From Halobacterium wangiae (GTDB lineage Archaea > Halobacteriota > Halobacteria > Halobacteriales > Halobacteriaceae): a stretch of 64,000 nucleotides of DNA. The DNA lies in contig NZ_CP089588.1 in assembly GCF_021249345.1 (NCBI RefSeq), positions 1,178,001 to 1,242,000 on the forward strand. Reading direction: 5' to 3'. How positions within the stretch are numbered: position 1 is the stretch's first letter; each line of letters opens with the position of its first letter. Positions 1 to 64,000 of the stretch are shown here, piece by piece. The notes beneath the pieces were generated by a model. That model saw only the letters and a program-made list of their open reading frames with translations. It was not told where the DNA came from and did no database searches. Both the position numbers and the translations under genes were made by a program.

Positions 1-213
1 GTCGAGGTCGCCGACGCCGACGAACCCGGCATCGTCGCGCAGGTCACCGGGTTGCTCGCCGAGCGCGACATCAGTATCCGGCAGACCATCAGCGAGGACC
101 CCGAGTTCACGGACGAACCGCGGCTCTACCTCGTGACCGACGCGGCGCTCCCGGGCGACGTGGTGACCGAACTGATGGCACTGCCGTTCGTGCGGTCTGT
201 CGAACTCTCCTGA
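1..213 (+). CDS. ACT-domain protein, C-terminal fragment
   Basis: The frame is open from the first base and ends at TGA 211-213, so only the last 70 residues are present. They read as one ACT-type regulatory domain: a strand, then DADEPGIVAQVTGLLAERDI, then a second half ending in LPFVRSVELS. ACT domains bind small ligands, usually amino acids. In haloarchaea this C-terminal form is common in regulators of amino-acid metabolism with an upstream HTH or second ACT domain, but that part is outside the window, so the full architecture is inferred only. Confidence 0.75.
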   Translation, partial: VEVADADEPGIVAQVTGLLAERDISIRQTISEDPEFTDEPRLYLVTDAALPGDVVTELMALPFVRSVELS

Positions 214-229
214 CGCGGACGCCGGCGTC

Positions 230-520
230 TCAGTCGCGACGGACGACGCTGGCGATGATGAACAGGTAGCCGACGGTCGTGATGGCGTAGTTGACCGTCA
301 GCAGGAGGACGGCGTCCGCGAAGTCCTGGCGGAACGCGGAGACCGTCGTGGCGATCGCGGCCGCGACGACGATACAGAACCCGATAGAGAGGGTGAGCAT
401 CTCGCGGCGCTCCGTCTCCAGGTAGGCGTCGGCGGCGATCGCCACCATCGCCAGCCCCGAGAGCGAGAGCGCGATGCTCGACGCGATGTAGAGGAGGTCC
501 GGCGTCGTCAGCTCGGCCAT
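230..520 (-). CDS. Small membrane protein (DUF7521-like)
   Basis: This 96-residue protein starts at ATG 520 (MAELTTPDLLYIASSIAL). It has three hydrophobic segments, at about residues 9-29, 41-61 and 70-90, with a charged loop (YLETERREM) between the first two. The arrangement matches small haloarchaeal membrane proteins that NCBI groups as DUF7521; this is recalled, not searched. Function is unknown. A longer frame reaches to 763 but its extra part overlaps the divergent gene at 606 and looks non-coding. It is convergent with the ACT-domain gene, 16 bp away. Confidence 0.7.
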   Translation of the reverse strand: MAELTTPDLLYIASSIALSLSGLAMVAIAADAYLETERREMLTLSIGFCIVVAAAIATTVSAFRQDFADAVLLLTVNYAITTVGYLFIIASVVRRD

Positions 521-605
521 CTCCCTCCAGATAACGAGAGCGCGGGCATAACCCTTGTGGGCGAAAACCGCAAGCGGCAACTCTCTCGGACCCCGACGCG
601 ACAGT

Positions 606-1226
606 GTGACCGACGCGTACCGAACACTCGCGGGCCGCGGCGAGGCCGACTTCGAAGTGCAGGGCTCGGAGTTCCTCGGGTACGCGTCCCCGGCGGCGAC
701 CGTCGAGGAGGCCGAGGCGTTCGTCGCCGACGTCGAACAGCGCCACCCGGACGCGACCCACAACGTCCCCTGCTACCGGGTGCGCGTGGAGTCGGGCGGC
801 CCGGGAGGGGGCCACCTCCTGCGGGAGTACCAGTCCGACGACGGCGAGCCGACCGGCTCCTCGGGGAAACCCGCGCTGAACGTCCTCCAGCAGCGCGACG
901 TCGAGAACGCCGTGGTGGTCGTCACCCGGTACTACGGCGGGACGAACCTCGGCGTGGGCGGCCTCGCTCGCGCCTACTCGCGAGCCGTCAAGGAGGCCGT
1001 CGACGACGCCGACGTCGTCGAGCAGCGCCCGCAGGAACGCTTCGGCGTCAGCGTAGTGTACGACGACTCTGGAACTGTTCGCGGCATCCTGGAGAGCGCG
1101 GACTGCGAGTTCGACGCCGACTACGGCGAGCGCGCGTCCTTCGACGTGACCGTCGCCCGCGACGACGCCGACGCGCTGCGCGAACGCATCCAGGACGCCG
1201 TCAGCGGGCGGGCGGACGTGGAGTAG
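606..1226 (+). CDS. IMPACT / YigZ (UPF0029) family protein
   Basis: This is a 206-aa protein from GTG 606 (VTDAYRTLAGRGEADF). The N-terminal UPF0029 domain carries the family signature: DDGEPTGSSGKPAL near residue 80 and VVVVTRYYGGTNLGVGGLAR near residue 105. The C-terminal part is a ferredoxin-like domain (DUF1949 type). Bacterial YigZ and eukaryotic IMPACT share this fold; IMPACT regulates the eIF2 kinase GCN2, but the archaeal role is unknown. GTG was preferred because the family signature starts soon after it and the upstream in-frame codons look non-coding. Confidence 0.88.
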   Translation: MTDAYRTLAGRGEADFEVQGSEFLGYASPAATVEEAEAFVADVEQRHPDATHNVPCYRVRVESGGPGGGHLLREYQSDDGEPTGSSGKPALNVLQQRDVENAVVVVTRYYGGTNLGVGGLARAYSRAVKEAVDDADVVEQRPQERFGVSVVYDDSGTVRGILESADCEFDADYGERASFDVTVARDDADALRERIQDAVSGRADVE

Positions 1227-1294
1227 CGTCCGCGAACGAATCACGGACACTGAACGAGGCGTACTTTCTTGCCGCGGCGACCAGTGCTGGGCGT

Positions 1295-2263
1295 ATGAGC
1301 GACCCGCTGCAGGCCGCCCTCCACGCCGCGTTCCCGGATAGGCCCGTCGAGTCCGTCGAGGAACGCGACACGCGGCCAGGCAACCGGACGGCGCGCGTCG
1401 CGTTCGCGGACGGCGACGTCGTCTACCTGAAGACCGCCACGGACGGCACCCGCCGACTCGTCCGTGAGGCTGCGGCGACCCGGTGTGCCGACGCACGCTG
1501 CCCCATCGAGACGCCAGCCGTGGTCGCCGCGGACCCCGACGGCGACCCGCCGTACCTCGCCATGGAGCCGATTCCCGGGATTCCACTTCAGGACCCCTGG
1601 TCGAGCGCCGACACCGCGGAACGCGCCAGACTGCTCCGGGAAGTCGGAGAGACGGTCGCGGCGGTTCACGAAGCGGCGTTCGAGCAGCCGGGTCGCATCC
1701 TCGGCGGGGACGAGGGTGGCCTTGATCTAGCGGCCGAGAGCTGGTCGGAGACGCTGGCCGCGGACGTCGAGGAGCGGACCGAAGACCTGTTCGCCGCCCG
1801 CTTCCGGGAACTCCCGGGTCGGCTCGCGGCCGTCCTCAGGGACGCCGCCCCACTGCTGGACGACGCGCCCGCAGCGCTGCTCCACTGCGACCTCAACCGG
1901 TCGAACTGCCGGCTCGACCCGCGCGGGCTGCTCGACTGGGAGCGCGCGCTCGTCGGCGACCCCGGGCTGGACCTGGCGGACGCCGAGAGCCACCTCGTGG
2001 AACTTCCGGACGCGGACGAGGCCGAGCGAAGCGTCCTTCGAAACGGCCTCCGCGAGGGGTACCGAGCGTACGCCGACGCCCTCCCAGACGGCTTCGAGCA
2101 CCGAGAGCCGGTCTACCGTGCCGTCGCGTTCCTGCTGACCCCCCAAACGTTCGAACTGTGGGCGCCGGCGGCAGACCAGCCGACCGAGGAACTCGCCGAC
2201 TGGGTGCGCGGAGAGTTCGACGAGCGCCTGGACGCCGCCCGCGAGGCCGCGCACTCCGCGTAG
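1295..2263 (+). CDS. Aminoglycoside phosphotransferase-family kinase-like protein
   Basis: This is a 322-aa protein from ATG 1295 (MSDPLQAALHAAFPDRPVES). The APH/choline-kinase fold is indicated by an N-terminal nucleotide-binding half with VYLKTATDG, a hinge-like AMEPIPGIPLQ, the catalytic-loop motif LLHCDLNRSNCRLD (HxDxxxxN) and the metal-binding LLDWERALVGDPGLDLA. The substrate cannot be read from sequence: haloarchaea carry many such kinases that are not antibiotic-resistance enzymes. The longer frame starting at 557 is an out-of-phase shadow of the preceding gene. It lies 68 bp after the IMPACT-family gene and 37 bp before the S9 peptidase. Confidence 0.85.
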   Translation: MSDPLQAALHAAFPDRPVESVEERDTRPGNRTARVAFADGDVVYLKTATDGTRRLVREAAATRCADARCPIETPAVVAADPDGDPPYLAMEPIPGIPLQDPWSSADTAERARLLREVGETVAAVHEAAFEQPGRILGGDEGGLDLAAESWSETLAADVEERTEDLFAARFRELPGRLAAVLRDAAPLLDDAPAALLHCDLNRSNCRLDPRGLLDWERALVGDPGLDLADAESHLVELPDADEAERSVLRNGLREGYRAYADALPDGFEHREPVYRAVAFLLTPQTFELWAPAADQPTEELADWVRGEFDERLDAAREAAHSA

Positions 2264-2300
2264 CACAAACCATTTCGTCGGGCCGCCCGACCCTCGGGCC

Positions 2301-4328
2301 ATGAACCGCGTCGAGGCCAGCGACTACCACGAGTTCTCGCGGCTCTCCCACCCCGCCGTGTCGCCCGACGGCGACCGTGTCGCCTACGTGCAGCAGACGC
2401 CCGACTCCGACACCGACTACGAGGCGACCGTCTACGTCGCGTCCGTCGGCGGCGACGAGTCCCGGCGGTTCACCGTCGCGGAGGGCGTCGACAGCGAACC
2501 CACGTGGAGTCCGTCGGGAGACCGCCTGGCGTTCGTCTCGACGCGCGGCGCGGACGACGACCGCCCCCAGATCTGGGTGCTCCCCGTCGACGGCGGCGAG
2601 GCCGAGCAGGTCACGGACGTGGTCGGCGGCGTCTCCAGCATCGCGTGGGGGCCCGAGGGCGACCGCATCGCGTTCGTGCAGTCCGTCCGCCCCGAAGAAC
2701 GCGACGACGACCTCGACCTGGATACCGACGAGGAGTACGAACGGGAGGCGCCCGACCCCCGGGTCATCGACCGCCACGTCTACCGCGCCCACGAGTCGTA
2801 CGCCGACGGCGCGCGCTCGCACGTCTACCTCGTCGACCTCGGGGACCGAGCGGTCTCCCGCGTCACCGAGGGCGTCGCGGACTGCCTCGGGCCGGCGTGG
2901 GGTGCGGACGCGCTCTACTACCCGATCCGTCGCGGGGTGGACGGCGACGGCCGACTGGCGTGGGAGCTGGCGGCGTTCGACCCCGCCTCCGGCGAGGAGA
3001 CGGTGCTGCGGGACATCGAGGGGTGGGGGCCGACGCTAGCGGTACACGCCGGAGACGGAGGCGATAGTATCGCGTACACGACGACGCCGGCCGACGACCC
3101 GACGCTCGCGCAGACCGAGGTCGAGGTGTACGACCGGGCAACAGACCAGGTGGACCAGCTCACCGCTGGCCTCGACCGCACGCTCGAACTGTGGAACGCG
3201 AGCCACGCGCCCGAGTGGGGACCCGACGGCGACTACCTCTACGTCTGCACGCCCGACGAGGGTGGCTACGCACTGCGGCGCATCGGCGACGACGGCGTGA
3301 CGGTCGTGCTGGGCGGCGACCGACACGTCCACGGCTTCTCCGTCGCGCGGGACACCGTCGGGGTCGTCCAGTCGGAGTGGGACCACACGGGCGACGTCGT
3401 GGCGGCGACGCCGGGCGGCGCCGAGGAGAACCGTCTCACGCGCGTCAACGCGGCGTACCTCGACGACCGGGCGGTCCGCCAGCCCGAGGAACTGTGGTTC
3501 GAGGGGCCGGACGGCGAGGAGGTGCAGGGCTGGGTGCTGACGCCGCCGGATTTCGACCCCGGGGAAACGTACCCGTTGGTCGTGGAGATCCACGGCGGTC
3601 CCCACCGGATGTGGTCGACGTCGGGGTCGATGTGGCACGAGTTCCAGACGCTCGCCGCCCGCGGCTACGTCGTCTTCTGGTGCAACCCACGGGGCTCGGC
3701 GGGCTACGGAGCGGCGTTCATGCGCGCCATCGAGCGCGACTGGGGCGACGTGACCCTCCAGGACGTGCTGGCGGGCGCACGGCAGGTCGCCGACCGCGAC
3801 TACGTCGGTGACGACGCGTTCGTCACCGGCGGGAGCTTCGGCGGGTTCATGACCGCGTGGGCGGTCGGCCACACGGACTTCTTCGACGCGGCGGTCGCCC
3901 AGCGCGGCGTCTACGACCTCACCGGGTTCTACGGCTCCTCGGACGTCTACAAGCTCGTCGAGGGCGACTTCCGCGCGGTCCCCTGGGCGGACTACGAGTT
4001 CCTCGCCGAGCAGTCCCCGGCGACGTACGCCGACCTCGTGGACACGCCGACGCTCGTCGTCCACGCCGAGGACGACTACCGGACGCCCGCGAACACTGCC
4101 GAACTGTTCTACCGCGCGCTGCGACAGCAGGGCGTCGACACGCGGCTGGTCCGCTACCCCCGCGAGGGCCACGAACTCTCGCGCTCGGGGGAACCCGGGC
4201 ACGTCGTGGACCGCATCGAGCGCATCGCGCGCTGGTTCGACGGCTACTCTAGCCACCACGACGCGCCGCGGGCGCTCGACAGGGAGCGCGGCGACGGCCT
4301 CTCCGCTGGCGAAGAGGACGAGAAGTGA
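2301..4328 (+). CDS. S9-family serine peptidase (acylaminoacyl-peptidase type)
   Basis: This 675-aa protein has the prolyl-oligopeptidase layout. Residues about 1-400 form a beta-propeller of WD-like/TolB repeats (SPDGDRVAYVQQTP, SPSGDRLAFVSTRG and similar), followed by an alpha/beta-hydrolase domain. The catalytic residues are visible: Ser about 512 in GGSFGGFMT, Asp about 592 in HAEDDYRTP and His about 624 in REGHELSR. An oxyanion-hole segment EIHGGPHRMW precedes them. The family cleaves short or N-acylated peptides in the cytoplasm, and no signal peptide is seen. Start ATG 2301 fits the first propeller strand. Confidence 0.92.
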   Translation: MNRVEASDYHEFSRLSHPAVSPDGDRVAYVQQTPDSDTDYEATVYVASVGGDESRRFTVAEGVDSEPTWSPSGDRLAFVSTRGADDDRPQIWVLPVDGGEAEQVTDVVGGVSSIAWGPEGDRIAFVQSVRPEERDDDLDLDTDEEYEREAPDPRVIDRHVYRAHESYADGARSHVYLVDLGDRAVSRVTEGVADCLGPAWGADALYYPIRRGVDGDGRLAWELAAFDPASGEETVLRDIEGWGPTLAVHAGDGGDSIAYTTTPADDPTLAQTEVEVYDRATDQVDQLTAGLDRTLELWNASHAPEWGPDGDYLYVCTPDEGGYALRRIGDDGVTVVLGGDRHVHGFSVARDTVGVVQSEWDHTGDVVAATPGGAEENRLTRVNAAYLDDRAVRQPEELWFEGPDGEEVQGWVLTPPDFDPGETYPLVVEIHGGPHRMWSTSGSMWHEFQTLAARGYVVFWCNPRGSAGYGAAFMRAIERDWGDVTLQDVLAGARQVADRDYVGDDAFVTGGSFGGFMTAWAVGHTDFFDAAVAQRGVYDLTGFYGSSDVYKLVEGDFRAVPWADYEFLAEQSPATYADLVDTPTLVVHAEDDYRTPANTAELFYRALRQQGVDTRLVRYPREGHELSRSGEPGHVVDRIERIARWFDGYSSHHDAPRALDRERGDGLSAGEEDEK

Positions 4329-4488
4329 GGAACACTCGGTAGTTCTCGGGAGCGCTACTGGGGTACGTTTCCACGGGAGTTCTGAGCCGGGAAACCGCGG
4401 TACGGGGCGGTGGGGCGGAGGTGAAGCGAAGGGGTTCGAACGGGGCGGCCGGGCGGCGTTTTCTCGACCCGAAATCGTCCTTCGTCGC

Positions 4489-4725
4489 TCAGTCGACGAT
4501 GATGTCGGTTCCCTCGCTGGCCGGCTGGGGGCCGGTGTCCGTCTCGGGTTCCTCGGGGCGCATCTTCTCCTCGTAGCGGTCGATCCAGTTCGCGAAACAC
4601 TCCGGGCAGAGCTGCTGGCTGTCTATCTGGGAGCGGTCGACGGTCACGCGGACGGTCCGCGACAGCGGGTTCGCCACCTCGTCCCCGCACCAGTCACACG
4701 GCTCCGTGTCGGTGTCGTCACTCAT
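4489..4725 (-). CDS. Small zinc-ribbon-like protein
   Basis: This is a 78-aa acidic protein from ATG 4725 (MSDDTDTEPCDWCGDEVANP). Two cysteine pairs, CDWC near residue 10 and CPEC near residue 41, suggest one zinc-binding knuckle. The tail is rich in Glu and Pro. Haloarchaea encode many such small CxxC proteins, which are over-represented among their short proteins and mostly uncharacterised. It is an isolated gene, 107 bp upstream of upp on the same strand only in the sense of map order; the two are not contiguous enough to prove an operon. Confidence 0.75.
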   Translation of the reverse strand: MSDDTDTEPCDWCGDEVANPLSRTVRVTVDRSQIDSQQLCPECFANWIDRYEEKMRPEEPETDTGPQPASEGTDIIVD

Positions 4726-4832
4726 GGCGTGGACGTGGACGGGTGGCATCTTCAAGTTGCGGGTCACCGGTCGCGGCCCGGAGGCGACCGTGTGCACCGA
4801 CTGGAGCCACGGCTCTCGCGGAGCGACCGCGG

Positions 4833-5513
4833 TTACGTCGTGCGGAACGCGCGGTCGCCGGCGTCGCCGAGGCCGGGGACGATGAAGCCGTCGTCGTCGA
4901 GGTGGTCGTCGATGGCGACGGTGAGGAGGTCGGCCGCGGGGAACTGCTCGCTGACGCGGAGCAACCCGTCGGGAGCGCTCACGGCCGACAGCACGAACAG
5001 GTGTTCGACGTCGTCGGGCGCCTCGTCGGTGACGTAGTCGAGGACGGTGCACATCGTCGACCCCGTGGCGAGCATCGGGTCGGCGACGATGACGGTGTCG
5101 TCCGAGGAGATCTCGGGGAGTTTCACGTAGTCGATGGTGATGGGGAACTCGCCGTCCTCGTTCATGCCCGCTTCCTCGTCGCGGCCCGCGCTGATGACGC
5201 CCTGCTTCGCGCGCGGAAACGCCTTCAGCAGTCCCTCGACGAACGGCGTGGCGGCCCGCAGTACGTTGATGATGACGACGTCGTCGAGGCCCTTCACGCG
5301 CTCGCCGGTGGTCTCGGTCAGCGGCGTCTCGATGGAGACGAACTCCGTGTCCATCGCGCCGTCGATGATCTCGTAGCCGGAGATGCGGCCGAGTTTCACG
5401 AGGCCCTTGCGGAAGCCGACCTGCTCGGTCTCGACGTCGCGGAGTCTGGAGAGTGTGTCTTTGGCCAGCGCGTGCGTGATGACGTGGGCGTCGCCGCGGT
5501 CTTCGATGGGCAT
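4833..5513 (-). CDS. upp: Uracil phosphoribosyltransferase
   Basis: This 226-aa enzyme makes UMP from uracil and PRPP (pyrimidine salvage, cytoplasm). It has the UPRTase features: the family N-terminus with [29 protein letters not shown], the PRPP loop [13 protein letters not shown] (about residues 135-147) and the C-terminal uracil-binding segment with [12 protein letters not shown]. Start ATG 5513 gives the standard archaeal length and lies 28 nt downstream of a TATA-like box at 5537-5545, consistent with leaderless mRNA. The longer frame to 6692 is a shadow. Confidence 0.95.
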
Positions 5514-5536
5514 ACCTAGTGGCGGACTCCGCGACT

Positions 5537-5545
5537 GCATAAAAC
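5537..5545 (-). promoter_or_regulatory. TATA box of upp
   Basis: Read on the minus strand this is GTTTTATGC. It is centred about 28 nt before the upp ATG at 5513, the spacing expected for a leaderless haloarchaeal transcript. It shares the 117-bp divergent intergenic region with the promoter of the next gene. Confidence 0.65.
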
Positions 5546-5596
5546 CCGCTATGGCTCGCGAGCAGCGTGCGACGTGCCCACACGAGGCCGACAAGG

Positions 5597-5604
5597 GATT
5601 TAAC
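5597..5604 (+). promoter_or_regulatory. TATA box of the DUF5828-like gene
   Basis: GATTTAAC is centred about 30 nt upstream of ATG 5631, fitting a leaderless archaeal promoter. It is divergent from the upp promoter. Confidence 0.6.
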
Positions 5605-5630
5605 CCTCGACACACTAGGACCGGACAACC

Positions 5631-6314
5631 ATGGAGGAGAGTGTCGCCGGGTTCAAGCGGCGCGGCGACTGGGGAGACATCGTCGAACACGGTGAACGCG
5701 TCACGCACGCGCTCCGGGAGGCCGGCGCCGAGGACGCGTACGCCGAGGCGTTCGACGAGTGGGACGAGTGGCGACCGAAGTCCCACGAGCGCATCGAGGA
5801 CGAGGTCAACGAGAAGACCGCCGACCAGGCGAGCGTCGACGAGGGCGAGGGCGAGAAGGCCGGGAAGGCGCCCAACGAGGACCTCCAGACCGCGGGCGAA
5901 CAGCTCACGGAGTCCTACGAGCGACTCGGCGACGGCGAGGAAGAGGAGGCCGTCGACAAGTGGCAGGACTCCCTCGGGCACGTCAAGCGCGCGGCGGACA
6001 CCGCCGGCCGGAAGGTGCTCCGGAAGGTCGAGAACGCCGTCTACCAGAACGTGATGACGCAGGTCGCGCCGTACTACTTCGACAACGACCTCGTGAGCGC
6101 GAACATCCAGCGCGTACGCAGCCAGGAGGAGTTCACCTTCGAGGTGAACGTCAACGACGACGAGCTGAAGGACGCGGTCCGCGAGTACCTCCACTCCTTC
6201 GAGGACATCGAGCGCTGGCACGTCGACACCGAACGCGAGACAGACACCGCCGAGGCCGCCGAGGGCGTCGAACCACCCGAACAGAACGGCGACGCGAAGT
6301 CGACGACGAACTGA
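5631..6314 (+). CDS. Conserved haloarchaeal protein (DUF5828-like)
   Basis: This 227-aa protein is very acidic and predicted mostly helical, with no membrane segment or catalytic motif. It starts [20 protein letters not shown]. The middle is low-complexity and charged (about residues 60-115). A more ordered second half contains [20 protein letters not shown] and a short beta-rich segment. I assign it to the haloarchaea-specific DUF5828 from memory. Function is unknown. ATG 5631 is 30 nt after a TATA-like box. Confidence 0.7.
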
Positions 6315-6399
6315 GTTATCCCCTCGCCGTGCCCCGAGAAGCAGCGAGGGACCGCTGTGTCGGTACTCTCTTGGTCGGGGCACCCTGAGGTGGGGGTCA

Positions 6400-7575
6400 A
6401 TGAGTGGAACGGCCCTGGCGACGCTCGTCGTCGCAGCGCTCGCGAGTCTGTTCATGGCGTGGGCCATCGGCGCCGGCTCCTCGGGGTCGACGCCGTTCGC
6501 CCCGGCGGTCGGCGCGAACGCCATCACTGTGATGCGCGCGGGGTTCGTCGTCGGGATTCTCGGGCTCGCCGGCGCGGTCTTCCAGGGCGCGAACGTCTCC
6601 GAGGCCGTCGGACGGGAGCTCATCGTCGGCGTCACCCTCTCACCGGTGGCGGCGACGACGGCGCTGTTGACCGCCGCGGGCCTCGTCGCCATCGGCGTGT
6701 TCGCAGGCTACCCGATAGCGACCGCGTTCACCGTCACGGGCGCCGTCGTCGGCACGGGGCTGGCGATGGGCGGTGGCGCGGCGTGGGCGAAGTACCAGCA
6801 GATCGCGGCGCTGTGGGTGCTGACGCCGTTCGTCGGCGGCGGTATCGCCTACGGCATGGCGAGCGGACTCCGCTCGCTCGACGTCGACCGCGTCACCGTC
6901 CCCGTGCTCGCGGCCGTCGTCGGCGCCATCGTCGCCAACGTCCAGTTCGTCTTCCTCGGCCCGCAGGGCGTGAGCCGGTCGCTCGCGCGGGCGACGGCCG
7001 TCGCCGTCGGCGAGTACGAACTCGCCGTCCACCTCGCCACGACGGTCGCGTTCGCGGCGGTCGTCGCCGTCCTGCTGCGCCGCGACATGGACCGGGACGC
7101 GGAGCGCGGACAGCGCCACTTCCTGCTCGCGCTCGGCGGCCTCGTGGCGTTCTCCGCGGGGGGCAGCCAGGTCGGTCTCGCGGTCGGCCCGCTGCTCCCG
7201 CTGGTCGGCGAGGACGTGTCGCTGACGTACGTCCTCCTCGGAGGTGGCATCGGCCTGCTCGCCGGGTCGTGGACGGGCGCCCCCCGGATGATCAAGGCGC
7301 TCGCCCAGGACTACTCCTCGCTGGGCCCGCGGCGCTCGATCGCCGCGCTCATCCCGAGTTTCGCCATCGCCCAGACGGCCGTCTTCTTCGGCATCCCGGT
7401 CTCGTTCAACGAGATCATCGTCAGCGCCATCATCGGGTCGGGCTACGCGGCCTCCACCGGCGGCGGCGTCAGCAGCACCAAGATGGCCTACACGGCGCTC
7501 GCGTGGGTCGCGTCGCTCGCGCTCGCGCTCGGCGTCAGCTACGGCGCGTTCGTCGCCGTCGACGCGGTCCTCTGA
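6400..7575 (+). CDS. Inorganic phosphate transporter, PiT family
   Basis: This 391-aa integral membrane protein has about ten hydrophobic segments. The two inverted PiT signatures are seen: [11 protein letters not shown] near residue 38, continuing into [17 protein letters not shown], and in the C-terminal half [18 protein letters not shown] followed by [11 protein letters not shown]. PiT proteins carry phosphate by cation symport across the cytoplasmic membrane. A central cytoplasmic loop contains [15 protein letters not shown]. No PhoU-like gene is adjacent. Convergent with the next gene, one base apart. Confidence 0.87.
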
Positions 7576-7576
7576 G

Positions 7577-8170
7577 TCACTCCGCCGACGGGAACTCGAG
7601 GACGAAGGCGGTGGTCCGAGCGGCCGTCCGCCCGATGCCGCCGACGACGACCGCCCCGACGACGGCGACGACCACGCCTGCGGCGGCGAAGAGGAGCGCT
7701 ACACCGAGCGTCTCGACCTCCCCCACGCCGGTGACGCCGACGGTCACGTCCGGGTGGTCGTAGTAGAACGGGGTCCCCAGGAGAGTCCCCGACAGCGTGA
7801 GCCACGTGACGACGACGGTGAACCCCGCGACGCCCACGACGAACCGGGCCAGCAAGTAGAACACCGCGCGGTAGCCCGACGGGTGGGTGAGTTCTGCGAG
7901 CGCCAGTGCGAGCATGCCGCCGTCGCTGTCGGGGCCGTCGAGGCGCGCCACGGGAGTACCGAACAGTTTCGCGCCGAGCGCCGCGTCCGCGACGGCGACG
8001 CGGCGCGCGAGGGGGGCCGCCCCGGCCAGGACGAACACGCCGACGACGAACACCAGCAGTGCGGCGCCCGCGGAGAGGGCCGCGACGACGAACGTGAAGT
8101 AGGCGATGCCGAGCGGGAACGACAGGAGGAGGTAGGCTGTCGAGCGGGGGACGTCACCGGGGAGGGCCAT
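7577..8170 (-). CDS. Membrane protein with putative sensor domain (PF13796-like)
   Basis: This 197-aa protein has four to six hydrophobic segments: two near the N-terminus (SFPLGIAYFTFVVAALSAGA, then VVGVFVLAGAAPLA), a central pair around FYLLARFVVGVAGFTVVVTW, and one at about residues 155-180. LSFPLGIAYFTF, then FYYDHPD before the last hydrophobic block, fits the family Pfam calls putative sensor. In bacteria this domain often precedes a histidine-kinase or PadR module; here it stands alone, as is usual in haloarchaea. Function is unproven. Confidence 0.7.
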   Translation of the reverse strand: MALPGDVPRSTAYLLLSFPLGIAYFTFVVAALSAGAALLVFVVGVFVLAGAAPLARRVAVADAALGAKLFGTPVARLDGPDSDGGMLALALAELTHPSGYRAVFYLLARFVVGVAGFTVVVTWLTLSGTLLGTPFYYDHPDVTVGVTGVGEVETLGVALLFAAAGVVVAVVGAVVVGGIGRTAARTTAFVLEFPSAE

Positions 8171-8266
8171 CGATAGGACGGACTCCAGGCCGACTCATCA
8201 AAGTTCTTACGAGAACGAGTGTGTCGTGGCTGTGTTCGCCCCGTCGACTCGCTGGAGGGCGTTCGC

Positions 8267-9631
8267 CTAGCGCTCGCCGTCGGCAGCGAGCGACTCGTGG
8301 TCGACGTCCTCGGCTTCCTCGGGCGGGAGTCGTGCGACGCGGGCCTTCATGATGCGCGTGTTCTCGACGTGTTCGACGGTGAGTTCGACGTTCTCGAAGC
8401 GGAACGACTCGCCCTCCTCGACGAGACGGCCGGCGCGGTTGAAGATGAACCCCGCGATGGTCTCGAACTCCTCGCCCTCCGGCAGTTCGATCTCGAGAGC
8501 CTCGTTGACCTCCTCGATGTTCACCTCGCCGCGCACGCGCACGGTTTCCTCGTCGACGAAGTCGAGGGGGAGTTCCTCCTCGCCCTCGAGTATCTCGCCG
8601 ACGATCTCCTCGGTGATGTCCTCGGTCGTGAGCAGCCCCTCGGTGGTCCCGAACTCGTCGATGACGACGACGAGCTGGACGCGCTCGTCCTGCATCTCCT
8701 GGAGCAGTTCGTCGACGTTCTTCGACTCGGGCACGTGGAGCGTCGGCTCGATGAGGTCCTCGAGGTCGACGTTCTCGCTCTCCCCGTAGAGGTACTCGCG
8801 GACGAGGTCCTCGAGGCTGACGACGCCGATGACGTTGTCGAGTTCGCCGTCGTAGACGGGGACGCGCTCGTGGCCGGCCTGCGTGCACGTCTGGATGGCC
8901 TCCTCGATGGTGGCGTCCTTCGAGACGGCGGTCATGTCGAGACGCGGTGTCATCACCTCCTTGGCGATGGTGTTGTTGAACCGGAAGATGCGCTGGAGCA
9001 TCTCCCGTTCCTCCTCGTCGATGACGCCCTCGCGCTCCCCCGTCTTGATCATGTCCTGGATCTCCGAGCGCGTGACGTAGGACGTCTCAATGGCGGCCCG
9101 GCCGCCGGTCACCTGGTTGACGACCCGGGTCAGGTAGTCGAAGGTGACGACCAGCGGGTAGAGGAAGCGCTCGGACCACTGCAGCGGCCCGGCGATGGTG
9201 AGCGCCCACGACTCCGTGTTCTCGACGGCGTATGACTTCGGCGCGCTCTCACCGAAGAGGAGGACGAGCGCGGTGACGCCGAACGTCGCCGCGAGCACCG
9301 CCTGCCCCTGGGAGAGATAGTAGCCGAGCAGGCCGGTGGCGATAGAGGACATCGCGATGTTCACGAGGTTGTTGCCGACGAGGATCGTGACGAGCAGCCG
9401 GTGGGGATCTTCCTTCAACTCCGCGACCGCCTCCGCACCGGGCCGCGCCTCCTCGCGGAGCACGTCGATGCGGTGGCGGGCCAGCGAGAACATGGCGATC
9501 TCCGAGGAGGAGAAGAACCCCGAGAGCACCATCAGGACGATCATCGTGACGATACCGCCGCCGACGATCACGTTCTGCGTGAGTTCGACGCCGAACAGCG
9601 CTACCGCCAGCGGAGACAACAGTGAGCCCAT
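8267..9631 (-). CDS. CNNM/CorC-type hemolysin-family transporter
   Basis: This 454-aa protein has three parts: an N-terminal CNNM (DUF21) membrane domain of about 200 residues (LSGFFSSSEIAMFSLARHRI, LLVTILVGNNLVNIAMSSIA, LFGESAPKSYAVEN), a CBS pair (about 215-340; VMTPRLDMTAV and RVPVYDGELDNVIGVVSLEDL), and a C-terminal CorC_HlyC domain (about 360-440). The family is linked to Mg2+ or Co2+ export or homeostasis. Start ATG 9631 gives the usual length, with a TATA-like TATTAATT about 32 nt upstream at 9660-9667. Confidence 0.9.
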   Translation of the reverse strand: MGSLLSPLAVALFGVELTQNVIVGGGIVTMIVLMVLSGFFSSSEIAMFSLARHRIDVLREEARPGAEAVAELKEDPHRLLVTILVGNNLVNIAMSSIATGLLGYYLSQGQAVLAATFGVTALVLLFGESAPKSYAVENTESWALTIAGPLQWSERFLYPLVVTFDYLTRVVNQVTGGRAAIETSYVTRSEIQDMIKTGEREGVIDEEEREMLQRIFRFNNTIAKEVMTPRLDMTAVSKDATIEEAIQTCTQAGHERVPVYDGELDNVIGVVSLEDLVREYLYGESENVDLEDLIEPTLHVPESKNVDELLQEMQDERVQLVVVIDEFGTTEGLLTTEDITEEIVGEILEGEEELPLDFVDEETVRVRGEVNIEEVNEALEIELPEGEEFETIAGFIFNRAGRLVEEGESFRFENVELTVEHVENTRIMKARVARLPPEEAEDVDHESLAADGER

Positions 9632-9738
9632 TCCGTAGAGGCTGTTTTCTGCCGGGCGAATTAATACTTTGCTCAACGAAGCCGCGGCGACCGCCGCGGG
9701 CGAAGCGTTTACCCGGGAATCGGGCGAAGAAGACGGAC

Positions 9739-10029
9739 ATGAGCGCGCGAGAGACACCACCACGACCGGCCCACAGCGACGCCCACCTCACGCTGTACAG
9801 ACTGCAGGCGTGTCCGTTCTGCGAGCGCGTCGTGCGCAAACTCGACGAACTCGAGATCGACTACCACTCGCGGTTCGTGGAGCCGCTGCACTCCGAGCGG
9901 AACGCCGTCCAGCGGATCGTCGGCGTGCGCACGGTCCCCGCCATCGTCGACGACGAGACGGGCGTGGCGATGGCCGAGAGCGCGAACATCGTGGAGTACC
10001 TCGACCGGACGTACGGAGGGGGTGCGTGA
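9739..10029 (+). CDS. Glutaredoxin / GST N-terminal-domain protein
   Basis: This 96-aa thioredoxin-fold protein has a CPFC active site in LYRLQACPFCERVVRKLDEL (about residues 18-37) and the cis-Pro segment VRTVPAIVDDETG, followed by the GST-type ESANIVEYLDRTYG. It probably acts in thiol-disulfide exchange; haloarchaea use gamma-glutamylcysteine instead of glutathione, so the donor is an inference. A TATA-like GTTTAC sits about 29 nt before ATG 9739. Its stop overlaps the next gene's start by one base, so the two are probably co-transcribed. Confidence 0.85.
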   Translation: MSARETPPRPAHSDAHLTLYRLQACPFCERVVRKLDELEIDYHSRFVEPLHSERNAVQRIVGVRTVPAIVDDETGVAMAESANIVEYLDRTYGGGA

Positions 10030-10547
10030 TGGACCTGGAGTTCGACGTCGTCGACCTCCCCGAGGCCGACCACGTCGAGGTCGGCGACGAGGCCCCCGAG
10101 TTCACTCGCCCGCTCGTGAACGCCGAGTACTGGGAGGACGTGGCGCTGTCGGACCTGCTCCCCGACGGACCGGTGTTGCTCGTGTTCACGACGATGGACG
10201 GCGCGTTCCCCGCGACGTACGTCTGGAACGAACTCCGCGACAGGGGCGTCGAGGAGTACGGCGCGCAGGTCGTCGGGGTCTCCGTCTCCTCGCCGTACGA
10301 ACACAAGACCACCATCGAGGAGCGCGGCATCGAGCAGTTCACGGGCCTGTTCAGCGACCCCCAGAACGGCGTCGCGGAGGCGTTCGGCGTCGAGAACGAC
10401 CTCGACGGGATGGCGGGCGTCAGCGAACCGCGGCCCGCGGTGTTCCTCGTCGAACCGGACCGCACGGTGTCGTACGCGTGGGTCGCCGAGGAGTGGCCGG
10501 AGTTCCCGGACTACGACGCCGTCGAGGCGGCGCTCGCGGACCTGTAA
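10029..10547 (+). CDS. Peroxiredoxin-like (redoxin) protein
   Basis: This is a 172-aa AhpC/TSA-fold protein. It has the opening VGDEAPEFTRPLVNAEYWED and LLVFTTMDGAFPATYVWNEL, followed by VVGVSVSSPYEHK and ending in FLVEPDRTVSYAWVAEEWPE. The position where peroxiredoxins carry their peroxidatic Cys (TxxC) is here FTTMDGAFPAT, with no cysteine, and the protein appears Cys-free. It may therefore not be a classical peroxidase. It overlaps the glutaredoxin-like gene by one base (ATGA junction). Confidence 0.8.
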   Translation: MDLEFDVVDLPEADHVEVGDEAPEFTRPLVNAEYWEDVALSDLLPDGPVLLVFTTMDGAFPATYVWNELRDRGVEEYGAQVVGVSVSSPYEHKTTIEERGIEQFTGLFSDPQNGVAEAFGVENDLDGMAGVSEPRPAVFLVEPDRTVSYAWVAEEWPEFPDYDAVEAALADL

Positions 10548-10577
10548 CCCTTTTACTGGGCGGCCCGACGCACGACT

Positions 10578-11174
10578 ATGCGCGTGTCCGACGACGAACT
10601 GGCGGCCGCCGCCGACGCGATTCGGGAGGGTGGCCTCGTGGTCTACCCGACGGAGACGGTGTACGGGCTGGCAGCGGACGCGCTCGACCCGGAGGCTGTC
10701 GCGTCGGTGTTCGACGCGAAGGGGCGGTCCCGGGACGAGCCGCTGTCGTTCGCGTTCCCCGACTGGGAGGACGCACTGGCGTACGTCCGCGTGGGTGAGA
10801 CCGAGCGGGCGTTCATGGCGGAGTTCCTGCCCGGCCCGGTCACCGTCGTCTGTGCGAAACGCGAGCGCGTCCCCGACGTGCTCACGGGCGGACGGGACAG
10901 AGTGGGAGTGCGCGTCCCCGACCACGAGGTGGCGCTGGCGCTGCTGGAGCGGGTCGCCCCCGTCACGGCGACGAGCGCGAACCGCAGCGGCCAGCCGAGC
11001 GTCACCGACCCCGCCGACCTCGACCCGGCGTTCCGCGAGCGCGTGGGCGTCGTGCTGGACGGCGGCGAGACGCCGGGCACCGAGAGCACCGTCGTCGACG
11101 TCGCACGGGCCGAGATTCTCCGCCGGGGCGCGAACGCCGACGCCGTCGCTGCCTGGCTACAGCAGCGAGCGTAG
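10578..11174 (+). CDS. L-threonylcarbamoyladenylate synthase (Sua5/YciO/YrdC)
   Basis: This 198-aa protein carries the YrdC domain that makes threonylcarbamoyl-AMP from Thr, bicarbonate and ATP for tRNA t6A37 synthesis. The landmarks are VYPTETVYGLAADAL (about residues 23-37), KGRSRDEPLSFAF, FLPGPVTVV, VGVRVPDHEVA and ATSANRSGQPS, then GTESTVVDV. Only the catalytic domain is present, without the C-terminal Sua5 domain, as in YrdC/TsaC. A TATA-like CTTTTACT lies about 25 nt upstream. Its 3' end overlaps the converging Cas4-like gene by 18 bp. Confidence 0.92.
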   Translation: MRVSDDELAAAADAIREGGLVVYPTETVYGLAADALDPEAVASVFDAKGRSRDEPLSFAFPDWEDALAYVRVGETERAFMAEFLPGPVTVVCAKRERVPDVLTGGRDRVGVRVPDHEVALALLERVAPVTATSANRSGQPSVTDPADLDPAFRERVGVVLDGGETPGTESTVVDVARAEILRRGANADAVAAWLQQRA

Positions 11175-11804
11175 CGTCCTCGTCTCGACGCCACACTCCT
11201 CGCGGTAGTCGCAAGCTCCACACTTCGCGTCGTCGTGGAGTCGCGGCGGCGGCCCGTCGAGAGACTGGGCCGCGCGGAGCGCACGACGGTAGGCGGCCTT
11301 CCGCCGGGTCGTCACGTCGAGTTTCCGGACGACGCCGTGTCTGGAGTACTCGACGTAGGCGCACTCGACCGGCATCTCCTCGCGCCAGGACAGCGCCTTC
11401 GCGGCGGCGACGGCCCGCACCGACTGGGGTTCCCAGACCCCCTGTTCGGGTGGACGGCCGGGCGTGACCACGGAGACCGCCAGCGGACCCGTGTGGACTT
11501 TCGCCGCACGGCCGTGTGCGTCCTTCCCGCGGAGGAACGCGTCGCTTTCCGCGGGCCGGGCGACCCGGGGGTGGCGGTCGAGGCTGGCGCCCAGGTTCGA
11601 CCGGAACTCGGGGGGTGGCACGGCGAGGTCGAACGTCTCGAGGGCGGCCTCCGAGGCGACCGCGAGTTCGTCGTACCGCCTCGCGGCCTCGCGGGCGCGC
11701 TCCTACTCCGCGGGCGGGTCGCTCGCTTCGCGACGAGCGTAGTAGAGCTGGCGCGCGCAGTATGCGGCGCGAGCGATGTCGCCGAACGCGACTGAGTCGG
11801 ACAC
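11157..11804 (-). pseudogene. Cas4/Dna2-like Fe-S protein gene broken by an in-frame TAG
   Basis: From GTG 11804 the frame reads VSDSVAFGDIARAAYCARQL, runs 33 residues and meets TAG at 11705-11703. The same frame then continues without another stop for about 180 codons to TAG at 11159-11157. The joined product has the four-cysteine pattern of Cas4/Dna2-type nucleases: one Cys in AAYCARQLYY near the N-terminus and KCGACDYREECG near the C-terminus. The nuclease core is divergent and I cannot place a clear ExK motif. The TAG is flanked by GAG codons, so one G-to-T change would explain it. A GTG at 11621 could start a shorter product lacking the first cysteine. Confidence 0.72.
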
Positions 11805-11848
11805 GCGCCAGGTTGGTCCCGCCCTCGTACTTGAACGTTCGCGTGCGA

Positions 11849-12481
11849 TTACTGGCTGCGCGCCAGCCACCAGGTCGCGACGCCCTCGGCGACGCCGACG
11901 AGGTGCGCCTGCCCGAAGACCGCGACGACGAGCGCTCCCAGCGAGTTGTACATGAGGTCGTTGACGGTGTCGTCGAGACCGTGCTGGGCGAGCGGCATCT
12001 GGAGGCCGGTCTGGGTGGCGACGATGTCGAGGCCGAACTCGAAGAGCTCCCAGACGACGCCGAACGAGAGGACGACGACGAAGATGTAGACGAACGCGAC
12101 CTCCCGGGGGATGTTGATGTCCTCGTGGTGGAGGTCGATCGCCCGGGCGGTCGTGTAGCCAACGCCGGCGACCAGCGACGCCGACAGCGCGTGCGTGACG
12201 TGGTCCCACCACTCGATGTGGGAGTACAGCCCCGAGGAGCCCAGCGAGTGGAGCAGCACGGCGGTCGTGACCCAGAGCGCGAGCCACGGGTCCAGCGGGA
12301 GGCCGAAGTTGCGCTCCAGCATGGCCGGCACGAACGTGATGAGCAGTGTGACACTGCCGTTCATCACGGCCTTCGGGTTCCCGGTGAGGAACCCGTACGT
12401 GATCATCCCCACGAGGACGAGCTGCATCGCCCGCGTGATGCGGCGCTGGTTCGGGACCGACGGACGCGGGAGCAGTGTCAT
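11849..12481 (-). CDS. Polytopic membrane protein (DUF2238-like)
   Basis: This 210-aa protein from ATG 12481 (MTLLPRPSVPNQRRITRAMQ) has about six hydrophobic segments. Conserved-looking polar motifs lie in or near them: HSLGSSGLYSHIEWWDHVTHAL, FGVVWELFEFGLD and LDDTVNDLMYNSLGALV. The pattern WDHxxH, then WExxE, then DTxxDLxxNxxGA resembles the bacterial YjdJ/DUF2238 family, whose function is unknown. Its start overlaps the upstream gene's stop by one base (TAATG), so the two are probably one transcript. Confidence 0.7.
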   Translation of the reverse strand: MTLLPRPSVPNQRRITRAMQLVLVGMITYGFLTGNPKAVMNGSVTLLITFVPAMLERNFGLPLDPWLALWVTTAVLLHSLGSSGLYSHIEWWDHVTHALSASLVAGVGYTTARAIDLHHEDINIPREVAFVYIFVVVLSFGVVWELFEFGLDIVATQTGLQMPLAQHGLDDTVNDLMYNSLGALVVAVFGQAHLVGVAEGVATWWLARSQ

Positions 12482-13146
12482 TACGGCATCACCCGTCCGA
12501 ACGCCCGGCGGAGCCAGCGGTCGCGGCGCCGGAAGTACGCGTCGAAGAGGAGGCCAGCGGCGAACCCGGCGAGTGTCACCCAGACGAACTCCACCATGAG
12601 CGCCTCGTTCGTCGAGAGGTACGACGTCCCGAGGTAGTGGTCGGCGTTCCACCGGACGACCGCCCACACCGCCCCGGACGCGAGGGTCGCCATCACGACG
12701 AGCACGATGGCGAACCAGTGTGTGACCTCCAGGGACGTGAACAGGTGGAGTTCGACGACCACGACGAGCGCGACCGCCGCGAGCGCGAAGTAGACGGCGA
12801 ACGTGCCGACCGTCCCGCCGAACAGCCCACGCACCAGTATCGGGAGCAACGCCAGCGCGAGCAGCTCCCACGGTAGCATGGCTCGCCACGACTTGAGCGC
12901 CGCGGGCGGGACAAGCACGACGACGGCGGCGGCACCGACGAACACCATCCACTGGCGGTCGAAGTCCAGAACACTCTCCACGAGCACGAGCGCGAGCACG
13001 GCCACGAACACCCACGCGATGAGGGCGTTCGCCAGGCTGTCCCGGAACAGTCGTGCGAAGATGTCCTCACCGGACTCGATGGCGAGGAGCTCGTCGACGG
13101 ACTCGGCGTCGGTGTACTCGTGGTCCGAGCTGCCTCCGTCGTTCAT
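12481..13146 (-). CDS. Haloarchaeal membrane protein of unknown function
   Basis: This 221-aa protein has an acidic cytoplasmic-looking N-terminus of about 40 residues (MNDGGSSDHEYTDAESVDEL), then five to six hydrophobic helices, and a basic C-terminal tail FRRRDRWLRRAFGRVMP consistent with the positive-inside rule. I do not recognise a family. TATA-like GGTATAAAT at 13171-13179 (minus-strand promoter) lies 28 nt before ATG 13146, fitting leaderless transcription of this gene and the overlapping downstream membrane gene. Confidence 0.7.
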   Translation of the reverse strand: MNDGGSSDHEYTDAESVDELLAIESGEDIFARLFRDSLANALIAWVFVAVLALVLVESVLDFDRQWMVFVGAAAVVVLVPPAALKSWRAMLPWELLALALLPILVRGLFGGTVGTFAVYFALAAVALVVVVELHLFTSLEVTHWFAIVLVVMATLASGAVWAVVRWNADHYLGTSYLSTNEALMVEFVWVTLAGFAAGLLFDAYFRRRDRWLRRAFGRVMP

Positions 13147-13224
13147 TCGTTCACCCTGTGTCCCGTCGAGGGTATAAATCCGCCGACGGAGGGGTGCGAA
13201 TCGGTCGCCCGTGACCTCGGAATC

Positions 13225-13824
13225 CTAGAAGTCGATGTCGGTCTCCTGACCCTCGGTGGCCTCGTCGAGGCCGTCCTCGTGGACGGTACTGGTGAGTCGC
13301 TCGGACAGTTCGCGGTCGCGGAGCGCGTTCTCGAACTCCGCGCGGTAGCGGTCGTTGACGCTCCGGATCTCGGCTCTCGTGTCGAGTGCGCGGGCGCAGC
13401 GGTGGACCACGTCGCGGCTGGCGCCCAGTTCCTCGGCCAGTTCGCCCGGCGTCGCGTCGGTCTCTCGGAGCTCTCTGAGCCGGTCGACGTCGAAGGGGAC
13501 GTCGGTGTCCGCCTCCCGGAGGAGGTGGAGGTCGAAGCGGGTGCGAGCGACCGCGTCGGCGTCCAGGTCGTCGAAGCGCTCGGCGATCTCCGCGTCGCTC
13601 TCGCCCGCGTAGAACTGCTTGACGACGGCCGCCAGTTCGTCGTCGTCGAGGTCGGTGTCAAACTCGAGGCGGTCGCGCATGTCTGCTACGGCGTCGTGGA
13701 GGCGCTCGTCGACCTCGGTCTCCGAGCTGAGGGACCCGTGGGTGTCTGCCTGGGACTCCGTGACCGTCTCGTCGTCGGCGACGTCGATGAAGATGTCCCG
13801 GAGTTCCTCTGTCTTCTCGTCCAT
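13225..13824 (-). CDS. Conditioned medium-induced protein 4 (Cmi4)-like
   Basis: This 199-aa, very acidic soluble protein begins MDEKTEELRDIFIDVADDET. The middle has an HTH-like segment: ATPGELAEELGASRDVVHRC (about residues 128-147), preceded by FYAGESDAEIAERFDDLDAD, which also looks like a helix-turn-helix. I recognise it as the haloarchaeal family annotated conditioned medium-induced protein 4, described from quorum-type experiments in haloarchaea; the molecular role is unknown. TATA-like sequence at 13852-13860 lies about 30 nt upstream of ATG 13824. Confidence 0.75.
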   Translation of the reverse strand: MDEKTEELRDIFIDVADDETVTESQADTHGSLSSETEVDERLHDAVADMRDRLEFDTDLDDDELAAVVKQFYAGESDAEIAERFDDLDADAVARTRFDLHLLREADTDVPFDVDRLRELRETDATPGELAEELGASRDVVHRCARALDTRAEIRSVNDRYRAEFENALRDRELSERLTSTVHEDGLDEATEGQETDIDF

Positions 13825-13930
13825 GCAGTACCTCGTTACTGTGTCCGTCCGCGGCTAAATGCCTGTTGCCTAACTTCCGAGCCTCCCGTAAACCGAGTGA
13901 TTGAAACAGGTTGACGAGCGTCGTTCGAGC

Positions 13931-14512
13931 ATGAGCGTCGGAACCGAGTCCGTCGACCTCGTCGGCGACAGCGCCGTCGAGAACGTCGCCCGTGCCGCGC
14001 TCTTCGCGGCGCTCACGGGCGCGTTCGCCTACGTATCGTTCCCGAACCCCGTCTCCCCGGTCCCGGTGACCCTGCAGGTGCTCGGCGTCTTCCTCGCGGG
14101 CATCTACCTCGGGCCGCTGTGGGGCGGCGTCTCCCTCTCGCTGTACCTCGTCGCCGGCGCCGTCGGCGCCCCCGTCTACGCCGGCGGGAGCGCCGGTCTC
14201 GGCGTCCTCCTCGGCCCGTACGGTGGCTACGTCTGGTCGTACCCCGTCGCCGCCGCGCTCGTCGGCCTCGTCGCCCACGGCACGGGCGACCTCTCCCTCC
14301 CGCGGGACGTCTCGATACCCCGCCTCCTCGCCGGGATGGTCGCGGGCACCGTCGTCGTCTACGCCGGCGGCACGGTCGGCTACGCCGTCGTCGAACAGAT
14401 CGGACTCTATCGCGCGTTCGTCGTCGCCGCGGCGGCGTTCGTCCCCGCGGAGGCCATCAAGATCGCCGCCGCGGTCGGCGTCACCCGCAGCGAGGAACTC
14501 GGCGCGGCCTGA
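13931..14512 (+). CDS. bioY: Biotin transporter S component
   Basis: This 193-aa membrane protein has six hydrophobic segments and the BioY landmarks: VSPVPVTLQVLGVFLAGIYL near residue 38, LYLVAGAVGAPVYAGGSAGL and LGPYGGYVWSYPVAAALVGL. BioY is the substrate-binding S component of the biotin ECF transporter. The two following genes supply the ATPase and the T component, with overlapping start/stop codons, making a complete bioY-bioM-bioN operon. ATG 13931 was chosen over an upstream in-frame ATG because family homology begins just after it. Confidence 0.92.
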   Translation: MSVGTESVDLVGDSAVENVARAALFAALTGAFAYVSFPNPVSPVPVTLQVLGVFLAGIYLGPLWGGVSLSLYLVAGAVGAPVYAGGSAGLGVLLGPYGGYVWSYPVAAALVGLVAHGTGDLSLPRDVSIPRLLAGMVAGTVVVYAGGTVGYAVVEQIGLYRAFVVAAAAFVPAEAIKIAAAVGVTRSEELGAA

Positions 14513-15267
14513 TGCTGTCCGTCCGCGACCTCACGCACCGCTACGGCGACCGCGCCGCCCTCGACGGCGTCAGCCTCGACGTCGCCGACGGCGAGTGCGT
14601 CGTCCTCGCGGGGGCCAACGGCTCCGGGAAGACGACGCTCGTCCGCCACCTCAACGGCCTCCTGGTTCCCGACGACGGCGACGTGCTCGTCGACGGTACC
14701 CCCGTCCAGGACGACCTCGTCGCCGCGCGCACGAGCGTCGGGATGGTGTTTCAGGACCCCCGCGACGGCTTCGTCGGCGCGACGGTCGGCGCAGACGTGG
14801 CGTTCGGCCCGGAGAACCTCGGCCTCCCCCGTGAGGACGTCGAGGCCCGCGTGGCCGACGCCCTCGACGCCGTCGGCATGACGGGGCGGGGAGACGAACG
14901 CATCGACGAACTCTCCGGCGGCGAGCAGGCTCGGGTCGCCATCGCCGGCGCGCTCGCCATGCGACCCGCCCACCTCGTCCTCGACGAACCGTTCGCCGGC
15001 CTCGACTGGCCCGCTCGCCGGACCGTCCTCGAGCGCCTGCGCGCGCTCCACGCCGGGGTTCCCGCGAGTAGAGCGAGCGGGAGCTCGTCGGAGGAGCAAC
15101 GCGAGTCCGACGGCGGCACCAGCCTCGTCGTCGTCACCCACGACCTGCGCGACGTCTGGGACCTCGCCGACCGCGTCGTCGTGCTGGCCGACGGCGAGGT
15201 CGCTGTAGCGGGGGCGCCCGAGGACGTCCGTGACGAACTACCCGACCTCGGGGTGCGGGCGCCGTGA
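14512..15267 (+). CDS. bioM: Energy-coupling factor ATPase of biotin transporter
   Basis: This 251-aa ABC ATPase starts at ATG 14512, overlapping the bioY stop by one base. It has Walker A GANGSGKTT (about residue 38), Q-loop VFQDPRDGF, signature LSGGEQARVAIAGALAM and Walker B LVLDEPFAGLDW, then the switch His in VVVTHDLRD. It energises biotin uptake with BioN. Between Walker B and the switch region it carries a 20-25 residue Ser/Arg/Glu-rich stretch (VPASRASGSSSEEQRESDGG) not typical of EcfA, which looks like a haloarchaeal loop insertion. Confidence 0.9.
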   Translation: MLSVRDLTHRYGDRAALDGVSLDVADGECVVLAGANGSGKTTLVRHLNGLLVPDDGDVLVDGTPVQDDLVAARTSVGMVFQDPRDGFVGATVGADVAFGPENLGLPREDVEARVADALDAVGMTGRGDERIDELSGGEQARVAIAGALAMRPAHLVLDEPFAGLDWPARRTVLERLRALHAGVPASRASGSSSEEQRESDGGTSLVVVTHDLRDVWDLADRVVVLADGEVAVAGAPEDVRDELPDLGVRAP

Positions 15268-15971
15268 CCCTCGCCTACCGCCCGGGCGGGACCGTCCTCC
15301 ACGGCCTCGACCCGCGAGCGAAGCTGGCGCTCCAGACGGGGTTCGCCGTCGCGGCATTCGCGCACACGACCCCGCTCGGGCTCGCGCTGCTGACGCCGCT
15401 GGCGGTGCTCGCTCCCCGGCTGGCGGGCGCGTCGGTGCGCGAGGCGCTCTCCGAGTTCGTCGTCGTACTCCCGTTCCTCCTCCTCGGACCTGTCGTCGCC
15501 GGCGTCGCGCTCGGACCGCCGTGGGTTCGTCCGGACGCCGCGTTCCACGCCGCGCTCGCGTCGTACCGCGTGGTGCTCGTGTTGCTGGTCGCCAGCGCGT
15601 ACGTCTACAGCACGCCCGTCAGGGACTCGCGGGCAGCGGTCCGGTGGCTGCTCCCGGGTCGCGTGGGGCAGGCGGCCGGCGTTGGGGTCGGTCTCGTGTT
15701 CCGATTTCTGCCCGTGTTGCAGGCGGACCTCGCGGGCCGCCGGGACGCCGTCGACGCTCGGCTCGGGACCGAGCGACCGCTCCGGGAGCGGGTTCGCCTC
15801 GTCGCCGTCGGCGGGCTGAAGCGCGCGTTCGAGCGCGCAGACCGGCTCTCGGTCGCCCTCCGGGCGCGCTGCTTCGCGTGGAACCCGACGCCACCGCCGC
15901 TGCGCTTCGGGCGTGCCGACTGGCTCGCGACGGTGGGAGCAGTGGCGCTGGTCGCCGTCGCGGTCGCCTGA
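15264..15971 (+). CDS. bioN: Energy-coupling factor transmembrane (T) component
   Basis: This 235-aa protein starts at GTG 15264, overlapping bioM by four bases. It has a membrane part with five to six hydrophobic segments and starts LAYRPGGTVLHGLDPRAKLA, the typical EcfT opening. The cytoplasmic coupling region has the Ala-Arg motifs expected for EcfT (DAVDARLGTERPLRERVR and SVALRARCF). It connects the ATPase to BioY in the biotin ECF transporter. The operon ends here, 72 bp before the FeS reductase. Confidence 0.88.
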   Translation: MTLAYRPGGTVLHGLDPRAKLALQTGFAVAAFAHTTPLGLALLTPLAVLAPRLAGASVREALSEFVVVLPFLLLGPVVAGVALGPPWVRPDAAFHAALASYRVVLVLLVASAYVYSTPVRDSRAAVRWLLPGRVGQAAGVGVGLVFRFLPVLQADLAGRRDAVDARLGTERPLRERVRLVAVGGLKRAFERADRLSVALRARCFAWNPTPPPLRFGRADWLATVGAVALVAVAVA

Positions 15972-16043
15972 CCCGTTCGAACTCCGGAAACGTTGGTCCG
16001 ATTGTTGGCAAGGTTTAAGCGCGTCGTAGCCTGCCGTTCTGGT

Positions 16044-18176
16044 ATGAATTCGTTCGCGCTGGCGCAGGCGGGGGCCGAAACGCGCCCCACGTTCTGGCGC
16101 ATCGGTCACGTCGGCGAGGCACTGTTCTACTACCTCGCCTTCGTCGCCGTCGCAATCTTCCTGTTCGGCGTCTACCGCCGGTTCGCGACGTACGCGAAGG
16201 GGAGCGAGGACCCCGTCGACCGGCTCTCGGAGCTCCCGTCGCGGGTCGTCGCGGCGGCGAAACTCGTCGCCACGAACGAGAAACAGTTCGACCGCGACCT
16301 CACCGCGGGCCTCATGCACACGTTCATCATGTGGGGGTTCCTGACGCTGCTCATCGGGACCACCATCCTGATGATCGACATGGACATCTGGACGCTGTTC
16401 GCCGGCCAGCCGTCCTTCTTCGTCGGTGACTTCTACCTCGCGTACTCGTTCGTGCTGGACGCCATGGGGTTCCTCTTCGTCGTCGGCGTCGGGATGGCGC
16501 TGTACAAGCGCTACTGGACCCGCAACGACCGGCTCTGGGGGAAACACACCAGCCCCGAGGACGGGCTGTTCGTCTGGACGCTGTTCCTGCTCGGCGTCGG
16601 CGGCTACGTCACCGAGGGGTTCCGCATCCTCGGGACGAGCGCCACCCGGGACGTCTCCTTCGAGACGGTGAGCTTCGTCGGCTGGTTCGTCGCCGACGTC
16701 CTCCAGGTCGTGGGCTTCGGCCCCGAAGCGGCGGCGGCAGCCTACCCCGCGGTCTGGTGGAGTCACTCGCTGCTCGCGCTGGCGTTCGTCGCCACCGTGC
16801 CGTACGCCAAGCCGTTCCACATGATTTCGAGTTACGCGAACCTCGTCACCCGCGACGAGGACGCGGGCCGGCGGCTCCCCCGGGTGCCCGCGGACGCCGC
16901 CCCAGAGGACATCGGCCCCTCGGAGATCGAGGACTTCTCCTGGAAGCAGCTGCTCGACCACGACGCCTGCACGAAGTGCGGACGCTGCTCGTCGGTCTGC
17001 CCGGCGAAGGCCGCGGGCCGCCCGCTGGACCCCCGTGACGTCATCCTTGACCTGAAGAACTACCGCGAGGACCTGCAGGCGGGCCGCACCGACGAGGTGG
17101 ACATCGTCGCCGACGGGGGCACCTCCGTCATCGACGCGGAGACGATGGACTCCTGTATGTCCTGCATGGCGTGCATGGACGCCTGCCCCGTCGACATCGA
17201 GCACGTCACGCAGTTCACGGAGATGAACCGCCGCCTCACGGAGTCGGGCCAGATGAACAAGAACGTCGAGGACGCCGTAATGAACGTCTTTCAGAAGGGG
17301 AACACGTTCGGCGACCCCGACCGCAAGCGCCCCGAGTGGACCGAGGAACTCGACTTCGAGGTGCCCGACGCCCGCGAGGAGGCCGTCGAGTACCTCTGGT
17401 ACGTCGGCGACTACCCCTCCTACGACGGTCGCAACCAGCACGTCGCCCGCTCGCTCGCCCGCGTCTTCGAGGCCGCCGACGTCTCCTACGGCATCCTCTA
17501 CGAGGACGAGCAGAACGACGGCAACGACATCCGCCGCGTCGGCGAGGAGGGCCTCTTCGAGATGGTCGCCGAGGAGAACATCGAGGCGTTCGAGTCCTGC
17601 GACTACGAGAAGGTCGTCTGCACGGACCCCCACTCCTACAACACGTTCACCAACGAGTACGACCAGTTCGGCTTCGAGGACGCCGACTCGGTCTACCACT
17701 ACACGCAGGTCGTCGAGAACCTCGTGAACGCGGGTGCTCTCGGCCTCTCCGGCACGGAGCTCGACGACACCGTCACGTACCACGACCCCTGCCACCTCGG
17801 CCGCTACAACGGCGAGTTCGAGGCGCCCCGCGAGGTCATCCGCGCCACGGGCGTCACCCTCGACGAGATGCCCCGCAACCGCGCGGACTCGTTCTGCTGT
17901 GGAGGCGGTGGCGGCGGGCTCTGGATGGACTTCGAAGAGGAGCCCAAGCCAAGCGAGGAGCGCATCCGCGAAGCCCTCGAGGACACGGACGCCGGCCCCG
18001 CCGTCGACCGGTTCGTCGTCGCGTGCCCGATGTGCATGACGATGTACGAGGACGGTCGGAAGACCGGCGGCTTCGAGGACGACATCGAGGTCACGGACAT
18101 CACCGAACTACTCGTCGAGGCCCTGGACGCGAACCGAGGCGGCGAGACGGGCGCCACGTCCGCCGCGGCGGACTAG
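16044..18176 (+). CDS. Membrane-bound FeS oxidoreductase (HdrDE-like; EtfD candidate)
   Basis: This 710-aa fusion has three parts: an N-terminal membrane region of about 270 residues resembling nitrate-reductase gamma/HdrE cytochrome b (five to six helices with His residues, e.g. LMHTFIMWGFLTLL); a 4Fe-4S dicluster ferredoxin domain (CTKCGRCSSVCPAK and CMSCMACMDACPVD); and a C-terminal part with two CCG domains (YHDPCHLGRYN then SFCCGGGGGG; also VACPMCMTMY). Such fusions pass electrons to menaquinone; in bacteria the EtfD form takes them from ETF during acyl-CoA oxidation. The partner here is inferred. TATA-like AGGTTTAAG lies about 29 nt upstream of ATG 16044. Confidence 0.88.
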   Translation: MNSFALAQAGAETRPTFWRIGHVGEALFYYLAFVAVAIFLFGVYRRFATYAKGSEDPVDRLSELPSRVVAAAKLVATNEKQFDRDLTAGLMHTFIMWGFLTLLIGTTILMIDMDIWTLFAGQPSFFVGDFYLAYSFVLDAMGFLFVVGVGMALYKRYWTRNDRLWGKHTSPEDGLFVWTLFLLGVGGYVTEGFRILGTSATRDVSFETVSFVGWFVADVLQVVGFGPEAAAAAYPAVWWSHSLLALAFVATVPYAKPFHMISSYANLVTRDEDAGRRLPRVPADAAPEDIGPSEIEDFSWKQLLDHDACTKCGRCSSVCPAKAAGRPLDPRDVILDLKNYREDLQAGRTDEVDIVADGGTSVIDAETMDSCMSCMACMDACPVDIEHVTQFTEMNRRLTESGQMNKNVEDAVMNVFQKGNTFGDPDRKRPEWTEELDFEVPDAREEAVEYLWYVGDYPSYDGRNQHVARSLARVFEAADVSYGILYEDEQNDGNDIRRVGEEGLFEMVAEENIEAFESCDYEKVVCTDPHSYNTFTNEYDQFGFEDADSVYHYTQVVENLVNAGALGLSGTELDDTVTYHDPCHLGRYNGEFEAPREVIRATGVTLDEMPRNRADSFCCGGGGGGLWMDFEEEPKPSEERIREALEDTDAGPAVDRFVVACPMCMTMYEDGRKTGGFEDDIEVTDITELLVEALDANRGGETGATSAAAD

Positions 18177-18541
18177 CGCCGACCGAGCAGGACGCCCACG
18201 AAGAACGCCAGCACCGCGAATCCGAGCAGTCGCTTCCTGTCGCCGTAGCGCACGAACCGCGTCCCCTCCTCGCCGATCTCGAGTGCGCCGACCGGCGACG
18301 CTCTGACGCCGCCGCCCATCCCGTAACCCTCGTCACCGCCGGCCTCGCCCGCTTCCTCGTCGTCGCCCTCCTCGGCGGCGCTCGTCCCGGCGCCACCACC
18401 GAACCCCCACGCGACGCGCGCGACGGGAATCACGGTCCGGTCCTCGCGCTCGACGGGGTCGCCGTAGACGGTGCCGACGTCGCCCGCGTCCGCGAGCCGG
18501 TCGACGAGCGGCGCCAACATGCTGTCGATGTCTGTGGACAT
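18173..18541 (-). CDS. GerW/YtfJ-like protein
   Basis: This 122-aa protein from ATG 18541 (MSTDIDSMLAPLVDRLADAG) has the GerW pattern: VGTVYGDPVEREDRTVIPVA, then ARVAWGFGGGAG with a Gly-rich loop, an acidic linker, and GVRASPVGALEI. A C-terminal hydrophobic helix (LLGFAVLAFFVGVLLG) suggests a membrane anchor. In Bacillus the family affects spore germination; archaea do not sporulate and the role is unknown. The last four bases (CTAG) are shared with the convergent FeS reductase stop. Confidence 0.83.
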   Translation of the reverse strand: MSTDIDSMLAPLVDRLADAGDVGTVYGDPVEREDRTVIPVARVAWGFGGGAGTSAAEEGDDEEAGEAGGDEGYGMGGGVRASPVGALEIGEEGTRFVRYGDRKRLLGFAVLAFFVGVLLGRR

Positions 18542-18599
18542 ACGTTCCAGTACGTCGACCAACTGTATGGACCTTCGGCCGTCAGCCGGTCGCGGTGTG

Positions 18600-19151
18600 T
18601 CAGTGCAGCCACTCGTCGGCGAGGACGGCGTAGCGGTACTGGTCCAGCCACTCGCCGTCGCTGAACACCTCGCGCCGCAGCGTACCCTCGCGGACGAACC
18701 CCATGGACTCCAGCACCGCCGCCGACGCGTCGTTCGTCTCGTGGACGTACGCGGCGACCTTGTGGAAGCCACACTCCCGGAACACGTAGTCCAGCAGCAG
18801 CTCTGTGGCCTCGGTGACGTAGCCGTTGCGCTGGTACTCGGGTGCTATCCAGTACATCAGGAACGCGGATTTCGACTCCTCGAACACCCAGGGGAGGGCG
18901 ACCACCCCCACGGGCTCCGGGTCGCCTTCCGCGTCTTCGGTGGGGCCGCTGCGCTCGTCCACGCAGACGAGGAACCGGTACTCCTCGTCCTCGACCAACT
19001 CCGCGATGTCGGCGCGTGAGCGGATGGTCGTCGACCCCAGCGGCCGTCGTACGTCGGCATGGTTGTGGCCGTACTGGAGGAACTCGTAGTCTTCTTCTGC
19101 TATCGGGTGGAGGGAGACGCTGTCGCCGGTTGCGAACGCGGGTCCTGGCAT
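18600..19151 (-). CDS. GNAT N-acetyltransferase, RimJ/RimL-like (tandem copy 1)
   Basis: This 183-aa protein starts MPGPAFATGDSVSLHPIAEE. It has the acetyl-CoA loop in the QRNGYVTEATELLLDYVFRE region and GFHKVAAYVHETNDASAAVL, then LESMGFVREG, typical of RimJ/RimL. Substrates may be ribosomal N-termini or small amines; neither can be read from sequence. It is the first of four tandem paralogues that share MPGPxFxxGD at the start and YVTEATEL/ATEAVGL in the core. Compared with the others it carries an acidic insertion (SGPTEDAEGDPEPVG). Confidence 0.88.
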   Translation of the reverse strand: MPGPAFATGDSVSLHPIAEEDYEFLQYGHNHADVRRPLGSTTIRSRADIAELVEDEEYRFLVCVDERSGPTEDAEGDPEPVGVVALPWVFEESKSAFLMYWIAPEYQRNGYVTEATELLLDYVFRECGFHKVAAYVHETNDASAAVLESMGFVREGTLRREVFSDGEWLDQYRYAVLADEWLH

Positions 19152-19218
19152 ATCTCGACAACCGGGAACCGGTAGAATAGGTCTTCCCCCGGTGTGCGTG
19201 AGAGTGATTCGCTCGCCG

Positions 19219-19749
19219 TCAGTGCAGCCACTCGTCGGCGAGCAGGCCGTACGTGAACATGTCCTCGCGCTCGCCGTCGACGACGCTCTCCTTGCGGCGA
19301 CGTCCCTCCTGAACGAACCCGAGCGACTCGAGGACCGCCGCAGACGGCTCGTTCGAGACGTTGACGCGGGCGGTCACCTTGTGGAACCCGCACTCCCGGA
19401 AGGCGTAGTCGAGGAACAGTTCGGTCGCCTCGGTGACGTAGCCGTTGCCCTGGTGTTCGGGCGCCACCCAGTACATCAGGCTGCCGCGGTCGGCGTGGCC
19501 ACTGACGTAGCCGAACGCGACGACGCCGACCGGTTCTGGGTCCTCGTCCTCCGAATTCGAGCAGATCACGAAGTGGTACTCCTCGTCCTCGAGCATCTCC
19601 TCGACGTCGCTCAGCGTGCGGATCGTCGTGTCGGTGAGGGGAACGCGGACGTCGGGGTCGTTGCGGCCGCGCTGGACGAACTCGTGGTCCTCCGGTTCGA
19701 TGGGGTGGAGGGAGACAGTGTCACCCGTCGTGAACGCTGGTCCTGGCAT
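19219..19749 (-). CDS. GNAT N-acetyltransferase, RimJ/RimL-like (tandem copy 2)
   Basis: This 176-aa paralogue of copy 1 starts MPGPAFTTGDTVSLHPIEPE. It keeps the acetyl-CoA-binding GNGYVTEATELFLDYAFREC and GFHKVTARVNVSNEPSAAVL. It ends LLADEWLH, almost as copy 1 does. The 5' flank has a promoter-like block (19772-19800) that recurs in front of copy 4. It is separated from copy 1 by 67 bp, so it may be its own unit or the head of a two-gene transcript with copy 1. Confidence 0.88.
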   Translation of the reverse strand: MPGPAFTTGDTVSLHPIEPEDHEFVQRGRNDPDVRVPLTDTTIRTLSDVEEMLEDEEYHFVICSNSEDEDPEPVGVVAFGYVSGHADRGSLMYWVAPEHQGNGYVTEATELFLDYAFRECGFHKVTARVNVSNEPSAAVLESLGFVQEGRRRKESVVDGEREDMFTYGLLADEWLH

Positions 19750-19771
19750 ACGTGACCGTTGGCCCGCGGGG

Positions 19772-19800
19772 AGTTATGAGTTCGCTGAAGTGACTTTCAC
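19772..19800 (-). promoter_or_regulatory. Promoter block shared with GNAT copy 4
   Basis: On the minus strand it starts GTGAAAGTCACTTCAGCGAAC and runs to CATAAC; a matching block at 20912-20940 starts GTGAAACTCCGTTCAGCGAAC. Both sit at the same distance (about 24 nt) before an ATG. The conservation outside coding sequence suggests the promoter was duplicated with the gene and kept under selection. Confidence 0.55.
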
Positions 19801-19811
19801 CTCGCCCGCTG

Positions 19812-20354
19812 TCAGGAGTCGAGCCACTCGTCGGCGAGGATGCCGTAGCGGTAGCTGTCGAGCCGTTCGCCGTCCACGAACGTCTCCTTCCGGTGGACGC
19901 CCTCGCGCTGGAAGCCGAGTTTCTCCAGGACGCGCTGGGAGCCGACGTTCGTCTCGACGACGAGCGCGTACACCTTCGCCAGGCGGCGCTCCTCGAACGC
20001 GAAGTCCAGGATCAGCTCCGTCGCCTCGGTGACGTAGCCGTTGGCCCAGTGCTCGGGCAGCACCCAGTACATCAGCATCCCCGACCCGTGTTTCGTCCGA
20101 ATCCAGGGGACGTGGACGGCGCCGACGGGCTCTCCATCCTCGGACCGACAGATGAGGAATCCGAACCCGTCGCCGTCGTCGGAGACGCTGTTCTCGAAGT
20201 ACTCCCGGATCTGCTCGCCGTTGCGCGGGTCGACGTCCGTCAGCGGGCGGCGGATCTCGGGGTGATTGCGGCCGCGCTGGAGGAACTCCAGATCCTCCTC
20301 CTCGATGGTGTGGAGGGCCACGCTGTCGCCCTCGGCGAAGACGGGGCCCGGCAC
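19812..20354 (-). CDS. GNAT N-acetyltransferase, RimJ/RimL-like (tandem copy 3)
   Basis: This 180-aa paralogue starts at GTG 20354 (MPGPVFAEGDSVALHTIEEE), directly abutting the stop of copy 4 at 20355, so it is translationally coupled to it. It keeps WANGYVTEATELILDFAFEE for acetyl-CoA binding and VLEKLGFQREGVHRKETFVD, which is closest to copy 4 (VLEKLGFQREGLLRDEKFV). The GTG start conserves the MPGP opening shared by all four copies. Confidence 0.88.
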   Translation of the reverse strand: MPGPVFAEGDSVALHTIEEEDLEFLQRGRNHPEIRRPLTDVDPRNGEQIREYFENSVSDDGDGFGFLICRSEDGEPVGAVHVPWIRTKHGSGMLMYWVLPEHWANGYVTEATELILDFAFEERRLAKVYALVVETNVGSQRVLEKLGFQREGVHRKETFVDGERLDSYRYGILADEWLDS

Positions 20355-20888
20355 TCAGACCCCCTCCCACTCGTCGGCCAGCAGGCCGAAGCGGTGGACG
20401 TCGACGTGCTCGCCGCGGACGAACTTCTCGTCGCGGAGCAGCCCCTCGCGCTGGAAGCCGAGTTTCTCCAGGACGCGCTGGGAGCCGTCGTTGGGTTCGA
20501 CGACCTCCGCGCGGAGTTTGTGCAGGCGGCGCTCGGCGAACGCGTACTCGACCAGCAGGCCGACCGCCTCGGTGGCGTAGCCGTTCCCCCAGAACTCGGG
20601 GTCGAGCCAGTAGGCGATGGTGGCGGTGCCGGTGACGTCGTCCTCGCTGAACAGCGCCACCATCCCCATCGGCTCCTCCTCGCGGCAGACGAGGAGGGCC
20701 GCGCCGTCCTCGCTAGAGATGGCGTTTTCGAAGAACGCCTCGATCTGTTCGGCGTTCGCCGGGCGGTTCAGCGTCAGCGGCTGGCGCACCGCGGGGTCGT
20801 TGCGGACTCGCTGGACGAACTCGAGGTCCGCCTCCTCGACCGTCCGGAGGGTGACCTCGTTGCCGTCCGCGAACATGGGACCGGGCAT
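20355..20888 (-). CDS. GNAT N-acetyltransferase, RimJ/RimL-like (tandem copy 4)
   Basis: This 177-aa paralogue starts at ATG 20888 (MPGPMFADGNEVTLRTVEEA). The acetyl-CoA region is WGNGYATEAVGLLVEYAFAE, followed by RRLHKLRAEVVEPNDGSQRV. It is the promoter-proximal gene of the copy 4-copy 3 pair and has the conserved promoter block at 20912-20940. Confidence 0.88.
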   Translation of the reverse strand: MPGPMFADGNEVTLRTVEEADLEFVQRVRNDPAVRQPLTLNRPANAEQIEAFFENAISSEDGAALLVCREEEPMGMVALFSEDDVTGTATIAYWLDPEFWGNGYATEAVGLLVEYAFAERRLHKLRAEVVEPNDGSQRVLEKLGFQREGLLRDEKFVRGEHVDVHRFGLLADEWEGV

Positions 20889-20911
20889 GGCTAGGAGGCT
20901 ACACTACGGGC

Positions 20912-20940
20912 AGTTAGCTGTTCGCTGAACGGAGTTTCAC
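20912..20940 (-). promoter_or_regulatory. Promoter block of GNAT copy 4
   Basis: This minus-strand block matches the one in front of copy 2 (19772-19800) in GTGAAA, the central TTCAGCGAAC and the downstream TAAC, at the same distance from the start codon. The boundary of conservation drops sharply on both sides. Confidence 0.55.
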
Positions 20941-20962
20941 TAAGCGCCTCGACAGTTCGTCG

Positions 20963-22207
20963 TCACCACTCGGTGAGCGCGTCGCGGCCGTGGGAGTGAG
21001 TCAGCACGCCGAGGAACGTCGCGACGCCCGTGAGCGCGAACGCGCCGCCGACGTAGAACGCCCACTCCATACCGAACTGCGACATGAGCGCGCCGCCGAG
21101 CATCGGCGCGAGCACGCTCCCCGGCCGCCAGACGAGTTCCCGGACGCCGAACGAGGAGGCGACGCCGACGCCGTCGCTGCCCTCGTCGGCGAACAGCGCC
21201 ATGCTCGCCGGCTCCCTGAAGGAGTCCGCGACGCCGAGCAGGCCGTTCACGACGAGCAGCGGGAGGAACGCGGGCGACAGCGACCCGAGCAGGGGGAACG
21301 ACGTGGGTGCGCCGAGGGCGGCGCCGACGGCGGGCGTGAACGGCACGGTGAGCGCGACGAGGCCGTACGCCGTGCCGCCGACGGCGACGAACAACGAGCG
21401 CCCGTAGCGGTCCGAGAGGCTGCCCGTGTACGGCTGGCAGAGCATGTTCGTGAACTTCTCCGCGCCGAGCACGACGGCCACCACGGCGCCGCTGTAGGCC
21501 AGGCCACCCTCCGCGACGGTGAGGCCGGCGAAGACGGACACCCACGAGCGCACGAGCGTCACCGCGACGGCGTACTGCGAGCGGAAACTCGTCAGCGTGA
21601 GGATGCGGCGGTTCACCGCGAGGTCGCTGAACGGGAACCCACGGATGCGGGTGTCGTCAGCGTCGAGGAACAGCCACACCGCGGCGAACGCGACGACGAA
21701 CTGCGCGCCGAGGAGGTAGAACACGGGTTCGAAGCCGTAGAGGTCGTAGAGGCCGCCGGCGGCGGCGAACCCGAGCAGGGAGGCCGCGAACCGCCACGAG
21801 TTCGCCTTCCCGATGTGGTTCGCGCGCGTCTCCTTCGTCGCGAGTTCGCCGACGAGCGCCAGGCTCAACAGCCCCATGCCGGTAGCGAGGATGCCCTGCC
21901 CGCCCCGTACGGCGACGAGTTCCCACGACGAGTCGACGACGACGAACGCCCCGGAGACGACGACGCCGAACCCCAGCAGGCCGAGGAGCACGTCGCGCTT
22001 GTCGTAGCGGTCGCCCGCCCACGCCAGCGGCACGACGGCGACGGCCTGCGTCGCCGTGAACCCCGTGAAGAACAACCCGAGCATCAGCCCCGAGGCGCCC
22101 AGTTCGTTGGCGTACTTCGGGAGCAGCAACGCGAGCGCGCTGAAGCCGAACCCGCCCGCGAACCGCGTGACGTACAGCGCGTAGAACTGGAGTCGGTCCC
22201 GGTTCAC
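20963..22207 (-). CDS. MFS transporter
   Basis: This 414-aa protein has about 12 hydrophobic segments in two sets of six. MFS motif A is seen in the loop after TM2: WAGDRYDKRDVLLGLLGFG, with the related repeat in the second half, YTGSLSDRYGRSLFVAVGGT. Start is GTG 22207 (VNRDRLQFYALYVTRFAGG). The substrate is unknown; the general shape is of a drug/sugar efflux-type permease (DHA1-like). It is not clearly in an operon with the acetyltransferases. Confidence 0.85.
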   Translation of the reverse strand: MNRDRLQFYALYVTRFAGGFGFSALALLLPKYANELGASGLMLGLFFTGFTATQAVAVVPLAWAGDRYDKRDVLLGLLGFGVVVSGAFVVVDSSWELVAVRGGQGILATGMGLLSLALVGELATKETRANHIGKANSWRFAASLLGFAAAGGLYDLYGFEPVFYLLGAQFVVAFAAVWLFLDADDTRIRGFPFSDLAVNRRILTLTSFRSQYAVAVTLVRSWVSVFAGLTVAEGGLAYSGAVVAVVLGAEKFTNMLCQPYTGSLSDRYGRSLFVAVGGTAYGLVALTVPFTPAVGAALGAPTSFPLLGSLSPAFLPLLVVNGLLGVADSFREPASMALFADEGSDGVGVASSFGVRELVWRPGSVLAPMLGGALMSQFGMEWAFYVGGAFALTGVATFLGVLTHSHGRDALTEW

Positions 22208-22582
22208 AGTCGCGGGTGGCGGAGAGCCGCCAAGACTGTTGTGAAACCGGGTGGCGACGATGGGTTCCTGACGCTGCCACAGCCGGTGGATTCAGCCAGC
22301 ACGACAACCGGTCGCCTGGCGGATGGAAGGGCGAGGACGGCTGCGGGAACCCCGACGACGGTGAGCCGAGCGAAGCGAGGCGAACGACGGGAGAGCTTGC
22401 TCTCCCGGAACAAGCACTGGAGTGAGCGGAGCGAACGAAGCGCGCAGCGAGTCGCGGGGCCGCAGCCGTCCGAGGGCTTTCTGGCGTGAGTGACTCCTTG
22501 GTCGATCGTTACTTCTCTCCTGTACTTCGCTCCTGCCGCCGCTTCCGCGAATCCTTTTGTCCCTGGGCCCGGAGTGCCGGCT
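22208..22582. other. Intergenic region, MFS gene to hemB
   Basis: This 375-bp divergent intergenic region has no supported gene. The frame from 22216 is short and lacks family features. It contains a perfect hairpin at 22388-22407 and runs of GAGCGAAGCGAG-type words. A T-rich CCTTTTG about 28 nt before the hemB ATG may serve as its TATA box. Confidence 0.6.
22388..22407. repeat. Perfect 9-bp inverted repeat with TT loop
   Basis: CGGGAGAGC, TT, then GCTCTCCCG. It lies 175 nt before hemB and 181 nt from the MFS start. It is strong enough to form a hairpin, but has no T-tract on either side, so it is not a typical terminator. Confidence 0.6.
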
Positions 22583-23563
22583 ATGGACCTCACGGACCGA
22601 CCGCGTCGCCTGCGCCGGGACGGCGTCCGCGACCTCGTCTCGGAGACGACGCTCTCTCCCTCGGACTTCGTGGCGCCGGTGTTCGTCGACGCCACCGCCG
22701 ACGAGCGCCGCCCCATCGAGTCGATGCCGGGCCAGGAACGCGTCCCCCTCGACGACGCCGTCGAGCGCGTCGAGGAAGTGCTCGCGACGGGCGTCGAGGC
22801 CGTCATGCTGTTCGGCATCCCCGAGTCGAAGGACGAGCGCGGCACCCGCGCGTACGCCGCGGACGGCGTCGTCCAGGAGGCCACGCGCCGCGTCACCAGC
22901 GAGACGGACGCCTACGTCGTCACGGACGTCTGCCTCTGCGAGTACACGAGTCACGGCCACTGCGGAGTCGTCGAACACGACGCCGCCGAGAATCCGACGC
23001 TCACGGTGGAGAACGACGAGACGCTGGAGTTGCTCGCGAAGACGGCCGTCTCCCACGCCGAGGCGGGCGCGGAGATGGTCGCGCCGTCGTCGATGACCGA
23101 CGGGATGGTCGGCGCCATCCGCGAAGCGCTGGACGACGCGGGGTTCGTGGACGTCCCGATCATGTCCTACGCCGCGAAGTACGAGTCGGCGTTCTACGGG
23201 CCGTTCCGGGACGCCGCGGACGGCGCGCCCGCGTTCGGCGACCGGCGGCACTACCAGATGGACCCGGCGAACCGCCGGGAGGCGAGCCGAGAGGTCGCCC
23301 TCGACGTCGAGCAGGGCGCGGACGTACTGATGGTCAAGCCCGCGCTCCCGTACCTCGATATCGTCTCGGACGTGCGGGAGCACTTCGACCGGCCGGTCGC
23401 GGCGTACAACGTCTCCGGGGAGTACGCGATGCTCCACGCGGCGGGCGAGCAGGGGTGGCTGGACGTCGAGGCGACCGCTCGGGAGAGCCTGCTGTCCATC
23501 AAGCGCGCGGGGGCGGACCTGATCGTGACGTACTTCGCCGAGGACGTGGCGGCGACGCTGTGA
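22583..23563 (+). CDS. hemB: Delta-aminolevulinic acid dehydratase (porphobilinogen synthase)
   Basis: This 326-aa enzyme condenses two 5-aminolevulinates to porphobilinogen. The metal-binding Cys cluster is seen in VTDVCLCEYTSHGHCG (about residues 113-128). The two Schiff-base lysines sit in YAAKYESAFYGPFRDA (about 195) and LMVKPALPYLD (about 250). ATG 22583 gives the family N-terminus PRRLRRDGVRDLVSETTLSP. It is the first enzyme of a group of five tetrapyrrole genes in this window (with hemL, hemC, cobA and hemD). Confidence 0.95.
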   Translation: MDLTDRPRRLRRDGVRDLVSETTLSPSDFVAPVFVDATADERRPIESMPGQERVPLDDAVERVEEVLATGVEAVMLFGIPESKDERGTRAYAADGVVQEATRRVTSETDAYVVTDVCLCEYTSHGHCGVVEHDAAENPTLTVENDETLELLAKTAVSHAEAGAEMVAPSSMTDGMVGAIREALDDAGFVDVPIMSYAAKYESAFYGPFRDAADGAPAFGDRRHYQMDPANRREASREVALDVEQGADVLMVKPALPYLDIVSDVREHFDRPVAAYNVSGEYAMLHAAGEQGWLDVEATARESLLSIKRAGADLIVTYFAEDVAATL

Positions 23564-23877
23564 GCGCGAGCAGCGGCTACCCGAGGCATCCCCCGTAGCC
23601 GGAGCGCGCACGCCCGAACCGCCGCGGTTCCGGCAACATTCTCGACAACGTTCGTCCACTCCCGCTGGACGAGCGTCCCGTCTTCTGGACGAAATACAAC
23701 CTTATATCCACCCAATCCGCTTGTAGTTCGGTCGAACGTCCACATACCATCAGTAGAATTGTGCAATTGTCGAGCAAACCTTTAGGTGGGAAGGCGTTGT
23801 GCCACTGTTCTGTTCATGTACGAAACGAACACGCTAGATTCGCCCGATAATCGCAACGAACGTCCAGTGGAGGAGAG
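23564..23877 (+). promoter_or_regulatory. Upstream region of the Amt-GlnK gene
   Basis: This 314-bp gene-free stretch is AT-richer than its flanks. It has an inverted repeat at 23652-23672 (TCGTCCA, 7 nt, TGGACGA), a CTTATATCC word near 23701 and a CCTTTAGG word near 23780, either of which could be the TATA box. GAACGTCCA recurs near 23735 and 23859. A Shine-Dalgarno sequence precedes the ATG, so the transcript probably has a leader, unlike most genes here. Nitrogen control is plausible but unproven. Confidence 0.5.
23869..23876 (+). promoter_or_regulatory. Shine-Dalgarno of the Amt-GlnK gene
   Basis: GGAGGAGA just before ATG 23878 complements the haloarchaeal 16S rRNA 3' end. It fixes the start codon and implies a leadered mRNA. 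Confidence 0.7.
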
Positions 23878-25692
23878 ATGGTAGACGCCGCAGTCGCGGA
23901 CAGCATCAACAGCGTCTGGGTGCTGGTCGTCACGTTCCTCATCTTCTTCATGCAGCCCGGGTTCGCGCTGCTAGAGGCCGGACAGGTCCGCGCGAAGAAC
24001 GTCGGCAACGTGCTGACGAAGAACATGACCGACTGGGCGATGGGCGTGCTGGTGTACTTCGTCGTCGGCGCGGGCGTCGCCGGCGTCGTCGGGATGCTGA
24101 CCTCCGGCGCCGCGTTCGACCTGGCGGCGGCGTTCTCCTACGTCGGCGCGCCCGGGTCGACCGGCTGGATCGACTGGGTGTTCGGCGCCGTCTTCGCGAT
24201 GACGGCGGCGACCATCGTCTCCGGCGCGGTCGCCGAGCGGATGGACTTCCGGTCGTACGTGCTGTTCGCGGCCACGCTGACCGGCCTCATCTACCCCGTC
24301 GTCCAGGGGCTGACCTGGAGCGGCGGTCTGCTGGCCCTGGCCGACAACCCCGCCAACAACGGGTTCGTCGCCGACCTCCTCGGCGTCGGCTACCTCGACT
24401 TCGCGGGCGCGACGGTCGTCCACATGTGCGGCGGTCTCGCGGGGCTCGTCGCCGCGAAGATGGTCGGCCCCCGCCGCGGCCGCTTCGACGCGAACGGCGA
24501 CAGCCAGCCCATCCCCGGCCACTCGATGCTGCTCGCCGTGCTCGGGACGCTCGTCCTCGCGTTCGGCTGGTACGGCTTCAACGTCGGCACGCAGGCGACG
24601 GTGCTCTCGGTCGCCGACGACGGGAGCGTCTCGTTCATGGGTGCCGCGCTCGGTCGCGTCGTCCTCGTGACGACCCTCGGCATGGGCGCCGGCGCCGTCG
24701 CCGCCATGCTGGTGTCGACGCTCCGCCAGGGCAAGCCGGACCCGCTCTGGATGGCCAACGGCCTGCTCGCCGGCCTGGTGGCCGTGACGGGCGCGGTCCC
24801 GCACGTCACCTGGTGGGGCGGCCTCGTCATCGGCGCCATCGGCGGCACGCTCGTGCTGCCGACGTACCGCTGGGTCGTCGACTCCCTGAAGATCGACGAC
24901 GTCTGTGGCGTCTTCGCGGTCCACGGCGCCGCGGGCGCGGTGGGGACCGTCCTCATCCCCGTGTTCGCGGCTGACTCGGCCGGGACCGCGGTCCTGGGCG
25001 ACGCGTGGGCCTTCGGCGGCCTCGACCAGTTGGCGATGCAGGTCGTCGGCGTCGCGGTCATCGCCGGCTGGACTGTCGTGGCGTCCGCAGTGGTGCTCAC
25101 CGTCGCGGACGTGCTGTTCGGTCTCCGGGTCAGCGACGAGGAGGAGGACCTCGGGCTGGACCGCGGCGAACACGGCGTCACCGTCTACCCCGAGTTCGTC
25201 GGCGACTCCGCCTCGGACGGGAGTCCGACCGCCGTCGACGGCGGCGAGGTCCGTACCGACGGCGGTGACGACCTCGACGGCGAGCTCCGTACGGACGGCG
25301 GTGAGCGGCACTCCGAATCAAGGTCTTCGTCTGAGCAGAGCTCAGGCGGCGACATCAAGATGGTCGTGGGCGTCGTCCGCCCGGACCGCCTCCGGGAGGT
25401 GAAGACCGCGCTCGCGCAGGTCGGCGCGCCGAGCATCACGGTGACGAACGTCTCCGGGCGCGGGAGCCAGCCCGCGAAGACCGGGCAATGGCGCGGCGAG
25501 GAGTACACGGTCGACCTCCACCAGAAGGTGAAAGTGGAGTGCGTGGTCGCCGACATCCCCGCCGAGGAGGTGGTCGCGGCCATCCGCGAGGCCGCGGACA
25601 CCGGCGAACCCGGCGACGGGAAGATATTCGTCCTCCCCGTCGAGAACGCGGTCCAGGTCCGGACCGGCATCGAGGGGCCGGACGCGGTCTGA
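23878..25692 (+). CDS. Ammonium transporter fused to a PII (GlnK) domain
   Basis: This 604-aa protein begins [19 protein letters not shown] after ATG 23878. Residues about 1-425 are an Amt/MEP/Rh channel (11 helices; [60 protein letters not shown]). Residues about 430-491 are an acidic linker with a repeated RTDGG unit. Residues 492-604 are a PII domain: [20 protein letters not shown], a T-loop [20 protein letters not shown] with the conserved Tyr (EEY; the other usual Tyr is Trp), and [19 protein letters not shown]. In other haloarchaea amt and glnK are usually separate neighbours. The fusion keeps the inhibitory PII attached to the channel. Confidence 0.9.
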
Positions 25693-25842
25693 GTCGGCGA
25701 CCGCGCGGTCACCGGACCTCCCGATTTCGGCCGCCTGCCGTGCCTCGGGCGGCCGTCGTCTCCGACACGCAGCGCCGCAGTTCACCCGGTGGCGAACACC
25801 GGACCCGACACCTATTTTCCGCGACCCTCCCAACCCCCGTCC

Positions 25843-27180
25843 ATGAACCGGGAGAACTCGCGGGAGAGCTACGACCGCGCGCTCGACGTACTCGTCGGTG
25901 GCGTGAACTCCGCCGTGCGCGCCGCCCCCCAGCCGTACCCGACGTTCGTGCGGAAGGGCGACGGCGGCCACGTCGTCGACGTCGACGGGAACCGCTACGT
26001 GGACTGGGTGATGGGGCTCGGGCCGCTGCTGCTGGGCCACGACCTCCCGGACCCCGTGCAGGCGGCCGTCCAGCGCCGCACGAGCGAGGGGCCGATGTAC
26101 GGGATGCCGACCGAACTCGAGGTCGACCACGCCGAGTTCGTCGCCCGCCATGTACCGAGCGTGGAGATGGTGCGGTTCGTGAACTCCGGGACGGAAGCGA
26201 CCACCTCCGCGGTCCGGCTGGCTCGCGGCTACACCGGCCGCGACAAGATCGTCGTGATGCAGAGCGGCTACCACGGCGCCCAGGAGAGCACGTTGGTCGA
26301 GGGCGACGCGGACCACCACGCGCCGTCGAGCGCCGGCATCCCGGCGTCGTTCGCCGAACACACCATCCCCGTGCCGTTCAACGACGCCGACGAGGCGACC
26401 CGCGTCTTCGAGGAGTACGGCGACGACGTCGCCTGCGTGCTCGTCGAACCGCTGCTCGCGAACAAGGGTATCGTCGAACCAGTCGACGGGTTCCACGAGA
26501 CACTGCGGGACCTCACGCGGGACCACGGCGCGCTGCTCGTCTGGGACGAGGTCATCACGGGTTTCCGCGTCGGCGGTCTCGGTTGCGCGCAGTCGAAGTA
26601 CGGCGTCACGCCCGACCTCACGACGTTCGGGAAGATCGTCGGCGGCGGTTTCCCGGTGGGCGCCATCGGCGGCCGCTCGGACCTGATGGAGGAGTTCACG
26701 CCGGTCGGCGACGTCTTCCAGGCGGGGACGTTCTCCGGCCACCCGGTGACGATGGCGGCGGGCCACGAGACGCTGCGCTACGCCGCCGAGAACGACGTCT
26801 ACGAGCACGTCAACGACATCGGCCGACAGCTCCGCGAGGGCCTCCAGGAGATCGTCGCCGAGCAGGCGCCCCAGTACACCGTTGTCGGCACCGACAGCCT
26901 GTTCAAGGTCGTGTTCACCCGCGGCGGCGAGGCCCAGTCCGGTCCCTGCGAGGACGGCTGCCGGCAGGACCCCGACTGCGAGCGCTTCGACGCCTGCCCG
27001 AAGAACGGCGCGGACGTCGGCCGCGGCGCCGTCGAGCGCTGGAACCGCGTGTTCCGCCCGCAGATGCTCGACCGGGGCATCATGCTCTCGCAGAACCAGT
27101 TCGAGTCGCAGTTCGTCGCCTACGGCCACACCGAGGAGGACGTCGAGCGGACACTCGACGCCTACCGCGAGGCACTGTAG
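25843..27180 (+). CDS. hemL: Glutamate-1-semialdehyde 2,1-aminomutase
   Basis: This 445-aa PLP enzyme converts glutamate-1-semialdehyde to 5-aminolevulinate, the step before HemB. It has [16 protein letters not shown] at the start, [20 protein letters not shown], and the PLP lysine in [19 protein letters not shown] Cys-rich loop ([20 protein letters not shown], about residue 368) is an insertion seen in haloarchaeal forms. TATA-like CTATTTTCC lies about 29 nt before ATG 25843. The frame's earlier ATG at 25789 is upstream of that box. Confidence 0.94.
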
Positions 27181-27235
27181 GAGCTCCCGCCCGCGGATAC
27201 TACGTTTTCAAGAGGCGGGAGTTCCAACCACGACT

Positions 27236-27754
27236 GTGAGCGAACTCCGCGTCGACTCCCGCTGGTGGTACTGGGTCGCGGTCGTCCCGGTGATCACCAC
27301 GTTCTGGCTGCTGAGCGCCGTCTGGGTCGCCGTCGTCGTACTCGTGGTGCCGGAGGCCTCCACGCCGACGACGAGTTCGGCGGTCGTCTCGATCCCCGCG
27401 GTGGCCCTCGGCGTCCCCGCGCTGGTCGCGTTCCTCGTGCTCCCGCTCGCGCTCATCCAGGACTCGCGGGCGGTCGAGGAAGCGGGCGGTCGCTGGTCGG
27501 GGCTCGCCGAGTGGGCCGCCCAGCTGGCCGTCGGCGTGGACCTCGCGCTGCTCGCGGGCATCTACCTCTTCTTCGAGGGCGACGCGAGCGTCGTCGACCC
27601 GGACCCGCTGGGCACGCTGCTCATCGGCATCGCCGTCCTCGCCGGGACGTGGCTCTGCGTGCGCTACCTCCGCGAGCGCGCCAGCGTCGTCGCGATGCCG
27701 ACGTCGCTGCGGGAGTGGCGCTCGGAGCTCCGGGGCGACGCGACGCGGCGGTAG
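27236..27754 (+). CDS. Membrane protein of unknown function
   Basis: This 172-aa protein from GTG 27236 (VSELRVDSRWWYWVAVVPVI) has four to five hydrophobic segments: about residues 10-37, 48-75, 98-112 and 123-140, with a basic tail (RSELRGDATRR). No recognised family. It sits between hemL and hemC on the same strand, 55 bp after hemL, and a TTTTC-rich word about 28 nt upstream could be its TATA box. Confidence 0.65.
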   Translation: MSELRVDSRWWYWVAVVPVITTFWLLSAVWVAVVVLVVPEASTPTTSSAVVSIPAVALGVPALVAFLVLPLALIQDSRAVEEAGGRWSGLAEWAAQLAVGVDLALLAGIYLFFEGDASVVDPDPLGTLLIGIAVLAGTWLCVRYLRERASVVAMPTSLREWRSELRGDATRR

Positions 27755-27860
27755 CCGCGCCGGGCAGGACCCAGTACTCTGGGAGTCCCGCCGACGAGAC
27801 TGGTGTGGCTCCCGCGCCGCGAACGCAGGGGGTTTCAATGGCGCGTGCCGAGGAGTGAAT

Positions 27861-29030
27861 ATGAGCAACGAACCGATACGCCTCGCGTCCCGTGGGTCGG
27901 AGCTGGCGCTCCGGCAGGCCGGCGAGGTCAAGACGACGCTCGCCGACCGACGCCACGAGGTAGAGGTCGTCGAGGTCGAGACGAAGGGCGACCGGGTGAC
28001 CGACGCCCTCATCAGCGAGCTCGGGAAGACGGGCGCGTTCGTCCACGCGCTCGACCAGGAGGTGCTGGAAGGCAACGTCGACGCCGCCGTCCACTCGATG
28101 AAGGACGTGCCGACCGAGATGGCCGACGACCTGCTGGTCGCGGCCGTCCCGCGACGGGGTAACCCGGCTGACGTGCTGGTGACACCCGACGGCGCGACAC
28201 TCGACGAACTCCCCGCGGGGAGCGTCGTCGGCACCGCGAGCCTGCGCCGGGGCGCACAGGTGCAGGCCCGCCGACCGGACCTGACGGTCGAACCCATCCG
28301 CGGGAACGTCGACACCCGCGTCGAGAAACTGCTCGCGCCCGCCCTGCAGGCCGAACACGAGGCCCGCACGGAGGCCGAGAAGGAACGGAAGGCCGAGAAC
28401 GGCCGCGAGCAGCGCAGCACCGACAATGAGACCATCCGCGGCGGCATCCAGAACATCGAGGAGAACCGGGACGACGAGGACGACTCCCGGGAGAACGCGG
28501 AGTACGACCAGACGGTCGAGGAGTGGTTCGAGTCGCTGTCGCCGCTCCAGCAGTCCGCGATGGGCCGGGAGGTCGACACCGAGTACGACGCCGTCGTGCT
28601 CGCTCGCATCGGCCTCGAGCGCACCGGCCTGATCCACCACGTCGGAATCGCCGAGTTGCCCAAGGAGAGCCACGTGCCCTCGGCCGGCCAGGGCGCGCTC
28701 TGCATCACAACGCACCGCGACAGCGACGTCGCCGACGACCTGCGGGAGGCGCTCGACCACGTGCGCTCGCGGGTGGAGACGACCGTCGAACGCGTCGTCC
28801 TCGAGGAACTCGGCGGTGGTTGCATCGCGCCCATCGGCATCTACGCGCTACTGAAGGGCGAGATCGTGCGGACGTCCGTGCAGGTGTTCAGTCGGGACGG
28901 TACCGAGCGGGTCGCGGAGACCCGGGACCTCGACGCCGAGAACTACGCCAGCGAGGCCCGCGAGTTCGCGGCCGACCTCCGGGAGCGCGGCGCCGCAGAG
29001 CTCATCGAGGCGGCCCGGCGGGAGGCCTGA
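27861..29030 (+). CDS. hemC: Hydroxymethylbilane synthase (porphobilinogen deaminase)
   Basis: This 389-aa enzyme polymerises four porphobilinogens. It has RLASRGSELALRQAGEVKT at the start, HSMKDVPTEM, GTASLRRGAQVQARRPDL, VEPIRGNVDTRVEKL, and the cofactor-binding cysteine in ELGGGCIAPIGIYA. Between RGNVDTRVEKLL and YDAVVLARIGLER it carries an extra, strongly acidic stretch of about 75 residues, absent from bacterial HemC. ATG 27861 is preceded by GAGGAG at 27850-27855, preferred over an in-frame GTG at 27855. A one-base gap separates it from cobA. Confidence 0.95.
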   Translation: MSNEPIRLASRGSELALRQAGEVKTTLADRRHEVEVVEVETKGDRVTDALISELGKTGAFVHALDQEVLEGNVDAAVHSMKDVPTEMADDLLVAAVPRRGNPADVLVTPDGATLDELPAGSVVGTASLRRGAQVQARRPDLTVEPIRGNVDTRVEKLLAPALQAEHEARTEAEKERKAENGREQRSTDNETIRGGIQNIEENRDDEDDSRENAEYDQTVEEWFESLSPLQQSAMGREVDTEYDAVVLARIGLERTGLIHHVGIAELPKESHVPSAGQGALCITTHRDSDVADDLREALDHVRSRVETTVERVVLEELGGGCIAPIGIYALLKGEIVRTSVQVFSRDGTERVAETRDLDAENYASEAREFAADLRERGAAELIEAARREA

Positions 29031-29031
29031 G

Positions 29032-29772
29032 ATGCCCGGGACGGTGTACCTCGTCGGCAGCGGCCCGGGCGACCCCGAACTGCTGACGGTGAAGGCGAAG
29101 CGACTGCTCGACGAGTCAGACGTCGTGCTCCACGACAAGCTGCCGGGCCCCGCCATCCTCGAGGAGATTCCCGAGAGCAAACGAGAGGACGTCGGGAAGC
29201 GCGCGGGCGGCGAGCGCACCTCCCAGTCGGAGATCAACGAGCGCATGGTCGAACTCGCCGAGGACGGCAACGACGTCGTGCGCCTGAAGGGCGGCGACCC
29301 GTTCGTCTTCGGCCGCGGCGGCGAGGAGATGCAGTACCTCGCCGCACACGGCGTCCCCTTCGAGGTTGTGCCGGGCGTCACGTCCGCGGTGGCAGCGCCC
29401 GCCGCGGCGGACATCCCGGTGACGCACCGCGACCACGCCTCCAGCGTCTCGTTCGTCACGGGCCACGAGGACCCGACGAAACCCGAGTCCGCGGTGGACT
29501 GGGAGGCGCTCGCCGACACCGGCGGCACCATCGTCGTGCTGATGGGCGTCGGCAGACTCCCCGACTACACCCGGGAACTCCGGGACGCGGGGGTGGACCC
29601 CGAGACGCCCGTCGCGCTCGTCGAGAAGGGGACTCGCCCCGGCCAGAGAGTCGCCACGGGCACGCTCGACACTATCGTGGACGTGCGCGACGAGGCGGGC
29701 ATCGAACCGCCAGCGGTGACCGTCGTCGGCGGCGTCGCGGGGCTCTGGGAGGACGTGGAGGCCGGGCGATGA
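29032..29772 (+). CDS. cobA: Uroporphyrinogen-III C-methyltransferase
   Basis: This 246-aa SAM-dependent enzyme makes precorrin-2, the branch to sirohaem, cobalamin and the alternative haem route. It has the family opening VYLVGSGPGDPELLTVKAKR, VVLHDKLPGPAILEEIP, VRLKGGDPFVFGRGGEEMQY and VVPGVTSAVAAPAAADIPVT, ending in VVGGVAGLWEDVEAGR. It is sandwiched between hemC and hemD with a 1-bp gap and a 4-bp overlap, so the three are one operon. Confidence 0.95.
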   Translation: MPGTVYLVGSGPGDPELLTVKAKRLLDESDVVLHDKLPGPAILEEIPESKREDVGKRAGGERTSQSEINERMVELAEDGNDVVRLKGGDPFVFGRGGEEMQYLAAHGVPFEVVPGVTSAVAAPAAADIPVTHRDHASSVSFVTGHEDPTKPESAVDWEALADTGGTIVVLMGVGRLPDYTRELRDAGVDPETPVALVEKGTRPGQRVATGTLDTIVDVRDEAGIEPPAVTVVGGVAGLWEDVEAGR

Positions 29773-30485
29773 ACGTCGCCGTCTTCCGCCCGGACGACGA
29801 GCGCCTCGCCGAGGCCGTCGCCCTGCTCGAATCGCTGGGCGCGACTCCCGTCCCGGACCCGATGCTCGCCGTCGAACCCACTGGCGCAGCGCCCCGCAGT
29901 GACGCCGACTTCACGCTCCTCACGAGCAAGACCGGCGTCGAACTCGCCGCCAGCGAGGGGTGGGCGCCCGGCGACACCGTGCTCTGCGCCATCGGCGAGG
30001 CTACCGCCGAAGCCTGCCGCGACGCCGGCTGGACGGTGGACCGCGTCCCCGAGGAGTACACGAGTTCGGGGCTCGTCGCCGCGCTCAGCGAGGACGTGGC
30101 CGGCGCGCGCGTCGAAGTGGCGCGCTCGGACCACGGCTCCGCGGAACTCACCGACGGCCTGAACGACGCGGGCGCGTTCGTACACGAGACAGTGCTATAC
30201 GAACTCGTTCGACCCGCCGGTGCGGGAGAGTCCGCCGAACTCGCCGCGGACGGCGACCTCGACGCCGCACTGTTCTCGTCGTCGCTCACCGTCGAACACT
30301 GGCTCGACGCCGCCCGCGAACACGGCATCGAGGCGGCCGCGAGGGACGGACTCCGGAGTGCGGTGATCGGCTGTATCGGTCCGCCGACCCGCGAGACGGC
30401 CGAATCCCACGGAATCGACGTCGACGTGGTTCCCAAGGACGCCGACTTCGAGCAGCTTGCACGGGCGGCCGTCGAAGAGCGCTGA
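29769..30485 (+). CDS. hemD: Uroporphyrinogen-III synthase
   Basis: This 238-aa protein overlaps cobA by four bases (ATGA). The family is poorly conserved; support comes from position after hemC-cobA and from its two-domain alternating pattern: MNVAVFRPDDERLAEAVALL, LLTSKTGVELAA, VLCAIGEATAEACRDAGWTV, then VLYELVRPAG, ALFSSSLTVEHWLDAAREHG and VIGCIGPPTRETAESHGIDV. It closes and inverts the last ring of hydroxymethylbilane. It is the last gene of the operon. Confidence 0.92.
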   Translation: MNVAVFRPDDERLAEAVALLESLGATPVPDPMLAVEPTGAAPRSDADFTLLTSKTGVELAASEGWAPGDTVLCAIGEATAEACRDAGWTVDRVPEEYTSSGLVAALSEDVAGARVEVARSDHGSAELTDGLNDAGAFVHETVLYELVRPAGAGESAELAADGDLDAALFSSSLTVEHWLDAAREHGIEAAARDGLRSAVIGCIGPPTRETAESHGIDVDVVPKDADFEQLARAAVEER

Positions 30486-30658
30486 GGCCTCGATTTCTGC
30501 GACCAGCGTTCCCGAGCGGCGGCTTCTGCCGTGAATCGACCACTCTCCTCGGTGCGACCCCCTCCATCGGGCAGAAGTCCGGTTTCCCGCACCTGTAGAG
30601 CGCTACGCTCCCGTTTTCTGTGTGCCAGTGTCAGTGGTAGAGCGACACCAGCTAGAAT

Positions 30659-30686
30659 CGATAAATCGTATTCTGCGATATAGAAT
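30659..30686 (-). promoter_or_regulatory. Four-copy promoter motif, copy A
   Basis: On the minus strand it reads ATTCTATATCGC, then 7 nt, then GATTTATCG; GCCACCC lies 6 nt upstream of it. Copy D (34967-34994) matches 26 of 28 positions. TTTAT in the right half has the look of a TATA box, and the ATATCGC half an operator or BRE-side element. No ORF lies downstream in its direction. Confidence 0.6.
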
Positions 30687-30828
30687 TGCCAGGGTGGCGC
30701 ACGAGAACGAGCCAGACGAAGCCCCGCAGATCGACGGCTGAGCGGCCAGGAGCGCGAAATCCCGAGTTATGACCGCCTTACTGGCCGTCTCGGGGCGTTC
30801 GAGCAGTTGTCCGGGGTCGAGGCCCGCA

Positions 30829-30836
30829 GTTTATAC
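30829..30836 (+). promoter_or_regulatory. TATA box that decides the recJ-like start
   Basis: GTTTATAC is centred 28 nt before ATG 30861. The earlier in-frame start (30807) lies upstream of this box and an ATG near 30840 is too close to it, so 30861 is the supported, leaderless start. Confidence 0.7.
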
Positions 30837-30860
30837 CCGATGGCGCGCAACACTCTCTCG

Positions 30861-32267
30861 ATGGACGCACCGGTCCCGGAACTCGAAGCGCGGGCGGACG
30901 CCTGCGCAGACGCCCTCCGCGACGCCGACAGCGTGTTACTGGCGTCGCACATCGACGCCGACGGCCTGACGAGCGCTGGCATCGCGTCGACGGCGCTCGA
31001 ACGCGCCGGCATCACGCACGACGTGGTGTTCTCGAAACAGCTCGACGACGAGGAGATCGCGGGCATCGCGGCCCACGACCACGACACCGTGCTGTTCACG
31101 GACTTCGGGAGCGGGCAACTGGATAGCATCGCCGAACACGAGGAACGGGGCGACTTCACACCCGTCATCGCGGACCACCACCAGCCCGCCGAGGCGGACA
31201 CCCAGTTCCACCTGAACCCCCTGCTGGAGGGCGTGGACGGCGGGAAAGAACTCTCGGGCGCTGGCGCCAGCTACGTCCTCGCGCGGGCACTACTCAGCGA
31301 CGAAGCGACGGACCTCGCGGCACTCGCGGTGGTCGGCGCCGTCGGCGACATGCAGACGGTGAACGGCGAACTCGTCGGCGCGAACGTCGCTATCGCCGAG
31401 GAGGGCGTCGCGGCGGGCGTGCTGGACACCGCGAAGGACCTCGCGCTGTACGGCACGCAGACGCGGCCGCTGCCGAAACTGCTGGAGTACGCCAGCGAGG
31501 TGTACGTCCCCGGCATCACGAACGACCAGAACGGCGCGATGCGGTTCCTCGACGGCCTCGACGTCGACCTCCACGACGGCGGCGACTGGCGGACGTGGGC
31601 GAGCCTCGACCACGACGAGCGCCAGACCGTCGTGAGCGCGCTCGTCAAGCGCGCGGTGCGCAACGGCGTCTCCGGCGACAAGGTGACGGACCTCGTTGGG
31701 ACGACGTACACGTTGCTCGAGGAGGAAGCTGGCACGGAGCTCCGGGACGCGAGCGAGTTCTCCACCCTGCTGAACGCGACGGCTCGCTACGAGCGCGGCG
31801 ACGTGGGTCTCGCGGTCTGTCTGGGGGAACGAGGCGAACCGCTGGACTCCGCCAGGGAACTCCTGCGGACCCACCGCCGGAACCTCTCGGAGGGGCTGTC
31901 CTGGGTGAAAGACGAGGGCGTCACCGTCGAGGACGACCTCCAGTGGTTCCACGCGGAGGACCGCATCAGGGAGACCATCGTCGGCATCGTCGCCGGGATG
32001 GCGCTGGGCGCTGAGGACGTCGAGAGCGACCGCCCCATCGTCGGTTTCGGGGAGAAGAACGACGAGGAGGTGAAGGTGTCCGCGCGTGGCACCCCGGCGC
32101 TCGTCAACCGTGGACTCGACCTCTCCGTCGTGATGCGGGAGGCCTCCCAGTCCGTCGGCGGCGACGGCGGCGGCCACACGGTCGCCGCGGGCGCGACCGT
32201 ACCGAAGGGCGAGGAGCGCGCGTTCCTCGACGCCGCGGCCGACGAGATCGCCGCCCAGATCGAGTGA
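30861..32267 (+). CDS. RecJ-like DHH-family phosphoesterase/exonuclease
   Basis: This 468-aa protein starts MDAPVPELEARADACADALR. The DHH core has ASHIDADGLTSAGIAST (motif I), LFTDFGSG, IADHHQP (the DHH motif, about residue 98), and a C-terminal DHHA1 domain ending GGDGGGHTVAAGATVP. Haloarchaea have several such RecJ homologues, annotated as single-stranded-DNA-specific exonucleases; related archaeal proteins (GAN/RecJ) join the CMG replisome, but which paralogue this is cannot be decided here. Confidence 0.88.
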   Translation: MDAPVPELEARADACADALRDADSVLLASHIDADGLTSAGIASTALERAGITHDVVFSKQLDDEEIAGIAAHDHDTVLFTDFGSGQLDSIAEHEERGDFTPVIADHHQPAEADTQFHLNPLLEGVDGGKELSGAGASYVLARALLSDEATDLAALAVVGAVGDMQTVNGELVGANVAIAEEGVAAGVLDTAKDLALYGTQTRPLPKLLEYASEVYVPGITNDQNGAMRFLDGLDVDLHDGGDWRTWASLDHDERQTVVSALVKRAVRNGVSGDKVTDLVGTTYTLLEEEAGTELRDASEFSTLLNATARYERGDVGLAVCLGERGEPLDSARELLRTHRRNLSEGLSWVKDEGVTVEDDLQWFHAEDRIRETIVGIVAGMALGAEDVESDRPIVGFGEKNDEEVKVSARGTPALVNRGLDLSVVMREASQSVGGDGGGHTVAAGATVPKGEERAFLDAAADEIAAQIE

Positions 32268-32304
32268 CGGAACGCCTAACTGAGGGCGGATCGAACGGTT
32301 CTGC

Positions 32305-32766
32305 GTGCTCCCGAGCCTCGACGCACTGCGAGCGCGGATCTACCGCCTCGGGTTCTCCTACTTCCCCGCGTACTGGACGACGGGCGCGAAACTCGTCGAC
32401 CTGGCGCCGGACTTCTCGTCCGCTCGCGTGGCGCTCCCCCTGAACTGGCGCACGCGGAACGTCGTCGGCACCACGTTCGGCGGCAGCATCTACGGCGCCG
32501 TCGACCCGGTGTACATGGTGCTGTTGCGGAGCCGCCTCGGCGACGCGTTCACTGTCTGGGACCGGGCGGCGAGCATCGAGTACCACGAACCCGGCAGGGG
32601 GACGCTGTACGCCGACTTCGAGGTGCCCGACGCGGACGTCCGAGAGCTCCGCTCGCTGGCCCCCGGCGAGTCGACCGAGCGCGTCTACGAGGTGGCGGTC
32701 GTCGACGCCGACAGCGAGGTCCACGCCGAGGTGGAGAAGACCCTGTACGTGCGTCGCGACGAGTGA
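32305..32766 (+). CDS. DUF4442 (hotdog thioesterase-like) protein
   Basis: This 153-aa protein from GTG 32305 (VLPSLDALRARIYRLGFSYF) has the hotdog-fold features of DUF4442: an N-terminal helix, RVALPLNWRTRNVVGTTFGG, a long helix SIYGAVDPVYMVLLRSRLG, and strands VWDRAASIEYHEPGRG and YEVAVVDADSEVHAEVEKTL. Members resemble acyl-CoA thioesterases but lack proven activity. It follows the recJ-like gene by 37 bp and may share its transcript. GTG was chosen because the downstream frame has no earlier ATG in the conserved part. Confidence 0.85.
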   Translation: MLPSLDALRARIYRLGFSYFPAYWTTGAKLVDLAPDFSSARVALPLNWRTRNVVGTTFGGSIYGAVDPVYMVLLRSRLGDAFTVWDRAASIEYHEPGRGTLYADFEVPDADVRELRSLAPGESTERVYEVAVVDADSEVHAEVEKTLYVRRDE

Positions 32767-32823
32767 CTACCAGGTCGCTTCGCAGACACGCAGCCAGTTC
32801 TCGAACGCTATCCTCCGCACGTC

Positions 32824-32845
32824 CGACGCCGGGTAGCCGGCGTCG
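32824..32845. repeat. 9-bp inverted repeat after DUF4442 gene
   Basis: CGACGCCGG, GTAG loop, CCGGCGTCG, 57 nt past the DUF4442 stop. A possible RNA hairpin at the transcript end; there is no T-tract. Confidence 0.55.
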
Positions 32846-32927
32846 TACCCGGGTCGTCTGCCGGTTAGCCCACCGTAGCTGCGCCACAGATTGTGGGCGG
32901 GAGAGGAGTGTACTTTCGGCCACCCCC

Positions 32928-32958
32928 AATTTTATATATCGCAGCATGGAGTTTATCG
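32928..32958 (+). promoter_or_regulatory. Four-copy promoter motif, copy B
   Basis: It has CCACCC just upstream, then TTTTATATATCGC and GTTTATCG at the family spacing (TATCGC to the end of TTTATCG is 22 nt, as in copies A and D). It is the most diverged copy but keeps TATCGC, the AT pair and TTTATCG. No supported ORF follows; transcription would begin near 32980. Confidence 0.5.
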
Positions 32959-33798
32959 TGTGCGGGGAGAGGTCCACGAGAGGGCTGGACGAAACGCCCA
33001 GAGACAGCCACTCGAGTGGTGAGAGCCGGGATTCCACTCCCACGGGCGCGCGAGAGGACACGACACAGGAGGAGAACACAGAAGGACCACAGGGTGAGCC
33101 TCGACCAGCACCTGGAGGCCTGGTGTGGAACGACCATCGAGCTCCGCCCGGGAACGGAACCGGCCGTCGAAACCGAGGTGCCGACCAACGACGACCTGCC
33201 GACGGCCCCGGCGATCGAGACGAGTCGAGAGTCGCGGGCCACAGGACGAGAGCCACCGACAGACCCGGAACGTGAGCACATCGGGAGCGGTGAACGGTGA
33301 TACGGCGAGCGGCGGAAAGTCTCGTCACGGCGAGGCAACCAGACGTCCCACAGTCGCCGAAGAGAACGGAGGGTAGGAGACCAGCGTTCAGTCGAAATCA
33401 GGACTCCGGCCCTGCGAGGGACCCCCGAGCATCTCGAAGACTGTCGATTCGCGAGGCCTGAGAGGAGGGAGACGAGAGACACCGAGGGCAAATTACCGGA
33501 TAGAGACGGGGAGAGAACCTGCGACCACGTCCAGCGAGGCTAGCTGCAGACCGCTAGAATCCACGAAGGCCGATACCAGCCCTCGAGTGCCAGCCAGGAG
33601 GCGACTCCTCGCAACGCAGTCCAGGCGGCGGGCTCCGACGTGGCTGGCCACCAGTTCAACGTCGCCGCGGGCCCAGCGCACGGGACCACCGGTTTACCCC
33701 GGACGAGCAACCCCACAGACCGTCGCGATCGCCGTTCTAACCACGCGAAGACCCGAGCTGCGAGGAGTTCTGTGTGTGGAACGAGCCGACCAGTGGCG

Positions 33799-33826
33799 AT
33801 TCGATATCGCGATATAGGATTTATGG
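33799..33826 (+). promoter_or_regulatory. Four-copy promoter motif, copy C
   Basis: ATTCGATATCGC, then GATATAG, then GATTTATGG. It matches 24 of 28 positions of copy D. The left half here forms the perfect palindrome ATATCGCGATAT. It points right, toward the 3' end of the converging lipoprotein gene, with no ORF behind it, so any RNA would be antisense to that gene's end. Confidence 0.6.
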
Positions 33827-33887
33827 AGAGATCGTCGCGACCTTTCCGGGAACTGCGCGAAGCGCCACAGAAGAGGGTTTCAACGCC

Positions 33888-34922
33888 TCAGGCCGTGAAT
33901 TCGACGGGGCGTGTGCCCATGAACGCGGTCTCGTAGCCCTCGTGGCGAGCGACCTGGGGAGGAGCACCGACGCCAAGCACGAGTTCGTCGCCGGTCTCGA
34001 CTGACGGCGCGCGAGCGGCGTAGTGGTAGCCCAGCGCCGGATCCAGCGACGGCGCGAGAGTAGCGTCGAACAGCACGTCCTCGCCGCGGCGGAGTGTGGC
34101 GAACAGCGTCATGAACGGGAGCGGCGTCGACGACGGGGTGTGCGGCGAGACGGCGAGGTAGGCGTCACCGCCGTCGAAAGCGTCGGAGACCACGGTGACG
34201 GCGAACGTGGTGTCACCGACCGCCTGGACGCCGACGCTGTCACCCGGGAGGGCGTCGACGGTTGGCGTGCTCGCGACCGGGACGCCGTCGAGTGGCCGTG
34301 GCTCCAGGGACCCCTTCCGTGAAGCGCGTTCCGGTGTATCGAATGCGACGTCCGGGGTGTCGTTCGCGAGCGTCATCGAGAACTGGAACGCCGCTACAGG
34401 GTCCAGCCCCTCCAGTTCTCGCGTGTACTGTGTGTCCGACGGCGCGGTCTGGACACGGACGTCGTAGGTACCGGGTCCGCCGAGTTCGACGTTGTCACCG
34501 TAGTGGAAGCCGAGTCGCTGGGAGAGCATCGGCCAGCCGGCGGCGTCGTAGAACTGCTCGTCCCCGCGTGAGACCGTGAGCCGGGGTTCGGCGCCGCAGA
34601 GCACGCGCCCGGTCTCGTCGTCCCACACCACTGCGAGCAAGTGGACGTCGCCGTCGGCCTCGACCGGGCTCGTGCGTTCGCCCGTGACGGCCCAGAACCG
34701 GAGCGGGTGGGTGAGACGGAGCGCACAGCGGAGCCGGCCGGACTCGGCGATCTCGACGACCCGGAGTGCAGCGGCGTGCGTGGGGACGTAGACGCCCTCG
34801 GGCCGGCCGTCGGCGGTCGGCGGCGGCGTCGGCGACTGCGACGAGCGACCCGAACAGCCGGCGAACCCAGCGAGGCCCGCCAGAAACGCTCTCCGGCCGA
34901 TTTCCGGCGATTTCGGGTACAC
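33888..34922 (-). CDS. Tat-exported lipoprotein of unknown function
   Basis: This 344-aa protein starts at GTG 34922 (VYPKSPEIGRRAFLAGLAGF). The twin-arginine RR, a short hydrophobic stretch and lipobox LAGFAGC (Cys about 23) indicate Tat export and lipid anchoring outside the membrane. The mature part is beta-rich: ALRLTHPLRFWAVTGERTSP, VHLLAVVWDDETGRVLCGAE, YHYAARAPSVETGDELVLGV. Family unknown to me (possibly DUF7350-like, related to iron-transport accessory proteins; not verified). Its promoter is copy D of the four-copy motif. Confidence 0.75.
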   Translation of the reverse strand: MYPKSPEIGRRAFLAGLAGFAGCSGRSSQSPTPPPTADGRPEGVYVPTHAAALRVVEIAESGRLRCALRLTHPLRFWAVTGERTSPVEADGDVHLLAVVWDDETGRVLCGAEPRLTVSRGDEQFYDAAGWPMLSQRLGFHYGDNVELGGPGTYDVRVQTAPSDTQYTRELEGLDPVAAFQFSMTLANDTPDVAFDTPERASRKGSLEPRPLDGVPVASTPTVDALPGDSVGVQAVGDTTFAVTVVSDAFDGGDAYLAVSPHTPSSTPLPFMTLFATLRRGEDVLFDATLAPSLDPALGYHYAARAPSVETGDELVLGVGAPPQVARHEGYETAFMGTRPVEFTA

Positions 34923-34950
34923 GACCGGCTATCCGAGCGGCAGAAACAAG

Positions 34951-34966
34951 GCCGTTACGCAACGGC
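34951..34966 (-). repeat. 6-bp inverted repeat at the predicted transcription start
   Basis: GCCGTT, ACGC, AACGGC, directly downstream of copy D on the minus strand. It could be an operator or the first hairpin of the lipoprotein mRNA leader. Confidence 0.45.
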
Positions 34967-34994
34967 CGATAAATCGTATTTCGCGATATAGAAT
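34967..34994 (-). promoter_or_regulatory. Four-copy promoter motif, copy D
   Basis: On the minus strand it reads ATTCTATATCGC, GAAATAC, GATTTATCG, with GCCACCC just upstream. Its TATA part lies about 48 nt before the lipoprotein GTG. The similarity to copy A continues weakly past the motif (GGGTGGCG and ACGAGCC blocks on the plus strand up to about 35020). Confidence 0.6.
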
Positions 34995-35083
34995 CGAGTG
35001 GGTGGCGACGAACTCAACGAGCCCCTCGCACCCCGAGACCGCTAACCGACGGGCACTTGGCGCGTCCAGTCCAACGTTCGGCA

Positions 35084-35431
35084 ATGAGCGAGTTGACGCC
35101 CGAGGAGTTCGAGGAACAGAAGTACGTCGACTACTTCCCGAAGCTCCAGACCGCGTACAAGCGCGCGTTCAACGAGATGAACGAGAACTACGACTCCGAC
35201 ATCGTCCACGGCATCGACCAGACGGTTCTCGCGGAAGCCGAACCCCACTACGAGGGCGACGGCGAGTTCTCCCTCGACCTGCCCGAGGACCCGGCGTCGC
35301 AACTCGATGGCGTGCTGGCCAGCGACGAGAAGGTCGAGCGCGTGCTGGAGCTGTACCTCGAGGAGCTCCAGCGACAGCTCCAGAAGATGTTCGGGGTCGG
35401 CGAGGCCGCACCGGGCGACGAAAAGGCCTAA
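35084..35431 (+). CDS. Conserved haloarchaeal protein (DUF5783-like)
   Basis: This 115-aa acidic, mostly helical protein begins MSELTPEEFEEQKYVDYFPK. It has NEMNENYDSDIVHGIDQTVL in the middle and the helix VERVLELYLEELQRQLQKMF near the end. No cysteines, membrane segment or catalytic motif. Assigned to DUF5783 from memory; unknown function. It is 25 bp upstream of the NifU-domain gene and may be co-transcribed. Confidence 0.72.
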   Translation: MSELTPEEFEEQKYVDYFPKLQTAYKRAFNEMNENYDSDIVHGIDQTVLAEAEPHYEGDGEFSLDLPEDPASQLDGVLASDEKVERVLELYLEELQRQLQKMFGVGEAAPGDEKA

Positions 35432-35456
35432 GCCCCGCGGGCCCCAACTCCGGTCC

Positions 35457-35807
35457 ATGAGCACCGAGACTCAGGACGGGGACGACCTGGAGGAGCGCGT
35501 CAACAACTTCCTCCGCCGGAACTTCCCACAGATCCAGATGCACGGCGGCACCGCGGCCATCCAGAACATCGACCGCGAGGAGGGCGTCGTCGACCTCCAG
35601 CTCGGCGGCGCGTGTTCGGGCTGCGGTATCTCCCCGATGACGATCCAGGCGATCAAGTCCCGCATGACCAAGGAGATCCCCGAGATCGACACGGTCCACG
35701 CCGACACCGGCATGGGCGGGGACAGCGGGATGAGCCCGTCGTTCCCCGGCGAGGACACCGACAGCGAGGACCGCGAAGAAGACGAAGGCCCCCAGGCCCC
35801 GTTCTAG
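35457..35807 (+). CDS. NifU-domain Fe-S scaffold-type protein
   Basis: This 116-aa protein carries a C-terminal NifU domain (Nfu type): LEERVNNFLRRNFPQIQMHG, then VVDLQLGGACSGCGISPMTI with the CxxC cluster ligand, and IKSRMTKEIPEIDTVHAD. Nfu proteins hold and pass [4Fe-4S] clusters to apoproteins in the cytosol. The acidic tail (about 25 residues) is typical of halophiles. The start MSTETQDGDD at ATG 35457 excludes an out-of-phase upstream extension. Confidence 0.9.
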   Translation: MSTETQDGDDLEERVNNFLRRNFPQIQMHGGTAAIQNIDREEGVVDLQLGGACSGCGISPMTIQAIKSRMTKEIPEIDTVHADTGMGGDSGMSPSFPGEDTDSEDREEDEGPQAPF

Positions 35808-35811
35808 ACGG

Positions 35812-36105
35812 TCAGTCCTCCGTCCAGTAGTAGATCTCTTCCTTCTCGGCGCCGCAGTTCGGGCACTCCTCCGGGAACGAGTCCTGGAGGTCGCCCATCT
35901 CGCCACACTGCGAGCAGCGCCACATGAGTTCGGCCTCCCCGAAGTCGTGGCCGGAGCGCTCGTGTTCGATGGAGAGCGCGTCGATTCCCTCACGCGTAGT
36001 GACGAAGAAGCCGTCCTCGTCGAATCCGCGAACGGTGCCGAGTTCCTCGCCGTCCTCGGTGTACACTGTCGCGCCGAGTCCGAGACGCGGTGGGTCGTCG
36101 CTCAT
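35812..36105 (-). CDS. Rubredoxin-like zinc-ribbon protein (DUF7130-like)
   Basis: This 97-aa protein starts MSDDPPRLGLGATVYTEDGE. The first half is a PRC/KOW-like small beta-barrel (GLGATVYTEDGEELGTVRGF). The second half has WRCSQCGEMGDLQDSFPEEC and CPNCGAEKEEIYYWTED, a rubredoxin-like CxxC...CxxC knuckle. This layout is known in haloarchaeal proteins that NCBI calls DUF7130; the name is from memory. It converges on the NifU gene with a 4-bp gap. Confidence 0.78.
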   Translation of the reverse strand: MSDDPPRLGLGATVYTEDGEELGTVRGFDEDGFFVTTREGIDALSIEHERSGHDFGEAELMWRCSQCGEMGDLQDSFPEECPNCGAEKEEIYYWTED

Positions 36106-36292
36106 ACAGACACGTTCGTCACGATACTGCATAAACCCAGGCGCCGGAACCGACGCCACCACTGTTCTGGGCCGCCCAGCCGCTGGCAGTCCCGCCTGGC
36201 GACGACCCGACTGGCACCGGGGTAGCAGGTAAGTCGTTTCTACCCAACGTACGGTGGCCTTACTAATGGCGGGTGGAGCCCAGTGAGTGACT

Positions 36293-37405
36293 ATGGCCCA
36301 GGAAGGGGCGGTCGCGGCCGAGGACTACACTATCCGGCTCGCCCAGGCAGGAGACAGAGAACCGTTCCTCTCGCTGTACGAGGACGTCTGGGGGCGCTCG
36401 AAGAGCGAGGAGTGGTTCGAGTGGCGGTTCGAACGCAACCCCTACGCCACGGAGGTCGAGATGGTCGTCGCCGAACGGGGGGAGACGCTCGTCGGCGCGG
36501 AACCGCTGCTCCCGATGCCGCTGGCCGTCGGCGCCGACCGCATCGTCTCCCGCCAGCCCGTCGACTGGATCGTCCACCCCGACCACCGCCGGCGCGGCGT
36601 CTTCACCCGGATGACCGAGCGGCTGCTGTCCACGTTCGAGGACCGCACCACCCTGCTGTTCAACTTCCCGAGCGACGCGCTCCGCCCCGGTCTCGAGAAG
36701 TTCGATTGGACGACGGTCTCGGAGGTGACCACGCGGTACCGCATCCACGACGTCGAGCGCATCGCCGCCGGCGAGAAGCACGCGGACTCTACCACCGTCG
36801 GTCTGCTCAAGCACTTCGCCGCTCCCGCGCTCAGCATCGGTCTCGGCGCCTCTCGACGGCTCACGACAGCACCCAGCGACGTCACCGTCGAGCGCGTCGA
36901 CGGCGTGGCGACCGACGCGATCCGCGGCGTCTACACCGAAACCACTCCCGAGGCGATCCACGTCCCCCGGGAGGAGGCCTACCTCGAGTGGCGGTTCGCC
37001 AACCCGCTGTGGGAGACCGCGACGTACGTCGCGCGCCGCGGCGGCGACCCCGTCGCGACGGTCGTCGTCGCCACCGAGTCGCTGCCCGACAGCACCACCG
37101 CGTACGTGCTCGACACCCAGCCGATGGCCACCAATTCCGAGCGCGCACCGGCGTTCGCGGCCGCGCTCGACGCGGCGCTCGACGACCTCGACACCGACAT
37201 CGTGAAGGCCCCGACGGACCCCTTCCCGTCCGTGCTGCGGCGACGGGGCTTCCTCCGGGACGACAACGCTCTCCTCTCCCGGTTCTCCACGTTGACGAGC
37301 CACGCCGTCAGACCACTCCCCATCGCCAGCGCCATCGAGTTCGACCGCGACGTCCTCGACGACGAGGAGTGGCTGCTGATGCTCGGCGACTGGGACATCG
37401 AGTGA
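36293..37405 (+). CDS. GNAT-family acetyltransferase (Eis-like)
   Basis: This 370-aa protein from ATG 36293 (MAQEGAVAAEDYTIRLAQAG) has an N-terminal GNAT domain: SEEWFEWRFERNPYATEVEM, PVDWIVHPDHRRRGVFTRMT with the acetyl-CoA loop (RRRGVF), LLFNFPSDALRPGLEKF. A second, weaker GNAT-like part (EEAYLEWRFANPLWETATYV) follows, giving the double-domain Eis/GNAT_acetyltr_9 layout. Substrate unknown. TATA-like CTTACTAA lies about 30 nt before the ATG, which is why GTG 36287 is not preferred. Confidence 0.82.
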   Translation: MAQEGAVAAEDYTIRLAQAGDREPFLSLYEDVWGRSKSEEWFEWRFERNPYATEVEMVVAERGETLVGAEPLLPMPLAVGADRIVSRQPVDWIVHPDHRRRGVFTRMTERLLSTFEDRTTLLFNFPSDALRPGLEKFDWTTVSEVTTRYRIHDVERIAAGEKHADSTTVGLLKHFAAPALSIGLGASRRLTTAPSDVTVERVDGVATDAIRGVYTETTPEAIHVPREEAYLEWRFANPLWETATYVARRGGDPVATVVVATESLPDSTTAYVLDTQPMATNSERAPAFAAALDAALDDLDTDIVKAPTDPFPSVLRRRGFLRDDNALLSRFSTLTSHAVRPLPIASAIEFDRDVLDDEEWLLMLGDWDIE

Positions 37406-37439
37406 GAGCGGTTCGCGGGCGGGTCTCGACCAGAAACCG

Positions 37440-37487
37440 CTACATGAAGTCCGCGATACCGCTCTGCTTGTTCTTGTCGACAAAGCA
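37440..37487 (-). pseudogene. Second, diverged copy of the polC 3' end
   Basis: On the minus strand the last 15 codons before TAG 37442-37440 read CFVDKNKQSGIADFM. The polC gene 1.5 kb away ends FENDKNRPSTIGDFM. DKN, S, I and DFM align with one residue gap, and the DNA around the stop is also alike (ACATGAAGTCC versus ACATGAAATCC). An in-frame TGA about 14 codons upstream shows that only the end survives. This could be the original polC end cut off by an insertion. Confidence 0.55.
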
Positions 37488-37562
37488 ACCCTGGCCCTCA
37501 ATTGCTAAGTACAGAGGATATAATCAGCCCGAGGGTTACCGTCCGAATCGACCACGGACGGT

Positions 37563-37709
37563 CTACTCGTCCGTTCGGATGATCGTCCCCGAATCGTTGT
37601 GTTTGAACTCCACCCCACCACAGTGCGGACACTCGTCTCGCAAGGGAGCGATATCCTCATCCTCCGTTTTCGCCCGGACGAACTCCCCGCAGCCCCGGCA
37701 CATCACCAT
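37563..37709 (-). CDS. 48-aa zinc-ribbon protein
   Basis: This small ORF starts at ATG 37709, overlapping the upstream HTH gene's TGA by one base. It reads MVMCRGCGEFVRAKTEDEDI, continues to ECPHCGGVEFKHNDSG and ends TIIRTDE. Two CxxC pairs (CRGC, CPHC) make a complete zinc ribbon. Translation coupling to the DUF7344-like gene suggests the two work together, for example as a regulator and a nucleic-acid-binding partner; that is inference. Confidence 0.75.
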   Translation of the reverse strand: MVMCRGCGEFVRAKTEDEDIAPLRDECPHCGGVEFKHNDSGTIIRTDE

Positions 37710-38056
37710 CACCGCTCCTGCACCTCCTCGCGCTCCCGCTCGGCGTCACCGTCCAGGTGCTTGCTCAGGAGGGGATGGCCGTAGCACCGGACGGTTTCTG
37801 TCCGCGAGTCGTAGTCGAGGAGGCCGAGGTCAGCTAGCTTCGGGAGGGTCCTGTGGTGGAGTCCAAGCGCAGTTCGTTCCCGGTCGTCACAGTGGTCCAG
37901 GGAATCGACGAGTTCGTCAATCGAGGCGACGTCGTCCCCCGACGACTGGAAATACTCGAGTACCCATCGGCGGTCTTCGGTTGCCAAGACGGAAAACAGC
38001 CGATGCACTCGGGTCCTTCGCTCAGGTGATTCAGGTAGGTGATTCCCCATCATCAT
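37709..38056 (-). CDS. DUF7344-like winged-HTH protein
   Basis: This is about 115 aa from the MMMGNHLPESPERRTRVHRL start (three ATGs at 38056, 38053 and 38050). It has VLATEDRRWVLEYFQSSGDD, DELVDSLDHCDDRERTALGL, HHRTLPKLADLGLLDYDSRT, the haloarchaeal winged-helix pattern (DUF7344-type) akin to ArsR. The longer frame to 38209 overlaps the divergent gene and lies past the plausible TATA (38106-38113), so it was rejected. Function: likely a transcription factor. Confidence 0.75.
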   Translation of the reverse strand: MMMGNHLPESPERRTRVHRLFSVLATEDRRWVLEYFQSSGDDVASIDELVDSLDHCDDRERTALGLHHRTLPKLADLGLLDYDSRTETVRCYGHPLLSKHLDGDAEREREEVQER

Positions 38057-38105
38057 CGTCTCGGAGACAGGCAGCGGTGAACCTAACCCCGGAGTTTTCC
38101 CGGTG

Positions 38106-38130
38106 TTTATTAGCTCTGCCCACATTATCA
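38106..38130. promoter_or_regulatory. Divergent promoter between the two HTH genes
   Basis: TTTATTAG at 38106-38113 suits the minus-strand DUF7344-like gene (about 50 nt before its ATG). CACATTATCA at 38121-38130 suits the plus-strand Bat-like gene (30 nt before GTG 38156). The two cores nearly abut, so the genes are probably co-regulated. Confidence 0.5.
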
Positions 38131-38155
38131 CACATAGGAGTGGAGTCATAGACCC

Positions 38156-38806
38156 GTGATAATCGCCGAGTACACGCTCGATCACCCGTTCCTCAGGGAG
38201 ACACTCCAACGCGTCCCCGGCATCGAAGTGACGTGGGAGGACTCCTACACTGACCCGGACGGTCAGATGTGGACGATTGCTTGGATCGACTGTGCGGATT
38301 TAGACGTGTTGGACTTGGCGATTGCCGATGACCCCACGGTGGCGCGACCCACGGTTTTGACCGAGGCGGGTGGTCGTCGCCTGTATCGCTTTACGCTCGT
38401 CGGCGAGGGTGCCGAAGCCAGCATCATGCCGCTGGTAGTTGAAGCCGGGGGTGTTCAATTGGAGATCACCGCTTCCGGCGAGGGGTGGCGAAACCGAACC
38501 CGGTTTCCGTCTCGGGAGGCCTTCGAGCAGGTCTATCGGTTCTGTCTTGAACACGAAGTTGACTTTGAGTTTCACCGAATCTACGAGCGGTCAGAGATAC
38601 TAGATCACGACCTGCCTGCGCTGTCCGATGCCCAGCGGGCAACGCTGACCGAGGCGGTGGACAGCGGCTATCTCGATATTCCCCGCCAATCGTCGCTCGA
38701 TGAACTCGGTGAACGGCTCGGTATCTCCGAGAGTGCTGCCTCCGAGCGATTCCGAAGAGGGGTGAAAAATCTCACCGAGCAAACCATCTATCCGGACACC
38801 GATTGA
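38156..38806 (+). CDS. Bat-type HTH regulator (HTH_10 domain)
   Basis: This 216-aa protein starts at GTG 38156 (VIIAEYTLDHPFLRETLQRV). The N-terminal about 150 residues resemble the GAF-HTH-associated domain of haloarchaeal bacterio-opsin-activator-like proteins. The C-terminus has the HTH_10 signature: LSDAQRATLTEAVDSGYLDI, then PRQSSLDELGERLGISESAA and SERFRRGVKNLTEQTI. Such proteins are transcription factors. Codon use is less GC-rich than in flanking core genes, in line with the whole 37.5-38.9 kb cassette. Confidence 0.87.
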   Translation: MIIAEYTLDHPFLRETLQRVPGIEVTWEDSYTDPDGQMWTIAWIDCADLDVLDLAIADDPTVARPTVLTEAGGRRLYRFTLVGEGAEASIMPLVVEAGGVQLEITASGEGWRNRTRFPSREAFEQVYRFCLEHEVDFEFHRIYERSEILDHDLPALSDAQRATLTEAVDSGYLDIPRQSSLDELGERLGISESAASERFRRGVKNLTEQTIYPDTD

Positions 38807-38926
38807 GAGACGCGGTAGATACGCAGATCTATTTCACAGCTGATTCACGACGACGGTGTTGGAATAATCCCCTGGGCACAGCTAACGAGGGACGGTGGAA
38901 AGATTAGAGAAGGATGGAGGTCGTAA

Positions 38927-41900
38927 TCACATGAAATCCCCAATGGTCGATGGCCTATTCTTGTCGTTCTCGAAGACGGACTCCAGTTTCCGGTCGAGGA
39001 GCGCGAGACGCTGTTTCGTGTACTCCCTGCAGTCGTAGTCCTCGGCGACCTGGATGGCGGTGTCCATGTACTTGTTCACGGAGCCCTCGTGGACCGTGAG
39101 GTTCACGCGCCCGCCACACTCCCGGCAGTCCCCGGTGAGCGGCATCCGGCGGTACTTCTCCCCGCAGTCTAGACAGCGCGTCTCCTGGCGACTGAACGCC
39201 CGGAGGTTGCCGATGAGGTCGGGCAGGAAGTGGTACTCGATGACGCGCTCGGCGACGTCCGTCTCGTCGACGGCGCGGAGCTTCCGTGCGAGCTCCAGCT
39301 GGGCGTCCATCTTGTCCATCATCGAGCCGAGAGTCTTGTACGCCGATAGCTCCGGCCCGAGGTGGATGGTCGTCGTGTCGTGGGTGTGGCCGAACCCGGT
39401 GTACTCGTGGTCGGTACCCAGCGTCGACTCCGCGATCTGGACGAGGTCCTCGACGTCCTCGGGGTCCGCGAGTTCGCGGGTCGCCTCGAAGAACTCCTTC
39501 GGGTACTCCGTCGCGATGTCGATGTTGTGGGCCTCGTCGTCGATCTCGCTGGGGTCGATGCGCGAGGACATCACCAGCGGCGCGTCCATCTGGCCCCCGC
39601 GTTTGTCCGGCAGGAACGACTTCGAGAAGTTCAGCAGGCCGTCCAGCAGGAGCATCACGCAGTCCTCGTCTCCGTCGCACTGGCCCGCGTAGACGTCGTT
39701 CGCCACGAGTGTATGTGTCTCTTCGACGGTCACGCAGTACGTGTGCTCGACGTCTGATTCGACTATCTCGACTGACTGAACCTCGTCCAGCCAGACGTCG
39801 CCACCATCACCGAAGAGGCGCTGGGGCCGGGTGTCGATGCGGTCGAGGGCGCTGACGAGCGTCTCTGCCTTGCGGTCGAGGTGGAACCCGATTCGGTCTG
39901 CGAACCGGACTGCGTTCTCGGAGGTGATTTTCAGTATCCACGTCTCGAAGGATGGGGCGTCGCCGTCGTAGAACTCGGCGACCGCGCCCGTTTCCGGTGT
40001 GCGTTCTTCCCGGTAGACCTTGGTAGCGATGCCGAACCGTTTGAACGCAGACACGAGGTCCGACTGGAGCGTATCGCTCACGGTGTGAGCGCGAATTTCG
40101 ACACGGTCACTGGACGTGCTTCCGTCACCGGAGAGGTAGGCAGCGAGGAACGTCCGGAGCACGGGCTTCGGACCCGCCAGGACGCAGTCCGGGATTCGTT
40201 TCGTCTCTGCTCGGCTGCCAGCATCGAGGACGTCAGCGAAAAGCGTCGCGACGAGTCGGCTCGAGACTGTGAGTTTCCACTCGTTCTCCTCGAACGCCTC
40301 GACGTTCAGTTCCCGTTCGAAGGACTCGGTGAGCTGTTCGCGTACATCTTCGTCGGGGATGCAGATTGTCGTCTGGTAGAACGACCCTGCTTCTCGGCGC
40401 GTGAACCCCTCCGCTGCGTAGTAGCCGAGCAGTGTCCCGACCGTTTCGTCGACTTCGAAGTGGCGGGATACGGCGGCCGTGTCGCGACGAATCCCGAGCG
40501 TGACGTCGTCTGGAACCCTGCGAACTACGACGTCGCGATCGAAGAGGTCTACCAATACGCTCGCCGGGATGCTGTCCCGGGACACCCAGTTGTACACGGT
40601 CGACTGACTCAGGTCGAGGCGGTCTGCAGCGCCTTTCAAGTATCCCCCGGCATCAGTCGCTTCGTCGAGCAGGGCCTTGAGACCCGGTTCGCCGATACCG
40701 CGAACCATGAGGTCCTCGTTCGGTATCGCTTCGGCCTCGAGGAACTCGGCAAGGAGGTCGAACGTCTGCGTCTCTCCCTCGGCCGGAATCTGCTTCGGCG
40801 CGGGAAGCGAATCGCCGGCAGACAGTTCCGTCGCGTCGACTCGTTCCAAACCGTCGCCAGTCCACCGCCGCATCGAGTGGTCCGGCGTCACTTTGAGTTC
40901 TTGGCCGCTACTCGTTTCGACGCGGACGAGGTGGTCTGGCGCGGGGTGCTTCGAGACTGCCTCGACTGGCTGGAGCGTATCTTCGCCGTTCTCGTCGACA
41001 GACGGAACGAACACGCTTTCATCCAGTTCCTGCACGAGCGTCCCGAAGTTGTCCTCGTCGGCCGTCTCGGGGTCGAGACGTTCCTCGACCAGTGTCTCGA
41101 TGGCGTCGTTGTGCCATTCGCCGGCCTCGTCCTCGTACCAGACCTTCGTTTCGGGGTGGAAGCAGTTCCGACGTTTGGAGGCGTGGAAGTACGGGTGTGC
41201 GTAACCGACGGCCGCCGAGGTGAACCCGACGACGCGGCCGACGACGGCGGCAGAGGTGTGGGGCGCCATCCCGAAGACGAGTTCGCCGACGAGGTCGTCG
41301 CGTTCCTCGAACTCGTAGAAGGCGTTAAGGCCGTAGTACTGGGTCAGGAGGTCGTCGACGAAGTCCGCGGTCTTCAGCATGTGTTCGGCGGCGCCGTCCG
41401 AGAGGACGACGTCCTGCACGCGGAGTTCGACCAGCTGGTCGTCGTGTTCGAGCGGGTCGCCGTGGATGTCGACGTCGTAGCCGAGGTCCCGGAAGTGTTC
41501 GACGGTGACGTCGAGTTCGCTCGGGCGCACGGCGGTGACCGGGAGGTCGGTCATGTCGTAGCGGACGGTGCCGTCCTTGAACGCGGAGACGTCGTGTTTC
41601 GCGCGGAGGACGCCCTTCTCCATCGGTTCGGGGACCTTCTCCGAGGACATCAACCCCTGGACGCCTTTCAGCACGTCGAAGGCGTTCTCGCGCTCGCCGA
41701 CGTTCTGGAGGGCGCTGCGGTACTCGTCCTGGATATCGACGGTCTGGGTCTCGACGTTGTCGACGTCGCGCTCGCAGCGCGGGCACTCGACGCGGCCGGA
41801 CTCGTCGGGTTCGGCGACGGCGCCGCAGTCCCGGCACTCGTAGTGGGGGTCGGTCCAGGTGCCGCAGTCCGAGCAGCGCGCCTCGTAGGTGTGGTCGTCG

Positions 41901-43921
41901 CAGTCCGGGCAGACGCGCTCGCCGAGTCGGACGTCGACCTCGCCGGGCGTGTCGCTCATGTCGGGGGCGTGGCGGGCGGCCTCACCGACGTCGCGCTGGG
42001 GGCCGCCGGCTTCGCCGATGGGGAACAGCGTGTGGACCGCCGGCGAGAGGTCGCGGGACTCGGACTTCTCGGGTCGGCCCATCCGGTTGCCGATGCGGGT
42101 CGGGGCGCGTTCGCGGACCTCGAAGGGAGCGACCTCGTTGACCGCCTTCATGGCGTTCGGCCACTCGCGGGCCTCGTCACTGAGGTCGTCCCACTCGCGG
42201 TCAAGGTCCTCGGTAACTCCGAGCGTCCGCGCGAGCGGCACCCAGTCCGCGACGTGAACCTCCTCGTCGCCCTGGTGGTGTTCGACGATGAGCGCTTCCA
42301 GGGTCTCGCGGGCTGCCTCGGTGTTCCGGAGGACGAGGTCGTCGCCTTCGACGCGGCCGTCGGCGAGGGCGGCCGCGAGGTCCTCGAACTGCTCGACCGT
42401 GACGTCGTGCCAGAGGTAGTTGTACGCGGGGTGCAGGGGCGCGTCGTACTCGATCGCCCACTCGATGGCCTGGTCGGCGTCCGGGGCTTCGAGGTCGACG
42501 TACGGTGAGTCCCGGAGCGCCTGGACGTCCGCGCCTGCGGCCTCGAACTCCTGTATCCACCACTCGGGCGCGTAGGAGGCGGGTGCGAGTTCGTGGTTGT
42601 TTTCGACGAACTCGCCGTAGTTCACGAGGTACTCGCCGACGTCGAGGATCTCCACGACGCCGTTGCGCACCTCCAGGGCCTCGTCGATGTCGTCGATGCG
42701 ACGCACGTCGCCGTTCGCGAGTTTCACCGTCGGGCCCTCGATGGAGTCGACGGGGACGACGCCCGCCGCCTTCCCCGGGAGTTCCGTCTTGATCTGGGTG
42801 CCCGTCGCGAGGAAGTCGTCGAGGAGGTGCATCGTCGCCGGGTGGACGCCCGCCGTCGCGTTGCCGTGATTGCGGGCGCGGCCGTAGCGGAGGCGGAACC
42901 CGCCTTCCTTGGAGGGGTGGCCGAAGACGGGGCGACCGGCGATGAGGTCCCGGAGGAACTTCTCGGAGCCGTCGACCCGGGGTGGGCCGGCGGGGTCGTC
43001 GTCGGCGTCCGTTTCGGCGTCGTCGCTCGCGGCGGTCTGCTCGGCATCGTCCGTCTCGTCGTCCTCGCTGGCGTCGTCTTCGCCGATGGTGCCGTCGATG
43101 AGGTCCTGGAGCCACGGCCAATCGACCTCGTCGAGGTTCCGGGTGTAGCGCTGGATCTTCGGGGCCTTCAGCGCGATTCCCTCCGCGAGCACGAGACACA
43201 TCCCGCCGCGGGCGGAGTTCGTCTCGATGCGTTCGAGGTCGCGGAAGCCGTCGACCTCCTCGTTGCCGGTCGCCTCGCCGTCGAGCATCACGGGGCAGTT
43301 CCGGGCGATGAACTTCGTCTCCTTGGCCTTCGGCGAGTACTGGAGGCCGGTCTCGGAGTCGTACAGCGAGATCTCCTCGGCGTAGCGCTCGACCTCGTCG
43401 TCTCGCGGTTTGAACTCGTCGATGTCCAGGAGGGAGCGTGCGTAGTCCGCGACTAGCACGGACAGCGCCTGGGCGGTCCCGCCGGCCGAGCGGATCGGGC
43501 CGGCGTAGTAGACGGCGACGTACTCCGTGCCGTCGTCGTTGGTGTTCACTTCGACGCGGTCGATGCCCTCGATGGGGGCGGCGACCACGCCCTCGGTAAG
43601 GAGGGCGACGGCCGTCCGGACCGCGCCCTCGACCTTCCCGGCGTTCGTCTCGTAGTCGCCGACGGTGCCCTCGACGAAGTCCTCGACGAGTTCGAGGGCG
43701 GCCTCCTCCCTGCTCATCTGGCCCTCGAGTTCGCGGACCCGGTCGGCGACGCCGTCGATGCCGAGGATGTTCTCGACGCGGTCGGCCATGTCCTTCGCGA
43801 CCGGGATCTCCACCTCGGGTTTCGGGTCCTCCCCGCGCTCTTTGGCGCGCTCGGCGACGTCGAACGCCTCGTCGAGGCGGGACTCCAGTGACTCGAAGTA
43901 GGCTTCGTCTTCTGGCCGCAT
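38927..43921 (-). CDS. polC: DNA polymerase II (family D) large subunit DP2, with intein
   Basis: This 1664-codon gene encodes the catalytic subunit of archaeal PolD. The N-extein (residues 1-919) begins [20 protein letters not shown] and includes [38 protein letters not shown]-like core sequence and zinc fingers ([30 protein letters not shown]). The C-extein (1415-1664) has [20 protein letters not shown] and [20 protein letters not shown]. It ends [13 protein letters not shown]. The intein interrupts the catalytic NCDGDED. Mature length is about 1169. No polB-like DP1 gene is in the window. It abuts the PPC-domain gene (43922). Confidence 0.95.
   Translation of the reverse strand: [1664 protein letters not shown]
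39680..41164 (-). mobile_element. PolC intein with LAGLIDADG endonuclease domain
   Basis: This 495-aa intein lies between Asn (codon 41167-41165) and Cys (39679-39677). Block A starts [13 protein letters not shown]; block B has [12 protein letters not shown] (TxxH). Two endonuclease dodecapeptides are seen: [10 protein letters not shown] and [10 protein letters not shown], with acidic residues (E and D). Block F/G is [21 protein letters not shown] before the extein Cys. The last residue is Gln instead of Asn and the penultimate His is Gly. PolII inteins of Pyrococcus also end in Gln and splice, so activity is plausible. Confidence 0.9.
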
Positions 43922-44341
43922 CTACAGCCAGAGGTCGAGGTCGGTCGCGTCGTCGTGTTCGCGCACCAGCTCGGTGTCGAACTCGCGGACGTACACCTCG
44001 CCGGCGAAGACGGTGGCGCGGTCGAGGTGGCCGGCCAGTGCCTGCCCCGAGCGTCTGGACAGTGTTGCGTGCGTGTGCGCGAACGGTTGCCCGTCTAACT
44101 CCGAGAGGTTGCCGACGCAGGCGGCGACTTCGAGGGGTTCGTCGAAGCGCGCTGCCTTGTACTCGAAGTCGTCCTGGTCGTAGTACCAGAGTTCGGCGTC
44201 CTGGACGGCACCCATACCGAAGAACCACGCGGCCGCCAGGTCCTCCTCGGCGGCCAGCGACTCGAGTTCCTCGCGCCAGTCGGCACCGTGGTCGAGACGA
44301 GCGACGAACTCTCGGCCGCCGGCGACTTCGCGGACGTTCAT
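43922..44341 (-). CDS. PPC (DUF296)-domain protein
   Basis: This 139-aa protein starts MNVREVAGGREFVARLDHGA. The PPC/DUF296 features are ADWREELESLAAEEDLAAAW, FFGMGAVQDAELWYYDQD, LSELDGQPFAHTHATLSRR (metal-binding His pattern) and LAGHLDRATVFAGEVYVREF. In plants the domain follows AT-hooks; prokaryotic stand-alone forms are trimers of unknown role, often annotated as DNA-binding. Its stop lies next to the polC ATG, so the two are probably co-transcribed. Confidence 0.88.
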   Translation of the reverse strand: MNVREVAGGREFVARLDHGADWREELESLAAEEDLAAAWFFGMGAVQDAELWYYDQDDFEYKAARFDEPLEVAACVGNLSELDGQPFAHTHATLSRRSGQALAGHLDRATVFAGEVYVREFDTELVREHDDATDLDLWL

Positions 44342-44381
44342 GGGAGCGTCAACGACGCGGGTGAGCAAAAGTCCTGCCGTC

Positions 44382-44552
44382 TCAGCGCCACGCCGCGAGC
44401 GGTGTCGCTGCGGCGGCCGTCATCGATACCCAGGCCTCGTCCTGGGAGATATCCGCGATGACGAGTCGGGAGTGTGGGCCCTCGTCGTCCAGTGAGGCCA
44501 TCACGTCGGTCCCGGGAGCGTCGGACGTCGACTGAGCGGCGTCGGTCGGCAT
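44382..44552 (-). CDS. Small conserved haloarchaeal protein (DUF7556-like)
   Basis: This 56-aa protein starts MPTDAAQSTSDAPGTDVMAS. It has RLVIADISQDEAWVSMTAAA, a motif I recognise from a haloarchaeal small-protein family (DUF7556, from memory), and ends PLAAWR. Function unknown. ATG 44552 is 29 nt downstream of a TATA-like box at 44578-44586, which rules out the in-frame upstream extension to 44672. Confidence 0.72.
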   Translation of the reverse strand: MPTDAAQSTSDAPGTDVMASLDDEGPHSRLVIADISQDEAWVSMTAAAATPLAAWR

Positions 44553-44577
44553 GACATATGGTACAACGCCACACCCG

Positions 44578-44586
44578 TTACTTAAG
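44578..44586 (-). promoter_or_regulatory. TATA box of the DUF7556-like gene
   Basis: Minus strand CTTAAGTAA, centred 29 nt before ATG 44552; it marks a leaderless transcript and roughly the left edge of the AT-rich island. Confidence 0.6.
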
Positions 44587-44698
44587 CGCATCGGACTGAC
44601 ACACGCAAACAGGTAATAGACATATAGTGAGGAATATCCCGCGGGATTGCACAGTTGGCCGTGGCAAGGCATTTGACCATGGCCGAGTATGCCTTGAT

Positions 44699-45250
44699 AT
44701 GGTTAACCAGACGCCAGGCGGAGGCAGGCCCTCCGAGGCTGATCGGCTAGCGCAGACAAGTGAATCCGTGAAAAGTAGCTGGGAGCGGACAGTACATGAT
44801 ATGAAAGCAATGGCTGCTGATCGCGAGGAGAAGGGGTTCTCGACATTTACAGCGGCTGCAGGAGATACAGCGCCCGTATCACCGCAGATGGGTGAATCGG
44901 ACGAGTTCGGCCTAACGTTCATTATTTCGGGTAGCGAAGTTCCTGACTTTGAGGATAGTTACATAGGAAACGATTTTACTGAAACAGGAGTTTACCAGTC
45001 CAATCTAGAGGGGCACGTATACATTGTGACGGAGTATATCGATATGGAGGCCAAGGAAATTATATTCCTCGCAGGCGCCTATCAGATGCGGAACGCGCCT
45101 GGTCTCGTTCGAGCAGCAATCGATCGTGGAGAGATGTACAGTCGAGTTAAGACGATTGACCACACCGAGGTTGGGACATTCAAACACGATGACGTCTCAG
45201 CATTCTTCCCGAACCCCGACGAGTTCTACGCATACGAATTTCGTCGATAG
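44699..45250 (+). CDS. DUF7529-like protein (island copy 1)
   Basis: This 183-aa protein starts MVNQTPGGGRPSEADRLAQT. It has SSWERTVHDMKAMAADREEK, an internal mixed alpha/beta part (GLTFIISGSEVPDFEDSYIG, VYIVTEYIDMEAKEIIFLAG) and ends with VGTFKHDDVSAFFPNPDEFY. I recognise it as haloarchaeal DUF7529, of unknown function. A diverged relative lies at 57219 near the other end of the island. ATG 44699 is in a less GC-rich context than the core genes. Confidence 0.75.
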   Translation: MVNQTPGGGRPSEADRLAQTSESVKSSWERTVHDMKAMAADREEKGFSTFTAAAGDTAPVSPQMGESDEFGLTFIISGSEVPDFEDSYIGNDFTETGVYQSNLEGHVYIVTEYIDMEAKEIIFLAGAYQMRNAPGLVRAAIDRGEMYSRVKTIDHTEVGTFKHDDVSAFFPNPDEFYAYEFRR

Positions 45251-45311
45251 CGGGCCCCCTGCACTATTATAGATTAACGAGAGGTGGGATGACCAATTGG
45301 CTTAGTTCATC

Positions 45312-45500
45312 TCACCAATTGACGAGCAGGTAGATGCCGGAGATACCTAGAAGGAGGTACAGGAGTGTTCCAAGGATACTGTCTGCTTGTATGGATTGAA
45401 ATACGCTCCCTACTGCCACGTAAACAACGAACAGCCCCACTAGCTTCCGAGAAATCCATTTGAGTGTGGCGAACCGGGGAAGTATTGTTTGCGTGGACAT
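45312..45500 (-). CDS. Small membrane protein
   Basis: This 62-aa protein (MSTQTILPRFATLKWISRKL) has two predicted transmembrane helices: LVGLFVVYVAVGSVFQS and ILGTLLYLLLGISGIYLLVNW. Basic residues before the first helix support a cytoplasmic N-terminus. No recognised family. It is on the same strand as the next membrane gene and ABC genes but 60 bp from it. Confidence 0.55.
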   Translation of the reverse strand: MSTQTILPRFATLKWISRKLVGLFVVYVAVGSVFQSIQADSILGTLLYLLLGISGIYLLVNW

Positions 45501-45559
45501 GCTTTATGCAATCCTGACCGAGGACATAAAGCTATACGAATTCGAGGCAACTTCTCAGA

Positions 45560-45964
45560 CTAAACAGTACTGACAGCAATCCCCAGTCTGAATTCTAAGA
45601 ACGCAGAGACCCCTAAAACCACTAAACTAGTTACGAGGATTTTCCAACTTCGACCAACTCGATCAGCGAATCGCAGTGGGGTGGTGTTTAGTGGAGGCAG
45701 ACTCTGTAGCCAGGATTCAAAACGAGTCTGTGAGCTCCCCTCAAGGGACATTGATTTGCTCTTATGGGGGGCTGCTGGTGCGGGGCGGACACCAATTGTA
45801 CCGACCCCAAAGAGCAGTACTCCAATTACAAACAATACCACCTTTACTGTCACTAGAGTACCGCCAGTTGCCAGTGCAATGGCGCCAGCTACCGCAATGA
45901 CGCTCAAAGATGCACCGAGAACCCAATACAAGAATTCGACTAGCTGAAGCGTTCGCTGGTTCAT
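45560..45964 (-). CDS. Membrane protein (DUF7555-like)
   Basis: This 134-aa protein starts MNQRTLQLVEFLYWVLGASL. It has two N-terminal helices (about residues 10-32 and 38-60), a polar loop with SSQTRFESWLQSLPPLNTTP, and a C-terminal helix ILVTSLVVLGVSAFLEFRLG. The layout fits a haloarchaeal family I recall as DUF7555; not verified. It is immediately downstream of the ABC operon (18 bp after dppF) on the same strand. Confidence 0.65.
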   Translation of the reverse strand: MNQRTLQLVEFLYWVLGASLSVIAVAGAIALATGGTLVTVKVVLFVIGVLLFGVGTIGVRPAPAAPHKSKSMSLEGSSQTRFESWLQSLPPLNTTPLRFADRVGRSWKILVTSLVVLGVSAFLEFRLGIAVSTV

Positions 45965-45982
45965 TTCGTTGATGAAAGCCTG

Positions 45983-47320
45983 TTAATCACCCGACCGGCG
46001 GTTAATTATCGTTTCAACGTCTTTGTATTCGCTCTGGTGGCGATGACAGTAGCTCAGACGGCCAGAATCACTGACTTTGTACAGATCTGGCTTTTCAGTG
46101 TCACAGACACCTCCAAACTCTTCCTTCAGTTCCTCACGGGCCTTTTCAGGATACCCAGCCTTAATGTGCTCAATTGCTACTTCGACCGATTCTTTAACCT
46201 CCGATGGAGGTTCGATGTTTTCGAAGATATCGTCTGCGGCTTCTTCAATATCGTCGTATTTTGAGAAGATGCCTAGCTGTCGTTTCACTTGATTCTGAAT
46301 TCCAAGGGAGATACGGGTTCGCTCGCGAACGACCTCACGGAATTGTTCGATTGCATCCCATGTGTCGTTATTGAGATCCTTGTGTTCTTCAGGCCTAATT
46401 TTCGCTGGACAGCGCGTACTAAACTGGCAGCCTTCCGGTGGATCACGTGGGCTAGGTGGAGTGCCTGGTAGCGTGATTCGCGTTCGGTCGCTCGTCGGGT
46501 CTGGACGGGGAATTGCCGACAGCAGTGAGTTGGTATATGGGTTCTGAGCGTCCGTATAGAGTTCCTCAGTATCTCCAATCTCCATGATTTTCCCAAGATA
46601 CATCACAGCCACGCGGTCACAGATGTGGCGGACGACCGAGAGGTCGTGGGCAATAAATAGATACGTGAGATTGAACTCGTCTTGGAGGTCTCCTAATAGG
46701 TTGAGGATTTTCGCTTGGACTGATGCGTCAAGAGCGCTAACCGGTTCGTCCAGGACGAGGAAATCCGGTTCAAGGGCTAGTGCTCGTGCTATCCCGATTC
46801 TCTGACGCTGTCCGCCAGAGAATTGGTGGGGGTATCGATAGTAGTGATCTTCCTGTAGCCCAACGGAAGACAGTAAATCTCGGACTTTTTCGCGACGCTC
46901 AGCGGGCGATTTCCAGCTGTGTGCATCAAGCGGCTCTCGGATGATTTCCCCGATTGTCATCCGATCGTTGAGACTGGATTCGGGGTCCTGAAAGACAATT
47001 TGTGCGTTCTTCCGCCACTCCTTGAGTGCTTTTCCACTCAATTCGGTGATATCCCGCCCAGAGAATGAGATGCTACCCTCTGTGGCGGTCTCAAGTTGGA
47101 TAAGTGTCCGGCCGAGCGTCGTCTTACCAGACCCAGATTCACCGACGAGGCCGAGGGTCTCGCCCTTGTTAATGTTGAAGCTCACGCCATCAACTGCTTT
47201 AACAGGGGGACCGCTGAATCGGCCACCTTCACCGTAGTACTTTTTCAGGCCCTCCACTTCGACAAGAGTTCGACGACCCTGCGCCATGGTTGACTTCATC
47301 TGCTCAGTATTTTTGCTCAT
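45983..47320 (-). CDS. Dipeptide/oligopeptide ABC transporter ATPase (DppF-like)
   Basis: This 445-aa ATPase has Walker A GESGSGKTTLGRTLIQLE, Q-loop VFQDPESSLNDR, signature FSGGQRQRIGIARALALEP and Walker B FLVLDEPVSALD, then FIAHDLSVVRHICDRV. The C-terminal Cys-rich oligopeptide-transporter domain (CQFSTRCP ... GVCDTEKPDL ... YCHRHQ) is split by an acidic helical insert of roughly 100 residues. It overlaps dppD by a few bases (ATGA). Role: ATP hydrolysis for uptake of peptides or similar. Confidence 0.9.
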   Translation of the reverse strand: MSKNTEQMKSTMAQGRRTLVEVEGLKKYYGEGGRFSGPPVKAVDGVSFNINKGETLGLVGESGSGKTTLGRTLIQLETATEGSISFSGRDITELSGKALKEWRKNAQIVFQDPESSLNDRMTIGEIIREPLDAHSWKSPAERREKVRDLLSSVGLQEDHYYRYPHQFSGGQRQRIGIARALALEPDFLVLDEPVSALDASVQAKILNLLGDLQDEFNLTYLFIAHDLSVVRHICDRVAVMYLGKIMEIGDTEELYTDAQNPYTNSLLSAIPRPDPTSDRTRITLPGTPPSPRDPPEGCQFSTRCPAKIRPEEHKDLNNDTWDAIEQFREVVRERTRISLGIQNQVKRQLGIFSKYDDIEEAADDIFENIEPPSEVKESVEVAIEHIKAGYPEKAREELKEEFGGVCDTEKPDLYKVSDSGRLSYCHRHQSEYKDVETIINRRSGD

Positions 47321-48411
47321 TTGTCTGCACCTCCCTCTGTCTGGTCATTTTCCTGACTTCGCGAGACGTGGTACTTCACTGCCTCGTCCTGAGTGCGGTC
47401 GTCCGGGTACAGCAGACAGGCCGCAGTATGGTCCTTATCCTCAGAAACGGGGACGTGGATAGGGTGGACTTCAGTACAATCCTCGAACGCTTTTGGACAT
47501 CGTGGCGCGAACCGGCAGTTGGAAGCTGGCTGATTAGGAGTGGGAACGTCACCTTCGATAGTGTTCAGCCGCTCTTGTTCCGCGTGCGTTCCAGGAATAG
47601 CATTCAGAAGGCCTTCTGTGTAGGGGTGTTTTGGATTCTTGAACAGTTCCTTGACCGGCGCTTTCTCGAGGAACTCACCGGCGTACATAACGTTCACCCG
47701 GTCACTGATTTCCGCTATCACACCCATATCGTGGGTGATAAAGAGAATCGCGAGATCTCGCTCCTCTTGGAGGTCTTGGAGGAGTTCAATGATTTGTGCT
47801 TGAATAGTCACGTCAAGCGCCGTTGTCGGCTCGTCACAGATGAGGAGTTCAGGGTCACACGCAAGCATCATTGCGATGACTGCTCGCTGGCGCATCCCGC
47901 CAGAGAATTCGTGAGGGTACTCCCCAAGCCGACGTACTGGGTCAGGAATTGCGACGTCCTCAAGCAACTCAACCGCTTTGTTCGTGGCTTCTTGACCAGT
48001 GATGCCACGATTAATTTTGAGGGCCTCCTTGATTTGATTCCCGACGGTGTAAACCGGGTTTAGTGACTTCAGTGGGTCCTGAAAGACCATCCCGATGCCG
48101 CTTCCGCGGATTTGCTGATACTCCGAATTGGTGTACTCTGTGAGTTCCTCCCCGTTAAATTTGATCGATGATCCTGGGAGAATCTCCCCTGGAGAATCTA
48201 TTAGGCCCATGATAGAGCGGGCGGTGACACTCTTCCCTGAACCGGATTCACCGACGATCCCGAGGGTCTCTCCGGTGTGAATGTCGAAGCTGATGCCATC
48301 CACAGCGTGGATTTGTTCGCGGTCTGTTCGGAAGACAGTCTGAAGATTGCGTACGGACAGTACTGCCTCTTTTCCGGTGTGATCGTTATGTTCGTCGATC
48401 ATTGAGCTCAT
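47317..48411 (-). CDS. Dipeptide/oligopeptide ABC transporter ATPase (DppD-like)
   Basis: This 364-aa ATPase has Walker A GESGSGKSVTARSIMGLI, Q-loop MVFQDPLKSLNPVYTV, signature FSGGMRQRAVIAMMLACDP, Walker B LLICDEPTTALDVTIQAQ and FITHDMGVIAEISDRV. The C-terminal oligo_HPY-type segment has CRFAPRCPKAFEDCTEVHPI. It pairs with the DppF-like ATPase; the genes overlap. It begins directly at the end of the permease gene (48411/48412). Confidence 0.92.
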   Translation of the reverse strand: MSSMIDEHNDHTGKEAVLSVRNLQTVFRTDREQIHAVDGISFDIHTGETLGIVGESGSGKSVTARSIMGLIDSPGEILPGSSIKFNGEELTEYTNSEYQQIRGSGIGMVFQDPLKSLNPVYTVGNQIKEALKINRGITGQEATNKAVELLEDVAIPDPVRRLGEYPHEFSGGMRQRAVIAMMLACDPELLICDEPTTALDVTIQAQIIELLQDLQEERDLAILFITHDMGVIAEISDRVNVMYAGEFLEKAPVKELFKNPKHPYTEGLLNAIPGTHAEQERLNTIEGDVPTPNQPASNCRFAPRCPKAFEDCTEVHPIHVPVSEDKDHTAACLLYPDDRTQDEAVKYHVSRSQENDQTEGGADK

Positions 48412-49962
48412 TTAGGCACCACCTCCTGCTGCCGCGGCTTCTTCTTCGGAACCACCCTCACTTTCGGGATCGATTGCGTCACGAATCCCGTCACCCAACG
48501 CATTTGCGCCCGTGACGAGGATGACAATCATGATTCCCGGAATAAGGGAGATATGCCAGGATTGAGTCGACACGTAGGGCTGTCCGAGCGAAATAGCACG
48601 ACCCCAAGCAGGCGTCGGGGGGCTGATTCCAAGCCCGTTACCTAGGAATGACAGCGAGGCCATCGCAATGACGATTCCGCCAACGGACATGGACGCATAG
48701 ATCAGTAAATACCCGAGGACGTAGGGGAACATGTGCTTTCGCATCGTTGTGGTCGGCCGTTGGCCGAAGCTTTTTGCAGCGTCAACCCACTCCTCTTGGG
48801 CTACCTGCAGCGCTGGCCCGCGGAGAGACCGCCACAGGAACGGCCAAGTCGTGAGGCCGAATATCAGAGCTAGTAGCAGCCCGCCATTAAGAACACTTGC
48901 AAGCCAGTGGTTCTGGAAGACGACACTAACGAGGATTAACAATAGCAGTTGCGGGATTGATACCACACCATCGGCTATGGTCAGCACAGAGAGGTCCACA
49001 ATGCCAGTGTAATACGACGATACGAGGGCAAGTAAAGCCGCGATAAGACTGGCTAGTCCAATTGAGATGCCAGCAACCATTAGTGTGATTTGGGCCCCAC
49101 CCATCATGTAGGTGAACAAGTCACGACCATTTGTAAGCGTACCAAACGGATGGAAGCGATCGTACTCGTCGTAGGACATGACACCCACGTTTTGATCACC
49201 TGCACCCTTCGATTTCGAATTGAAGTTGGCCTGTCCAGAAGTAATCGTTTCAACTTGTCCAGTTTCCTCTGAGTAGTACTGGAACTCATGCCCGTATGAC
49301 GAGGTGATATTCTGACTAACCGTTGAAGGAGCCATCGTCGTTCCGAACAGAGACATCGTCAAGAATAGCACCAAAACAACCACACCAAACTTCCCCCAGC
49401 TGTGGTTCCGGAGGCGGTTAACCATGTCATCCTTGGGAGTCCAGTCAGCTTTTCGATAGTGTCGCCGGAACGTGAGCCAGCCCCTGTACAACCAATAGAA
49501 GCTGAATAGTGAGTAAACGAGTACTAGAGACAATCGAAGTGCCCATGCGATAGCAGGGGAGAGACCCATAAACGGCCCTATCCAGGACCCATCAGGAGTC
49601 TTATACCCCTGGTTGGGGATTACGTCTCGGCTGAGGAGCGTCGGCATTTCGTGGGCCGAGGCACGAAGCCCCTCGATGAACCCACTGAGAGCAAGTTGGA
49701 CGTCTACAACCATCCCTGCGAGGGCGGGAGAAAACACGCCAAGAACGACATCAAAGAACGCCGTAACACCCATGACGGTCGCGTCGAGGATAGTGAGAAC
49801 TCCACCAAGGAAGGCACCGAGTTCAACAAGGAGGAGCACTGCTGCTACTATACCCCAGCGGACAGCGGGTTCTGGGTTGTTTGCTAGTCGGGACCACAGG
49901 CCACTGGAACCACTGGTTGTGGTTCCAGGCGCATCATCCGGTTGAGTGACGTTTGCACACAT
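48412..49962 (-). CDS. ABC transporter permease (DppC-like) with long N-terminus
   Basis: This 516-aa permease is about 200 residues longer than usual DppC. The C-terminal about 300 residues hold the BPD_transp_1 domain with the EAA loop FVDAAKSFGQRPTTTMRKHM-type segment (EEWVDAAKSFGQRPTTTMRK) and the usual end PTPAWGRAISLGQPYVSTQS. The N-terminal extension holds two to four additional hydrophobic segments (WGIVAAVLLLVELGAFLGGV and later ones). Uptake permease of the dipeptide-type system. Confidence 0.88.
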   Translation of the reverse strand: MCANVTQPDDAPGTTTSGSSGLWSRLANNPEPAVRWGIVAAVLLLVELGAFLGGVLTILDATVMGVTAFFDVVLGVFSPALAGMVVDVQLALSGFIEGLRASAHEMPTLLSRDVIPNQGYKTPDGSWIGPFMGLSPAIAWALRLSLVLVYSLFSFYWLYRGWLTFRRHYRKADWTPKDDMVNRLRNHSWGKFGVVVLVLFLTMSLFGTTMAPSTVSQNITSSYGHEFQYYSEETGQVETITSGQANFNSKSKGAGDQNVGVMSYDEYDRFHPFGTLTNGRDLFTYMMGGAQITLMVAGISIGLASLIAALLALVSSYYTGIVDLSVLTIADGVVSIPQLLLLILVSVVFQNHWLASVLNGGLLLALIFGLTTWPFLWRSLRGPALQVAQEEWVDAAKSFGQRPTTTMRKHMFPYVLGYLLIYASMSVGGIVIAMASLSFLGNGLGISPPTPAWGRAISLGQPYVSTQSWHISLIPGIMIVILVTGANALGDGIRDAIDPESEGGSEEEAAAAGGGA

Positions 49963-49976
49963 TGTTGAATAGTAGT

Positions 49977-51068
49977 TTACTCGGAGTTGTCTGAGAGCGC
50001 AATTCGAGGGTCAATATACGTGTACAGGAGGTCCTGTGTCGTATTGAACAGGATTTGGATGACGATGAAGATGAACGTCAAGGACATCAAGACCGGGATG
50101 TCTGCAGCGAATGCAGCCCGGAGGAACAGGTTCCCAAGTCCGTTGATGCTGAAGACGCTCTCAACGAGAACGGAGCCGCCTATCAGAAGATAGAATTCCC
50201 CCATAATAACGGGGAGGAGGGGAATAACCGCGTTCCGTCCAACGTGTTTCGTGATTATCTTGCGCGTAGATACGCCTTTGGCTTTTGCAGTATCAATGTA
50301 CTCCGAATTCAGACTCTCTAAGACAGCTGTTCGCCCGATACGAACCTCATTCCCCATGGATGCGGATCCGAGGACGAGGGCAGCTGGAAGAATCCATTTT
50401 AGCGCGGCGGCCATTGGCATTAAGTTCGGAATTGGAATCCAGAAGAATTCGAGAATTGGGATTCCAGTGAACGGCGTGATTCCCGAGAAAAGGTGGCCGA
50501 GGGCATCAGAAGTCCCAATAACGTCTGTCTTGATGAGGAAGTCCCGATAACCAGAGAGAAGCCCGCCAGCGGAGAGGGTGCCGGCAAGCATAACTGCGAG
50601 CCAGAAGTTCGGCATCGCTCGCCAAACAATACCGCCGAAGGATGCCGTGTAATCACCCCACGAGTTGGAATTTAACCCGGCGTAGAGGCCGATAGGGACT
50701 CCGAGTCCTAGTGCAATTACAACCGACCAGAAGCCGAGCCAGAGGGTGGCGGGTAATCGACCGATGATCAGGTCCATTACAGGCTGATTGCGAGCAACCC
50801 CCCAGGAGTCCCCGAAGTTGAACGTGAGCATGTCGACGAGGAAATTCTTGTACTGAACCCAGAGGGGGATTGGGTTGCCATTCGGGTATCGCAATCCAAG
50901 AGCGATTTCGAGCTGGCGGGCGGCTGTCGGATTAGCGTCTCGGCCAAGGATGGCGAGTACAGGATCGATTGGCCCCAGGTACAGTACGAGGAACGTGACA
51001 GTAAGGCCAAAGAGGAGGACCGGGACACCAAGGATCAGTCGCTTGGCGATGTATACTAGTCGATTCAT
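49977..51068 (-). CDS. ABC transporter permease (DppB-like)
   Basis: This 363-aa permease starts MNRLVYIAKRLILGVPVLLF. It has the DppB N-terminal domain (PIDPVLAILGRDANPTAARQ) and the EAA loop SLNSEYIDTAKAKGVSTRKI, followed by TRKIITKHVGRNAVIPLLPV. Six hydrophobic segments. It is 14 bp upstream of dppC, so co-translation in one operon is likely. Confidence 0.92.
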   Translation of the reverse strand: MNRLVYIAKRLILGVPVLLFGLTVTFLVLYLGPIDPVLAILGRDANPTAARQLEIALGLRYPNGNPIPLWVQYKNFLVDMLTFNFGDSWGVARNQPVMDLIIGRLPATLWLGFWSVVIALGLGVPIGLYAGLNSNSWGDYTASFGGIVWRAMPNFWLAVMLAGTLSAGGLLSGYRDFLIKTDVIGTSDALGHLFSGITPFTGIPILEFFWIPIPNLMPMAAALKWILPAALVLGSASMGNEVRIGRTAVLESLNSEYIDTAKAKGVSTRKIITKHVGRNAVIPLLPVIMGEFYLLIGGSVLVESVFSINGLGNLFLRAAFAADIPVLMSLTFIFIVIQILFNTTQDLLYTYIDPRIALSDNSE

Positions 51069-51204
51069 GTGTTATCACCGGGGAGTGCAGTTTCGAAGGG
51101 GTGCCTGATTATGCAACATGGATGGGTTAGGGCAATTGTGGGTATGCCTGTTGGAATGAAGTATGAGTGCAAAAATGATTCGGTTCAGCTACCGGGCAGC
51201 GCCG

Positions 51205-53088
51205 TTAGCCCTGGTAATGCTGGTCGTAGCTTTCCTGTCCGCCTGGGAAGACCTGCGACGGCTGGAGGTGGTATGCACCAGCGCCGCGCCCCTTGAAGAC
51301 GTCCGAGACGAACTGCTCGCGGTTGACAACGTGTGCCATCGCTTGCCGAACAGCCTGCGGGACCTTCTGCAGGTTGAATCCGACGTAGAACGTGTTAATA
51401 GTTGGAACCCCAGAGTAATTGACCGTCTTGTCGTTCTCCAGAGGGCCGTAACTCCCAACCTGACGGCCTCCCTCAAGGGTTTCCTCAACGGAGACAAGAT
51501 TTGGATCGTACTGGGAGGTCGGAATCCCAGAAATGTCCGCGTTCTCGTTAAGGAAGTAGTTGTACGATGCCGTTGGGTCAGTGATGATTGCACTGTCCGT
51601 ACCGTCGAAGGACGCCACGTCGCCGTGGTAGTCCTCGAAGGTGTCTGCAGAGAACTCTCCACCGTTGCCGGACTCCCAATTCACGAACTCGAATGGGCCA
51701 GTCCCAATGGGGTTCGAGGACGAGAACTCCTCGTATGCCATTTCTCCGTCGTAGCCCTCGATGTCCCCAACAATGCCCTCGGGGACAACCGAGAAGGCGC
51801 TGTAGGCAAGCACGGACAGACCGTACGGGAAGGGGCTCTCGAGCGTGATGCGGAAGGTGTAGTCATCAACTGCCTCGACACCGGTTGCACGCGTGATGTT
51901 TCCGTCGTCGTCCGTCTCGTGTTCGATTCCCAGCACCTTCACTGGGAAGTACTGGTTCGTGGAGTTCGTCGACTCCATCAGACGCCGGAACGAGTAGACG
52001 ACGTCGTCCGCCGTCATCTCGCCATAATCATCGTGGAACTGAACGCCCTCCTTCAGCGTGAAGGTGTACTCGGTGAAGTCATCATTGATGTTGTAGTCCT
52101 GAATCAGCAGGTTCTCGACTTCGGCCGTTCCGTTCCGGTAGTTCGTCGGGGCATCGAACATGTTCATGATCTTTGCCCCGCTAGCAGTGTTCCCCGACGC
52201 AACCGGGTCTAGGGAGTTGAACGTAGCAGACGAACCACTCAGGCGGTTCTTCCCCTCAATGGCCGACACTGCATTGTTGGACTTCTGGCGGGAGCTCCCC
52301 ATACCGCCGAACGGATTGTAATCGACGTGGTCGTACCAGAAGACCTCGTCGAACCGGTGGTAGATCGGGATGAGAGCAGCGGATTCCCAGAGACCCTCCT
52401 CCATATTGACAGCTGCTTCACTGCGGGCCTGGACTGCCTCATCAGACTGCCCCGGATTGTCCAAGATCTGCTGGTACTGCTCGTTCATGAACTGCCGGAC
52501 TTCGGGGGAAGCGTTTGCGTCCTCCGACCAGAAGAGGCGGGCCCCGTTGGCGCCGCTTTCCCCATAGAGGGTGTTGTCGGGCGAAATCAGCTGCAGGAAG
52601 TTCCGAGGCTGAGGGTAGTCAGCAATCCACCCGAGCGTGTAGGCCTGGTGGTCTCCCTTCTCAGTGGTGTTGAGAAGTGCCCCGAAGTCCGCCTGGCTGA
52701 TGTTCATGTCGATGTGGGCCTGTTCTAGACGGGCACGGATCGTGTTCGCCATCTCCTCCCAGGCTGGACTCTGGTACTGGAGCCAGTCTAGCTCGAACCG
52801 GTTGTTTGGGCCATAACCGGCTTCTTCCATGACCTGACGAGCCTGTTCAACCTGGGTCTCGTTGACCCCGTATGGGTATCCCTCGAAGTTGGGAGTGTAG
52901 CCCTCGTTATTATCACCGCTCGTGGTAGTGCCTGTCGAACTGTCAGTAGTAGTCGTTTCGTCAGTGTTATCGTTGCCTTCATCGTCGTCGCCAGAGGTAC
53001 ATCCGGCAACCGTCGCAGTTAGGGCGGCGGCACCGGTCGCTTTGAGGAACCTTCGGCGGCTCGTATCTGTCTTGCCTTTGCGTGGCAT
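51205..53088 (-). CDS. ABC transporter substrate-binding protein (SBP_bac_5), circularly permuted
   Basis: This 627-aa Tat lipoprotein starts MPRKGKTDTSRRRFLKATGA with lipobox VAGC (Cys 30) and a Thr-rich linker. Residues about 71-260 match what is normally the C-terminal lobe of DppA/OppA (VEQARQVMEEAGYGPNNRFE, QAYTLGWIADYPQPRNF, IPIYHRFDEVFWYDHVDY). Residues about 283-627 match the N-terminal part (SATFNSLDPVASGNTA, YTFTLKEGVQFHDDYGEMTA, GTGPFEFVNWESGNG, FYVGFNLQKVPQAVRQAMAH), ending YDQHYQG. The normal junction of these parts is thus the ends. First gene of the five-gene operon. Confidence 0.85.
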   Translation of the reverse strand: MPRKGKTDTSRRRFLKATGAAALTATVAGCTSGDDDEGNDNTDETTTTDSSTGTTTSGDNNEGYTPNFEGYPYGVNETQVEQARQVMEEAGYGPNNRFELDWLQYQSPAWEEMANTIRARLEQAHIDMNISQADFGALLNTTEKGDHQAYTLGWIADYPQPRNFLQLISPDNTLYGESGANGARLFWSEDANASPEVRQFMNEQYQQILDNPGQSDEAVQARSEAAVNMEEGLWESAALIPIYHRFDEVFWYDHVDYNPFGGMGSSRQKSNNAVSAIEGKNRLSGSSATFNSLDPVASGNTASGAKIMNMFDAPTNYRNGTAEVENLLIQDYNINDDFTEYTFTLKEGVQFHDDYGEMTADDVVYSFRRLMESTNSTNQYFPVKVLGIEHETDDDGNITRATGVEAVDDYTFRITLESPFPYGLSVLAYSAFSVVPEGIVGDIEGYDGEMAYEEFSSSNPIGTGPFEFVNWESGNGGEFSADTFEDYHGDVASFDGTDSAIITDPTASYNYFLNENADISGIPTSQYDPNLVSVEETLEGGRQVGSYGPLENDKTVNYSGVPTINTFYVGFNLQKVPQAVRQAMAHVVNREQFVSDVFKGRGAGAYHLQPSQVFPGGQESYDQHYQG

Positions 53089-53784
53089 ACTCCCCTTTTC
53101 TCAAGTCATTATACTTAATCCCTTCGGCAATGATTGACACTCAACCCCTTGTTTTGGGTATTTAGTGTGTTCGCCATATCTGTCTGGAGCAGTGGTTTAG
53201 CGCGTGACGTGCCCGTTCAAAGATTTTGTGCAAGCCCTTTATGTGTCAGAGATCTCTAACTATTCAGTACCATGTGGATAAAGGGTGCAGTCAGTGGACT
53301 AGTTTCGCGGTTCTAATTTTTGGGGTGCCCTACCGATGGCGACGCGTACCACACACTTCCCGCATCTCATTACCGGACACTCGAGGATTGCCTCGGACTT
53401 TGCTTGCTCGATGAACCGACGACAGTCTATGTCTCCAACTGGTTAAGACAGGAGTAGTGGTATTGGCGAAAGCCCAATATCAAAGAACGCTGGGACCGAG
53501 GCGACCTGCATGATGTACTGTACCTAGTCTACGTAGAACATAACCCTCTTCCCAGAACCTTTGTTCGTTCGCAGACGTCGCAGATGGGCAACTGCATCAC
53601 CAGCGCGAAACTAGATTTCGCATTTCACTCTCCCTGCGTGTATATCTTGGCGTGGTCGAGGCTGATGGCTTCCTTGTCACGGATACCGGGATTTGAAGGC
53701 GATCTTAGATAGAATTTGCCTCCAACTTGCTCAAGAAAATGTAGCGGATTATGGCGTACCGGTGTAACTTCGTGAACTAACGAC
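53089..53784. other. Gene-free region upstream of the ABC operon
   Basis: This 700-bp stretch of AT-richer sequence has the operon promoter at its left edge and no convincing ORF. A plus-strand frame near 53410-53650 (reading like TTVYVSNWLRQE, interrupted by stops) may be remnant coding sequence of an unknown protein. Nothing else recognised. Confidence 0.5.
53108..53120 (-). promoter_or_regulatory. Promoter of the ABC operon
   Basis: The minus strand holds GATTAAGTATAAT about 24-30 nt before the binding-protein ATG (53088). The mRNA leader is short; GGGGAG just before ATG could act as a weak Shine-Dalgarno. Confidence 0.5.
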
Positions 53785-53789
53785 TCTAC

Positions 53790-54388
53790 GTGCCACGGTT
53801 GATGCCGTTCGCTCCTTTAGAGCGGGCTTCCTGCTTCAACGACGGGCTATGCAGATGCGGACGTATCCACAGGAATCGTAGTCTCCACAGGCGTTATTTC
53901 GGACTACCCCCCTCTTTCATCTTGAAGACCGCGGCAAAGGATGTTCCAAGTTGCGATCACGTCCCTGTCCGCTTCAAATCCACAAGCGTGATAGGAGTGT
54001 TCATGGACCCAGAACGGCTTCTCCGTCAAGATTCCGCACGGCACGCGCTCCCTGATCGCTCCTCGGGAGTCCAGAACGGCAAAGCTGCGCCCCTCACGCT
54101 TGCACTCGTATTCAAGTGACGAGAGGAACGCTCGCCACGCAGCAGAGGCGGTAATACGGCTGGTGGATGGCGATTCAAGCATTTCTTTAGCGTTCAGGTT
54201 TTCTACCGCCACTAAATCATACTCTCGGGCGTTGTAAGGTCGGCATGACACTTCGCGACTCGCCGCCGTTGGCTCTAGTAGTTTTTTCGATCCGTATTGC
54301 TTCCGCAAGGGCTGGGGTTGCTTGTGCTCCAGAATGCTCGTGGTCGTCTGTGAGGTTGAGCGATTCAATCGCTATTCCGTCGGTGTCG
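53790..54388 (-). pseudogene. Decayed IS200/IS605-type TnpB
   Basis: The best conserved stretch is YDLVAVENLNAKEMLESPST, then AAWRAFLSSLEYECKREGRS, EKPFWVHEHSYHACGFEADR and DVIATWNILCRGLQD, the C-terminal half of haloarchaeal TnpB, with a mutated zinc finger. The gene has a frameshift (upstream DTDGIAIESLNLTDD lies in another frame near 54335-54388), a deletion before YNAREYD, and in-frame stops at 53904 and after SASA and GSPL. It is a dead copy; no TnpA was seen. Confidence 0.8.
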
Positions 54389-55693
54389 TGGGGCGTACAT
54401 GAAAATCATAGGGGTGCACGCGTTCAGTGGCGATACAGTCCCCACATCTCCTCGTTGACACCCGGCTGTCGAATATCGATTCGCCGCGCCTGTGCCCGAA
54501 GTTACAACGTCGGTTGGCGGAATGAATACATATCAAATTGGAGTGCTTAGGACAACGGGAATACGAATGCGACTTCTATTCTTAAGTGAATAAGTTTTGG
54601 AGGGGCTTCCCCGTCATCCCAGCGATGAATGAGGTCGGTTCACTTCGCTGCCGCTTTGATTCTCACCCGTCCACCACCGACTCCACAACATAAACCACCA
54701 TATAGCCAACATAACCCACTGGTCAATAGCGTTACTCAAGCATTGAATCCTCATAATCACCCTGAAGCCCCGCAAACACACAATTAACCAAGGAATCAAC
54801 ACGCTACTAGGTACGAACACCCCCACGGACTAAAAGGACTGCCGGCGGAACAACCCAGAAGCAGTTATAGACACCGCACAGGCTAGTATCGATTGCCCCC
54901 ATCCCCAGTCGCGTGAATTGGAATCACTAGACGGAAGCCTATTATGGCGAGCTGAAGCACCGAAGAGCGTCAGAACAAAAGTACAAATCAAGGAAAGATA
55001 GCGAGCCACACCCAAATGGCGAATCAAAGTTGACTTTACGTCTCACACCACCCACGCAGAAAGAGTAGTGGGACAATGAGGCTCAGTACCCACAGTCTCC
55101 AGAACGATTACTGCTGAAGACATGTGCCACCGGATAGAACCCACCAATACCCCTCAGGGGGACGAGTACAGCCACCAACCCACTCCACTCATACACGGAA
55201 ACCCACCGTACAGCTCTCAAGCCCCACAGATCATCTAAACCCTATCCTCCGAACGTCCTAATTCGCCAACCATCCTAGATCACCCCCATGAACCCCCTCG
55301 AAGCGTACTCTTGCGGATGGTAGGGCGATTATGAAGGCATCCAGGCGTATTTCGTGCTATAGGCTAACAGATTCCCAGCATGATGGCTGAGATGAGTTGG
55401 ATGGAATAGTTGGTGACTGAGTGGAAGTGTATTGTGGTTGGTAATGACCGAATCAGTCGTCCAATTCTGCTCAGCATTCAAATCTGGCTAATATTGAGGG
55501 GGTGACAAAGAGGGCGCTAATGGAGATGTAGGTGATGAAGACGGTTATGTCCCCCGTGCAATCAATGGTGCCCGTGGACTACCCCGGAACCGCTCCTTGC
55601 TTGACTCGCAAAGCCCGTGGTTGACATTGGTGTTGGCTACAGTGACACTACTGGAGGGAGGTACTCGCGGGAAATGAGGCGATTGGTCTCGGA
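54389..55693. other. AT-rich gene-free region
   Basis: 1.3 kb without a supported gene. Short frames (54614-54826, 54830-55027) have no family features or normal composition. A minus-strand hydrophobic run near 55470-55550 (reads like TVFITYISISALFVTPSILA) hints at a lost membrane protein. A CCCCTCAGGGGG-type short palindrome lies near 55155. It is probably eroded DNA from past insertions. Confidence 0.5.
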
Positions 55694-56287
55694 CTACAGG
55701 TCAACAATGATGAGCGTGACGCCTCCGAACAACGCCTCATCAACGTCGAATAAGAGTTTGAGGCCACTAGCGGTTACCGGGAGTTCGAAGGGGATAGAAG
55801 CGCGTACGACCGACCCCGGCCCAAGTTGGTCTTCAGAGAAGTAGGAATCGTTATTGTCGGCGATTAGCGGTTCGTACGTGTAGTACTCATCATCCCGAAG
55901 TCGCGTCAAGAAGTGGGGGCCACTGATCGGATCCTCAGTCGACATGTTTTGCAGCATGATGGAGGCGAGAGCGAACTCCTGTCCAGAGTCTGGTTCCGAG
56001 AACCCCTCAAGGTCAACGTCACGCTGGAACTCCTCAAGGACGAATTGTAGTTTATCATTCCCGACAGTGTCCCCAGTAGAAACGGTAGCGGCCCTCGGAG
56101 CCGATGCGGTCGTCGTCGAATGCTCCGTTGTCGTGGCCACCGTCTCGGTGGACATGGTTGTGGGTCCGGTAGCGTCCTCGTTAGTAGTGGTAGCCGGTCC
56201 CCGGGATGTCCCAGTACTGGCACATCCCGCAAGACCGGAAATGATGGCTGTCCCAGTGAGCGAGAGGTACTGACGTCGAGTTGGCAT
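55694..56287 (-). CDS. Lipoprotein with DUF4352-like domain
   Basis: This 197-aa protein starts MPTRRQYLSLTGTAIISGLA. It has a lipobox GLAGC (Cys 22) after RR, suggesting Tat export, a Thr/Ser-rich linker (about 25-65), and a beta-rich domain: TVGNDKLQFVLEEFQRDVDL, EFALASIMLQNMSTEDPISG, GPGSVVRASIPFELPVTASG. This matches the immunoglobulin-like DUF4352/Telomeric-repeat-type extracellular domain; function unknown. Its GC content is moderate. Confidence 0.75.
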   Translation of the reverse strand: MPTRRQYLSLTGTAIISGLAGCASTGTSRGPATTTNEDATGPTTMSTETVATTTEHSTTTASAPRAATVSTGDTVGNDKLQFVLEEFQRDVDLEGFSEPDSGQEFALASIMLQNMSTEDPISGPHFLTRLRDDEYYTYEPLIADNNDSYFSEDQLGPGSVVRASIPFELPVTASGLKLLFDVDEALFGGVTLIIVDL

Positions 56288-57218
56288 ATAGCGGTAGACA
56301 CGGAGCAGCCCCTAAACTATGGGATGGATAACTTACAGTACCCGAAAGAGGAGTGAAACGCCTACTGTGATGCGAATCCATGGAGATATACGACTACTAA
56401 CGCCCAAAACACCGTCGCCCTCTCATGAGAGTTCCCGTCTAATCGCCAACCCGGGTGAGACAAACGCCTCATGCAGCCCTCTAGGACAGTCTGGTCCGCA
56501 ACCACTGTCTGGCAAGCAGAGCAGCGAGCGTCCTGGCCGTATACGCCGGCCGTGTCCAGTAGGTAAGATTCGGGTAGCCAGACTTTATGAGGAAGATCAG
56601 GAGATATCGATAACCTGCAGCCAGGGGCTCAACGTTGGCGTGCGCGAACACATATAGGTGACTAGGCAAAGCATTTCTTGGCTGTCAAAGATTGCGACCA
56701 ACGAACATTGATCCACGTGAGTCAATACTTAAAAGAGAGCTACCTCCCATTACATCTGTGCCGGTGAGATTCCGGCGTATTCATAGTGTGGGGCTATTGT
56801 TAGTACTGAAGATTCACGGTACAGGTGTTGGGGATATGAATACTACAGCGCTGGGCGAATCGATGAGTACACACGTAGCCCAGCCGAACTAGGTCAGAGA
56901 GTCTTCTCCTAGCCGCTTCCCCCTATCATCCCTTCACTTTGTCGCTGCTGACGTCTATAGAATATCTTACAGAGGAGACGGTGGGTGTCTAACTACAAAG
57001 CACGTGAATGATAGCGCAATCGGCGTGCGCTCAGATGGCTACAGCGGGGGACTAGCCAATCAATTGTTGGCAGTGAGCGCCAATACACTGTCGGAACTCT
57101 TCGATCCAGAAGAGCCGCCACAGCCCACAGCAGTGCGGTGGTGAACACACCCCGGCACTAATCATGCTGCGTTGCAACGGGCGAATGATTAAACCGGCCC
57201 GCAATCATTGCCAGAGAT
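56288..57218. other. Gene-free region
   Basis: 930 bp between the lipoprotein and the DUF7529-like copy 2. No frame has a recognisable domain or typical halophile composition. A TATA-like box for the following gene sits at its right end. Nothing else recognised. Confidence 0.5.
57187..57194 (+). promoter_or_regulatory. TATA box of DUF7529-like copy 2
   Basis: GATTAAAC, centred about 29 nt before ATG 57219, fitting a leaderless transcript and supporting that this ORF is expressed. Confidence 0.55.
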
Positions 57219-57746
57219 ATGCAACACCCATCGTCGTGGCCTTCCAACGAGGGTGAGTCAACTATCTGTGATGGAGCGCCTAAAGGCGCGTTAAGGGAGT
57301 TGTGTGATACGGTGGCGGCTCTTGAAAGAGGGATGCAGCAGGATGGGTGGAAGACAGTCGCCACTACCCCGCATAACGAGGTGATCATTCGAGACAATGC
57401 AACACAGATCTGGATTGTCCACAAGATATCTCTTAATCAGGAGACTGCAGTGGCCCAAGCAGTAAAGACGGAAGGTGTGGTTTCCGACTGTAGATACATA
57501 GACGTCTGCGCAGGCTGGCTATTCGAACTTATTCTCCTTCTTAATCCCGGCGTGGATCAAGGCATTCTACTGCCTACGATAGTCAACAACGCGCAGGTGG
57601 ACGCCATAACCTCGCGGCCAACCGACAGTCAACATATATATTCTCTGTTGACATGCCCGGGAGGGAGACATCTAGGCGTCGTGAAACACAACAACCCAGA
57701 ATCCTTCCTCCCTGACCCAGTACCCGATTCCAACAAAGACTGTTGA
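57219..57746 (+). CDS. DUF7529-like protein (island copy 2, diverged)
   Basis: This 175-aa protein starts MQHPSSWPSNEGESTICDGA. It is not obviously in a known family, but by eye its C-terminal half aligns with the protein at 44699: IYSLLTCPGGRHLGVVKHNN followed by SFLPDP against MYSRVKTIDHTEVGTFKHDD followed by AFFPNP, and WIVHKISLN against FIISGSEVP upstream. Unlike most proteins here it is only mildly acidic. It may be functional (clean TATA and start) or starting to decay. Confidence 0.55.
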   Translation: MQHPSSWPSNEGESTICDGAPKGALRELCDTVAALERGMQQDGWKTVATTPHNEVIIRDNATQIWIVHKISLNQETAVAQAVKTEGVVSDCRYIDVCAGWLFELILLLNPGVDQGILLPTIVNNAQVDAITSRPTDSQHIYSLLTCPGGRHLGVVKHNNPESFLPDPVPDSNKDC

Positions 57747-58210
57747 GGGCTAGCAACAAATAGAGTTACGAAGTGTGCAGTCTTTTTACCATCCAAAACT
57801 TATTAAACAATATAACATAGCCATTGCTGCTACCCGCCTCCGACCTGACAGCCCACTAGTTGGCTTACAGCAATAGAAGGGGGGCCGTCGCCACAATGCG
57901 TTCACATTTAATGTCTTGGAGGGCATCAGACAACGCATAGTTGGCGGCGTTTCCGCATTTCCATACTAGACGCTTACAACACGACCTTCATTTAGCCACA
58001 CTGAACCCTCTCAGACCGACAGCAACAGGTCGTTCTAGCCGTCAGAATTACAGGCGCATAAGTCAGTTAGGGAGAGATCCAGTCCTGGCCAGCTTTTGGA
58101 GTGCGGGAACAAGTTCACCGCTGATAAACATAATTGCTGGAGGAATAGCCGTGTGTAGCGGTAACGCGGTGTCGTAGCCTACAAATGCGTGGGGAGAGAA
58201 TGTCGGCTAC
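57747..58210. other. Gene-free region at the right island edge
   Basis: 464 bp. A frame at 57941-58177 ends with a hydrophobic run (SPLINIIAGGIAVCSGNAVS) but has no start context or family. GC content rises again at about 58200, marking the return to core sequence. Confidence 0.5.
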
Positions 58211-59068
58211 ATGAACGTCGCTGACGCGATGACGCCCCGCGCAGACGTAGTGACGGTCGAACTGCCGGGGACGCGGGACGACATTCTCGAGTATCTCCAG
58301 GAGCGCGCCTTCTCCTCAGTGCCTGTCGTGAAGCCGGCCGACGACGGTGAACAGTACCGCGGACTCATCTCCCGGGACGACCTCATCGAACGCCCCGAGG
58401 AGGACCAGCTCGCGATGCTGATGCGGGACGCCCCGACCACGACGACGGACACCAGCGTTCGCGAGGTCGCGGCGCTGATGCTCCGGGAGGACGCGCGCCG
58501 CGTCCCCGTCGTCGAGGACGGCCGGTTGGAGGGGATCGTGACGGTGACCGACGTCGTGCGCGCCATCGCGGACGGCGAGGAGGACGGCGACACCGAGGTC
58601 GGTGGCCTCGCGCGCCGGGACGTGAACACGACGTACGCGGGTACGCCGCTGACGGTGACCGAGCGCGAGATCTCGTACGCGAACGTTCCGTACTCGGTCG
58701 TGTTGGGCGACACCGGCGAGATGGTCGGCATCGTCACGGAGGTGGACATCATCGAGGTGGCCCGGGTCGTCGAGGGCGAGGCGAACACCGGCGACTCCAT
58801 CGCGGACGACGACGAGAACTGGAAGTGGGAGTCGATCAAGGCGACCGGGAGTCGCTACCTGCCGACGCGGAACGTCGAGATCCCCGCCGAACCCGTCGAG
58901 TCGTTCATGACGACCGACGTGCTGACGGTGTCGAAGCGCCGCACGGCCCGCGAGGTGGCACAGACGATGCTGACCAACGACGTCGAGCAGGTGCCACTGA
59001 TGTCCGGCGACGAACTCGTCGGCATGGTGCGCGACGTCGACCTCCTCTCGGGGCTGGCCGATGAGTGA
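58211..59068 (+). CDS. CBS-domain protein
   Basis: This 285-aa protein holds four CBS motifs in two pairs: VADAMTPRADVVTVELPGTR and SSVPVVKPADDGEQYRGLIS; APTTTTDTSVREVAALMLRE with RRVPVVEDGRLEGIVTVTDV; a third around YANVPYSVVLGDTGEMVGIV; and FMTTDVLTVSKRRTAREVAQ with EQVPLMSGDELVGMVRDVDL. CBS pairs bind adenine nucleotides and regulate partners; the partner is unknown. Its end overlaps the glyS start by 8 bp, so the two form an operon. Confidence 0.9.
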   Translation: MNVADAMTPRADVVTVELPGTRDDILEYLQERAFSSVPVVKPADDGEQYRGLISRDDLIERPEEDQLAMLMRDAPTTTTDTSVREVAALMLREDARRVPVVEDGRLEGIVTVTDVVRAIADGEEDGDTEVGGLARRDVNTTYAGTPLTVTEREISYANVPYSVVLGDTGEMVGIVTEVDIIEVARVVEGEANTGDSIADDDENWKWESIKATGSRYLPTRNVEIPAEPVESFMTTDVLTVSKRRTAREVAQTMLTNDVEQVPLMSGDELVGMVRDVDLLSGLADE

Positions 59069-60788
59069 GCTAGACGAACTCGCGCGCCGTCGCGGGTTCT
59101 TCTTCCAGGCGAACGAGGCGTACGGCGGCGTCTCCGGGTTCTACACGTACGGTCCGGAGGGCGCTGCGCTGAAGCGCAACGTCGAGGAGACGTGGCGCGA
59201 CCGCTTCGTCACCCGCGAGGGGAACATGGAGATCGACGCCCCGACGGTGACCCCGGAAGCGGTCTTCGAGGCGTCGGGCCACCTCGACGACTTCGACGAC
59301 ATGCTCGTCGAGTGTCCGGAGTGCGGTGTGAGCCACCGCGCCGACCACGTCGTCGAGGACAACACCGACGTCGAGGACGCCGAGTCCGTGCCGACCGAGG
59401 AAGTCGAGGCGCTCATCGCCGAGCACGACCTCGTCTGTCCGGACTGCGGGGCGTCGCTGGTCGGCCAGCCCGTCGAGGGGTTCAACCTGATGTTCGAGAC
59501 GTCCATCGGGCCGGGGTCGGGCCAGCCCGGCTACCTCCGCCCGGAGACGGCACAGGGGATGTTCACGGAGTTCCCGCGCCTCAAGGAGTACGCCCGCAAC
59601 CAGTTGCCGTTCGGCGTCGCGCAGGTCGGCACGGGCTACCGCAACGAGATCAGCCCGCGGAACGCACTGCTGCGCGCCCGCGAGTTCACGATGGCGGAAC
59701 TGGAGTTCTTCGTCGACCCCGAGGGCGAGGGGCCGGACCTCTCGCGGGTCGCGGACGTCGAGTTGCCGCTGTACCCCGTGGCGGCCCAGCAGGCCGAGGG
59801 CGAGGAGTACCTGGACCTCACGCCACAGGAGGCTCTCGACGAGGGCGTCGTGCAGGGCGAGTGGGTGGCGTACTTCCTCGCGCGGTCGAAGCAGTGGTTC
59901 GACCGCGTCGGCGTGGACATGGAGCGCTTCCGGTTCCGCCAGCACCTCCCCGGCGAACTCGCCCACTACGCCTCGGACTGCTGGGACGCCGAGGGCGAGG
60001 TCGGCGGCGACTGGGTGGAACTGGAGGGGATCGCCTCCCGGACCGACTACGACCTCTCGAAGCACGCCGAGCACGCCGACGACAACTTCACCGTCTTCCA
60101 GCAGTACGACGAGCCGAAGACCGTCGAGCGCGCGACCGTCGACCCCGACATGTCCGCGCTCGGCCCGCAGTTCGGCGGCGACGCCGGCGCCGTCGCGGAC
60201 GCCCTCGAAGCGCTCGCCGAGCGCGACCGCTCGGCGTTCGAGGGCGAGGAGGTGACCGTCGAGGTCGACGGCGAGGCGTACACCGTCCCGACCGAGCAGA
60301 CCGGCTTCGCGGTCGAGGAACAGACCGAGTCGGGGCGCCACATCGTCCCGCACGTCGTCGAACCCGCGTTCGGTGTCGGGCGCGCGGTGTACACGGTGCT
60401 CGCGCACAACTACGACGAGGACGAGGTCGAGGGCGAGGACCGCAGCGTGCTCCGCCTGCCCGCCGAGGTCGCGCCGACAACCGTCGGCGTGTTCCCGCTG
60501 ATGGACAAGGACGGCCTGGGTGAGACGGCCCGCGACCTCGCCGCGGACCTCCGCGAGGCCGGCGTCGCGGTGACCTACGACGACTCCGGCAACATCGGTC
60601 GCCGGTACCGCCGGCAGGACGAGGTCGGCACGCCGTACTGTGTCACCGTCGACTACGAGAGCCTCGAGGACGGCACGGTGACGCTCCGCGACCGTGACTC
60701 GACCGAGCAGACGCGCGTCGAACTGGCCGAACTCCCGGCGTTACTGCCGGCGCTACGCGACGGGGAAGTCACCTTCGACGAGCTGTGA
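59061..60788 (+). CDS. glyS: Glycine-tRNA ligase
   Basis: This 575-aa class II synthetase of the alpha2 archaeal/eukaryotic type has motif 1 to 3 landmarks: RGFFFQANEAYGGVSGFYTY, GYRNEISPRNALLRAREFTM (motif 2), GFAVEEQTESGRHIVPHVVE and VEPAFGVGRAVYTVLAHNYD (motif 3). A zinc-binding CPECGVSHRADHV and CPDCGASLVG pair lies between. The C-terminal anticodon-binding domain has TTVGVFPLMDKDGLGETARD and YRRQDEVGTPYCVTVDYESL. Confidence 0.95.
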   Translation: MSELDELARRRGFFFQANEAYGGVSGFYTYGPEGAALKRNVEETWRDRFVTREGNMEIDAPTVTPEAVFEASGHLDDFDDMLVECPECGVSHRADHVVEDNTDVEDAESVPTEEVEALIAEHDLVCPDCGASLVGQPVEGFNLMFETSIGPGSGQPGYLRPETAQGMFTEFPRLKEYARNQLPFGVAQVGTGYRNEISPRNALLRAREFTMAELEFFVDPEGEGPDLSRVADVELPLYPVAAQQAEGEEYLDLTPQEALDEGVVQGEWVAYFLARSKQWFDRVGVDMERFRFRQHLPGELAHYASDCWDAEGEVGGDWVELEGIASRTDYDLSKHAEHADDNFTVFQQYDEPKTVERATVDPDMSALGPQFGGDAGAVADALEALAERDRSAFEGEEVTVEVDGEAYTVPTEQTGFAVEEQTESGRHIVPHVVEPAFGVGRAVYTVLAHNYDEDEVEGEDRSVLRLPAEVAPTTVGVFPLMDKDGLGETARDLAADLREAGVAVTYDDSGNIGRRYRRQDEVGTPYCVTVDYESLEDGTVTLRDRDSTEQTRVELAELPALLPALRDGEVTFDEL

Positions 60789-61345
60789 GCGAACTCGACC
60801 GGCGGCTAGTCCACGCGAGCGGCGCGGCCGTACCGGTCGCGTACCTCCTCGGCGTGCTCTCCTGGGAGGCGTTCCGCTGGCTGCTGGTCGCGGGGTCGGT
60901 GGTGGTCGTCGTCCTCGAAGCGCTGCGGCTGTCGGGCTACGTCTCGTGGTGGATCTACGACCGACTCACCCGCGAGTACGAACAGGACAACCCGGGCGGG
61001 TACGCGCTGTACGTGCTGTCGTCGACGGCGACCGCGTGGCTGTTCGAGCCGGCCATCGCGGTGCCCGCCATCTTGATGCTCGCGCTCGCCGACCCCGCCA
61101 GCGGACTGCTCTCGCGCGGGGAACTCGGCGTCAAGGAGGGGTGGGTGTTGCTGTCGACGTTCGCTATCTGTCTGGCCATCGCGAGCCTGCTCGACGTCCC
61201 GCTCCTGGCGGCGGCGGCGGGTTCGCTCGCGGCGACGCTCGCGGACGGCGCGACGCCCGTCGTCCGGGGCTACGTCATCGACGACAACGCGACGATCCCG
61301 CTGGGCGCGGGCGCGGCGATGTGGGCGGTGCTGGCGCTCGCCTGA
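60785..61345 (+). CDS. Dolichol kinase-like membrane protein
   Basis: This 186-aa protein starts at GTG 60785, overlapping the glyS stop by four bases (GTGA). About five to six hydrophobic segments. LRLSGYVSWWIYDRLTREYE and ILMLALADPASGLLSRGELG with the DPASG motif and later ATLADGATPVVRGYVIDDNA match haloarchaeal proteins annotated as dolichol kinase (CTP-dependent polyprenol kinases). Role: recycling of lipid carriers for N-glycosylation, by inference. Confidence 0.8.
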   Translation: MSELDRRLVHASGAAVPVAYLLGVLSWEAFRWLLVAGSVVVVVLEALRLSGYVSWWIYDRLTREYEQDNPGGYALYVLSSTATAWLFEPAIAVPAILMLALADPASGLLSRGELGVKEGWVLLSTFAICLAIASLLDVPLLAAAAGSLAATLADGATPVVRGYVIDDNATIPLGAGAAMWAVLALA

Positions 61346-61404
61346 CTCTACTTTCACCCTGCTACGCGAAGCCTTAACCCCGAGAGCGCCGTACCCCGTT
61401 GCGA

Positions 61405-63855
61405 ATGCCGGAGCCCGCGTACGTCGACCACCCGATGCTGGAGCCGGACGTCATCGAAGCCCGCCAGTACCAGCTCCAGCTCGCGGCCGCAGCGCGCCAG
61501 GACCACACCCTCGTCTGCCTCCCGACGGGCCTCGGGAAGACGACGGTGAGCCTGCTCGTGACGGCCTACCGCCTCGCCGACGACATCGGGGCGAAGTCGC
61601 TGTTGCTCGCGCCGACGAAGCCGCTGGTCGAGCAGCACGCCGCGTTCTACCGCGAGGCGCTGACGATTCCCGACGACGAGATCGTCGTGTTCACGGGCGA
61701 GACGCGACCCGACGACCGCGAGGAGGAGTGGACCAGCGCTCGCGTCGTCGTCGCGACGCCCCAGGTCGTCGAGAACGACCTCGTGGGCGGGCGCATCAGC
61801 CTGCGGGACGTCGTCCACTGCACGTTCGACGAGTGCCACCGCGCGACCGGCGACTACGCGTACACGTACATCGCCGAGCGCTACCACGCCGACGCCGCGG
61901 ACCCGCTCGTCACGGGAATGAGCGCCTCCCCGGGCGGCAACGAGGAGGACATCCGGACGGTCTGTGAGAACCTCGGCGTCGCGAACGTCGAGGTGATGAC
62001 CGAGGACGACGCCGACGTCGGCGAACACACCTACGACACGGACGTCCAGTGGGAACGCATCGAACTCCCCGACGAGGTCCTGGAGGTGCGTGACGCCGTC
62101 AACGAGGTCATCGAGGACCGCCTGGAGAAACTACGCGAACTGGGCGTCACGCGGGCGTCCAGCCCGGACGTCTCCCAGAAGGACCTGAACAAGATTCGCG
62201 CACGCCTCCAGGAACTCATCGACAACGACGACAGCGAGGGCTACCAGGGGATGAGCGTCCACGCGGAGGTGATGAAGCTCCGCCGGGCAGTCGAACTCGT
62301 GGAGACCCAGAGCGTCGAGTCCGTGCGGAGGTACTTCGAGCGCCAGCGCAACGCCGCCCGCTCGTCGGGCGCGTCGAAGGCGAGCCAGCGCCTCGTAAGC
62401 GAACCCAAAGTGAAGGAGGCGATGCGGAAGGCCGACGAGTTCGACGGCCTCCACCCGAAGTTCCGGCGCGCCAGAATACTGCTCGCGGAGACGCTGGGCA
62501 TCGAGGAGGGCGAGCGCGTCATCGTGTTCACGGAGTCGCGGGACACCGCCGAGGCCCTCACCGAGTTCCTCGGCCAGCACTTCGACACCCGCCGGTTCGT
62601 CGGCCAGGGCGACGCCGACGGCTCCGACGGGATGACCCAGACGGAGCAACGCGAGACACTCGACGAGTTCCGGAGCGGCGAGTTCGAGGTGCTCGTCTCG
62701 ACGTCCGTCGCCGAGGAGGGCCTGGACGTCCCAGAGGTCGACCTCGTGCTGTTCTTCGAACCGGTGCCGACCGCCATCCGCTCCGTCCAGCGAAAGGGCC
62801 GGACCGGCCGCCAGACGGAGGGACGCGTCGTCGTGTTGATGGCCGAGGACACCCGCGACGAGGCGTACTTCTGGATCTCCCGGCGCCGCGAGCAGGAGAT
62901 GGAGGACGAACTGCGCTCGCTGAAGGGCGTCGCCGACGAACTGGCCGGCGACCTCGGCGACGACCAGCGGGCGCTCGACGACTACGAGAACAGCGAGACC
63001 GACCAGGCGGACGCGTCGGAGAACGCAGCGGAGAACGCTGACGCGAGCGCCACCGCCGACGGCGGCGAGAGCACCGAGACGAGCGACGACCAGCAGGCCG
63101 GTCTCGCGGACTTCGAGGCGCCCGCCCCCGAGGACGTCGAGGGCGGCGACGAACCCGAGGAGGGTGTCACCGCCCGTGCGTCGAGCGAGGACGGCGAGAC
63201 GGTCGAGGTGGTCGTCGACCAGCGCGAACTCGACTCGAACATCGCCCGCGACCTCTCGAAGCGCGAGACCGTCGAGACGCGTCTGGAGACGCTCTCCGTG
63301 GGCGACTACGTGCTCTCGGACCGCGTGGCCGTCGAGCGGAAGTCACACGCGGACTTCATGGACACGTTGCTGGGCGGCGACCGCTCGCTGTTCGAGCAGG
63401 CCAAGGACCTGACGCGCCACTACACGCGACCCGTGCTCCTGCTGGAGGGCGACGGCGACCTCTACGCCGAGCGCAACGTCCACCCGAACGCCATCCGCGC
63501 GGCGCTGTCCTCGCTGGCGGTGGACTGGGGCGTCAGCGTCGTCCACACGCGCGGCGAGGACGACACCACGGAGATGATTCGGACCATCGCGGAGCGCGAG
63601 CAGGTCGACAACGACCGGGAGGTGAGCGCGCACGGCGAGAAGGCCGCGAAGACGCTCGGCGAGCATCAGGAGTACGTCGTCTCCGCCATCGCGGACATCG
63701 GTCCGGTCACGGCGCGCTCGCTGCTCGACGAGTTCGGGAGCGTGGAGGCCGTGATGACCGCCGGCGAGGACGACCTGCTGGACGCGGCGGGCGTCGGGCA
63801 GGTGACCGCCGAACGCATCCGCGAAGTGGTGGCGAGCGACTACCGGCCCGACTAG
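61405..63855 (+). CDS. hef: Hef helicase-nuclease (FANCM/XPF family)
   Basis: This 816-aa protein starts MPEPAYVDHPMLEPDVIEAR. SF2 helicase part (about 1-520): Walker A CLPTGLGKTT, FDECHRATGDYAYTYIA (DECH box), RVIVFTESRDTAEALTEFLG, VLVSTSVAEEGLDVPEVDLV and QRKGRTGRQ. An acidic linker of about 90 residues follows. The XPF nuclease part has VVVDQRELDSNIARDLSKR, GDYVLSDRVAVERKSHADF (ERKxxxD), and C-terminal HhH repeats (IADIGPVTARSLLDEFGSVE, AAGVGQVTAERIREVVASDY). It repairs stalled forks. TATA-like CCTTAACC lies 30-35 nt before ATG 61405. Confidence 0.94.
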   Translation: MPEPAYVDHPMLEPDVIEARQYQLQLAAAARQDHTLVCLPTGLGKTTVSLLVTAYRLADDIGAKSLLLAPTKPLVEQHAAFYREALTIPDDEIVVFTGETRPDDREEEWTSARVVVATPQVVENDLVGGRISLRDVVHCTFDECHRATGDYAYTYIAERYHADAADPLVTGMSASPGGNEEDIRTVCENLGVANVEVMTEDDADVGEHTYDTDVQWERIELPDEVLEVRDAVNEVIEDRLEKLRELGVTRASSPDVSQKDLNKIRARLQELIDNDDSEGYQGMSVHAEVMKLRRAVELVETQSVESVRRYFERQRNAARSSGASKASQRLVSEPKVKEAMRKADEFDGLHPKFRRARILLAETLGIEEGERVIVFTESRDTAEALTEFLGQHFDTRRFVGQGDADGSDGMTQTEQRETLDEFRSGEFEVLVSTSVAEEGLDVPEVDLVLFFEPVPTAIRSVQRKGRTGRQTEGRVVVLMAEDTRDEAYFWISRRREQEMEDELRSLKGVADELAGDLGDDQRALDDYENSETDQADASENAAENADASATADGGESTETSDDQQAGLADFEAPAPEDVEGGDEPEEGVTARASSEDGETVEVVVDQRELDSNIARDLSKRETVETRLETLSVGDYVLSDRVAVERKSHADFMDTLLGGDRSLFEQAKDLTRHYTRPVLLLEGDGDLYAERNVHPNAIRAALSSLAVDWGVSVVHTRGEDDTTEMIRTIAEREQVDNDREVSAHGEKAAKTLGEHQEYVVSAIADIGPVTARSLLDEFGSVEAVMTAGEDDLLDAAGVGQVTAERIREVVASDYRPD

Positions 63856-64000
63856 GGGATCACGGTGATGGGGACGCGCTCGGAGCGCAGCACCGTCTCC
63901 GCAGCGCTCCCGAGGATGGCGCGTTCGATGGTGCCGGAGCCGTGGTGGCCCATGACGACGTGGTCGTAGCCGTAGTCCGTGACGAGTTCGAGGATGTCGT
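63852..64000 (-). CDS. Universal stress protein (UspA), C-terminal fragment
   Basis: The frame enters at the window edge and ends at TAG 63854-63852, sharing bases with the Hef stop. The visible 49 residues read DILELVTDYGYDHVVMGHHG, then SGTIERAILGSAAETVLRSE and RVPITVIP. This is the C-terminal ATP-binding segment of UspA proteins (GHHGSG, GSAAETVLR, PITVIP). The rest lies outside the window. Confidence 0.9.
   Translation of the reverse strand, partial: DILELVTDYGYDHVVMGHHGSGTIERAILGSAAETVLRSERVPITVIP

Follow-up and report, generated by a model that had tools for sequence, protein, structure and literature searches.

The short motif that occurs four times in the window (the whole stretch of 64,000 nt from Halobacterium wangiae that was analysed) is probably the recognition site of a chromosomal tyrosine-recombinase system present across the class Halobacteria. 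This reading is drawn from sequence, and it explains together the adjacency of the sites to recombinase genes, their arrangement in facing pairs, their indifference to promoters and the reversals described below. The steps that were observed are the existence of a site family, the pairing of its members, their linkage to a recombinase and the reversal of the recombinase module.

All four copies reported in an earlier note on this DNA are present where it had placed them (Table 1), and recounting gave the same identities, 26/28 between A and D and 24/28 between C and D. The 28-nt pattern with up to three mismatches had three matches in the window against 0.00 expected from shuffles. Site B reads TTTATATATCGC where an exact ATTCTATATCGC is expected, and AGTTTATCG replaces GATTTATCG. 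The shorter pattern TATCGCN9TTTAT was found exactly four times in the whole 3.11-Mb genome, always inside the same 4.3 kb of the window, while its backwards control had no exact match in that genome. C and D form a convergent pair of 1196 bp, B and C are direct repeats, and the complete A-B-C-D layout is repeated in another genome of the genus (G001). Site C lies 64 bp past the stop codon of the lipoprotein gene and site D 47 bp upstream of its start. The claim that only D serves a clear gene holds for D and the lipoprotein but is incomplete, since on the opposite strand the DUF5783 gene starts 90 bp from D, and A, in reverse orientation, precedes a RecJ-like DHH gene by ca. 155-175 bp. No facing partner was found for A, a single site that has its counterpart at the same place in G001 (L051). 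The upstream GCCACCC was confirmed in A, B and D; as a family trait it did not hold, only a slight preference for C being detected over 90 sites.

Table 1. Positions of the motif copies and of neighbouring features in the window (numbered along the 64,000-nt stretch).
Feature	Position	Strand	Remarks
Site A	30661..30686	-	26-bp family member; profile search of genome, E 5.3e-6
Site B	32931..32956	+	weakest of the four, E 1.3e-3
Site C	33799..33824	+	convergent pair C-D, left end; E 2.6e-6
Site D	34969..34994	-	right end of the C-D pair, E 1.0e-6
M19 dipeptidase gene remnant	32770..32841	-	last 24 residues/codons, 79% identical to G001
Non-coding DNA between direct repeats B and C	32957..33798		not coding, not conserved, without fold signal, A-rich on the + strand
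Tat-type lipoprotein gene (DUF7350)	33888..34922	-	between C and D, bracketed likewise in G001
DUF5783 gene	35084..35431	+	in many genera a site, in one orientation or the other, 50-100 bp from the start

One reading offered in the earlier note, a promoter and operator for a set that may include non-coding RNAs, would concern the segment between B and C. When 40 relatives were searched, a full-length match was found solely in the genome itself, and the segment is not kept even in G001. Its folding was no better than that of shuffled sequences (z +0.83), Rfam gave nothing credible in the window, nor at a loose threshold in positions 32700-34000, and a tRNA scan gave none. On the other hand, the M19 dipeptidase gene that survives here as a remnant is intact in G001 and in other genomes of the genus, where it adjoins such sites, and the G001 counterpart of site B lies upstream of the complete gene. 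It is probable, then, that site B was orphaned when the dipeptidase gene was deleted in Halobacterium wangiae. With B a probable orphan, and with the adjoining DNA unconserved, non-coding and folding no better than shuffled sequence, the main support for non-coding RNA genes is gone and this reading is not supported. Between positions 32950 and 33550 there is a strong excess of A over T on the + strand (AT skew about 0.45); other non-coding brackets have AT skews of both signs.

The first set of sites was biased by the TATCGC seed, and the model was rebuilt from a less biased set, in which TATAGC is as common as TATCGC. Copies picked without a seed give an asymmetric 26-bp consensus, ATTYTATAT[AC]GCGRNATRYRRTTTAY. 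Conservation extends beyond the positions searched, with ATT at the left, AT in the middle and RR before TTTAT. In the lineages of five genomes (G014, G016, G020, G028 and G035) the majority of sites have TATAGC in place of TATCGC, which in Halobacterium is the case mainly for the recombinase-side sites; co-evolution of the site and its binder is a possible cause. The best dyad scored only 2.9 of the total 39.9 bits, i.e., there is no clear inverted repeat but just a weak 22-bp palindrome. Of the 59 related genomes, 48 contained TATCGCN9TTTAT, clearly in excess of the backwards control, and by sequence models most relatives have about 5-15 copies each. A weight-matrix search of relatives, as the earlier note had proposed, yielded 254 matches against 2 in reversed sequence, at loci partly selected by the motif. 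Among 147 well-assembled genomes sampled over the phylum, sites at E 0.001 or better were present in all 28 Halobacteriales, and seven of the 119 others had one marginal site each. A viral origin was considered and rejected, 25 exact matches in 2.9 million viral contigs being about chance by our estimate. Origin-recognition boxes were another candidate; no Orc gene was noticed beside the sites. In the open-access papers searched, we found no earlier description of the site.

The recombinase is a protein of about 350 aa with the Pfam Phage_integrase domain and a SAM-like domain. Its best curated NCBI family is XerA (score 118.6, below the cut-off of 220), and its relatives of solved structure are E. 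coli XerD and Pyrococcus abyssi XerA (PaXerA, 4a8e). The closest named relative of the protein encoded in the genome of the window is that of Halobacterium bonnevillei (91% identical). The gene is preceded by one for a small DUF5805 protein, for which no mention was found in the open-access literature and whose N-terminus looks to us ribbon-helix-helix-like. Of 40 relatives, 35 have the recombinase, among them every one of the 31 good assemblies, and over the phylum it was found in 28/28 Halobacteriales against 0/119 of the other genomes; this co-distribution with the sites tracks a single clade and is not independent evidence. The gene is mostly single-copy, with one or two copies per genome across the class. 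All 37 orthologues share the catalytic R, H, R and Y, and all have Asp at the third catalytic position, usually His or Trp; a lysine is present within the hairpin motif NKRKR.

The linkage between the recombinase and the sites was established with loci fetched by the protein alone, independently of the motif. In a first set, 26 of 30 loci had a site just past the recombinase stop codon, mostly within 0-65 bp (maximum 137) and always facing the gene. In a second set of 78 loci (five of which repeat genomes of the first), we found a facing 3' site within 200 bp of the stop codon in 68, an upstream facing 5' site in 69 and both in 61, against 9 matches in total in the reversed-sequence control. 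Every one of the larger recombinase loci (L228-L245) has a facing pair around the gene. A second recombinase family, too divergent to match Pfam well, has a site upstream of the gene at 17 of its 22 loci. The tyrosine recombinases at L151-L172 form a family of about 420 aa, with an absent or marginal Pfam match, often lie on secondary contigs and have an upstream site of their own.

The arrangement of the sites was studied in nine genomes searched whole for neighbouring copies within 5.5 kb. Of the 35 cases, 29 were convergent, 3 divergent and 3 tandem. Random placement would give 0.27 convergent pairs, and shuffling of the strands gave a mean of 8.7 and a maximum of 18. The dispersed repeat considered in the earlier note was close to the truth as regards a conserved family, but the copies are mostly set in facing pairs instead of being randomly scattered. 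Some brackets contain rio2, DUF5783-nifU, recombinase genes or, in the window and in G001, the Tat lipoprotein gene; others surround 0.1-0.9 kb of DNA that is non-coding. Among the non-coding interiors beside DUF5783 in one genus, alignments between species did not exceed about 40 bp, even though the flanking gene was the same. One convergent pair (G000:C1:533073-533925, L111) surrounds an ORF for a double zinc ribbon of 56 aa, along with some 560 bp that are non-coding, and is partly conserved in several genomes of the same genus (77-87% over about 200-330 bp). In five genomes of the genus the non-coding region upstream of a ParA-type ATPase gene is unusually long and contains a facing pair, 0.4-0.9 kb before the gene (L046, L056, L086, L120 and L143). 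The only consistent exception to the facing arrangement is a divergent pair beside a RIO-kinase gene that adjoins Pno1/Dim2-like and eIF1A-like genes (L060, L070, L074 and L125). Finally, a site was found upstream of an ncsA-like tRNA-thiolation gene with an ISH-type transposase gene close by (L008, G000:C1:2064527), and the ncsA-like gene of G008 (L078) is also preceded by one.

The distances between sites and start codons have a peak at 44-70 bp on both sides of the sites and are never shorter than 36 bp, and sites are kept near rio2, DUF5783 and ncsA across genera or species. Both facts would suit the operator of a conserved transcription factor, with sites in either orientation just upstream of the core promoters of a small regulon (rio2, DUF5783, ncsA, recJ and the recombinase). 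We consider such an operator, which the earlier note had also put forward, unlikely. Although often near starts, the copies frequently lie 18-100 bp past a stop codon between convergent genes, where there is no promoter for an operator to act on. This applies to about half of the recombinase-side sites: in 31 of 65 loci the gene downstream of the recombinase is convergent and the 3' site persists, sitting between two gene ends with no promoter to regulate. Nor does a plain operator explain the facing pairs (29:3:3), or why they surround non-coding DNA that is not conserved.

Reversal of the recombinase module is seen from its neighbours. The f2-f3-f4 operon is found at the 5' side and codirectional in up to 29 loci, and at the 3' side and opposed in up to 17, with the same gene end always abutting the module in both orientations. 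When L276/L283 are compared with L278/L279/L282/L318 (families f2 and f6), or L249 with L336 (f19 and f50), both flanks prove to be swapped in place, and one-flank swaps were found inside Halorussus (L276 vs. L303 and L312 vs. L339). Considering all the gene families present on both sides, 22 are compatible with a flip and 9 with a non-flip, three of them being compatible with both. These comparisons rest on one genome per species and on a home-made gene caller that fails in low-GC genomes. On a protein tree of 46 loci the orientation of f2 needs 3 changes, against 14.1 when shuffled, and the well-supported branches force only 1. Thus, as far as can be judged from the sequences, the reversal of the module is real but rare in evolution. 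Other mechanisms, too, can produce small local inversions. Judged from one genome per species, active phase variation is improbable: orientation is stable over whole genera, its changes are strongly clustered on the tree, and inversions become fixed only rarely.

Both orientations between facing sites were seen for the recombinase module only; the rio2 bracket had the same orientation in all comparisons (11/11 and 7/7) and was never flipped. This, and the preservation of pair geometry around DNA that is not itself preserved, could be accounted for if a protein, perhaps the recombinase itself, bridged facing sites into a small loop and insulated the genes inside without any recombination. We regard a purely architectural role as quite unlikely, since architecture alone needs neither the invariant catalytic residues nor a flipped recombinase module. 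Another possibility would be that the sites mark the ends of an ancient transposable element, as its terminal inverted repeats, with the tyrosine recombinase as its transposase and the other brackets as non-autonomous or captured copies. The facing asymmetric ends, one of them 18 bp from the recombinase gene, and the different flanks of the module among families would fit. However, an element present in one or two copies per genome class-wide, with orthologous neighbours over wide clades, a rio2 bracket that stays in place across genera and matches in viral contigs that are about as many as chance would give make this very improbable. Lastly, that the copies are inward promoters (TTTAY as the TATA box) producing antisense or non-coding transcripts from both ends is very improbable as well, for while RRTTTAY resembles an archaeal BRE/TATA element and copies often aim into gene 3' ends, conservation spans 26 bp, the DNA to be transcribed is neither conserved nor structured, and by eye several genes have a second TATA-like box nearer the start, at the leaderless position.

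Returning to the recombinase-site reading, the recombinase would bind two facing sites and hold them in synapsis, and strand exchange could take place at the synapsed pair, inverting the segment between. Its everyday job may be to keep the paired sites together, or chromosome resolution. Any role that we assign to the candidate sites at the rio2, DUF5783 and lipoprotein brackets is putative. In the window, C and D would be the pair that brackets the Tat lipoprotein gene, and A and B would be single sites, B having been left behind by the gene deletion. Against the recombinase-site reading count the lack of a clear inverted repeat, the Asp at the third His/Trp position and the rarity of the module inversion. 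By itself, it leaves the unflipped rio2 bracket and the peak at 44-70 bp from start codons unexplained, and this peak also suits a regulatory element. More tentatively, a domesticated XerA-like recombinase and its DUF5805 partner, in all Halobacteria, with a few facing pairs around core genes including the ribosome-maturation kinase gene rio2, might constitute a conserved device for organising the genome or bracketing genes, one that has no described counterpart and recombines only occasionally.

It would seem that a conserved recombinase, together with its sites, has been left without a name in an archaeal class that is well studied. In polyploid, multi-origin archaea little is understood of how dimers are resolved and how the genome flips locally, and the system provides a concrete candidate for chromosomal site-specific recombination, possibly of Xer type, in such organisms. 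It is also a caution against taking every TATA-like AT-rich island of a GC-rich genome for a promoter.

There are several known systems to which this one can be compared. The hallmarks of XerA/dif are a catalytic R-K-H-R-(H/W)-Y, two 11-bp inverted arms with a 6-bp spacer and one, rarely two, sites at the terminus. In Pyrococcus abyssi the dif site is a 28-bp palindrome, normally one per chromosome and near the terminus (PMC2958812, PMC3646895). As there, Halobacteria have a single chromosomal tyrosine recombinase, with XerA as its best NCBI family and a match to PaXerA. However, the protein falls under the family cut-off, and the haloarchaeal sites are asymmetric, do not form the two-arm palindrome and number 5-15, at many places, in facing pairs and adjoining the recombinase gene itself. 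In pdif modules the sites are also oppositely set. The pdif/dif modules of Acinetobacter plasmids and chromosomes are short gene modules of mixed contents between recombination sites (PMC6449649, PMC13141974, PMC12907356). The resemblance lies in oppositely set sites around discrete genes of mixed function (29 of 35 close neighbours being convergent). The differences are that the haloarchaeal system covers a whole archaeal class, brackets the recombinase gene itself and has core genes such as rio2 inside; and while pdif/dif modules have XerC/XerD sites and are horizontally mobile, the haloarchaeal brackets are known from one genome per species. Invertible segments switched by tyrosine recombinases, such as fimS and the tail-fibre switch of the haloviruses phiCh1/phiH, also have facing inverted sites around a segment and a recombinase gene inside or near it. 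Here, in contrast, reversal is rare and phylogenetically clustered and several brackets are never flipped. The haloarchaeal integrases of the SNJ2/pR1SE type are tyrosine recombinases of the same superfamily that act on mobile elements (PMC8371274), whereas the XerA-like recombinase is a class-universal chromosomal gene. The system resembles both Xer recombination and the Acinetobacter dif modules, but it is filed as neither, given its many sites per chromosome and their departure from the palindromic dif form.
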